IMG/VR virus record: IMGVR_UViG_3300021963_000486
Location: 1-29,432 of that record
Strand: one strand, 5' to 3'
DNA length: 29,432 bases
Source of the DNA: a virus
Shown here: piece after piece, positions 1 through 29,432 of the stretch
Numbering within the stretch: the stretch's first letter is position 1
Layout: the number at the start of each line of letters is the position of its first letter
Position numbers and translations under genes: made by a program
Notes under the pieces: model-generated
What the model was told of the DNA's origin: nothing
The model's database searches: none
The model's input: the letters and a program-made list of their open reading frames with translations, nothing else

Positions 1-75
1 ATTCAGAAATCTTCTAAGAAAGACCTCGAAGAAAACATGATTAAAGTTTTCAAAGATTTCATTTCCAAGCTGTAA
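1..75 (+). CDS. C-terminal end of a structural gene, probably prohead protease gp21
   Basis: An open frame from base 1 reaches a TAA stop at 73-75 and encodes 24 residues ending DFISKL. The piece is too short to identify by itself. The assignment rests on position: in T4-like phages the gene directly upstream of scaffold gene 22 and capsid gene 23 is the prohead core protease, gene 21, which cleaves gp22 and gp23 after (L/I)-x-E sites during head maturation. A LNE/A site fitting that rule is present in gp23 here. The reading frame and stop are seen; the product is inferred from synteny. Confidence 0.4.
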   Translation: MQKSSKKDLEENMIKVFKDFISKL

Positions 76-80
76 TTTTT

Positions 81-88
81 TATAAATA
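81..88 (+). promoter_or_regulatory. T4-type late promoter octamer upstream of gene 22
   Basis: The exact octamer TATAAATA lies just after the previous stop codon and 42 bases before the gene 22 start. This is the T4 late promoter -10 element, recognised by RNA polymerase carrying gp55 and activated by the sliding clamp gp45. Both proteins are encoded in this window, which supports the call. Confidence 0.75.
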
Positions 89-130
89 CTATACACTATA
101 AATTTTAAATATCGTAAAAGGAGACCTGTT

Positions 131-937
131 ATGACAGAAAAACTTAAAGACGATATCGTTACTGACGATATCAAAAAAGTTGAAGAAGACAAAAAAGTTG
201 AGAATGTATTGAATGTCGAAGAAGACATTAATGCAATCTTTTCTGGTGAATCCCTTTCAGAAGAATTCAAAACTAACGCAAAGGCCATTTTCGAAGCGGC
301 TATCATTGCAAAAGTGAATACTGAAAAGGAAAAGCTAGAAGAAGAGTACTCCACTAAACTTCAAGAAGAAGTTGCTTCTATCAACGAAAACCTAGTTACA
401 AAAGTTGATGAATACCTTGAGTATGTTGTTAGCGAATGGATGGAAGAAAACACACTTGCCATCGAAAAAGGTATCAAGGCTGAATTGGTTGAAGACTTCA
501 TGGTAGGTCTAAAGAACCTTTTCACAGAGCATTATGTTGATATTCCAGAAGACAAAGTAAACGTTGTCGAAGAATTCGCAGAAAAAGTAGAAACACTTGA
601 GTCTGAATTGGACAAAGTTGTTACTGAAAATGCAAATCTAAGCGCAGAAATCAACAACTACAAGAAAGAAAAAATTGTAGCTGAAGTTTCTGAAGGATTA
701 AGCGAAGTTCAATCTGCTAAATTGAAGTCATTGTCTGAAGGCATTGAGTTTGTATCTGAACAAGATTACAAAGAAAAACTTCAATTGACAAAGAAGAAGT
801 ATTTTGAAGAATCTACAGAAGAGCCAGTTAAAAAGGCTTCTACTATTGATGAAGACGCATCATCTACCTTGGAAGAATCTTTCTCTCCAATGATGAGCAA
901 ATATGTACAAAGTATTTCTAGAACACTCAAGAAATAA
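131..937 (+). CDS. 22: Prohead core scaffolding protein gp22
   Basis: 268 residues, strongly charged and Glu/Lys-rich, largely helical and probably coiled-coil, as in the internal scaffold of T4-like proheads. The family forms the core around which gp23 assembles and is then degraded by the prohead protease. Several (L/I/V)-x-E tripeptides that could serve as cleavage sites are visible. The start has a clear AAGGAG at 117-122. It sits directly upstream of the unmistakable gp23 gene, the conserved 21-22-23 order. The sequence is low in complexity, so the name leans on composition plus synteny rather than on catalytic motifs. Confidence 0.85.
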   Translation: MTEKLKDDIVTDDIKKVEEDKKVENVLNVEEDINAIFSGESLSEEFKTNAKAIFEAAIIAKVNTEKEKLEEEYSTKLQEEVASINENLVTKVDEYLEYVVSEWMEENTLAIEKGIKAELVEDFMVGLKNLFTEHYVDIPEDKVNVVEEFAEKVETLESELDKVVTENANLSAEINNYKKEKIVAEVSEGLSEVQSAKLKSLSEGIEFVSEQDYKEKLQLTKKKYFEESTEEPVKKASTIDEDASSTLEESFSPMMSKYVQSISRTLKK

Positions 938-942
938 GTTTT

Positions 943-950
943 TATAAATA
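943..950 (+). promoter_or_regulatory. T4-type late promoter octamer upstream of gene 23
   Basis: An exact TATAAATA lies six bases after the gene 22 stop and 28 bases before the gene 23 start. It gives the major capsid protein its own late promoter, as in T4 where gene 23 is among the strongest late genes. Confidence 0.8.
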
Positions 951-978
951 AATTAAACAATACTCAAAGGAGAAAAGT

Positions 979-2301
979 ATGAGCGTAGAAAATCTTATTA
1001 AAAAATGGGCACCAGTTCTTGAACACGCTGATTTAGCGTCCATCAAGGATTCCCACAAGCGTTCCGTAACAGCACAATTGCTTGAGAACCAAGAAATTGC
1101 TTGCCGTGAAAGCGCATCTGGTGGCTATCGTGCACCAACATCATTGCTTAACGAAGCGGCACCTGTTAACAGCATGGGTTCTTCTTCATCTACAGCAGGT
1201 GATGGCGCAATCGACATTTACGATCCAGTTTTGATTAGCTTGGTTCGCCGTGCGGCACCTAACTTGATCGCTTACGACATTTGCGGTGTTCAGCCAATGA
1301 CAGGCCCAACAGGCTTGATCTTTGCAATGCGTTCACGTTACAAAACACAAGGTGGTACAGAAGCCTTGTTCGATGAAGCAAACACAGCATTCCCTAATAC
1401 AGCACAATCACAAACAGGTTCTACACCTGCTAGTTTGTCTGGTGGTACAGAGTACACACGTGGTACTGGTTTTACAACAGCAGAAGCTGAAGCATTGGGT
1501 GATGGCTCTGGTCAAGGCTTCCAAGAGATGGCATTCTCTATCGAGAAAGTTGCCGTTACAGCACGTAGCCGTGCTTTGAAAGCAGAATACACAATGGAAT
1601 TAGCACAAGACTTGAAAGCAGTTCATGGCTTGGACGCTGAACAAGAATTGGCTAACATCCTTTCTACAGAAATTCTTGCTGAAATCAACCGTGAAGTTGT
1701 TCGTACAATCAACTTGACAGCTACAGTTGGCGCACAAGAAAACGTTACAACTGCTGGTACTTTCAACCTTGACGTTGATGCTAACGGTCGTTGGTCTGTT
1801 GAAAAGTTCAAAGGCTTGATGTTCCAATTGGAGCGTGAGTCTAACGCTATCGCTAAAGCAACTCGTAGAGGTAAAGGTAACGTTCTTATCTGTTCTTCTG
1901 ACGTAGCATCTGCATTGCAAATGGCTGGTGTACTTGATTACACTCCAGCACTTGCAAACAACTTGCAAGTTGATGACACAGGTAACACATTCGCTGGCGT
2001 ATTGAATGGCCGTATCAAGGTTTATATCGACCCATACTTCGCCGCATCATCTGGCACACACTACGCAACAATCGGCTACAAAGGTACTTCTGCTTTTGAC
2101 GCTGGCTTGTTCTACTGCCCATACGTTCCATTGCAAATGGTTCGTGCAGTCGGTCAAGATTCGTTCCAACCAAAGATCGGATTCAAGACACGTTATGGCA
2201 TGGTTGCAAACCCATTCGCAACATCTGCCGCTGACGGTACATTGTCTTTCTCTAACAAGAACGTTTACTACCGCAGAATCAACATCACTAACTTGATGTA
2301 A
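979..2301 (+). CDS. 23: Major capsid protein gp23
   Basis: 440 residues, shorter than T4 gp23 (521) and closer to the compact versions in marine T4-like phages. Signature stretches match T4 gp23: a VRRAAPNLIAYDICGVQPM block near residues 90-108, the ELAQDLKAVHGLDAEQEL block, the EINREVVRTIN block, an FAGVLNG/VYIDPY region, and FKTRYGM near the C terminus. A probable prohead-protease site, L-N-E/A at about residues 57-60, aligns with the known T4 site L-T-E/A. The N-terminal part (LIKKWAPVLE, LLENQE) also aligns with the T4 propeptide. AAGGAG at 966-971 supports the start. The gene is followed by a strong terminator, consistent with high late expression. Confidence 0.97.
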   Translation: MSVENLIKKWAPVLEHADLASIKDSHKRSVTAQLLENQEIACRESASGGYRAPTSLLNEAAPVNSMGSSSSTAGDGAIDIYDPVLISLVRRAAPNLIAYDICGVQPMTGPTGLIFAMRSRYKTQGGTEALFDEANTAFPNTAQSQTGSTPASLSGGTEYTRGTGFTTAEAEALGDGSGQGFQEMAFSIEKVAVTARSRALKAEYTMELAQDLKAVHGLDAEQELANILSTEILAEINREVVRTINLTATVGAQENVTTAGTFNLDVDANGRWSVEKFKGLMFQLERESNAIAKATRRGKGNVLICSSDVASALQMAGVLDYTPALANNLQVDDTGNTFAGVLNGRIKVYIDPYFAASSGTHYATIGYKGTSAFDAGLFYCPYVPLQMVRAVGQDSFQPKIGFKTRYGMVANPFATSAADGTLSFSNKNVYYRRINITNLM

Positions 2302-2329
2302 TTGATTAAACCGAGATACATCGGTATTT

Positions 2330-2358
2330 AAAAGAGGACCTTAGGGTCCTCTTTTTTT
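2330..2358 (+). terminator. Rho-independent terminator after gene 23
   Basis: Arms 2330-2340 and 2345-2355 (core AAGAGGACC / GGTCCTCTT) enclose a TTAG loop and run into a T tract to 2358. It is a textbook intrinsic terminator that isolates capsid gene transcription from the next unit. Confidence 0.92.
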
Positions 2359-2364
2359 GTCTCC

Positions 2365-2372
2365 CATAAATA
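2365..2372 (+). promoter_or_regulatory. Late promoter-like octamer (CATAAATA)
   Basis: CATAAATA differs from the T4 late octamer only at the first base. It lies just after the gene 23 terminator and 16 bases before the next start, which is where a promoter is needed. The motif match and placement are seen; activity is inferred. Confidence 0.55.
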
Positions 2373-2388
2373 GAATAAAGGAGAATAT

Positions 2389-2907
2389 ATGGCTACACTA
2401 AACATTACACCAGTAAACAGAAGTTTTTTATCTAACAACAAATTTGAGTTTGTTCTTAGAAGGGTGCCTAACTTTACATACTATGTACAGAGCGTAAATT
2501 TACCATCAATGACATTGGGATCAACGACAGTTAACACGCCATTTACAGCAGTTAGTATTCCAGGAAATCAAATTACATTTGGTCAGTTGACACTATCATT
2601 CATGGTAGATGAAGACATGAGAACATGGTACGAATTGTATGATTGGATATATCAATTAGGTAATCCCGAAACATTCGACAAGCGTGGTACGTTAAAAGAT
2701 ACCGATGACATTATGAATAGTGTAACGTCAGATGCAACGTTATACATAAAAACAAATGCGAACAACAACAATAGAAAAATTAATTTCTATGGTATATACC
2801 CAACAGACTTAGGTGGATTAGATTTTAGTTCTACCGGCAGTCAAGATTTTCTAACCGCATCAGTCACTTTCAACTACACATACTATAAACTTGAAGACTT
2901 GACATAA
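2389..2907 (+). CDS. Tail tube-like protein (gp19 family)
   Basis: 172 residues. The N-terminal FEFVLRRVPNFTYYVQSVNLP stretch and the C-terminal end (GIYPTDLGGLDF, then an alternating polar/hydrophobic strand ending in YTYYKL) follow the pattern of T4 gp19, whose equivalent parts read GLWPTNVGELQLDW and FEVTLALDYWE. Members polymerise into the inner tail tube or cap it. Length is close to T4 gp19 (163). In T4-like phages the main tube gene usually lies upstream of gene 20, so this copy after gene 23 may be a second member with a tube-end or tail-completion role. AAGGAG at 2378-2383 sets the start. Confidence 0.72.
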   Translation: MATLNITPVNRSFLSNNKFEFVLRRVPNFTYYVQSVNLPSMTLGSTTVNTPFTAVSIPGNQITFGQLTLSFMVDEDMRTWYELYDWIYQLGNPETFDKRGTLKDTDDIMNSVTSDATLYIKTNANNNNRKINFYGIYPTDLGGLDFSSTGSQDFLTASVTFNYTYYKLEDLT

Positions 2908-2927
2908 ATTGAGTTTTATGTTATTAT
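2899..2927 (+). promoter_or_regulatory. Sigma70-type promoter for uvsY
   Basis: TTGACA at 2899-2904 is followed after 17 bases by TATTAT at 2922-2927 (an alternative TATACT lies at 2925-2930). The -35 box lies inside the last codons of the gp19-like gene. Predicted transcription starts about 25 bases before uvsY. The perfect -35 suggests early or middle expression by host-type polymerase. Confidence 0.7.
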
Positions 2928-2958
2928 ACTGAAGATGGCGTTATTATGAGGATTGAAA

Positions 2959-3396
2959 ATGACATTAGACCAAATCATGGAAACATGGCGTACAGACTCA
3001 CCAGTAGACTCTACTGAGTTGGGTCTTGCATCACTTAAGATTCCGGAACTGCACAGCAAGTATTTAAAAATTTATTTTGATGAGCGTAGAAAACTCAAAG
3101 CATTAGAGTTTCAGAGTAAAGACTTGTCTCTGAAAAAGTATGAGTACTACAATGGAAAACTTTCACAAGAAGAACTTGACGAACTCAATTGGGAACCATT
3201 CGTAAAACGTTTGATGAAAAATGAAGTTGACATGTATCTTGATTCTGATAAAGACATTATACAAAACAACATGCGTATAATCAATCAGAAAGAAAAGTTA
3301 GCGTTCTTGGAAGAAGTAATTAAAAATCTCAACCAAAGAAACTTTCAAATTAAAAATGCAATAGAATGGAAGAAGTTTACTCAAGGTGTACAATAA
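2959..3396 (+). CDS. uvsY: UvsY recombination mediator
   Basis: 145 residues from the ATG at 2959 (T4 UvsY is 137). The layout matches T4 UvsY: an N-terminal DSTEL patch (T4 has DSTKL), a middle YYNGKLSQEE segment (T4 YYSGRGDGDE), an SDKDII segment (T4 SADKDVL) and a C-terminal NFQIKNAIEW segment (T4 GFAIKHIQDM). UvsY loads UvsX recombinase onto gp32-coated single-stranded DNA. A TTG two codons upstream could extend the frame, but GAGG at 2948-2951 is well spaced for the ATG. The end overlaps uvsW by 11 bases. Confidence 0.93.
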   Translation: MTLDQIMETWRTDSPVDSTELGLASLKIPELHSKYLKIYFDERRKLKALEFQSKDLSLKKYEYYNGKLSQEELDELNWEPFVKRLMKNEVDMYLDSDKDIIQNNMRIINQKEKLAFLEEVIKNLNQRNFQIKNAIEWKKFTQGVQ

Positions 3397-4846
3397 ATTA
3401 TACATTACAAAAGTAGATGAAGTATATGCACATGTAAGATGTGAGAACTCCGATGCAATGGAGTTGAATGAATACTTCACGTTCTACGTTCCAGGTTATA
3501 AATTCATGCCCGCATTTAGGAACAAAGTGTGGGATGGAAAGATACGCCTGTTCAATTCTCAGAACAGACAAATCTATTATGGTTTGATTCCATACTTAGA
3601 GAAGTTTGCTAAAGAGCGTGAGTATGAAATTGAATTTGACAAATCAGTTGAAACGTATGATGAATTTTCAGTAGCAGATGCAGAAGAATTTATTGACACT
3701 CTAGCAATTCCATTTGAAGTTCGAGATTATCAAAAAGCCGCATTTGTACATGCTGTTAGAAGTAGACGCAATTTACTTGTATCACCCACAGCATCAGGTA
3801 AGTCATTAATCATCTATCTAATTACACGATGGCTTAGTTGTAAAACACTTATCATTGTTCCCACAATCTCTCTTGTTGCACAATTGTATAAAGACTTTGA
3901 AGACTATGGTTTTGAAAGTGATAAATACGTACACCAGATTATGTCAGGTGCAAGCAAACAAACTGATTGCCCCATTGTCATATCTACATGGCAGTCAATT
4001 TACAAGATGCCAAAAGAATGGTTCGAAGAATTTGAATTAGTTATCGGAGATGAAGCGCATTTGTTTAAAGCGAAGTCGTTGATATCTATTCTAACAAAAC
4101 TGACAGAATGCAAATATAGATTTGGATTAACAGGCACATTAGACGGAACACAAACACACAGATTAGTCTTAGAAGGTTTATTTGGTAAAGTCAAACAAAT
4201 TACAACAACAAAAGAACTGATTGATTCTGGACGATTAGCAAAATTTAAAATTAAAGCGTTGGTGCTGAAACATGATGAAGAGTCATGTAGACAATGTAAG
4301 AATTATAAGTACCAAGAAGAGATAAATTATATTGTAGGTAAGCCATCGAGAAATAGATTCATACGAAACTTGACAATGAGTTTAAATGGGAACACACTTT
4401 TACTCTATCAATTCGTTGACAAACACGGCAGAATATTGTATAATATGTTGAAAGATGCTATAGAAGATTCTAGACCTATATTCTTTATTCATGGTGCTGT
4501 TGGAGTAGATGAGCGAGAAGAAGTTCGTAGAATTACTGAAGAAGAAGAGAATGCAATTATCGTAGCATCATATGGTACTTTCTCTACAGGTATTAATATT
4601 CGTAATTTACATAATGTTATTTTTGCGTCACCTAGTAAGAGTAAGATTAGAACATTGCAGTCGATTGGTCGTGGATTACGTTTGGGTAATAACAAAGAAG
4701 AGGCAACTCTATTTGATATCTCAGATGATTTGACACATAAGAGCAGAAAGAATTTTACATTAGACCATTTTATGGAACGAATGAAAATTTACAATGATGA
4801 AAAGTTTGAGTATAAAATTTATACAATAAACTTAAAGGAAACTTAA
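3386..4846 (+). CDS. uvsW: UvsW DNA/RNA helicase
   Basis: 486 residues from a GTG start. This start is preferred because the first 50 residues align with the T4 UvsW N-terminal domain, including VWDGKIRLF opposite T4 NWDGRIRLL. Superfamily 2 motifs are complete: Walker A PTASGKS (134-140), DEAH (222-225), a GLTGT motif III, ASYGTFSTGINIRNLHNV (motif V region) and QSIGRGLR (motif VI). UvsW unwinds R-loops and branched intermediates and moves replication from origin-dependent to recombination-dependent initiation. The gene overlaps uvsY at its start and the next gene by TAATG at its end, indicating translational coupling. Confidence 0.96.
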   Translation: MYNKLYITKVDEVYAHVRCENSDAMELNEYFTFYVPGYKFMPAFRNKVWDGKIRLFNSQNRQIYYGLIPYLEKFAKEREYEIEFDKSVETYDEFSVADAEEFIDTLAIPFEVRDYQKAAFVHAVRSRRNLLVSPTASGKSLIIYLITRWLSCKTLIIVPTISLVAQLYKDFEDYGFESDKYVHQIMSGASKQTDCPIVISTWQSIYKMPKEWFEEFELVIGDEAHLFKAKSLISILTKLTECKYRFGLTGTLDGTQTHRLVLEGLFGKVKQITTTKELIDSGRLAKFKIKALVLKHDEESCRQCKNYKYQEEINYIVGKPSRNRFIRNLTMSLNGNTLLLYQFVDKHGRILYNMLKDAIEDSRPIFFIHGAVGVDEREEVRRITEEEENAIIVASYGTFSTGINIRNLHNVIFASPSKSKIRTLQSIGRGLRLGNNKEEATLFDISDDLTHKSRKNFTLDHFMERMKIYNDEKFEYKIYTINLKET

Positions 4847-5265
4847 TGTTTTGTAAAATATTAAAACTAACAAATGGCGATACAGTTATTGCTAACATTG
4901 TCGAAGAGACAAAAGGTTATGTAGAAGTACATCGCCCTATGCGTGTGATTGTTTCTCCTAAAACATCATTGGAAGATCATATGTATCAGTTGTCTATGAT
5001 GAAGTGGGATCCACTATTGAATTTTTCTGTACCAGCAAGAATATTTAAACAGAGCATCGTATCTGTTGCTGAGGCAACTAATGATGTTTTTAAAGTGTAT
5101 GTAGAATTGTATGACCAATTCGAAGCAGGATCGCAACAAGATAACATTGAATTGAATGAGACGGAAACTGATGAACAATTTGATAGTGAAGAAGAGAAGA
5201 AGCTAGATGAAAAGATAAAGGAATTGTTAACTGTACTAACAGCTAATAATCAAACCTTTCATTGA
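4846..5265 (+). CDS. Small Sm/SH3-like beta-barrel protein, copy 1
   Basis: 139 residues. The first 90 look like a small beta-barrel of the Sm/Lsm or SH3 kind: KILKLTNGDTVIANIVEE, then a hydrophobic strand VEVHRPMRVIV, then LSMMKWDPL. The last 45 residues are acidic and disordered (ETETDEQFDSEEEK). It resembles the protein at 25154-25459, which opens with LKILKLSTGEEIVGNVLE, and small proteins of this sort are familiar in marine T4-like phages without a settled role. It is joined to uvsW by a TAATG overlap. RNA binding is possible but the residues do not prove it. Confidence 0.6.
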   Translation: MFCKILKLTNGDTVIANIVEETKGYVEVHRPMRVIVSPKTSLEDHMYQLSMMKWDPLLNFSVPARIFKQSIVSVAEATNDVFKVYVELYDQFEAGSQQDNIELNETETDEQFDSEEEKKLDEKIKELLTVLTANNQTFH

Positions 5266-5330
5266 ATATCATAGGGGACACAGCAATATTACTCTATTGT
5301 CAAGCCCCTGTCAACAAAATGAGGAACAAA

Positions 5331-5951
5331 ATGAGCATTACTACCACAATACCAGCAACTAAACAAAAACACTACGTGAACAACGAAACATTTCTAGAAG
5401 AGATGACGAAGTTCCGTGCCGCAGTAAAAATTGCAAACGCAGAGAACGGTCCTCGTCCTAGAGTACCTGAATACATCGGTGAGTGTTTGTTCAAGATTGC
5501 AACTCACTTGGCACGTAAGCCAAACTTTGCTAACTACACATTCAAAGAAGACATGGTGTCGGATGGTATTGAAAATTGTTTGTTGTACATTGATAACTTT
5601 GATCCAGAGAAATCAAAAAACCCATTCGCATACTTTACCCAAATTATCTACTACGCTTTCTTACGAAGAATTCAAAAAGAGAAAAAACATCTATACATCA
5701 AATACAAGAGTATGGACAACTTGATTATTACCTCTCTCATTGAAAACAATGGAGAAGAATATGTCGCATCTAATCTGAATGGCGTTCTTCACGATTCGTA
5801 TAGCGAAGAATTCATTAGCGATTTCATTAACGCATTTGAGGCAAACAAAGAAAAGAAGGTAGCAAAGCCACGCAAGAAAAAAGCTACCGCAACAGTCTTT
5901 GATGAATTTATGGAGACAGATGATGCAAACACCGATACCAGCCCAAATTGA
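5331..5951 (+). CDS. 55: Late transcription sigma factor gp55
   Basis: 206 residues from the ATG at 5331. T4 gp55 (185 residues) aligns along most of its length: KHYVNNETFLEEM (T4 YNYVNNKELLQAI), then FANYTFKEDMVSDGIEN (T4 FSGYTQSWKQEMIADGIEA), then NFDPEKSKNPFAYFTQI (T4 NFDETKYKNPHAYITQA), then RRIQKEKK. The protein recruits RNA polymerase to TATAAATA late promoters, exact copies of which occur in this window. GAGG at 5321-5324 fits the chosen ATG; an upstream ATG at 5319 and a TTG at 5262 are less likely. The last 40 residues are Lys/Ala-rich, then acidic, and may carry the clamp-binding tail. Confidence 0.93.
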   Translation: MSITTTIPATKQKHYVNNETFLEEMTKFRAAVKIANAENGPRPRVPEYIGECLFKIATHLARKPNFANYTFKEDMVSDGIENCLLYIDNFDPEKSKNPFAYFTQIIYYAFLRRIQKEKKHLYIKYKSMDNLIITSLIENNGEEYVASNLNGVLHDSYSEEFISDFINAFEANKEKKVAKPRKKKATATVFDEFMETDDANTDTSPN

Positions 5952-6111
5952 ACATTGGCTTAAAATTGTTGAGAACAAAAGATCACCGCACGATTTGAAA
6001 GAATCTGCCGTGTTGCATTTGACTGCAATACGTGATATAATCAACAAGTCTTTAGGAACAAATATCAAGAAACACGGGCAAAGAAAACATGAGAATATGT
6101 ATATTAGGTGA
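5923..6111 (+). CDS. Small conserved-position protein between gp55 and gp47
   Basis: 62 residues starting MQTPIPAQIEHWLKIVEN. It overlaps the end of gene 55 by 29 bases and the start of gene 47 by 23 bases, each in a different frame. A GGAG at 5912-5915 supports the ATG at 5923 (or the adjacent ATG at 5920). It is predominantly helical with a basic C-terminal tail (KKHGQRKHEN). I do not recognise a family with certainty; small genes are common between 55 and 47 in T4-like phages. The double overlap argues that it is translated as part of this operon. Confidence 0.55.
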   Translation: MQTPIPAQIEHWLKIVENKRSPHDLKESAVLHLTAIRDIINKSLGTNIKKHGQRKHENMYIR

Positions 6112-7162
6112 CACTCATTTTGGCGTTAGAAACGATTCGAAAACGTTTCACGCATTCTACGAAAAATTTTATAATGAAGTTTTCTTTCCAGAACTAGCAC
6201 GCCGTGGTATTAGAACAATCATTCAGCTTGGCGATTTGTTTGACAGACGCAAGTACATCAACTTTATTTCTCTTGCAGAAAGCAGACGATACTTTTTTGA
6301 CAAGTGCGTTGAACATGGTATTACTGTTCATGCATTGATTGGCAACCACGATATCTTTTGGAAAGAAAGTCTTGATGTAAACTCACCAGACTTGTTGTTG
6401 AGAGACTATCATAACATTGTGTTATGGCAGAAACCAGGAACACTTGAAGTTGATGGAATCAAGATTGATATGATTCCTTGGATGTGCAAGTCTAACGAAG
6501 AAGAGGTTTATGAATTCGTAAAGAACTCTTCTTCACCATTGTGCATGGGTCACTTTGAACTCAATGGCTTCTATTTGTCTAAAGGTGTGCAGAGTCACGA
6601 TGGTATTGATTATAAGTTTTTGAGTAACTACACTCAAGTTTATAGCGGGCACTATCACACTCGCTCTTCTAAAGATAATGTCATCTACGTTGGCACACCA
6701 TATGAATTGTTTTGGTCAGACTACAAAGATCAAAAAGTATTTGGTGTATTAGACACAGAGACAATGCGATATGATACTGTTCCTAACCCACTTAGAATCT
6801 TCCACAAGATCAACTATGATGATGCTATTCTTAAGATTGAAGAATTGTCAGAATATGATTTTGCGCCATACGAAAATGCGTATGTGAAAATCATTGTAGT
6901 CAACAAACAGAATCCGTATTTGTTTGACAAACTCTTAGAAGAAATTTATAAAGTTGGACCAGCAGACGTTACAATCGTTGAAGACTTTATAGAATTGAAC
7001 GAAGAGTCTTCCGAAGATATTGTGAATCAAGCTGAAGACACTATGACAATTCTCTCCAAATTTATTGATGGTCAAAGCCTAAATATTTCAGACACTAACA
7101 AACTTAAAACATTGATGCGTGAACTTTACGTTGAGGCACTTTCTACAGAAAACATAGAATGA
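6089..7162 (+). CDS. 47: gp47 recombination endonuclease subunit (SbcD/Mre11-like)
   Basis: 357 residues (T4 gp47 is 339). Calcineurin-like metallophosphoesterase motifs are all visible: GDTH (7-10), GDLFDRR (48-54), GNHD (85-88), IPWMCKSNEEEVYEFVKNSS (T4 IPWMCEENTGEILEHIKTSS), GHFELNGFY (T4 GHWELNGFY) and SGHYHTR (T4 SGHFHTI). It is the nuclease subunit of the gp46/47 complex, which resects DNA ends for recombination-dependent replication and degrades host DNA. Its stop overlaps the gene 46 start (ATGA), fitting equal synthesis of the two partners. Confidence 0.97.
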   Translation: MRICILGDTHFGVRNDSKTFHAFYEKFYNEVFFPELARRGIRTIIQLGDLFDRRKYINFISLAESRRYFFDKCVEHGITVHALIGNHDIFWKESLDVNSPDLLLRDYHNIVLWQKPGTLEVDGIKIDMIPWMCKSNEEEVYEFVKNSSSPLCMGHFELNGFYLSKGVQSHDGIDYKFLSNYTQVYSGHYHTRSSKDNVIYVGTPYELFWSDYKDQKVFGVLDTETMRYDTVPNPLRIFHKINYDDAILKIEELSEYDFAPYENAYVKIIVVNKQNPYLFDKLLEEIYKVGPADVTIVEDFIELNEESSEDIVNQAEDTMTILSKFIDGQSLNISDTNKLKTLMRELYVEALSTENIE

Positions 7163-8871
7163 TTATTTTTCGTAATTTAAAATGGAAGAACTTTCTTTCA
7201 ACAGGTAACTTCTTTACTGAACTGAAGCTAGACAACAACAATACAACATTGATTGTTGGTTCTAATGGTTCTGGTAAGTCTACAATGCTTGATGCATTGT
7301 GTTTTGTGCTGTTCGGAAAACCATTTCGTAATATCAACAAAGGTCAACTTGTCAACACAATCAATCAAAAAGATTGCACAGTTGAAATCGAATTTGACAC
7401 AGGCAACAAATCGTACAAGATCATTCGTGGTATCAAGCCAAATGTATTCGAGATTTATTGCAATGGTCTTCTTGTCAATCAAGATGCCGCAGTCAGAGAC
7501 TATCAAGAACACCTAGAGAAATTCATTCTCAAACTCAATTACAAATCATTCACCCAAATCGTTTTATTGGGTAGTGCATCATTCACACCATTCATGCAAT
7601 TGTCTGCTAGTGACAGACGTTCTATTATCGAAGACTTGTTAGACATTCAAATCTTCTCACGCATGAACAGCGTACTCAAAGAAAAGTTTCAGATTCTAAA
7701 AGAAAACTATTCAAGTGCAAAGTATGCATTTGACTTGAAGACTGAAAAAGTTCAGATGCAAATTCAGTTTATTGAGAATTTGAAAAAGAACACAGAGTCT
7801 AAGATTGCACAACAAGAACTTGAGATTGCAAATAATGAAATACGAATTGCACAATCTACAATCACCGAAGCAACTCTGCAACAAGACTTGTCTTCTTTGG
7901 TTGAACAAATTTCTGATAAATCTAAAGTTGATTCTAAGTTAGTTAAGTTTGCAAATCTGAAAAACAATCTCGGCAGAACAATGACAAAGGTCAATACTGA
8001 TATTGAGTTTTATGATACCAATAACGAATGCCCGACTTGCAAGCAAGGCATTCCACACGAACACAAAACAACAATCGTAGAAGAAAGAAAGACAAAGTTA
8101 AAAGAGTTAGAAGATGCATTGTCTAAACTAGATGTTGAAGTTGAACAACTTGCCGCTAGACAAGAGTTGATTGAATCTATTGCTGAACAAATTCAAGACA
8201 AGAAATCTGAATTGACTACAATTCAATCTGAAATTTCTGTAGAGAAACGATACATTGATACGATAAAGAAAGACATAGAAAGAATCAAGAATTCAAAAGA
8301 AGATACTGACGCAGAAAAAGAAAAGTTGTCGATTCTTAATAATGAACTTACTGAACTTGATAACAACATGAAGTCTTTATCTGATGAAAGATTGTACTAT
8401 GAAACTGCAACATCATTGTTGAAAGACACGGGTATTAAAACGAAAATCATTCGACAATACATACCAGTAATCAACAAGTTAGTTAACAAGTATCTCGCAT
8501 CACTAGATTTTTTTGTGAACTTCAATTTGGACGAATCATTCAAAGAAACAATTAAGTCTCGCCACCGTGATGACTTTACGTATGCATCATTCAGCGAAGG
8601 TGAGAAACAACGTATTGATATGGCATTGATGTTGACTTGGCGTGCTGTTGCTAAACTAAAGAATTCGGCAAGCACAAATATTTTGATTCTTGATGAAATC
8701 TTTGACTCTAGTTTAGACACGAACGGAACAGAAGACTTAATGAAGATTTTAAATCTGCTTGAAGGTTCTAACTTATTTGTGATATCTCACAAAGGTGACA
8801 TTCTTCAAGACAAATTCTCAAACGTAATTCGATTTGAGAAAGTAAATAACTTTTCGAGGATAGCAAAATGA
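7159..8871 (+). CDS. 46: gp46 recombination endonuclease subunit (SbcC/Rad50-like ATPase)
   Basis: 570 residues (T4 gp46 is 560). Walker A GSNGSGKS lies at 34-41, the zinc hook CPTC at 291-294 in the middle of two long coiled-coil arms (about 170-285 and 305-400), the ABC signature SFSEGEKQR at about 477-485, and Walker B ILILDE at 508-513 followed by the D-loop residues SSLD. This is the ATPase partner of gp47. The zinc hook dimerises two heads across DNA ends. Both ends overlap their neighbours by ATGA. Confidence 0.97.
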   Translation: MIIFRNLKWKNFLSTGNFFTELKLDNNNTTLIVGSNGSGKSTMLDALCFVLFGKPFRNINKGQLVNTINQKDCTVEIEFDTGNKSYKIIRGIKPNVFEIYCNGLLVNQDAAVRDYQEHLEKFILKLNYKSFTQIVLLGSASFTPFMQLSASDRRSIIEDLLDIQIFSRMNSVLKEKFQILKENYSSAKYAFDLKTEKVQMQIQFIENLKKNTESKIAQQELEIANNEIRIAQSTITEATLQQDLSSLVEQISDKSKVDSKLVKFANLKNNLGRTMTKVNTDIEFYDTNNECPTCKQGIPHEHKTTIVEERKTKLKELEDALSKLDVEVEQLAARQELIESIAEQIQDKKSELTTIQSEISVEKRYIDTIKKDIERIKNSKEDTDAEKEKLSILNNELTELDNNMKSLSDERLYYETATSLLKDTGIKTKIIRQYIPVINKLVNKYLASLDFFVNFNLDESFKETIKSRHRDDFTYASFSEGEKQRIDMALMLTWRAVAKLKNSASTNILILDEIFDSSLDTNGTEDLMKILNLLEGSNLFVISHKGDILQDKFSNVIRFEKVNNFSRIAK

Positions 8872-9374
8872 TTGAAATGAAATATGTGCCAGAAGATTCT
8901 GAAATTCTATTGACAGAATGTAAAGATTTTGATTTCACAAACCCACCACACGATCCCAAAGAACTAGCGCAAGCATTGCACGATACTATGGTTAAGAGTG
9001 ATGGTTTGGGATTGTCTGCAAATCAAGTTGGCATACCATATAAAGTGTTTGTTATGCGAACTGGTGAGACACCTTTTGCAATGTTTAATCCTAGAATCGT
9101 TGATGTTTCCGAGAAAGAGATTTCAATGAAAGAAGGTTGCTTAAGTTTTCCTTTACTATACTTAAATGTCAAACGTCCAGATGCCGTTCGTGTTAGATAT
9201 CAAAATGAGTATGGAGAAACAAATACGGAAAGATTTATTGGCATGACTGCCAGAATTGCATTGCATGAACTTGACCACATGTTTGGAAAAGTGTATACTC
9301 AAAAGGCATCGACATTTGAAACACAACGTGCGTTACGTAAGCGTATGATTTTAAAACGTAAGGTAAAAAAATGA
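8868..9374 (+). CDS. def: Peptide deformylase
   Basis: 168 residues, usual for the family. All three metal/catalytic motifs are intact: motif 1 GLGLSANQ (46-53), motif 2 EGCLS (89-93, Cys metal ligand) and motif 3 HELDH (133-137, two His ligands and the catalytic Glu). The enzyme removes the formyl group from nascent protein N termini. Phage deformylases are known in T4-like cyanophages and are usually shorter at the C terminus than bacterial ones. Here a basic C-terminal tail (RALRKRMILKRKVKK) is retained. It is ATGA-coupled to both gene 46 and the next gene. Confidence 0.95.
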   Translation: MIEMKYVPEDSEILLTECKDFDFTNPPHDPKELAQALHDTMVKSDGLGLSANQVGIPYKVFVMRTGETPFAMFNPRIVDVSEKEISMKEGCLSFPLLYLNVKRPDAVRVRYQNEYGETNTERFIGMTARIALHELDHMFGKVYTQKASTFETQRALRKRMILKRKVKK

Positions 9375-10471
9375 AACCTTGGCAACACGGATATGACATA
9401 GACTATCTTAAAGGACTTGAAGCACAGTATGCAGACTACAATGCATATACGTTATCTCCTTTTGCGAAGTATAAGAAGAACAATATTGCAGAGTCTTTGA
9501 AAAAAGGAACTCTTGTTTTGCTTGGTGACGCAATGATTGACGTAACAGTAAACAAAGTCGCATCAGACATTACAATGCATGGTGATACAGTTATCGCAAC
9601 CAAAGTAAAGGGTGACGTATCGATTGGAAAACTTTCGGGTAACATCAATACGATCAAACAACAAATTTCCGTATTGTCGGGAAATAATTTTTGGTTGACT
9701 GTATGGGCAGAAAACAAAGCACATTGTGCATTGGCTGAGGAGTTAGGTTTCTGCTATGTTGGTCCTAAGATTACAACATATGGAGAAGTACATGCAATTT
9801 ACTTTAAGAGTAACAGTCCTATTCCACGTTCATTCCCTAAAGTAGAATCAACAGAATATCTAAGCATTAAGAAGATTGGTGCAATCACGCCAGACTTTAT
9901 CAAATCTGTTTCTGCTAAGTTAGCAACATTGCCTGCATTTACAAATCACTATAGTAACTACAACAAAGACAGAGCATGGTCTGCATTGTCATTACGTGGT
10001 TATCGTCCAGAATCAGATTTCATTACAAAGCCTTCTGAGATGAGTGATGACTGGAAAGAAAAAAACAAAGATGTAAAATTTGAATTGCAAGACACACCAC
10101 TCTATGATATGTTTCCTGAAGTGCGTGAGTTGTTGAGTAAATATAAAGAAGTGCATCGTGTTCGTTTCATGCAATTGAAACCTGGCGGTGGAGAACTTGA
10201 ACGACACACAGATCAAGTTGATAAAGACTCTGGTGGGTCTAAAGGCAAACTTGCTAGACTACACATACCAATCATTACTAATCCAAACATGATTTTTACT
10301 GTGTGGGACACTAAAGGTAATCCACAAAAGGTACATATGAATATTGGAGACTTGTGGTTCTTAGATACACGCAAGCCACATCAAGCCATTAACAACGGAA
10401 CAGATAATAGAATTCACTTAGTCATAGACGCAATTTCTGAAGGAGAACTGTATGAGTCGCTTGTATCCTGA
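9371..10471 (+). CDS. Two-domain protein: GNAT-like N-terminal region and C-terminal 2OG-Fe(II) oxygenase
   Basis: 366 residues. The C-terminal third has the facial triad and cosubstrate Arg of a 2-oxoglutarate/iron oxygenase: H279-T-D281, H337 (in RKPHQAINN) and R347, within a layout like the aspartyl/asparaginyl beta-hydroxylase group (ARLHIPI, then MNIGDLWFLDTRKPH). The N-terminal half, ending FWLTVWAENKAHCALAEELGFCYVG (about 107-131), resembles the end of a GNAT acetyltransferase fold, where an Asn precedes a helix and a LGF strand. That assignment is weak. Substrate is unknown. It is coupled by ATGA to deformylase and overlaps the PLP enzyme gene by 20 bases, so it probably acts with that enzyme. 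Confidence 0.68.
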   Translation: MKPWQHGYDIDYLKGLEAQYADYNAYTLSPFAKYKKNNIAESLKKGTLVLLGDAMIDVTVNKVASDITMHGDTVIATKVKGDVSIGKLSGNINTIKQQISVLSGNNFWLTVWAENKAHCALAEELGFCYVGPKITTYGEVHAIYFKSNSPIPRSFPKVESTEYLSIKKIGAITPDFIKSVSAKLATLPAFTNHYSNYNKDRAWSALSLRGYRPESDFITKPSEMSDDWKEKNKDVKFELQDTPLYDMFPEVRELLSKYKEVHRVRFMQLKPGGGELERHTDQVDKDSGGSKGKLARLHIPIITNPNMIFTVWDTKGNPQKVHMNIGDLWFLDTRKPHQAINNGTDNRIHLVIDAISEGELYESLVS

Positions 10472-11216
10472 AGACATTTCTGATATAATTAAAGATTGGA
10501 AAGACCCAAACCCCGCACCGATAGTTGAGATGCACAATGGCTTTCATGTTGTGCGTGATGACTTGTTAGAGTATGGAAGTAAAACCCGATTCATTGACCA
10601 TCTAGTAAAGACTACTCCATGTGATGAATGGGTCTTTGGTGGTGCAAACAAAGTTGGTTGGGGTCCAATCTCTTTAACATACGTGTGTAATCTCTATGGG
10701 AAAAAAGCAACGTTCTTCATGGCTAAACGCAAAGAGCCTACATGGCATCAGCAAAGAGTGCTTGACCTTGGCGGCACTATTCATTGGGTTGACAATGGTA
10801 TGCTTACTGTGACAAAAGCAAGAGCAAGACGATATCAAGAAGAAGATGTAAAGCATAGACAATGCTTACCTTTGGGATTAGAACATCCATCTGTGCTTGC
10901 ATCAATTGTTAAAGTCGCAAGAGATTTAGAGATCAAGCCAACAGAGATTTGGACCGTTGCATCAAGTGGAACATTGAATCGTGGATTGCAATTAGCATTT
11001 CCTGATGTGCCTGCATATGCAGTAGAGATTGGACACAAGATGAGTGACTACGAAAAGGGTCGTGCTGTGACAATGCGTTCACCATATAAGTATGACCAAG
11101 CAGTAGAAGAGGATCAAGCGCCTCCATATCCATCTGAGAAATACTACGATGCTAAACTTTGGCAGTTTGTAGTGAGTAGCGGGAAACCAGGCGCACTAAT
11201 CTGGAATGTAGCGTAA
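10452..11216 (+). CDS. PLP-dependent enzyme, fold type II (ACC deaminase/D-cysteine desulfhydrase-like)
   Basis: 254 residues, clearly shorter than bacterial relatives (roughly 320-340). The PLP lysine is probably in RDDLLEYGSKTRFIDHLV, which matches the family pattern RDD...GGNKxRKL. A cofactor phosphate loop candidate is VASSGTLNRGLQLAFP. Other family-like parts are the QQRVLDLGGTIHWVDNG strand-helix and a C-terminal LIWNVA strand. Enzymes of this group catalyse elimination or deamination on small amino acids; the substrate cannot be read from sequence. AGGAG at 10440-10444 serves the start, inside the previous gene. Because it follows an oxygenase, it could process a hydroxylated amino acid, but this is inference. 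Confidence 0.68.
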   Translation: MSRLYPEDISDIIKDWKDPNPAPIVEMHNGFHVVRDDLLEYGSKTRFIDHLVKTTPCDEWVFGGANKVGWGPISLTYVCNLYGKKATFFMAKRKEPTWHQQRVLDLGGTIHWVDNGMLTVTKARARRYQEEDVKHRQCLPLGLEHPSVLASIVKVARDLEIKPTEIWTVASSGTLNRGLQLAFPDVPAYAVEIGHKMSDYEKGRAVTMRSPYKYDQAVEEDQAPPYPSEKYYDAKLWQFVVSSGKPGALIWNVA

Positions 11217-11239
11217 TTAATATTCAAAAGGAGACGGCA

Positions 11240-11485
11240 ATGAGTACAGAAGAAGATAAAGTTAAACACTCTCGCAGACTTCTACAAAAAGAAAGTCACA
11301 TTAAACGTCAAGTAAAAATTGCAAAAGCATATAACATACCTGTAGATGAACCTCATACGTTAGCAAAACATTCAGCACTCACTTGCGGTAATCCAGATTG
11401 TGTCATGTGTGCAAACCCAAGAAAAGTATTTAAAGAAAAAACAATTCAAGAAAAACGATTCGATCAAAAACGACTTATAGAATGA
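11240..11485 (+). CDS. Small Cys-motif protein, probably zinc-binding
   Basis: 81 residues, basic. The motif HSALTCGNPDCVMCANPRK (about 45-63) holds three Cys spaced C-x4-C-x2-C plus a His, followed by a charged helix KEKTIQEKRFDQKR. Similar HS...CGNPxCxMCxNPRK proteins occur in T4-like phages and in bacteria as hypothetical proteins. No function is established that I can name. A good AAGGAG precedes the start and the stop overlaps the dCMP deaminase start (ATGA). Confidence 0.7.
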   Translation: MSTEEDKVKHSRRLLQKESHIKRQVKIAKAYNIPVDEPHTLAKHSALTCGNPDCVMCANPRKVFKEKTIQEKRFDQKRLIE

Positions 11486-11916
11486 TTAAAGAAAAATATC
11501 TAGGCGCATACATGAAGACTGCAAGAGTCTTTGCAGAATTGAGTAGCGCAAAACGTAAGCATGTTGGTGCGGTTGTTGTTAAAGATGACCGCATCATTTC
11601 CATAGGGTACAATGGTATGCCGAGTGGATGGGATAACAACTGTGAACAAGTTGTTGGACACACCCACGAAGGTCCTGTACTCAAAACAAAAGCTGAAGTT
11701 CTCCATGCAGAATCTAATGCAATAGCAAAACTAGCTAAGTCTACCGAGAGTGGTGATGGTGCAAGTATGTTTATAACTTGCGCTCCATGCATAGATTGTG
11801 CTAAAATGATATTTCAAAGCGGTATCAAAGAAGTATTTTACGGTGAAGATTACCGTGATGATGATGGTATTCGTTTCCTAAATAAATGCGGAATAACTGT
11901 AAAACAAATAACATGA
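11482..11916 (+). CDS. cd: dCMP deaminase
   Basis: 144 residues. The zinc site is complete: HAESNAIAK with H75 and the proton-shuttle E77, and CAPCIDC with C103 and C106. The GYNGMPSGWDNNC stretch (42-54) is characteristic of dCMP deaminases. It converts dCMP to dUMP, feeding thymidylate synthesis; this suits an AT-rich phage. T4 has the homologous gene cd. The gene is coupled by ATGA overlaps to the Cys-motif protein before it and to the methyltransferase after it. Confidence 0.93.
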   Translation: MIKEKYLGAYMKTARVFAELSSAKRKHVGAVVVKDDRIISIGYNGMPSGWDNNCEQVVGHTHEGPVLKTKAEVLHAESNAIAKLAKSTESGDGASMFITCAPCIDCAKMIFQSGIKEVFYGEDYRDDDGIRFLNKCGITVKQIT

Positions 11917-13487
11917 CAAAACATTTTTATGAACGTAATGATTGGTTACTGAACCACGAAACGAACAAGACATTTGAAGAAGTGCAATGGATGACTGAAG
12001 ACGAATTTCGTCAATGGTTTATTGATTTGCGTAAAGCAGTTGTACACTCATGGGACACTATGGGTCAGCCACCTAGAGTTGGTTGGGATGAAAGTGCAAT
12101 TAAAAAACAATTCAAAGAGATGTATGGATTTCCAGTACATGAGTTTGAACATGCAGATGAACTAACAGGCGAAAGAGATGTTGTTCGAAATACTAGTGTA
12201 GTTGGCAATGCGGCTAATCAATGGTTTCCGACCATGATGAAGACACGCATCAATTACACAAAGAATGATGATGGGCTTTCAATCTATGACCACTTTCTGA
12301 AAGATGAATTGCTTGAGAAGACATTGAAGTATTCTAAGCGACACTTCAAGCGTGATTCATTCTATGCGTATTCAAACACAATCAAAGTCAATGAAGTTGT
12401 GACAATTGGTTCATACAATGTTAAATTTAAGAATGGCAATGACTTTGTTCATTGGTTCGAAGAAAACAATATTAGAGAATATGGATATGACTATTGGGTA
12501 GAGAGTCGTGATGATGACGAAGAGTATACTGGATACAACGAAGAACTCAAAGGCGCAAAGTACCTTGAAGTAACACAAGATATTCTAGAAACTCTTCCGA
12601 GTAAATGCACAATGAATATCAAATCGCATGACCAGAAGAAATATCGTTTGCGTATGTACAAGTACGGACAGAAGATTTTTCCTGTTGGCTTAAAAGCATT
12701 TCGAGTATCGTGGTGCCAATATGCTGTTAACTTTCCACCATTGACTGCAAAATATCTTTATGAAAAATTTACTCGACACGTTAAGAACCAAGACAGAATT
12801 GTTGTTTACGATCCCTCTTCTGGTTGGGGTGGGCGTATTTTGGGTGCTATGGCTTCTCGCACTTCTCTTCCTTTACACTATGTGGGTACTGATCCTAATA
12901 CCGATCACACTATTGATGGCGATGGTGGCACTACTAGTACTAAATATGCCGACTTGGCTAATTTCTATAACTCCGCAAAGAACGAAGGAGTTTTGTTTGA
13001 ACAGTCAAACACTTATGAAGTTTTTCAACTTGGTTCAGAAGTTATCAGAGATGATAGTTCGTTCCAAACGTACAAGGGCATAGTAGATATGGTGTTCACT
13101 AGCCCTCCTTACTTTGCTAAGGAAGCGTATAGTGAAGACCCAACGCAATCGTATAAAAAGTTTACTGGCTATGATGCATGGCGTGAAGGCTTCTTACGTC
13201 CAACGCTAGAGACTGCTGTTGAGTATTTGCGTAATGACAGATACTTACTTTGGAATATTGCTGATGCTAAGTTTGGTGCTGACATGTTGCCACTTGAAAA
13301 AGATAGCAAAGACATTTTGGAATCACTCGGTATGCAATTCAAAGGTGTCGTTAAGATGGCACTAGCACAAATGCCAGGCGGCAATCGCATCGACCCTGAT
13401 ACTGGTTTACCTAAAGCAAAGAATTTTTGCAAGGTGAACGGGATGTGGTTGAAGTATGAACCAATTTTTGTTTTTTATAAGCCGTGA
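11913..13487 (+). CDS. DNA methyltransferase (N6-adenine or N4-cytosine type)
   Basis: 524 residues from the ATG that overlaps the deaminase stop. The AdoMet-binding motif I is DPSSGWGGRILGAMAS (about 300-315), followed by YVGTDPN (motif II region), and the catalytic motif IV is TSPPYF (about 396-401), so the order is I then IV. SPPY fits amino-methyltransferases of the N4C/N6A class. The first 290 residues form a large N-terminal region of unknown fold, possibly for target recognition. It probably modifies phage DNA. The GTG start of the following candidate nuclease overlaps its TGA stop, making a modification/cleavage pair likely. Target base and site cannot be deduced. Confidence 0.85.
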   Translation: MTKHFYERNDWLLNHETNKTFEEVQWMTEDEFRQWFIDLRKAVVHSWDTMGQPPRVGWDESAIKKQFKEMYGFPVHEFEHADELTGERDVVRNTSVVGNAANQWFPTMMKTRINYTKNDDGLSIYDHFLKDELLEKTLKYSKRHFKRDSFYAYSNTIKVNEVVTIGSYNVKFKNGNDFVHWFEENNIREYGYDYWVESRDDDEEYTGYNEELKGAKYLEVTQDILETLPSKCTMNIKSHDQKKYRLRMYKYGQKIFPVGLKAFRVSWCQYAVNFPPLTAKYLYEKFTRHVKNQDRIVVYDPSSGWGGRILGAMASRTSLPLHYVGTDPNTDHTIDGDGGTTSTKYADLANFYNSAKNEGVLFEQSNTYEVFQLGSEVIRDDSSFQTYKGIVDMVFTSPPYFAKEAYSEDPTQSYKKFTGYDAWREGFLRPTLETAVEYLRNDRYLLWNIADAKFGADMLPLEKDSKDILESLGMQFKGVVKMALAQMPGGNRIDPDTGLPKAKNFCKVNGMWLKYEPIFVFYKP

Positions 13488-14206
13488 GTTATTATCTGAC
13501 ACCGATGACGGTGGATGAAATTCAAACTATAATTGGACCAACATTTGCATCATCGTTTCAGTCTGAAATGGATTTAATATTTAATCCACTAAGAAAACAT
13601 TTAGAAAAGGGTAGACCATTATCCTTAGGAAAAGAAATTTGGGAATACGCAGTTAGTGATAGCATCATCAATGCAAGTTGGTGTGGTGCTGGACATAATA
13701 TTATTGATGTTAAGATTAATAATGACATTGGTATCGATGTTAAAAGTGTCAGCATGGATAAAAATGCATCAAAAACTACCGAATCAAGTATGTTTCAGAC
13801 ATTTAAAGATGAAACAAAAAAACACTTCAATGAAAACAATAAGGAAAGTTTGTGGAATCTTTTTGTTGAAGGTTGGTTTGAAAAAACAAAATCTATTAAA
13901 AACTATTATCTAATGGTAATCATTAGAGAAAAGGAAACTTTAGATTGTTCGTTATGTTGTTTTAAAGTGAACGATATTCTATTGAAATATTCTCAAAATT
14001 TGTGTAACCTTGATGGTAAGACAATGAAAATTGATGGTATAGTCAATCAAGATTATGCCGATGTTTTAGTGTACAGTAGTAAGACTAGACTTGAAATAAA
14101 ATTTAAAAAAAAATTATGGGAATCAAAAATTTATTCCATGCAAATTTATAAAAATTCTTGGATAGAAAGAAGAAATTTAGTAAATTTTTTTGTAGAGTCT
14201 TTATAA
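13484..14206 (+). CDS. Candidate PD-(D/E)xK endonuclease paired with the methyltransferase
   Basis: 240 residues from a GTG whose last two bases begin the upstream TGA stop (GTGA). Residues 68-89 contain GAGHNIIDVKINN and GIDVKSV. D75 followed ten residues later by D85-V86-K87 gives the D...D-x-K arrangement of PD-(D/E)xK nucleases, and the GxGHxxxD...(E/D)VKS context recalls restriction endonucleases. E51 in a preceding helix could complete the site. A C-terminal basic region (RLEIKFKKKLWESK) may bind DNA. The gene is visibly richer in A and T than its neighbours, suggesting recent acquisition. I cannot name a specific family; a structural comparison would settle the fold. Confidence 0.55.
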   Translation: MSYYLTPMTVDEIQTIIGPTFASSFQSEMDLIFNPLRKHLEKGRPLSLGKEIWEYAVSDSIINASWCGAGHNIIDVKINNDIGIDVKSVSMDKNASKTTESSMFQTFKDETKKHFNENNKESLWNLFVEGWFEKTKSIKNYYLMVIIREKETLDCSLCCFKVNDILLKYSQNLCNLDGKTMKIDGIVNQDYADVLVYSSKTRLEIKFKKKLWESKIYSMQIYKNSWIERRNLVNFFVESL

Positions 14207-14217
14207 CTTGTTGATTC

Positions 14218-14257
14218 TAAAGGGTTTTTTACTGTCGTTTTAAGGAAAAGCCCTTTA
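14218..14257 (+). terminator. Weak terminator-like inverted repeat after the nuclease gene
   Basis: TAAAGGG at 14218-14224 pairs with CCCTTTA at 14251-14257, with T-rich and A-rich flanks that can extend the stem imperfectly, and a long loop. It lies between the nuclease stop and the next promoter. The downstream T tract is poor, so termination is only plausible. Confidence 0.4.
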
Positions 14258-14304
14258 TTTCACACAAATATGTTGTTTTGATGCAACACTACATCAAATA
14301 ATCG

Positions 14305-14332
14305 TTGACATTCGTTCCTACTGTGCTATACT
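14305..14332 (+). promoter_or_regulatory. Sigma70-type promoter for the OB-fold-like gene
   Basis: TTGACA at 14305-14310, a 16-base spacer, then TATACT at 14327-14332. Predicted start near 14339 leaves a leader of about 25 bases with GAGGAA before the ATG. Confidence 0.75.
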
Positions 14333-14363
14333 CTATATATAGATTGAGATTACAGAGGAATTT

Positions 14364-14936
14364 ATGTCATACGTTGAACATCCTGCCGCATACGAAGCCG
14401 CTATCAAGCGCAACATCATAAACAATGCCACCAAAACGTTTTACAAAACGTATCCTGATGCCAGCGATATCTTTCAATTCCTTGTTAACAATTCTGAGAG
14501 AAATTCTTTTTACTCAAACCTTCTTGGTGCGTTAAACACCTATGGCAAGTTGACAGAAAAACAAGTTCTTGCTGTACGTAAGTCTATTGCAACAATGGCT
14601 GAACGTAAAGCACAATGGCAAGCACAAGCCGCAGAGAAAAACACAACCCGCACATTCATTGGCACCGAAAAGAAAAAGATTACTGTTACTTTAACAGTTA
14701 AAAAAGCAATTGTAGTTGATCGTCCTAAATTTTACTGGGCTGATTCTGGCACCAGTCTTCTCCGTATATGTGAAGATGCCGATGGCAACGTAATTGTATT
14801 CAGCGGCAATGCAGATTTTCCTGCCGAAGGTGAGACTGCCACTATCACCGCTACAGTAAAAATGCACCGCTACTATAAACAAAATGATATTGAAGTTCCA
14901 CAGACTGTTATCATTCGCCCTAAAAAAATCGCTTGA
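14364..14936 (+). CDS. OB-fold-like nucleic acid-binding protein
   Basis: 190 residues. The N-terminal half is helical (FQFLVNNSERNSFYSNLL, then LTEKQVLAVRKSIATM). The C-terminal half, about 97-187, is beta-rich: KKKITVTLTVKKAI, LLRICEDADGNVIVFSG, GETATITATVKMHRYYK and PQTVIIRPKK. This order matches a widespread phage protein type whose last strands read GTVKxHxxYxGxxQTxLxR and which is thought to adopt an OB fold, though here the YxGxxQT part is altered. A role in single-strand DNA handling is possible but unproven. The gene has its own promoter, and its stop codon lies inside the -35 box of the next one. Confidence 0.5.
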   Translation: MSYVEHPAAYEAAIKRNIINNATKTFYKTYPDASDIFQFLVNNSERNSFYSNLLGALNTYGKLTEKQVLAVRKSIATMAERKAQWQAQAAEKNTTRTFIGTEKKKITVTLTVKKAIVVDRPKFYWADSGTSLLRICEDADGNVIVFSGNADFPAEGETATITATVKMHRYYKQNDIEVPQTVIIRPKKIA

Positions 14937-14961
14937 CATTCCAATCCACTTGAGTTAAGAT
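14933..14961 (+). promoter_or_regulatory. Sigma70-type promoter giving an apparently leaderless mRNA
   Basis: TTGACA at 14933-14938 contains the TGA stop of the upstream gene. After 17 bases comes TAAGAT at 14956-14961. The usual start point, about seven bases after the -10 box, falls on the ATG at 14968. No Shine-Dalgarno sequence lies between the -10 box and that ATG. Confidence 0.7.
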
Positions 14962-14967
14962 ACATAC

Positions 14968-17160
14968 ATGCTTAATACACAAATTTCAAAATCCACTCTA
15001 GCAAAGTTACTTGCTACTGAGAATATTTCGGTAGAATATCGCAAGGTCGAGACTGCATCATTCGATATTGTGAATCGCCGTCTTACTCTTCCAATTATGA
15101 ATGACACCACACCTGAAATGACAGACCTTTTGGTCGGGCATGAAGTGGGTCACGCATTAGACACACCACAATCATACGTTGAATCTGCTAAGGCTGGCGG
15201 TTCTGCATTTTCTACATTCTTGAATGTGGTTGAAGATGCACGTATTGAACGAAAAATCAAAGATAGATATCCAGGTTTGCGTAAGCCTATGTCTATTGCG
15301 TATCGTCAATTTATTGAACGTGATTTCTTTGGCATCAAAGGTAAAGATGTAAATGAAATGTTGTTGATTGACAGAATCAATTTGCATTTTAAACTTGGTG
15401 CAATGGCTAGCATCAAATTCAATGCCGATGAAATGTCTTTTGTCAATGAAATTGAAAAGGCAGATTCGTTTGAGCAAGTGAAAGATATCTCCGAACGTTT
15501 GTATGCTTTCTGCAAAGCAGAATTGGACCAGAAACGTGAGGAGGCAAAACAAGAATTCGAAAAGCGCAAAGAGAATGGCGAATTCGATGACAATGAAGAT
15601 TTTGGTGATGACGGCTTTGGCGATGATGCCGAAGACTATGAAGACAAAAATCCGAATGACTATGATTCTGGCTCTGATTTTGGTGATGATGACTATGAAT
15701 CAGAGGATAACTTTGACAATGGTTACTCCAATACGCCAACATTCGAAGATGCTATGCCTAGTGAGTTGAAGGCATACAATGATGAAGTGAAGTCTGTAAC
15801 CGATGAACGGTTGCAAAATTCATTGAAGAGTCTTGCCGAGACAAAAGAAATTTATGTGGGTAAGATTGCAAAGCAAAATTCTATCAAGCTGAAAAACTAT
15901 ATTGTTTCATATAAAGAATTGAAATTCTTTGATGAGTCTTTGTATGACAATGAAGAATTGGAAGACCAAGACCGTTATGATGCAAGTTTGTTGACTAAGT
16001 TTGAATCGAAGAACAAGAATGCTATTGCGTATCTTGTAAAAGAATTCGAAATGAAAAAGAAAGCGGCTGAGTTGCGCCGTGTGACAGTCTCTGATACTGG
16101 CACACTTGATACCAACAAGTTGCACACTTACAAATTCAATGATGATATCTTCCGCAAGATTGGTTCTGTTGCACAAGGTAAAAATCACGGCATTGTAATG
16201 TTCCTTGACTGGTCTGGTTCTATGATGGACAACATGACTGGTACAATTGAACAGTTGATTACAATGGCTACGTTCTGCCGCAAAGTGAATGTTCCTTTTG
16301 ATGTTTATGCTTTCAGTACTGAATATAAAAAGAGTGGAAATGTGTCAATTGAAAATCGTAGAATTGATATTATTCCAAGTCAATTGCAGATTGATAACTT
16401 TCACCTGTTGAACATTTTGTCTAGCAGTATGAAAAATCAAACGTATCGCAAATTTGCAAATGATTTGCTGAATATTGCTGAAGCATACATGCCTTACAAA
16501 AATTTCCGTAGAAATTATAAAGTAAATTACATCAAAGAAGGTATGGGTCTTGGTGGTACTCCGTTGAATGCGACAATTCAAGTTGCATCTAATGTTGTCA
16601 ATGACTTCCGTAAACGCACTCGGTCTGAAATTGTGAATGTTATCTTTTTGACTGATGGCGAAGATTCTAATACTCTTTGGACCGATAATGAATCAGGACG
16701 TTGCCAGCGTATTGGTCCTTCTGACTTCCGTTCAGTATCTTATATTGAAGATGAAGCGTCTGCCAAAACGTATCGTGTGAATGACAAAGGTGTGACACCT
16801 ACTCTGTTGCAAATTCTTAAGGATCGTACTGGTTGCAATTTGATTGGATTCTATATTCTACCAAAGAGCAAACGTTACTTTCAAAATGCAATGACACGTT
16901 TCAACATGATGATGACGGAAGATGGTTACAAACAATTCCGTAACGAAAAGTTTTTCTCTGTTAATGGATATGGTTACTCTGAGTATTTCTTGATTCCTGG
17001 TGGCGAAGATTTGTCTACCGAAGACGATTCGCTTTCAGATATTCTTGGCGAAAGCAAAGATGTTTCCGCACGTAAGTTGAAAGGTGCATTTTTGAAAATG
17101 AACCAAAACCGTTTGACAAACCGTGTTCTTCTCTCTAAGGTAATCAAGGAAATTGCTTGA
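14968..17160 (+). CDS. CobT-like VWA protein with an N-terminal HExxH metalloprotease-like motif
   Basis: 730 residues. N-terminal GHEVGHALD gives HEVGH at 58-62, followed by FLNVVEDARIERK (about 84-96), the spacing and sequence expected of a zinc metallopeptidase whose third ligand lies in an (N/V)xxEDxR helix. A very acidic low-complexity stretch (about 196-255) follows, as in CobT. The C-terminal von Willebrand A domain has the MIDAS motif DWSGSM (414-419) and LTDGED (about 561-566). In bacteria CobT works with the AAA+ protein CobS, and the next gene encodes a CobS-like ATPase. Phage versions are probably protein-remodelling factors rather than cobalamin enzymes. The start appears leaderless. 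Peptidase activity is inferred from motif only. Confidence 0.82.
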   Translation: MLNTQISKSTLAKLLATENISVEYRKVETASFDIVNRRLTLPIMNDTTPEMTDLLVGHEVGHALDTPQSYVESAKAGGSAFSTFLNVVEDARIERKIKDRYPGLRKPMSIAYRQFIERDFFGIKGKDVNEMLLIDRINLHFKLGAMASIKFNADEMSFVNEIEKADSFEQVKDISERLYAFCKAELDQKREEAKQEFEKRKENGEFDDNEDFGDDGFGDDAEDYEDKNPNDYDSGSDFGDDDYESEDNFDNGYSNTPTFEDAMPSELKAYNDEVKSVTDERLQNSLKSLAETKEIYVGKIAKQNSIKLKNYIVSYKELKFFDESLYDNEELEDQDRYDASLLTKFESKNKNAIAYLVKEFEMKKKAAELRRVTVSDTGTLDTNKLHTYKFNDDIFRKIGSVAQGKNHGIVMFLDWSGSMMDNMTGTIEQLITMATFCRKVNVPFDVYAFSTEYKKSGNVSIENRRIDIIPSQLQIDNFHLLNILSSSMKNQTYRKFANDLLNIAEAYMPYKNFRRNYKVNYIKEGMGLGGTPLNATIQVASNVVNDFRKRTRSEIVNVIFLTDGEDSNTLWTDNESGRCQRIGPSDFRSVSYIEDEASAKTYRVNDKGVTPTLLQILKDRTGCNLIGFYILPKSKRYFQNAMTRFNMMMTEDGYKQFRNEKFFSVNGYGYSEYFLIPGGEDLSTEDDSLSDILGESKDVSARKLKGAFLKMNQNRLTNRVLLSKVIKEIA

Positions 17161-17181
17161 TGTTGTATAAAAACAACACTC

Positions 17182-17210
17182 TTGACTTACCATGAATACT
17201 CTGTTATACT
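17182..17210 (+). promoter_or_regulatory. Sigma70-type promoter for the cobS-like gene
   Basis: TTGACT at 17182-17187, a 17-base spacer and TATACT at 17205-17210. Predicted start near 17217 leaves about 37 bases of leader with GAAAGG before the ATG. A six-base inverted repeat (TGTTGT/ACAACA, 17161-17178) lies just upstream. Confidence 0.75.
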
Positions 17211-17253
17211 ACTAGTATTGAAATTGATTTTTAACTGAAAGGCAAATTATATT

Positions 17254-18447
17254 ATGATTACGCAAAGTGAAAAAGTTGCATTTGTTACCGAAGCCGCAAA
17301 ACGTTTTGGTGAAATTGTAACCCGCCAACAATTGGTGACACTTTCTGAAGAGACTGGCGCAAAACGTCAGTTCTGGCTTGAAGCCGATCAATACCGAGTT
17401 GGTCGTGGCAAGTATCAATTGCCCCTCCAAGAATTTAACGTTAACATGGCTGGACTTGCACTAGTCAAATCCAATCCAGTTCCTTCTATGCCAATCTCCG
17501 AACCTATCATGGCTCCTGTTGCAAAGGCAGTAGCAAAAATGTCTTCAGTTGCACGTATGCAGGAAGGCGCAATTGTTCCTAAAGTGAATCCATTATATGT
17601 TCCTTTTGGATTCTTTGACAACATGAAACGTATTGTTGCATCAAAACGTTTTTATCCGGTATTTGTTTCTGGTCTTTCTGGTAACGGCAAGACTTTCATG
17701 GTCGAACAGGCATGTGCCCAATTGAAAACAGAATGCCTCCGTGTGAATATTTCACCTGAGACTGATGAAGACGATTTGATTGGTGGCTTCCGTTTGATTG
17801 ACGGAGAGACAAAATGGTTTGATGGTCCAGTTGTTCAAGCAATGAAGTCTGGTGCAGTTTTGATTCTCGATGAAATTGACCGTGGTTCAAATAAACTTAT
17901 GTGTCTGCAAGGTGTACTTGAAGGCAAAGGTTTGTTTGTTAAGAAGACTGGTGAATTTGTTGAACCAATGCAAGGCTTCAACGTTATCGCTACAGCAAAC
18001 ACTAAAGGTAAAGGTGATGAGACTGGTCGCTACATGGCCGCTACAATTCTTGATGATGCGTTCCTTGAGCGTTTTCCAATTACTGTAGAGCAAGAGTATG
18101 CCGATGTTAAAGTTGAAATTAAGATTATGAACAAACTGTTCTCAAGTCTTGGTATTGATGACAAAGCATTCGCAGAAAATCTTGTGAAGTGGGCTGATAT
18201 CATCCGTAAGACTTTCGAAGAAGGTGCTATTGATGAATTGATTTCCACTCGCCGCTTGGCACACATTGCCGAAGCATACACTATCTTCAACGATAAGATG
18301 GAAGCAATCAAGTACTGTATCAATCGTTTCGATGCTGAAACAAAGACTGCATTCCTTGACTTGTACAGCAAGATTGATGCTGGTATCGACCCTACCGCAG
18401 AAGTGGAGTCTAAGCCAGATGTAATCACAGAGGAAATTCCTTTCTAA
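17254..18447 (+). CDS. cobS: CobS/MoxR-type AAA+ ATPase
   Basis: 397 residues. An N-terminal region of about 115 residues precedes the ATPase core with Walker A GLSGNGKT (140-147), Walker B LILDEID (203-209), an ISPETDEDDLIGGF segment typical of CobS/MoxR proteins, and a sensor-like ATANTKGKGDETGRY. A DDAFLERF segment follows. MoxR-type ATPases act with VWA-domain partners, and that partner is the preceding gene. CobS homologues are frequent in T4-like cyanophages and relatives, where the true role is not established. The gene has its own promoter and ends in a strong terminator. Confidence 0.9.
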   Translation: MITQSEKVAFVTEAAKRFGEIVTRQQLVTLSEETGAKRQFWLEADQYRVGRGKYQLPLQEFNVNMAGLALVKSNPVPSMPISEPIMAPVAKAVAKMSSVARMQEGAIVPKVNPLYVPFGFFDNMKRIVASKRFYPVFVSGLSGNGKTFMVEQACAQLKTECLRVNISPETDEDDLIGGFRLIDGETKWFDGPVVQAMKSGAVLILDEIDRGSNKLMCLQGVLEGKGLFVKKTGEFVEPMQGFNVIATANTKGKGDETGRYMAATILDDAFLERFPITVEQEYADVKVEIKIMNKLFSSLGIDDKAFAENLVKWADIIRKTFEEGAIDELISTRRLAHIAEAYTIFNDKMEAIKYCINRFDAETKTAFLDLYSKIDAGIDPTAEVESKPDVITEEIPF

Positions 18448-18469
18448 TCTCCTTGGCAGTAATGCCTTT

Positions 18470-18497
18470 GAGGCTACGTAAAGTAGCCTCTTTTTTT
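18470..18497 (+). terminator. Rho-independent terminator after cobS
   Basis: GAGGCTAC (18470-18477) and GTAGCCTC (18483-18490) form a perfect eight-pair stem with a GTAAA loop, followed by seven Ts. It closes the VWA/CobS unit. Confidence 0.95.
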
Positions 18498-18536
18498 ATA
18501 CATATATTATACAACAATTAACAGCATGGAGAAATT

Positions 18537-19388
18537 ATGCAATTTGAAATTGATATTGAGCAACTAAGACAGAAAAAACTTTTTATCGCAACACCGATGT
18601 ATGGCGGACAATGCCACGGGTCGTACACTAAAGCAATCGCAGACTTGATGACACTTTGCACAAAGTATGGAGTTGAGGCACGATTGTTTTTTATTTTCAA
18701 CGAGTCTTTGGTACAACGTGCTAGAAATTATTTGACGGATGAATTTGTTCGTAGTGGAATGGATTACATGATGTTTATTGATAGCGACATTCACTTTGAA
18801 GCACAAGACATTTTTGTGATGATGCATCACGCAATCACTAGAGATGATATGGATGTTATCTGTGGACCATATCCAAAGAAAGCAATTTCTTGGGAGAAGA
18901 TTAAGGTCGCAGTTGATAAAGGTTTCGCAGACAAGAATCCAAATAGTCTTGAAGAGTTTGTTGGCGACTACGTTTTCAATCCGTCAGAAGAAACTACTTC
19001 ATTTAGACTTGATGAACCAGTTCAAGTTAAAGAGAGTGGCACTGGGTTTATGATGATTAAACGAAGTGCATTGGAGAAATTTGACAAAGCATTCCCATCA
19101 CAAAGCTACAAACCAGATCATGCACGTACAGTAAACTTTGATGGTAGCAGAGAAATCATGGCGTACTTTGATTGTGTTATCGATCCAGACAGCAAACGTT
19201 ATCTATCCGAAGACTATATGTTCTGTCAATGGCTACGTAAAGCTGGTGGTAAGATTTGGTTGCTTCCATGGATTCGACTGAAACATGCAGGCACTTATAT
19301 CTTTGGTGGTTCTTTGCAAGCACTTGCGGCTATTAACGCATCACCAACGTCAACTGAGAATGTTCCAAAAAGAGGAAATGGTGTATAA
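18537..19388 (+). CDS. GT-A fold glycosyltransferase-like protein
   Basis: 283 residues. The start of the fold is KKLFIATPMYGG (13-24), and a nucleotide-sugar/metal DxD motif is seen at MFIDSDIHF (DSD 82-84). Further parts typical of these phage glycosyltransferases are VICGPYPKK, a GTGFMMIKR segment and SEDYMFCQWLRKAGGKIWLLPW, where the ED may act at the catalytic site. The acceptor is unknown: phage DNA base, phage structural protein or host surface sugar are all possible. GGAGAA at 18527-18532 fits the ATG. I see no convincing sigma70 promoter between the terminator upstream and this start. Confidence 0.78.
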   Translation: MQFEIDIEQLRQKKLFIATPMYGGQCHGSYTKAIADLMTLCTKYGVEARLFFIFNESLVQRARNYLTDEFVRSGMDYMMFIDSDIHFEAQDIFVMMHHAITRDDMDVICGPYPKKAISWEKIKVAVDKGFADKNPNSLEEFVGDYVFNPSEETTSFRLDEPVQVKESGTGFMMIKRSALEKFDKAFPSQSYKPDHARTVNFDGSREIMAYFDCVIDPDSKRYLSEDYMFCQWLRKAGGKIWLLPWIRLKHAGTYIFGGSLQALAAINASPTSTENVPKRGNGV

Positions 19389-19676
19389 ATGATTGACTAT
19401 CGTTATAATGAAGATGAGACTTTACATGAATTGAAGTCTTATATTGATGCGACATATGGACAACATTACTCACGTACTAAATTCCAAGCAACAGAATTCA
19501 TCATCGATGGAGGACACGGTGAAGGATTCTGTATTGGCAACGTGCTGAAATATGCACAACGATATGGCAAGAAAGACGGACGTAATCGCAAAGACTTGCT
19601 AAAAATTATACACTATGCTATAATCATGTTACACGTACATGACTTGAATGAAGGAAATCAAAATGAAACTAAGTGA
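19389..19676 (+). CDS. DUF3310-like small protein
   Basis: 95 residues. The stretch FCIGNVLKYAQRYGKKDGRNRKDLLKIIHYAIIML (about 51-85) follows the pattern of DUF3310, a small phage family with a GNxxKYxxRxxxK...DLxKAxxYL signature. Members are often annotated as nucleotide kinase-like, without proof. The ATG follows directly on the glycosyltransferase stop. A promoter for gene 45 lies within its 3' part. Confidence 0.7.
   Translation: MIDYRYNEDETLHELKSYIDATYGQHYSRTKFQATEFIIDGGHGEGFCIGNVLKYAQRYGKKDGRNRKDLLKIIHYAIIMLHVHDLNEGNQNETK
19596..19624 (+). promoter_or_regulatory. Sigma70-type promoter for gene 45 inside the DUF3310-like gene
   Basis: TTGCTA at 19596-19601, 17-base spacer, and a perfect TATAAT at 19619-19624 preceded by TGC (an extended -10). 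Predicted start near 19631, about 32 bases before gene 45. Confidence 0.75.
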
Positions 19677-20334
19677 ATCAACAATTAATGTTCTTAAGAA
19701 CTTTGCAACTATCAATTCTGGTATGCAATTCAAACAAGGCTCTACTGTCAGAACAATCTCAAAACAACAAAACGTTTTGGGTAAAGCTACAGTAAGCGAG
19801 ACATTCGATTCTGATTTTGTCATCTATGACTTGAATCGATTCTTGTCTCTAGTCGGATCGCTAGACAATCCAGAAATCGTAGTCAATACCGACACGAAAA
19901 ATCTAACAGTTAAGTCTGGAACTTCAAAAACAACTTATGGACTTTCTGATGAGGCAATGATTGTTGCACCACCAGCAAAAGAAATTAAAGTTGAAAATGC
20001 CGAAGTGAATTTTACGCTGACAAAAGACAATTTGAATCAAGTATTGAAGTTGTCAGGCATCTTGGGTCTTCCAAACATTGCTGTTGTTGGTGATGGCGAA
20101 AGCGTATCAATCACAGCACTTGATGCTAAGAATGATGATGCAGATAACTTCTCAATCAAAGTTGGTGAGCAATCAGCAAACTTCAAATTTATTTTTACCA
20201 CAGAAAATCTAAAGATGATTCCTGGCACATACAATGTTGCAATTTCATCTAAAGGTATTTCTCATTTCAAACATGCGACAGACAATATTGAATATTGGGT
20301 TGCTACTGAAGCCGGTTCTAAGTACGAAGGTTAA
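19663..20334 (+). CDS. 45: Sliding clamp gp45
   Basis: 223 residues (T4 gp45 is 228). The N terminus MKLSESTINVLKNFATINSG aligns residue for residue with T4 MKLSKDTTALLKNFATINSG. YDLNRFLSLV (T4 YDLNGFLGIL) and the C-terminal NLKMIPGTYNVAISSKG (T4 NMKMQPGNYKLLLWAKG) also match. It is the trimeric processivity clamp for gp43 and the activator of late transcription with gp55. AAGGA at 19651-19655 and the T4 alignment select the ATG at 19663 rather than the upstream ATG at 19648. Confidence 0.97.
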   Translation: MKLSESTINVLKNFATINSGMQFKQGSTVRTISKQQNVLGKATVSETFDSDFVIYDLNRFLSLVGSLDNPEIVVNTDTKNLTVKSGTSKTTYGLSDEAMIVAPPAKEIKVENAEVNFTLTKDNLNQVLKLSGILGLPNIAVVGDGESVSITALDAKNDDADNFSIKVGEQSANFKFIFTTENLKMIPGTYNVAISSKGISHFKHATDNIEYWVATEAGSKYEG

Positions 20335-20338
20335 TATT

Positions 20339-20599
20339 ATGAGTAATGTGATTGTTCCGTCCTCTCCAGAGGACCGTAAAAAGATTCTGGATGCATTGGT
20401 TGAAATTTCAAACTCACTCACTCGCATTGAAGCAGAGCGTGATTTGATTAAAGATATTCTCACTACAGTTGAGGATAACTTTGAACTGCCAAAGAAATAC
20501 ACACGTAAACTTGCAAAGATTTACCATAAGCAAAACTTCACCGAGATTCAACAAGAACAAGATGATGTTGAAACTCTTTATGAGAGTGTTGCCAAGTAA
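20339..20599 (+). CDS. dsbA: DsbA-like late promoter DNA-binding protein
   Basis: 86 residues (T4 DsbA is 89). The C-terminal two thirds align with T4 DsbA: DLIKDILTTVEDNFELPKK opposite ELIKDIRIRAKDELGVDGK, KLAKIYHKQN opposite LLALYHKDN, and VETLYESVAK opposite VVELYDTVFSK. T4 DsbA binds double-stranded DNA near late promoters and enhances late transcription. It lies four bases after the gene 45 stop, so clamp and DsbA are probably made from the same transcript. Confidence 0.85.
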   Translation: MSNVIVPSSPEDRKKILDALVEISNSLTRIEAERDLIKDILTTVEDNFELPKKYTRKLAKIYHKQNFTEIQQEQDDVETLYESVAK

Positions 20600-20607
20600 C
20601 ACTCAGT

Positions 20608-20641
20608 TTGCATTCTAACATGTTCTATGTTAGAATATATT
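20608..20641 (+). promoter_or_regulatory. Promoter with embedded perfect palindrome upstream of gene 44
   Basis: ATTCTAACAT (20612-20621) and ATGTTAGAAT (20627-20636) form a perfect ten-pair inverted repeat with a GTTCT loop. The same bases contain TTGCAT (20608-20613), a 17-base spacer and TAGAAT (20631-20636), a fair promoter whose predicted start lies about 23 bases before gene 44. A short T-rich run follows, so the repeat could instead terminate transcripts from 45/dsbA, or be an operator. Confidence 0.55.
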
Positions 20642-20665
20642 TTTATGTTATGATGAGGTGAACAC

Positions 20666-21604
20666 ATGCTACAAGATTACTTGTGGGTCGAGAAGTATCG
20701 ACCAAAAACTGTCGAAGACACAATTCTTCCGGCAGACTTAAAGGCTACGTTCCAACAATTTGTTGACCAAAAGAACGTACCCAATCTAATTCTTACGGGC
20801 GGTCCTGGCGTTGGTAAAACTACTATCGCAAAGGCTATGCTCGAAGAACTTGGATGTACTTATATTGTTATTAACGGATCGATGAACGGCAACATCGATA
20901 CCTTGCGAAATGAAATTAAAAATTTCGCATCAACTGTATCTTTCTCAGGTGGACGCAAATATGTCATTCTTGATGAGGCTGATTACCTTAATCCTCAATC
21001 TACTCAACCCGCATTACGGAACTTCATGGAAGAGTTTTCTGCTAATTGTGGTTTTATCCTTACTTGCAATTTCCTCAATCGTATCATCGCCCCTCTCCAC
21101 AGTCGATGCTCCGTTGTACAATTTAAAATAAGCAATTCAGACAAGCCAAAACTTGCTGGTCGCTTTATGAAACGTGTGACTGGTATTCTTGAAAAAGAAA
21201 ACGTAGAGTTTGAAGAGAAGGTTGTTGCTGAATTGATTATGAAACACTTTCCTGATTGGAGGCGTGTTATTAATGAACTGCAACGTTACTCTGCTACAGG
21301 TAAGATTGACACGGGCATTCTCGCTAACATTTCACAGGACAATTATAAGTCTCTTATTGAACGAATGAAAGCGAAAGACTTTTCTGGTATTCGAAAATGG
21401 GTTGCTGAAAACCTAGACAATGAACCGTCTGCATTGTTTCGAAAGATTTTTGATACTGCAAACGAATATGTAGATCCAAATTCTGTTCCTAAGTTGGTTC
21501 TGCACATGGCTGACTATCAGTATAAATCTGCGTTTGTTGCGGATCAAGAAATTAATTTTGTTGCATTTTTAACGGAAGTGATGGTTGATTGTGAATTTAA
21601 ATAA
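20666..21604 (+). CDS. 44: Clamp loader large subunit gp44
   Basis: 312 residues (T4 gp44 is 319). It opens with WVEKYRPKTVEDTILP, the RFC-box region, followed by Walker A GGPGVGKT (45-52), DEAD-box Walker B ILDEADYLNP (101-110), and the SRC motif (146-148) carrying the arginine finger. Four copies assemble with one gp62 to load gp45. GAGG at 20655-20658 fits the start. In T4, gene 62 follows directly; here another gene is inserted between them. Confidence 0.97.
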   Translation: MLQDYLWVEKYRPKTVEDTILPADLKATFQQFVDQKNVPNLILTGGPGVGKTTIAKAMLEELGCTYIVINGSMNGNIDTLRNEIKNFASTVSFSGGRKYVILDEADYLNPQSTQPALRNFMEEFSANCGFILTCNFLNRIIAPLHSRCSVVQFKISNSDKPKLAGRFMKRVTGILEKENVEFEEKVVAELIMKHFPDWRRVINELQRYSATGKIDTGILANISQDNYKSLIERMKAKDFSGIRKWVAENLDNEPSALFRKIFDTANEYVDPNSVPKLVLHMADYQYKSAFVADQEINFVAFLTEVMVDCEFK

Positions 21605-22304
21605 CAAAACTAAAGTATATTGGACCGCAGGTAAAAATAGAGGTAATTTAATCACTCCAGAAGATATTACTTATTTTGCTCCTATTCCAGTTTATGATGA
21701 AATATTTTCTAAAAGAAAAAATACAGTTGGCATTGAAAAGTGTCCAGCAATAAAAGAAATGTGTAAAAATACTTATGCAATAAAGGCGCCATATGATTTG
21801 ACTCTTGAAGTAGCAGATGATGGAGGATTTAATACATCGGTGTCTAGAGATTTTTTTGAATCTCTATGCAACTGGCGAGGAAATGTTGGAAATGGTACTG
21901 ATATCTATTCGGCAACTTTACCTCCATCTTATCTATTTTACAGTAAGTCGAGTGTTAAAATCGAATCAATTCCCGCATTTTTGCAAAGTAATAAATCTAT
22001 AGAAAATGTTAATTTGATTCCAGGAACATTTAATATCGGAAAATGGATTAGACCTTTAGATTTTACAATTGAAATTAAAAATCCAAAAAATCCTGTCACG
22101 ATTAAACGGGGTGATATTATTTTTTATGTTAGATTCATTACTGAAGATGGAAGTAAGGTTGAATTGGAAAGAAGTAATGACAATTCAATACATGAAGTTT
22201 CTTTTACTTGCACATCAGTAAAAGAAAGAATTCGAAATCTGACACTACCTAAACTGTATGAAATGGCAGAAGGATATATAAATTCTTTCTGGAAAACAAA
22301 ATGA
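21591..22304 (+). CDS. AT-rich gene of unknown function inserted between 44 and 62
   Basis: About 237 residues from a GTG at 21591 (a TTG at 21585 is also in frame), overlapping the end of gene 44 by 14 bases. Its stop overlaps the gene 62 start (ATGA). The sequence is visibly richer in A and T than the flanking genes. Recognisable pieces are VYWTAGKNRGNL, a KCPAIKEMCKNTYAIKAPYDL stretch with two Cys, and a C-terminal beta-rich half (IGKWIRPLDFTIEI, IKRGDIIFYVRFI) that suggests a beta-sandwich or double-stranded beta-helix. I do not recognise a characterised family. No catalytic motif can be asserted. Confidence 0.7.
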   Translation: MNLNNKTKVYWTAGKNRGNLITPEDITYFAPIPVYDEIFSKRKNTVGIEKCPAIKEMCKNTYAIKAPYDLTLEVADDGGFNTSVSRDFFESLCNWRGNVGNGTDIYSATLPPSYLFYSKSSVKIESIPAFLQSNKSIENVNLIPGTFNIGKWIRPLDFTIEIKNPKNPVTIKRGDIIFYVRFITEDGSKVELERSNDNSIHEVSFTCTSVKERIRNLTLPKLYEMAEGYINSFWKTK

Positions 22305-22720
22305 CACCATTCGATTTTATTAATGCAATCGGACAATCAAAAGAAAATATAATGATTGGTACTGACAATGACGAACTGTCAGAAAAGGCATATAACCCTT
22401 ACATTGTAAACAAAGGACTTTCTTATTTTCCTGATACTATCTTTCATGCAAATGAAATGAACAGTAGGCACCTTTTAGATAACAAACCTCAATTTTTGTA
22501 TTTACTAAATACCATCAGATCACGCAAGCGTTATAGCAAGTGGTTTAAGAATGAAAAAGTTGAGGACATTAATGTGATTTCAGAATGTTTTGGCTATAGT
22601 TACGCAAAGGCAAAACAGATTCAAAATCTCTTAACCTCCGATCAACTCAAAATTATGAGACAAAAACTAGAAAAAGGTGGGTTGAAAACCAAGGAGAAAA
22701 AGAATGGCGGTGAACATTGA
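22301..22720 (+). CDS. 62: Clamp loader small subunit gp62
   Basis: 139 residues, shorter than T4 gp62 (187) but usual for marine T4-like phages. MTPFDFINAI at the start, YNPYIVNKGLSYFPDTI, FHANEMN and RSRKRYSKWFK are the conserved parts; the RKRYSKW patch corresponds to T4 RGKRYGKWAK. It completes the 4:1 gp44/gp62 loader. Its position before regA is conserved. It overlaps regA by 17 bases. Confidence 0.93.
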   Translation: MTPFDFINAIGQSKENIMIGTDNDELSEKAYNPYIVNKGLSYFPDTIFHANEMNSRHLLDNKPQFLYLLNTIRSRKRYSKWFKNEKVEDINVISECFGYSYAKAKQIQNLLTSDQLKIMRQKLEKGGLKTKEKKNGGEH

Positions 22721-23108
22721 CGAATTATTGGAAGTAAGATTGAAACAAGAGGATGATTTTCTGAAAGTCAAAGAGACATTAACACGTATTGGTGTAGCAT
22801 CTCGAAAAGACAAAACTCTCTATCAATCTTGCCACATATTACACAAAAAAGGTAAATACTATATTGTACACTTCAAAGAATTGTTTGCATTAGATGGCAA
22901 GTCAACTGATTTTGAAGATAATGACCTTGCAAGACGAAACACTATTGCAAACTTACTTGCTGAGTGGGGACTAATAGAAATTGTAACTAAGAATTCATTA
23001 GAACCAATTGCACCATTGTCGCAGATTAAAATCATTTCTTATAAAGAAAAAGATGAGTGGTCGTTAACAGCAAAGTACAATATCGGAAAGAAAAAGGAAT
23101 CAATCTAA
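22704..23108 (+). CDS. regA: RegA translational repressor
   Basis: 134 residues (T4 RegA is 122). DFLKVKETLTRIG, DKTLYQSCHILHKKGKYYIVHFKE and LLAEWGLIEIV are almost identical to T4 RegA. It binds ribosome-binding regions of early mRNAs, including those of 44, 45 and regA itself in T4. The start has AAGGAG in the tail of gene 62. The stop overlaps the Dps start (TAATG). Confidence 0.97.
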   Translation: MAVNIDELLEVRLKQEDDFLKVKETLTRIGVASRKDKTLYQSCHILHKKGKYYIVHFKELFALDGKSTDFEDNDLARRNTIANLLAEWGLIEIVTKNSLEPIAPLSQIKIISYKEKDEWSLTAKYNIGKKKESI

Positions 23109-23545
23109 TGGAAGAATTAATCCAATCAACTAAGATTGTTTTAGCGAATCATTTTGCATTCTATCTTAAGTCACAGTACTTTCATTGGAACGTTACTGGT
23201 CCGGACTTCAAACAATACCACGATTTGTTTGGTGTAGTCTATGAAGAAGTCTATGGTAGCGTTGATAAAATTGCAGAAGAAATTCGTGCGTTAGATGCAT
23301 ATGCACCAGGAAGTTTTAGTAGATTCATTCAATTGTCCGAAGTCAAAGATGAGGGTGAAGTACCACCAGCATTGGAAATGGCACAAAGATTGTTGAATGA
23401 TATTCCAGTCGTATTAAATAGTATTGAACGTGCATATGAACTTGCCGAAGAGCAACATCTGCATGGGTTGAGCAATTTATTGGCAGAACGCCAAGATGCA
23501 TTTTTAAAACATGCATGGATGCTCAAGTCAACGACAAGAACTTGA
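23108..23545 (+). CDS. dps: Dps-family ferritin-like DNA-protection protein
   Basis: 145 residues. The ferroxidase ligands are all present with canonical spacing: H26 in FHWNVTG, H38 in YHDLF, D53 and E57 in VDKIAEEI. A C-terminal ERQDAFLKHAWMLKST block is typical. Family members form 12-subunit shells that oxidise and store iron and may coat DNA; no long basic N-terminal tail is present, so DNA binding is uncertain. In a phage it may limit oxidative damage or store iron during infection. It is coupled to regA by TAATG. Its TGA stop lies within the -35 box of the following promoter. Confidence 0.93.
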   Translation: MEELIQSTKIVLANHFAFYLKSQYFHWNVTGPDFKQYHDLFGVVYEEVYGSVDKIAEEIRALDAYAPGSFSRFIQLSEVKDEGEVPPALEMAQRLLNDIPVVLNSIERAYELAEEQHLHGLSNLLAERQDAFLKHAWMLKSTTRT

Positions 23546-23570
23546 CAAACGTTAATAGGTATGAGATAAT
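23542..23570 (+). promoter_or_regulatory. Strong sigma70-type promoter for the exported protein gene
   Basis: TTGACA at 23542-23547 overlaps the dps stop codon. A 17-base spacer leads to GATAAT at 23565-23570, with a TGA one position upstream giving an extended -10. Predicted start near 23577, about 22 bases before the ATG. Confidence 0.8.
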
Positions 23571-23598
23571 ATCATCTCAAAACAAATTAGGAGATTCT

Positions 23599-23850
23599 AT
23601 GAAATCCGTTAAAGCATTGACAGCAGTAGTATTGACTACTCTCTCCCTAGTTGCCGTTGCGGCAGACAAACCAGCAGAAAAGAAACCTGCCGACAAACCT
23701 GCAACAACAGCACCAGCACCTGCACCTTCAGCAGACTCTAAGGATAAACCACGTCCCAAAGTGATTACTCCAAAAGAGAAAGCCGAAAGAGCAGAGGCTA
23801 AAAAAGCAGAAGCTAATAAAGCTGAAGCTAAACCAGAAGCTAAGAAATAA
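23599..23850 (+). CDS. Small exported Ala/Pro/Lys-rich protein
   Basis: 83 residues. The N terminus MKSVKALTAVVLTTLSLVAVAAD is a typical Sec signal peptide with probable cleavage after an A-x-A site (VAVAA/D). The mature part is low complexity: Pro/Ala/Lys, then AEAKKAEANKAEAKPEAKK. TTAGGAG sits before the ATG. It has its own strong promoter and a terminator overlapping its stop, so it is an independent, probably well-expressed unit. The mature chain resembles cell-envelope spacer domains such as those of TolA-like proteins. An infection-time periplasmic role is an inference; no family is recognised. Confidence 0.75.
   Translation: MKSVKALTAVVLTTLSLVAVAADKPAEKKPADKPATTAPAPAPSADSKDKPRPKVITPKEKAERAEAKKAEANKAEAKPEAKK
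23791..23847 (+). repeat. Imperfect short tandem repeats coding for Ala-Glu-Ala-Lys units
   Basis: Four degenerate units of the type GC(A/T)GA(A/G)GCTAA(A/T) lie at the 3' end of the exported protein gene and encode the AEAK-like repeats. They stay in frame and are of the slippage-prone kind, so length variation between relatives would be expected. Confidence 0.6.
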
Positions 23851-23867
23851 TTCTTAGTAATTTTTTT
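23840..23867 (+). terminator. Terminator overlapping the stop codon of the exported protein gene
   Basis: CTAAGAA (23840-23846) and TTCTTAG (23851-23857) form a perfect seven-pair stem with an ATAA loop that contains the stop codon, followed by TAA and a run of seven Ts. The stem is AT-rich, so efficiency is uncertain. Confidence 0.65.
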
Positions 23868-23892
23868 ATCATTATTTGATGAGGTATTTAAA

Positions 23893-24120
23893 ATGGCATT
23901 TGTAAATTCTAGCAAAACACAGACAGAACTCTTGGTATCATACTTGCGTGGTACTGGTCGTGGAATCTCCGCACCACAAGCACGGTCTTTGTTTGGCATC
24001 AAAAACCTTCGTGCCCGTATCAGCGACTTGCGTCAAGCAGGTTTCAAGATCCGTAAGGACATGAACACAGAAGGTAACACAACATATTTTGTTTCACGCA
24101 GAATGGTTGGACAGGCTTAA
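23893..24120 (+). CDS. Small helix-turn-helix protein
   Basis: 75 residues. TQTELLVSYLRGTGRGISAPQARSLFGIKNLRARISDLRQAGFKI reads as a winged helix-turn-helix of the small phage/prophage type, with a LxxRISDLRxAGxxI recognition helix and wing. It probably binds DNA as a regulator. GATGAGG precedes the start. It is followed immediately by a late promoter octamer and the structured non-coding region, and no terminator separates it from that region. Confidence 0.75.
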   Translation: MAFVNSSKTQTELLVSYLRGTGRGISAPQARSLFGIKNLRARISDLRQAGFKIRKDMNTEGNTTYFVSRRMVGQA

Positions 24121-24124
24121 GCCT

Positions 24125-24132
24125 TATAAATA
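24125..24132 (+). promoter_or_regulatory. T4-type late promoter octamer before the structured non-coding region
   Basis: Exact TATAAATA four bases after the HTH gene stop. By T4 spacing, transcription would start near 24138. It drives the non-coding element and, if transcription continues, the phasin-like and Hsp20 genes. Confidence 0.72.
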
Positions 24133-24262
24133 AACGTATCTCAGGGATGGGAACGTAAACGGCTCTTCTACCTTAGGAGCGTCTAAAGCTGGTACAACGA
24201 TATGGTACCCCTGTAGCCAGTAAGCAGGACTAATGATACGCCTTCGGGGTATCGAATTTTTT
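24133..24262 (+). ncRNA. Candidate structured RNA or riboswitch-like leader
   Basis: No start codon with a plausible frame fills this stretch, yet it is GC-richer than its surroundings and dense in complementary segments. GCTC/GAGC (24162-24165, 24177-24180) and GGTAC/GTACC (24191-24195, 24205-24209) can form hairpins, as can CCTG/CAGG (24210-24213, 24225-24228). CGTATC at the 5' end (24135-24140) is complementary to GATACG at 24235-24240, whose first five bases also form the left arm of the terminal UUCG hairpin, so the two structures exclude each other. This is the layout of a transcription attenuator or riboswitch. It could also be a roughly 125-base small RNA running from the late promoter to the terminator. 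No known RNA family is recognised. Confidence 0.45.
24235..24262 (+). terminator. UUCG-capped intrinsic terminator
   Basis: GATAC-G-CC (24235-24242) pairs with GG-GTATC (24247-24253) around a TTCG tetraloop, with one bulged G, followed by GAA and six Ts. The stable CUUCGG loop supports a real hairpin. It lies 24 bases upstream of the phasin-like gene start, so it can attenuate that gene. Confidence 0.72.
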
Positions 24263-24286
24263 AAAACTCGCTTAATAGGAGAAACT

Positions 24287-24514
24287 ATGTTACACAACAT
24301 CAATACAGCCATCGATTCATTTCAAGGCGCAAAAAAGCAATTCGTCAAAACATTCGTTAAGAATGAAGAACTTGCGAAACCCCTCAATACTTTTGTAGAT
24401 GCACAAACAGCTTACGCAAAAGCAGTAGCAGAAGAAGTCAATAAGTTTTTTACAACTCTTGGCATGTCTGCATACACTTTTGATGCTAAGAAAGCATTTT
24501 CGCCAACTAAGTAA
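24287..24514 (+). CDS. Phasin-like small helical protein
   Basis: 75 residues, almost entirely helical. The stretch KTFVKNEELAKPLNTFVDAQTAYAKAVAEEVNKFFTTL resembles phasins, the amphipathic proteins that coat polyhydroxyalkanoate granules, in the LxxFVxAQxAxxKxVxEExxKF pattern. AGGAGA precedes the ATG. It lies downstream of the structured RNA and just before hsp20. Alternatives are a small structural or scaffold-like protein; the family call is a resemblance only. Confidence 0.5.
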   Translation: MLHNINTAIDSFQGAKKQFVKTFVKNEELAKPLNTFVDAQTAYAKAVAEEVNKFFTTLGMSAYTFDAKKAFSPTK

Positions 24515-24527
24515 GAGGAGATATAAA

Positions 24528-25031
24528 ATGGGACACACACCAATTCCCGCTATCTTTGGCGGTCCAGGTTTCAAAGACTTTGATAAATTCTTTGTTGGTT
24601 TCGATGAACAATTCAATCGACTAGCAAAAATACATGATGATGTAACTAAGAATATTCCTAACTACCCACCTTACAACATTCGCAAGACTAGTGACAACAC
24701 TTATGTCATTGAAATTGCTGTTGCTGGTTTTGGTAAACAAGAAATCGATATCACACTAGAAGATAATAAACTTATTGTTTCTGGTAATACAAAAGATGAT
24801 AACGATAATTTCTTGTTCAAGGGTATTGCTAATCGTGCATTCACTCGCACATTTGCACTTGATGACCAAATCGAAATTCAAGATGCCGCTTTGATTAATG
24901 GCATGTTGAAGATTGCTTTGGAACGAATCATTCCAGAACACAAGAAGCCAAAGAAGATTGAAGTTAAGGATGCAGAATCTAAAACTAAGAAATCGTCTAA
25001 GCAATTCTTGACAGAGGACGATGTAGTATGA
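24528..25031 (+). CDS. Small heat shock protein (Hsp20/alpha-crystallin family)
   Basis: 167 residues. The alpha-crystallin domain runs from about 45 to 143: YPPYNIRKTSDNTYVIEIAVAGFGKQEIDITLEDNKLIVSG, then FTRTFALDD and the ALINGMLKIAL motif corresponding to A-x-x-x-x-G-x-L-x-I. A charged C-terminal tail (KKIEVKDAESKTKKSSKQF) follows. It is an ATP-independent holdase; Hsp20 genes are a known feature of T4-like cyanophages. AGAGGAG precedes the start. The stop overlaps the next small ORF (ATGA). Confidence 0.93.
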   Translation: MGHTPIPAIFGGPGFKDFDKFFVGFDEQFNRLAKIHDDVTKNIPNYPPYNIRKTSDNTYVIEIAVAGFGKQEIDITLEDNKLIVSGNTKDDNDNFLFKGIANRAFTRTFALDDQIEIQDAALINGMLKIALERIIPEHKKPKKIEVKDAESKTKKSSKQFLTEDDVV

Positions 25032-25111
25032 AAATGATTAGAGCAATTTTTGCTTCTATTCTTGAATCCATTCAAGAAATAAAAAAGCATAAAGCGGAAC
25101 GTTTTAAATAA
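25028..25111 (+). CDS. 27-residue ORF coupled to hsp20
   Basis: MKMIRAIFASILESIQEIKK then HKAERFK: an amphipathic, basic helix. The ATG overlaps the hsp20 stop (ATGA) and the ORF ends three bases before a strong terminator stem, so it fills the gap exactly. Size and coupling suggest translation; function is unknown. Short basic helices of this kind occur at ends of phage operons. Confidence 0.5.
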   Translation: MKMIRAIFASILESIQEIKKHKAERFK

Positions 25112-25114
25112 ACC

Positions 25115-25138
25115 AAGGGGGCGCAATGCCCCCTTTTT
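25115..25138 (+). terminator. Strong GC-rich terminator after hsp20
   Basis: AAGGGGGC (25115-25122) and GCCCCCTT (25128-25135) form a perfect eight-pair stem with a GCAAT loop, followed by further Ts. It closes the phasin-like/hsp20 unit before the polymerase region. Confidence 0.92.
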
Positions 25139-25153
25139 AATTGTGGAGATATT

Positions 25154-25459
25154 ATGAACGGTGAACTTAAAATTTTAAAATTGTCAACTGGCGAAGAAAT
25201 TGTTGGCAATGTTCTAGAACGTCTTGGGCTTGCATATCGAATTGAAAACCCATGCGTTCTCGCTATCGGTATGAACTCTCAAGGTAAAGCATCTTTGCAA
25301 ATGCAACCAATGCTTATTTTCTCTGAACAAAAAGTGGTAGAGATTAATCGTGCCAACATAATTTATGAAGTTACAGTTGCGCCTGAGATTGAAAACAAGT
25401 ATAATGAGATATACGGTTCAGGAATTGTCCTGCCAAAGAAACAAGGCATTATTACTTAA
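25154..25459 (+). CDS. Small Sm/SH3-like beta-barrel protein, copy 2
   Basis: 101 residues. LKILKLSTGEEIVGNVLERLG then a strand, then SLQMQPMLIFSE, closely echoing the protein at 4846-5265 (KILKLTNGDTVIANIVEE ... LSMMKWDPLLNF) but without its acidic tail; it ends YGSGIVLPKKQG. It lies directly before DNA polymerase and is joined to it by TAATG. Its closeness to gp43 suggests a shared translation unit. Homologous small proteins are seen near polymerase in marine T4-like phages. RNA binding through an Sm-like fold is speculation. Confidence 0.65.
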   Translation: MNGELKILKLSTGEEIVGNVLERLGLAYRIENPCVLAIGMNSQGKASLQMQPMLIFSEQKVVEINRANIIYEVTVAPEIENKYNEIYGSGIVLPKKQGIIT

Positions 25460-27951
25460 TGAAATTTTACACGCATTTTTCTAGATTCGGCAATCAAATT
25501 CTTGTTCGTGGATACAACAATGGCAAGAGATTCAGCGATAAGGTCGAGTACAATCCAGTTTTGTATTTGCAATCTAAAGATGGTGATTATCGAACGTTGG
25601 ATGGTCAATCAGTTGCGCCTGTAGCACAAGGCACAATGCGTGATGCAACAGAGTTTATGAAACGATATGAAGACGTTGACAACTTTAAAGTCTATGGTTC
25701 AACAAACTTTCCATACGTATACATCAATGAAGCGTATCCTGGTAAAGTAGATTATGATCCATCACAAATTAAAATTGCAAACATCGATATTGAGGTTGGC
25801 TCTGAGAATGGCTTTCCAGAACCAGCATCTGCAAGCGAACCAATTACTGCTATCACGTTTAAGATAGACGGACACTTCTATGTGTTTGGTTGTGGTGAAT
25901 TCAATAACCATCGTAATGACGTAACATACATGCAATGTCGTGATGAAAACAATCTTATCATGCGCTTTCTTGAAATGTGGGAACAAACGTCACCAGACAT
26001 TGTGACTGGTTGGAATATTCAGTTCTTTGATATTCCATATCTGAATAATCGTATCACAAGACTCATGGGTGAAAATACTGCAAAGCGTTTATCTCCATTT
26101 CGTAGAATTGGTGAACGCACAACTACGATTCACAACAAACAACAAGTAGCATTCGATTTGGTTGGCATTGCTATTCTCGATTACATTGAATTGTACAAGA
26201 AGTTTACTTACTCGCAACAAGAAAGTTTTAAACTAGATCACATTGCGTTTCTCGAACTCGGTGAAAAGAAACTAGATTACTCTGAAGTTGAAAGTCTGCA
26301 TCAGTTATACAAAACAAACTTTCAAAAGTTTATTGAGTATAACATCCATGACGTTGAACTTGTGGATCGTATTGACGCTAAGATGCAATTGATTGATATG
26401 GCGCTGGCGCTGGCATACGATGCTAAAGTTAATTACACCGATGTGTTCACGCAAGTACGCATGTGGGATACTTTGATTCATAACGAATTGATTGAGCAAA
26501 AGATTGTTGTGCCTCAGAATGTTCGCACACCAAAAGACGAACAGTATGCTGGCGCTTATGTGAAAGACCCAATCGTTGGTATGCATGAATGGGTTGTGTC
26601 GTTTGACTTGAACTCATTGTATCCACACTTGATTATGCAGTACAATGTTTCACCTGAAACAATCGTTGAAGGTCGCCACACAAGTATCTCTATTGATAAT
26701 TTGCTGAACAACGAATATCAAGCACAAGGCGAATATTGCATGGCAGCCAATGGACATTACTTCAAGCGTGACAAGCAAGGTTTCTTGCCTGCTATGATGC
26801 AACGCATGTATGATGATCGGTCATTGTACAAAAAGAAAATGATTGAGGCTCAAAAGGCTTACGAAAAAGAAACAGACAAAGAACGTAAACGTGAAATAAC
26901 AAATCAGATTTCAAAGTACAAGAACTTGCAACTTGCAAAGAAAGTACAATTGAATTCAGCTTATGGCGCACTTGGTAATCAATATTTTAGGTTCTTTGAC
27001 ATTCGACAAGCAGAGGCAATTACTCTGTCTGGTCAATTGTCCATTCGATGGATTGAAATGAAGTTGAATGGTTACCTAAACAAACTATTGAAAACTGAAG
27101 GTATTGATTATGTTATCGCATCTGATACGGACTCTGTATACGTCAATCTTGGTCCGCTGGTTACTATGGTATACGGATCGAAGGGTGAAACGAAAGTTGA
27201 AACGATTGTTGATTTCGTCAACAAGGCGTGTATCGAAAAATTCGAACCATTCATCGACAAGTCTTACCAAGAACTAGCAGACTACATGAATGCATTTGAC
27301 CAGAAAATGCAGATGAAGCGTGAAGTGATTGCGAATAAAGGCATCTGGACTGCGAAGAAGCGTTACATTCTAAACGTGTATGACTCTGAAGGCGTTCGAT
27401 TTGCAGAACCAAAGTTGAAGATGATGGGCATTGAAGCTGTCAAGTCTTCCACACCAATGTCGTGCAGAGAAAAGATTAAAGAGTCGTTGAAGATTGTGAT
27501 GAATGGCAATCAACAAGAGTTTCAGGACTTTGTTGAAAACTTCAAACAAGAATTTAAAACGTTGCCATTCGAAGACATTGCATTTCCTAGAGGCGTGAGC
27601 GAGTTGTCTAAATATAAAAGTAGTTCGGAACTTTATATCAAAGGCACACCAATTCACGTGCGTGGTGCAATTCTATTCAACTCATTGCTTGAGAAGCATA
27701 AGCTGACGAGAAAGTATCAATTGATTCAAGACGGAGATAAAACTAAATTCTGTTACATGAAAGTTCCAAATCCTGTTCAAGAAAATGTGTTTTCTATTTT
27801 GAGTGTTCTCCCAAAAGAATTCAATCTGAATAAATTTATCGATTATGATTTACAGTTTGAGAAGGCATATCTTGAGCCGTTAAAAACAATTGTAAACACA
27901 ATTGGCTGGACGCCAGAACGTGTTTCATCACTGGAGAGTTTTTTCGCATGA
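25459..27951 (+). CDS. 43: DNA polymerase gp43 (family B)
   Basis: 830 residues, compact compared with T4 gp43 (898). Exonuclease motifs: ExoI NIDIEV (D110, E112), ExoII GWNIQFFDIPYL, ExoIII YNIHDVELVD. Polymerase motifs: A FDLNSLYPHL (D about 383), B KKVQLNSAYGALGNQYF, C ASDTDSVY (D556, D558). The extreme C terminus, SLESFFA, resembles the clamp-binding peptide of T4 polymerase. All catalytic aspartates are present, so proofreading and synthesis should be intact. It overlaps the Sm-like gene by TAATG and the next gene by ATGA. No intron or inserted gene interrupts it. Confidence 0.98.
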   Translation: MKFYTHFSRFGNQILVRGYNNGKRFSDKVEYNPVLYLQSKDGDYRTLDGQSVAPVAQGTMRDATEFMKRYEDVDNFKVYGSTNFPYVYINEAYPGKVDYDPSQIKIANIDIEVGSENGFPEPASASEPITAITFKIDGHFYVFGCGEFNNHRNDVTYMQCRDENNLIMRFLEMWEQTSPDIVTGWNIQFFDIPYLNNRITRLMGENTAKRLSPFRRIGERTTTIHNKQQVAFDLVGIAILDYIELYKKFTYSQQESFKLDHIAFLELGEKKLDYSEVESLHQLYKTNFQKFIEYNIHDVELVDRIDAKMQLIDMALALAYDAKVNYTDVFTQVRMWDTLIHNELIEQKIVVPQNVRTPKDEQYAGAYVKDPIVGMHEWVVSFDLNSLYPHLIMQYNVSPETIVEGRHTSISIDNLLNNEYQAQGEYCMAANGHYFKRDKQGFLPAMMQRMYDDRSLYKKKMIEAQKAYEKETDKERKREITNQISKYKNLQLAKKVQLNSAYGALGNQYFRFFDIRQAEAITLSGQLSIRWIEMKLNGYLNKLLKTEGIDYVIASDTDSVYVNLGPLVTMVYGSKGETKVETIVDFVNKACIEKFEPFIDKSYQELADYMNAFDQKMQMKREVIANKGIWTAKKRYILNVYDSEGVRFAEPKLKMMGIEAVKSSTPMSCREKIKESLKIVMNGNQQEFQDFVENFKQEFKTLPFEDIAFPRGVSELSKYKSSSELYIKGTPIHVRGAILFNSLLEKHKLTRKYQLIQDGDKTKFCYMKVPNPVQENVFSILSVLPKEFNLNKFIDYDLQFEKAYLEPLKTIVNTIGWTPERVSSLESFFA

Positions 27952-28352
27952 GACAGATACCATCAGAATACTTAGCATTCAGACAGCAAGATGATTTCGG
28001 ATTTAGTGCAATAGATGAAGCGGATGTAAATCGAACTGTCAATCCAAACACACTAGAAGAGACTGTGGTTGTTAGAGAAACAATTGCACAATCTTCTGAA
28101 GCATTACAAAGAGTCGAAGATAAACTTGATGAAATGTTGTCTCTCTACAATCAAGGCAAACTAGGACTTGATGCAGAACGAGATAAAATGGAAAGTGAAG
28201 TCAAAACAAATCTAAAAGAACTAGAGCAATTAATAGTTCCATTGCTTGTGAATTTAATGAAGAATCCAGAAAAAGAATATATCTACTGGCCTAATCGTAA
28301 AGAAAAAATACAAGAGCAAATTGACAAGGTGCTTTCTTTGACTAGAGGATAA
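27948..28352 (+). CDS. Conserved small protein downstream of gp43
   Basis: 134 residues, coupled to gp43 by ATGA. The middle is coiled-coil like (SSEALQRVEDKLDEMLSLYN, then ERDKMESEVKTNLKELEQL). The end holds a distinctive KNPEKEYIYWPNRKEKIQEQ segment, with a QIDKVL helix and an LTRG terminus. Proteins with this YIYWPNR ending occur in other marine T4-like phages as hypotheticals. It may be a structural chaperone or an adaptor of the replication complex, but nothing proves this. Confidence 0.75.
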   Translation: MRQIPSEYLAFRQQDDFGFSAIDEADVNRTVNPNTLEETVVVRETIAQSSEALQRVEDKLDEMLSLYNQGKLGLDAERDKMESEVKTNLKELEQLIVPLLVNLMKNPEKEYIYWPNRKEKIQEQIDKVLSLTRG

Positions 28353-28353
28353 A

Positions 28354-29199
28354 ATGTTTTTTGCTTTGATTACTTTGTTATGTGCATTATCACTATCAGC
28401 TATTGCCGCATACTATTCAGTCATAGGACTGATGGCTATCTTTGCGGCAAGCCCAATACCAATTGCAATCATGGGTGGTGCGCTTGAGTTTTCTAAACTC
28501 ATTGCCGCATCATGGGCATATAAGAATTGGACATTAGCGCCAAGACTTTTAAAATACTATTTTGTTGTTGCAGTCGTCATATTGATGTTCATCACATCAT
28601 TAGGTATTTTTGGTTATCTATCGAAAGCGCATAGTGACCAAAGTCTTATTGGTGGAGATGTATCTGCACAGCTTGCGTTAATTGAAGAGAAGATTAAAGT
28701 TGAAAAGGATAATATTGATGTTAATCGTAAAACACTTAAACAAATGGATGAAGCTGTTGACCAAATCATGGTACGCTCAACAGACGAAAAGGGTGCCAGC
28801 AAGGCTGCCGCATTACGTAAAACCCAACAGGCAGAACGTAATCGCATACTTCAAGAAATCGAATCGCACAATAAACTTATCTCAACTCTTAATCAAGAAA
28901 GAGTACCTATCGCAACGCAGATTAGAAAAGTTGAAGCTGAGGTAGGTCCAATCAAATACATCGCATCATTGATGTATGATGAAGTTGATTCGAATGTGCT
29001 AGATAAGTCTGTGCGTTTCGTTATCATTCTTTTAGTATTGGTGTTTGACCCAATGGCAGTATTGCTTGTGATTGCCGCAAACTTTTCCATGAAACAACTC
29101 ACTAAAGATAAAGAAGAAGAGATGATGTTTGGTGCAACCACATTAGGTCCCATACCAATGAATAAAGACGAACTTGGTAGGGTCACAACAGTTGATTGA
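28354..29199 (+). CDS. Membrane protein with central coiled coil
   Basis: 281 residues. Three hydrophobic segments lie near the N terminus (about 1-20, 22-45 and 68-90) and one near the C terminus (about 220-245). Between them is a charged coiled-coil domain of about 100 residues (about 103-195, EEKIKVEKDNIDVNRKTLKQ region). The C-terminal tail is soluble. This suggests an inner-membrane protein anchored at both ends with a helical hairpin on one side. The role is unknown: membrane attachment of replication, superinfection exclusion or lysis control are candidates. AGAGGAT precedes the ATG, and its TGA stop lies in the -35 box of the uvsX promoter. Confidence 0.75.
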   Translation: MFFALITLLCALSLSAIAAYYSVIGLMAIFAASPIPIAIMGGALEFSKLIAASWAYKNWTLAPRLLKYYFVVAVVILMFITSLGIFGYLSKAHSDQSLIGGDVSAQLALIEEKIKVEKDNIDVNRKTLKQMDEAVDQIMVRSTDEKGASKAAALRKTQQAERNRILQEIESHNKLISTLNQERVPIATQIRKVEAEVGPIKYIASLMYDEVDSNVLDKSVRFVIILLVLVFDPMAVLLVIAANFSMKQLTKDKEEEMMFGATTLGPIPMNKDELGRVTTVD

Positions 29200-29224
29200 C
29201 ACAGATAATTATATGTGTTAAAAT
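29196..29224 (+). promoter_or_regulatory. Sigma70-type promoter for uvsX
   Basis: TTGACA at 29196-29201 contains the stop of the membrane protein gene. A 17-base spacer and TAAAAT at 29219-29224 follow, with TGT upstream giving an extended -10. The leader before uvsX would be about 17 bases and includes TGAGGAG. Confidence 0.78.
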
Positions 29225-29247
29225 GTAATTTAACTTGAGGAGATATT

Positions 29248-29432
29248 ATGAGTAATTTTTTTACAGATTTGGTTGAACAATTAAAAGATGAAGACACTAA
29301 GATTTTATCTGATGGTGGCGCATCTGCTGAATATAGTGGGTGTATTGATACGGGTTCATATGCATTGAATGCCGTTCTATCGGGTAGCATCTATGGTGGT
29401 GTACCTAACAACAAAGTGACTGCATTCGCTGG
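29248..29432 (+). CDS. uvsX: UvsX recombinase, N-terminal part (cut by window end)
   Basis: 61 complete codons are present. LNAVLSGSIYGGVPNNKVTAFAG aligns with T4 UvsX MNIALSGEITGGMQSGLLILAG, the stretch leading into Walker A, which lies just beyond the window. UvsX is the RecA-like strand-exchange protein loaded by UvsY (encoded at 2959-3396). A strong AGGAG precedes the ATG. The location after gp43 is conserved in T4-like phages. Confidence 0.9.
   Translation, partial: MSNFFTDLVEQLKDEDTKILSDGGASAEYSGCIDTGSYALNAVLSGSIYGGVPNNKVTAFA

What the first reader, a model, noticed from the sequence alone, without database searches (positions are those of the whole stretch)
11913..14206. Translationally fused methyltransferase and candidate restriction-type nuclease in a T4-like genome
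The nuclease candidate starts with GTG inside the stop of the methyltransferase (GTGA), and has D75...D85-V-K87 in a context like restriction enzymes. A phage-borne modification/cleavage pair would let the virus mark its own DNA and cut unmarked host or rival-phage DNA, a simple counterpart to T4's modified bases plus denA/denB. The nuclease gene is more AT-rich than its neighbours, hinting at recent capture beside an older methyltransferase.
Basis: partly seen in the sequence, partly recalled or inferred. Interest (0 to 1): 0.85.

Follow-up and report, generated by a model that had tools for sequence, protein, structure and literature searches.

The report
Roaming restriction-type nuclease in T4-like phages
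A T4-like virus of bacteria carries a DNA-cutting enzyme of the restriction-enzyme type, tucked exactly behind a DNA-marking enzyme; the cutter turns out to be a roaming gene found in dozens of related viruses, often beside other DNA-marking genes, so it may help viruses destroy unmarked rival or host DNA, although this is not yet proven.

Summary
A methyltransferase (11913-13487) and a 240-aa protein (13484-14206, here NUC) overlap by GTGA in a T4-like phage; they are translationally coupled, not fused. NUC matches no family library, PDB sequence, isolate phage or bacterial genome tested. AlphaFold (pLDDT 89) and structural alignment place it with type II restriction endonucleases (ThaI, NhoI, EcoRV; Z 6-7.5), and E51, D75, D85 and K87 are present in 47 of 47 relatives.

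The pair reading is only partly right. The methyltransferase is a widespread, usually solitary phage gene. NUC is a sporadic mobile ORF in about 60 IMG/VR loci, and its tree needs at least 15 changes of genomic context. It was inserted exactly between the methyltransferase's last codon and its stop and terminator. Sister phages have the site empty, or hold an XhoI-like endonuclease, another nuclease candidate or oxygenases. One relative lost the methyltransferase, keeping a scar, and kept NUC beside a TET-associated glycosyltransferase. Elsewhere NUC follows FolE near QueE/QueD, but enrichment over background was not shown.

Best explanation: a mobile restriction-type nuclease that cuts DNA lacking the phage's mark. 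The main rival is a free-standing homing endonuclease. Substrate, specificity and protection are untested.

The parts
11482..11916 (+). dCMP deaminase gene, upstream neighbour; its stop overlaps the methyltransferase start (ATGA)
   Evidence: PHROG 174 dCMP deaminase 4.1e-50, Pfam PF00383 5.4e-22
11913..13487 (+). Methyltransferase P0001, 524 aa, motif I-like DPSSGWGG (300-307) and motif IV TSPPYF (396-401); amino-methyltransferase type, probably DNA N4-cytosine or N6-adenine
   Evidence: Pfam N6_N4_Mtase in 18/18 family members, best 1.6e-6, below the curated cut-off for the window protein; PADLOC MTase_II in 18/18, best 1.3e-10; PHROG DNA methyltransferase 4.5e-6; AF2 pLDDT 80.9 class I methyltransferase fold, nearest solved folds are tRNA m2G methyltransferases, Z 14-15
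13484..13487 (+). GTGA overlap: NUC start codon inside the methyltransferase stop
   Evidence: sequence; -4 overlap in 40/58 NUC loci against 193/767 other gene pairs in the same loci
13484..14206 (+). NUC: PD-(D/E)xK restriction-type nuclease, 240 aa; E51, D75, D85, K87
   Evidence: AF2 pLDDT 88.8, pTM 0.86; VIA-align hits ThaI 3ndh Z 7.5, NhoI 7.3, HinP1I 6.4, EcoRV 6.3, SwaI 6.0; residues invariant in 47/47
14207..14265 (+). Methyltransferase gene's own terminator-like hairpin, now downstream of NUC; the same sequence follows the methyltransferase stop in NUC-less sisters
   Evidence: junction comparison; RNA hairpin -15.3 kcal/mol, z -3.1
14305..14332 (+). Extended -10 sigma-70-like promoter of the next gene (190 aa, 14364-14936), outside the NUC insertion
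   Evidence: TTGACA-16-TATACT with TG, 11 of 12; a consensus match only

Best explanation
NUC is a compact PD-(D/E)xK endonuclease of the type II restriction fold, carried as an expression-neutral, mobile single-gene cassette by T4-like and jumbo phages. It inserts between co-directional genes, often with its start codon overlapping the upstream stop, so it is translated from the resident operon. In this phage it landed between a resident, older methyltransferase and that gene's terminator. Most likely it cuts DNA that lacks the phage's own modification (host chromosome, or a co-infecting or superinfecting phage), and the phage's resident modification (here the methyltransferase; in relatives probably a glycosyltransferase or 7-deazaguanine) spares its own DNA. 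Shown: gene structure, exact insertion, mobility, conserved catalytic residues. Supported by model: the restriction-type fold. Inferred: dimeric Mg2+-dependent cleavage (from the fold family), sequence specificity, and protection by the resident modification.
For: Fold matches almost exclusively type II restriction enzymes, MutH or Hjc-type PD-(D/E)xK nucleases. E51, D75, D85 and K87 are invariant in 47 relatives reaching down to about 33% identity, in the order and spacing of PD-(D/E)xK enzymes. Purifying selection. The same slot in sister phages carries an XhoI-family endonuclease (PF04555 3.3e-5; PADLOC REase_II 3.1e-7) and a third nuclease-like ORF. The resident partner is an amino-methyltransferase. 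L002 lost that methyltransferase but has a TAGT glycosyltransferase (PF20691 4.7e-40) directly before NUC. NUC starts inside or next to the FolE stop, with QueE or QueD nearby, in about 18 distinct proteins, and 7-deazaguanine in phage DNA is known to block restriction enzymes (PMC6884629). Insertion sites share no obvious common target sequence. Precedent: chloroviruses encode adjacent methyltransferase and restriction endonuclease genes and are thought to degrade host DNA with them (PMC7019647).
Against: NUC is not stably linked to any one modification gene: contexts next to RNase H, gp44 or UvsW-type genes have no modification gene adjacent. QueE is found in 10 of 11 NUC contigs over 100 kb but also in 4 of 6 comparable background contigs, so enrichment is not shown. 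No TGT/DpdA-type enzyme was detected by PF01702 in any. No palindromic 4-mer is specifically depleted in NUC-bearing phages, which neither supports nor excludes modification-based protection. Sporadic mobility is also what a homing endonuclease would show. Foldseek by itself gave no significant PDB hit (best E 0.08).
Confidence: 0.5

Rival explanations
1. NUC is a free-standing homing endonuclease: a selfish gene that cuts NUC-less relatives near its insertion point and is copied in by recombination, with no role for modification.
For: Sporadic, phage-only, found at many sites beside conserved replication genes, at least 15 context changes on the tree, exact insertion into empty sites, lower GC than the rest of the genome, a decayed copy in L090 with an internal deletion from residue 29 to about 197. 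T4's free-standing homing genes sit between conserved genes, and different nucleases can share one target (nrdB is cut by both MobE and Hef; PMC2988022). A PD-(D/E)xK homing enzyme is cited in PMC10448857.
Against: No shared target motif was seen at the insertion points. Compact single-domain restriction-enzyme fold. Insertions are ORF-exact and coupled to the upstream gene rather than intergenic. The same slot also takes an XhoI-family restriction enzyme and oxygenases.
Confidence: 0.28
2. A true type II restriction-modification pair: NUC and this methyltransferase recognise the same site and act as a unit.
For: Adjacent and translationally coupled in the window, L003 and L004; the methyltransferase belongs with type II amino-methyltransferases.
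Against: The methyltransferase is solitary in most relatives and NUC is elsewhere without it; L002 keeps NUC after losing it; XhoI-like enzymes of unrelated sequence occupy the same slot behind a 94-96% identical methyltransferase.
Confidence: 0.1
3. NUC is a general host-DNA-degrading or recombination nuclease (T4 denA/denB-like in role, or Holliday-junction type) with weak or structural specificity.
For: Hjc Holliday-junction resolvases are among the fold matches (Z about 5); several sites lie next to replication and recombination genes.
Against: The best matches are sequence-specific type II enzymes; a core nucleic-acid enzyme would not be expected to be so sporadic and mobile.
Confidence: 0.1

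Closest known systems
Type II restriction endonucleases of the PD-(D/E)xK fold (ThaI 3ndh, NhoI, EcoRV, SwaI, HinP1I)
   Same: Predicted fold and size, E...D...DxK active-site order
   Different: No detectable sequence similarity; phage-only; mobile without a dedicated methyltransferase; specificity and cleavage untested
Chlorovirus restriction-modification pairs (CviJI and similar; PMC7019647)
   Same: Virus-encoded endonuclease beside a methyltransferase; many solitary methyltransferases
   Different: In chloroviruses the endonuclease and methyltransferase genes are described as always adjacent; NUC is mostly not beside a methyltransferase. Eukaryotic algal host
Free-standing homing endonucleases of T4-like phages (Seg, Mob, Hef; PMC2988022)
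   Same: Sporadic, mobile, placed between conserved genes
   Different: T4's are described as GIY-YIG and HNH and intergenic; NUC is PD-(D/E)xK, ORF-exact and usually overlaps the upstream gene; no shared target seen
XhoI family (PF04555)
   Same: A PF04555-like endonuclease occupies the same post-methyltransferase slot in L007 and L018
   Different: Different family; NUC does not match PF04555
T4 EndoII/EndoIV (denA/denB), from general knowledge
   Same: Proposed logic: destroy DNA lacking the phage's base modification
   Different: Different protein family; not known to me as mobile cassettes

Membership tests
PD-(D/E)xK nuclease superfamily | E (helix) ... D ... (D/E)xK active site conserved across relatives | tested here: met
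   E51, D75, D85, K87 in 47/47; helix 50-60 and strand 82-91 in the model
PD-(D/E)xK nuclease superfamily | Alpha/beta core fold of the superfamily | tested here: met
   VIA-align hits nearly all restriction enzymes, MutH or Hjc, Z 4.3-7.5. Z is under 8, so this is coherent rather than conclusive; Foldseek alone was not significant
Type II restriction endonuclease | Cleaves at a specific short duplex sequence | not testable with these tools
   needs protein
Type II restriction endonuclease | Cognate modification blocks cleavage | not testable with these tools
   needs methylome and in vitro digestion
Type II restriction-modification system | Endonuclease and methyltransferase genes stably linked | tested here: not met
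   linked only in the window, L003 and L004; most other NUC loci lack this methyltransferase nearby and most methyltransferase loci lack NUC; L002 lost it
Free-standing homing endonuclease | Sporadic presence with exact empty sites in relatives | tested here: met
Free-standing homing endonuclease | Conserved long target next to or across the insertion point | tested here: inconclusive
   no shared motif seen by eye across methyltransferase, FolE and RNase H insertion points; a target inside a neighbouring gene is not excluded
Free-standing homing endonuclease | Biased inheritance in mixed infection | not testable with these tools
   needs phage crosses
DNA amino-methyltransferase (P0001) | SAM-binding motif and (D/N/S)PP(Y/F) motif IV | tested here: met
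   invariant D300, P301, S302, G304 and TSPPYF 396-401 across 18 members; N6_N4_Mtase in 18/18
DNA amino-methyltransferase (P0001) | Substrate is DNA | tested here: inconclusive
   sequence families say DNA, closest solved folds are tRNA m2G methyltransferases

The most novel reading that the evidence does not exclude
One mobile nuclease family that uses whatever DNA mark its carrier already makes (amino-methylation, sugar-modified base, or 7-deazaguanine) as its self signal: a restriction enzyme travelling without its own methyltransferase and pairing anew with each resident modification.
Probability: 0.2. Interest if true: 0.78.

Novelty: new variant of a known kind. Interest (0 to 1): 0.55.

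Why it matters
If true, lytic phages trade restriction-type nucleases as plug-in cassettes, using existing DNA modification as the self mark. That offers a route by which phages exclude rivals or dismantle the host, and a possible source of restriction enzymes that travel without a methyltransferase. Even if it proves to be a homing gene, it would be an undescribed PD-(D/E)xK homing family in T4-like phages. The exact junctions and the L002 replacement make the question directly testable.

Tried and rejected
Family and sequence searches of NUC against Pfam, PHROGs, NCBIfam, PADLOC, PDB sequences, INPHARED phages and GTDB genome contigs gave no relative. Palindrome avoidance as a clue to specificity: no 4-mer is depleted in NUC-bearing phages relative to NUC-less sisters; CGCG is absent, but from the whole lineage. 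TGT/DpdA-type base-exchange enzyme (PF01702): none in 26 contigs, so how 7-deazaguanine would enter DNA is open; PMC6884629 discusses DpdA-independent cases. Enrichment of QueE with NUC: 10/11 against 4/6 for contigs over 100 kb, too few to show a difference. 'Translational fusion' rejected: the two proteins are separate. XhoI-like ORF against PDB sequences: no hit. BFVD structural search: two significant hits, one an uncharacterized phage protein and one unnamed. No homing endonuclease appeared among the shown fold matches, which by the tool's own note excludes nothing.

Full report
OBSERVATION. The window is a 29.4-kb IMG/VR record of a T4-like phage: PHROG matches include the major head protein, UvsW-type helicase, gp46-like SbcC subunit, late sigma factor, sliding clamp, clamp loader and DNA polymerase. 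Two overlapping genes lie at 11913-13487 (524 aa) and 13484-14206 (240 aa, GTG start), sharing GTGA. They are separate proteins, so the link is translational coupling, not fusion. The second gene, called NUC here, has 28.5% G+C against 39.1% for its partner and 37.1% for the window. It is under purifying selection (dN/dS 0.14-0.17).

WHAT THE NUCLEASE CANDIDATE IS. NUC matches nothing convincingly in Pfam, PHROGs, NCBIfam, PADLOC, PDB sequences, INPHARED phages or GTDB genomes. Iterated searches of IMG/VR found 62 loci. In 47 relatives E51, D75, D85 and K87 never vary, nor do K50, W53, E54, Y55, W66, G68-A69-G70, S102, Q105, R148, K200, R202 and E204. The spacing E51 - D75 - D85-x-K87 is that of PD-(D/E)xK enzymes. 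AlphaFold gives pLDDT 88.8 and pTM 0.86. Foldseek alone finds no significant PDB match, but its top hit is NhoI. VIA-align of Foldseek's candidates puts ThaI (Z 7.5; the name for 3ndh is from general knowledge), NhoI (7.3), Eco15I (6.8), HinP1I (6.4), EcoRV (6.3) and SwaI (6.0) on top, followed by HhaI, DpnI, BglI, MutH, NlaIV, Hjc and HincII. Z below 8 is modest by the tool's own note, but the list is nearly pure for one superfamily and the invariant residues fit it. I hold 'PD-(D/E)xK restriction-type nuclease' at about 0.9.

WHAT THE METHYLTRANSFERASE IS. All 18 diverse members match Pfam N6_N4_Mtase (best 1.6e-6; the window protein scores below the curated cut-off) and PADLOC MTase_II (best 1.3e-10). 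Motif IV is TSPPYF, more usual in N4-cytosine enzymes (general knowledge). The model is a class I methyltransferase, and its nearest solved folds are tRNA m2G methyltransferases (Z 14-15), so DNA as substrate is likely but not shown. Its family gave 269 hits in IMG/VR; among the 80 best examined only two contigs (L003/L019 and L004/L011) carry NUC.

HOW THEY CAME TOGETHER. Sister phages with a 94-95% identical methyltransferase and no NUC show the empty site...AAGCCG TAA CTTGTTGATT. In the window the same sequence reads ...AAGCCG TGA GTT...NUC...TTTA TAA CTTGTTGATT. NUC was therefore inserted exactly between the methyltransferase's last sense codon and its stop and terminator-like hairpin (-15.3 kcal/mol, z -3.1). 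Among 17 contigs of this close group, that slot holds NUC in two, an XhoI-family endonuclease in two (L007; L018 together with a 2OG oxygenase), a third nuclease-like ORF with 2OG oxygenase-type ORFs in L029, oxygenase-like genes alone in three, and nothing or a different downstream region in nine (the L008/L012 ORFs were called oxygenase-like by eye only). In L002, whose NUC is 83% identical, the methyltransferase is gone from the 13.9-kb fragment, but about 30 bases of its 3' end remain upstream of NUC. Its place is taken by an HNH gene, a small ORF, a class I methyltransferase and a TAGT glycosyltransferase (PF20691, 4.7e-40).

NUC ELSEWHERE. NUC genes lie after FolE (18 distinct proteins, usually -4 overlap), after an RNase H-type gene downstream of QueE (7), near clamp-loader or UvsW-type genes, and upstream of gp47. 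FolE, QueE and QueD matches were confirmed by NCBIfam. The tree needs at least 15 context changes. Insertions at FolE and RNase H sites are also close to exact at gene boundaries, many NUC ends carry TTTTAAGGA (stop plus a Shine-Dalgarno-like sequence), and no common target was seen across the site types. The -4 overlap occurs in 40 of 58 NUC loci against 193 of 767 other pairs (p 2.5e-11, though loci are not independent). L090 has a decayed NUC beside intact FolE.

MECHANISM. The best-supported reading is a mobile restriction-type nuclease that plugs into resident operons and cuts DNA lacking the carrier's modification. Shown: gene anatomy, exact insertion, mobility, invariant active site. 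Supported by model: fold. Inferred: cleavage, specificity, protection. Support for the protection idea is the neighbourhood: an amino-methyltransferase here, a TAGT glycosyltransferase in L002, 7-deazaguanine genes in many others. 7-deazaguanine modifications are known to protect phage DNA from restriction enzymes (PMC6884629), and chloroviruses are believed to use their own restriction endonucleases on host DNA (PMC7019647). Limits: QueE occurs in 10/11 NUC contigs over 100 kb but also in 4/6 background contigs, so enrichment is not shown; no TGT/DpdA was found; several NUC sites have no modification gene adjacent.

RIVALS. A free-standing homing endonuclease is the serious rival (0.28): sporadic, mobile, beside conserved genes, as in T4 (PMC2988022). 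Against it are the restriction-enzyme fold, operon-coupled ORF-exact insertion and the lack of a shared target. A dedicated restriction-modification pair (0.1) is weakened because linkage was tested and not met. A general host-DNA or recombination nuclease (0.1) is possible.

VERDICT. The pair interpretation is too strong. This is a new phage-only PD-(D/E)xK family, a new variant of a known kind.

Noticed in passing
window 1-29432; L005-L018; G002 (L319-L326): CGCG is completely absent from this phage lineage: 0 against about 28 expected in the window and 0 against 141 expected in a 150-kb NUC-less relative, whereas phages with about 80% identical methyltransferase have it at the expected rate (88/94). 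GGCC, CCGG, GATC and AGCT are also depleted. Likely host restriction pressure or another lineage-wide nuclease.
   Followed up: partly
L007 7572-8165; L018 8207-8797: XhoI-family restriction endonuclease (PF04555, PADLOC REase_II) in the same post-methyltransferase slot in sister T4-like phages.
   Followed up: partly
L029 8811-9398: A third nuclease-like ORF (D...VELK; PADLOC PDC-M62A 1.6e-4) in the same slot, behind two 2OG oxygenase-type genes.
   Followed up: no
L008 3098-3703; L012 7585-8184; L015 7572-8216; L018 7572-8210: 2OG-Fe(II) oxygenase genes (PF13759 1.2e-9 for L015; L008/L012 by eye) are alternative cargo directly behind the methyltransferase.
   Followed up: no
L002 2377-4972: Replacement of the methyltransferase by HNH, a 125-aa ORF, a class I methyltransferase and a TAGT glycosyltransferase, leaving a short scar of the methyltransferase 3' end.
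   Followed up: partly
L090 3993-4160: Decayed NUC with an internal deletion (about residues 29 to 197) behind FolE; the C-terminal YNSKTRVEIK motif is still readable.
   Followed up: partly
L089, L095, L096, L098 and others: T4-like and jumbo phages carry FolE, QueE and QueD genes; no TGT/DpdA (PF01702) was detectable in the 26 contigs searched, so how the base would be used is unclear.
   Followed up: partly
window 10452-11216: PLP-dependent (threonine dehydratase-like, PHROG 7093 1.7e-29) gene conserved beside an aspartyl/asparaginyl beta-hydroxylase-like gene (9371-10471) in these phages.
   Followed up: no
window 14968-18447: Two long adjacent genes (730 and 397 aa) that look by eye like a VWA-domain protein and a MoxR-type AAA ATPase, conserved downstream of the slot.
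   Followed up: no
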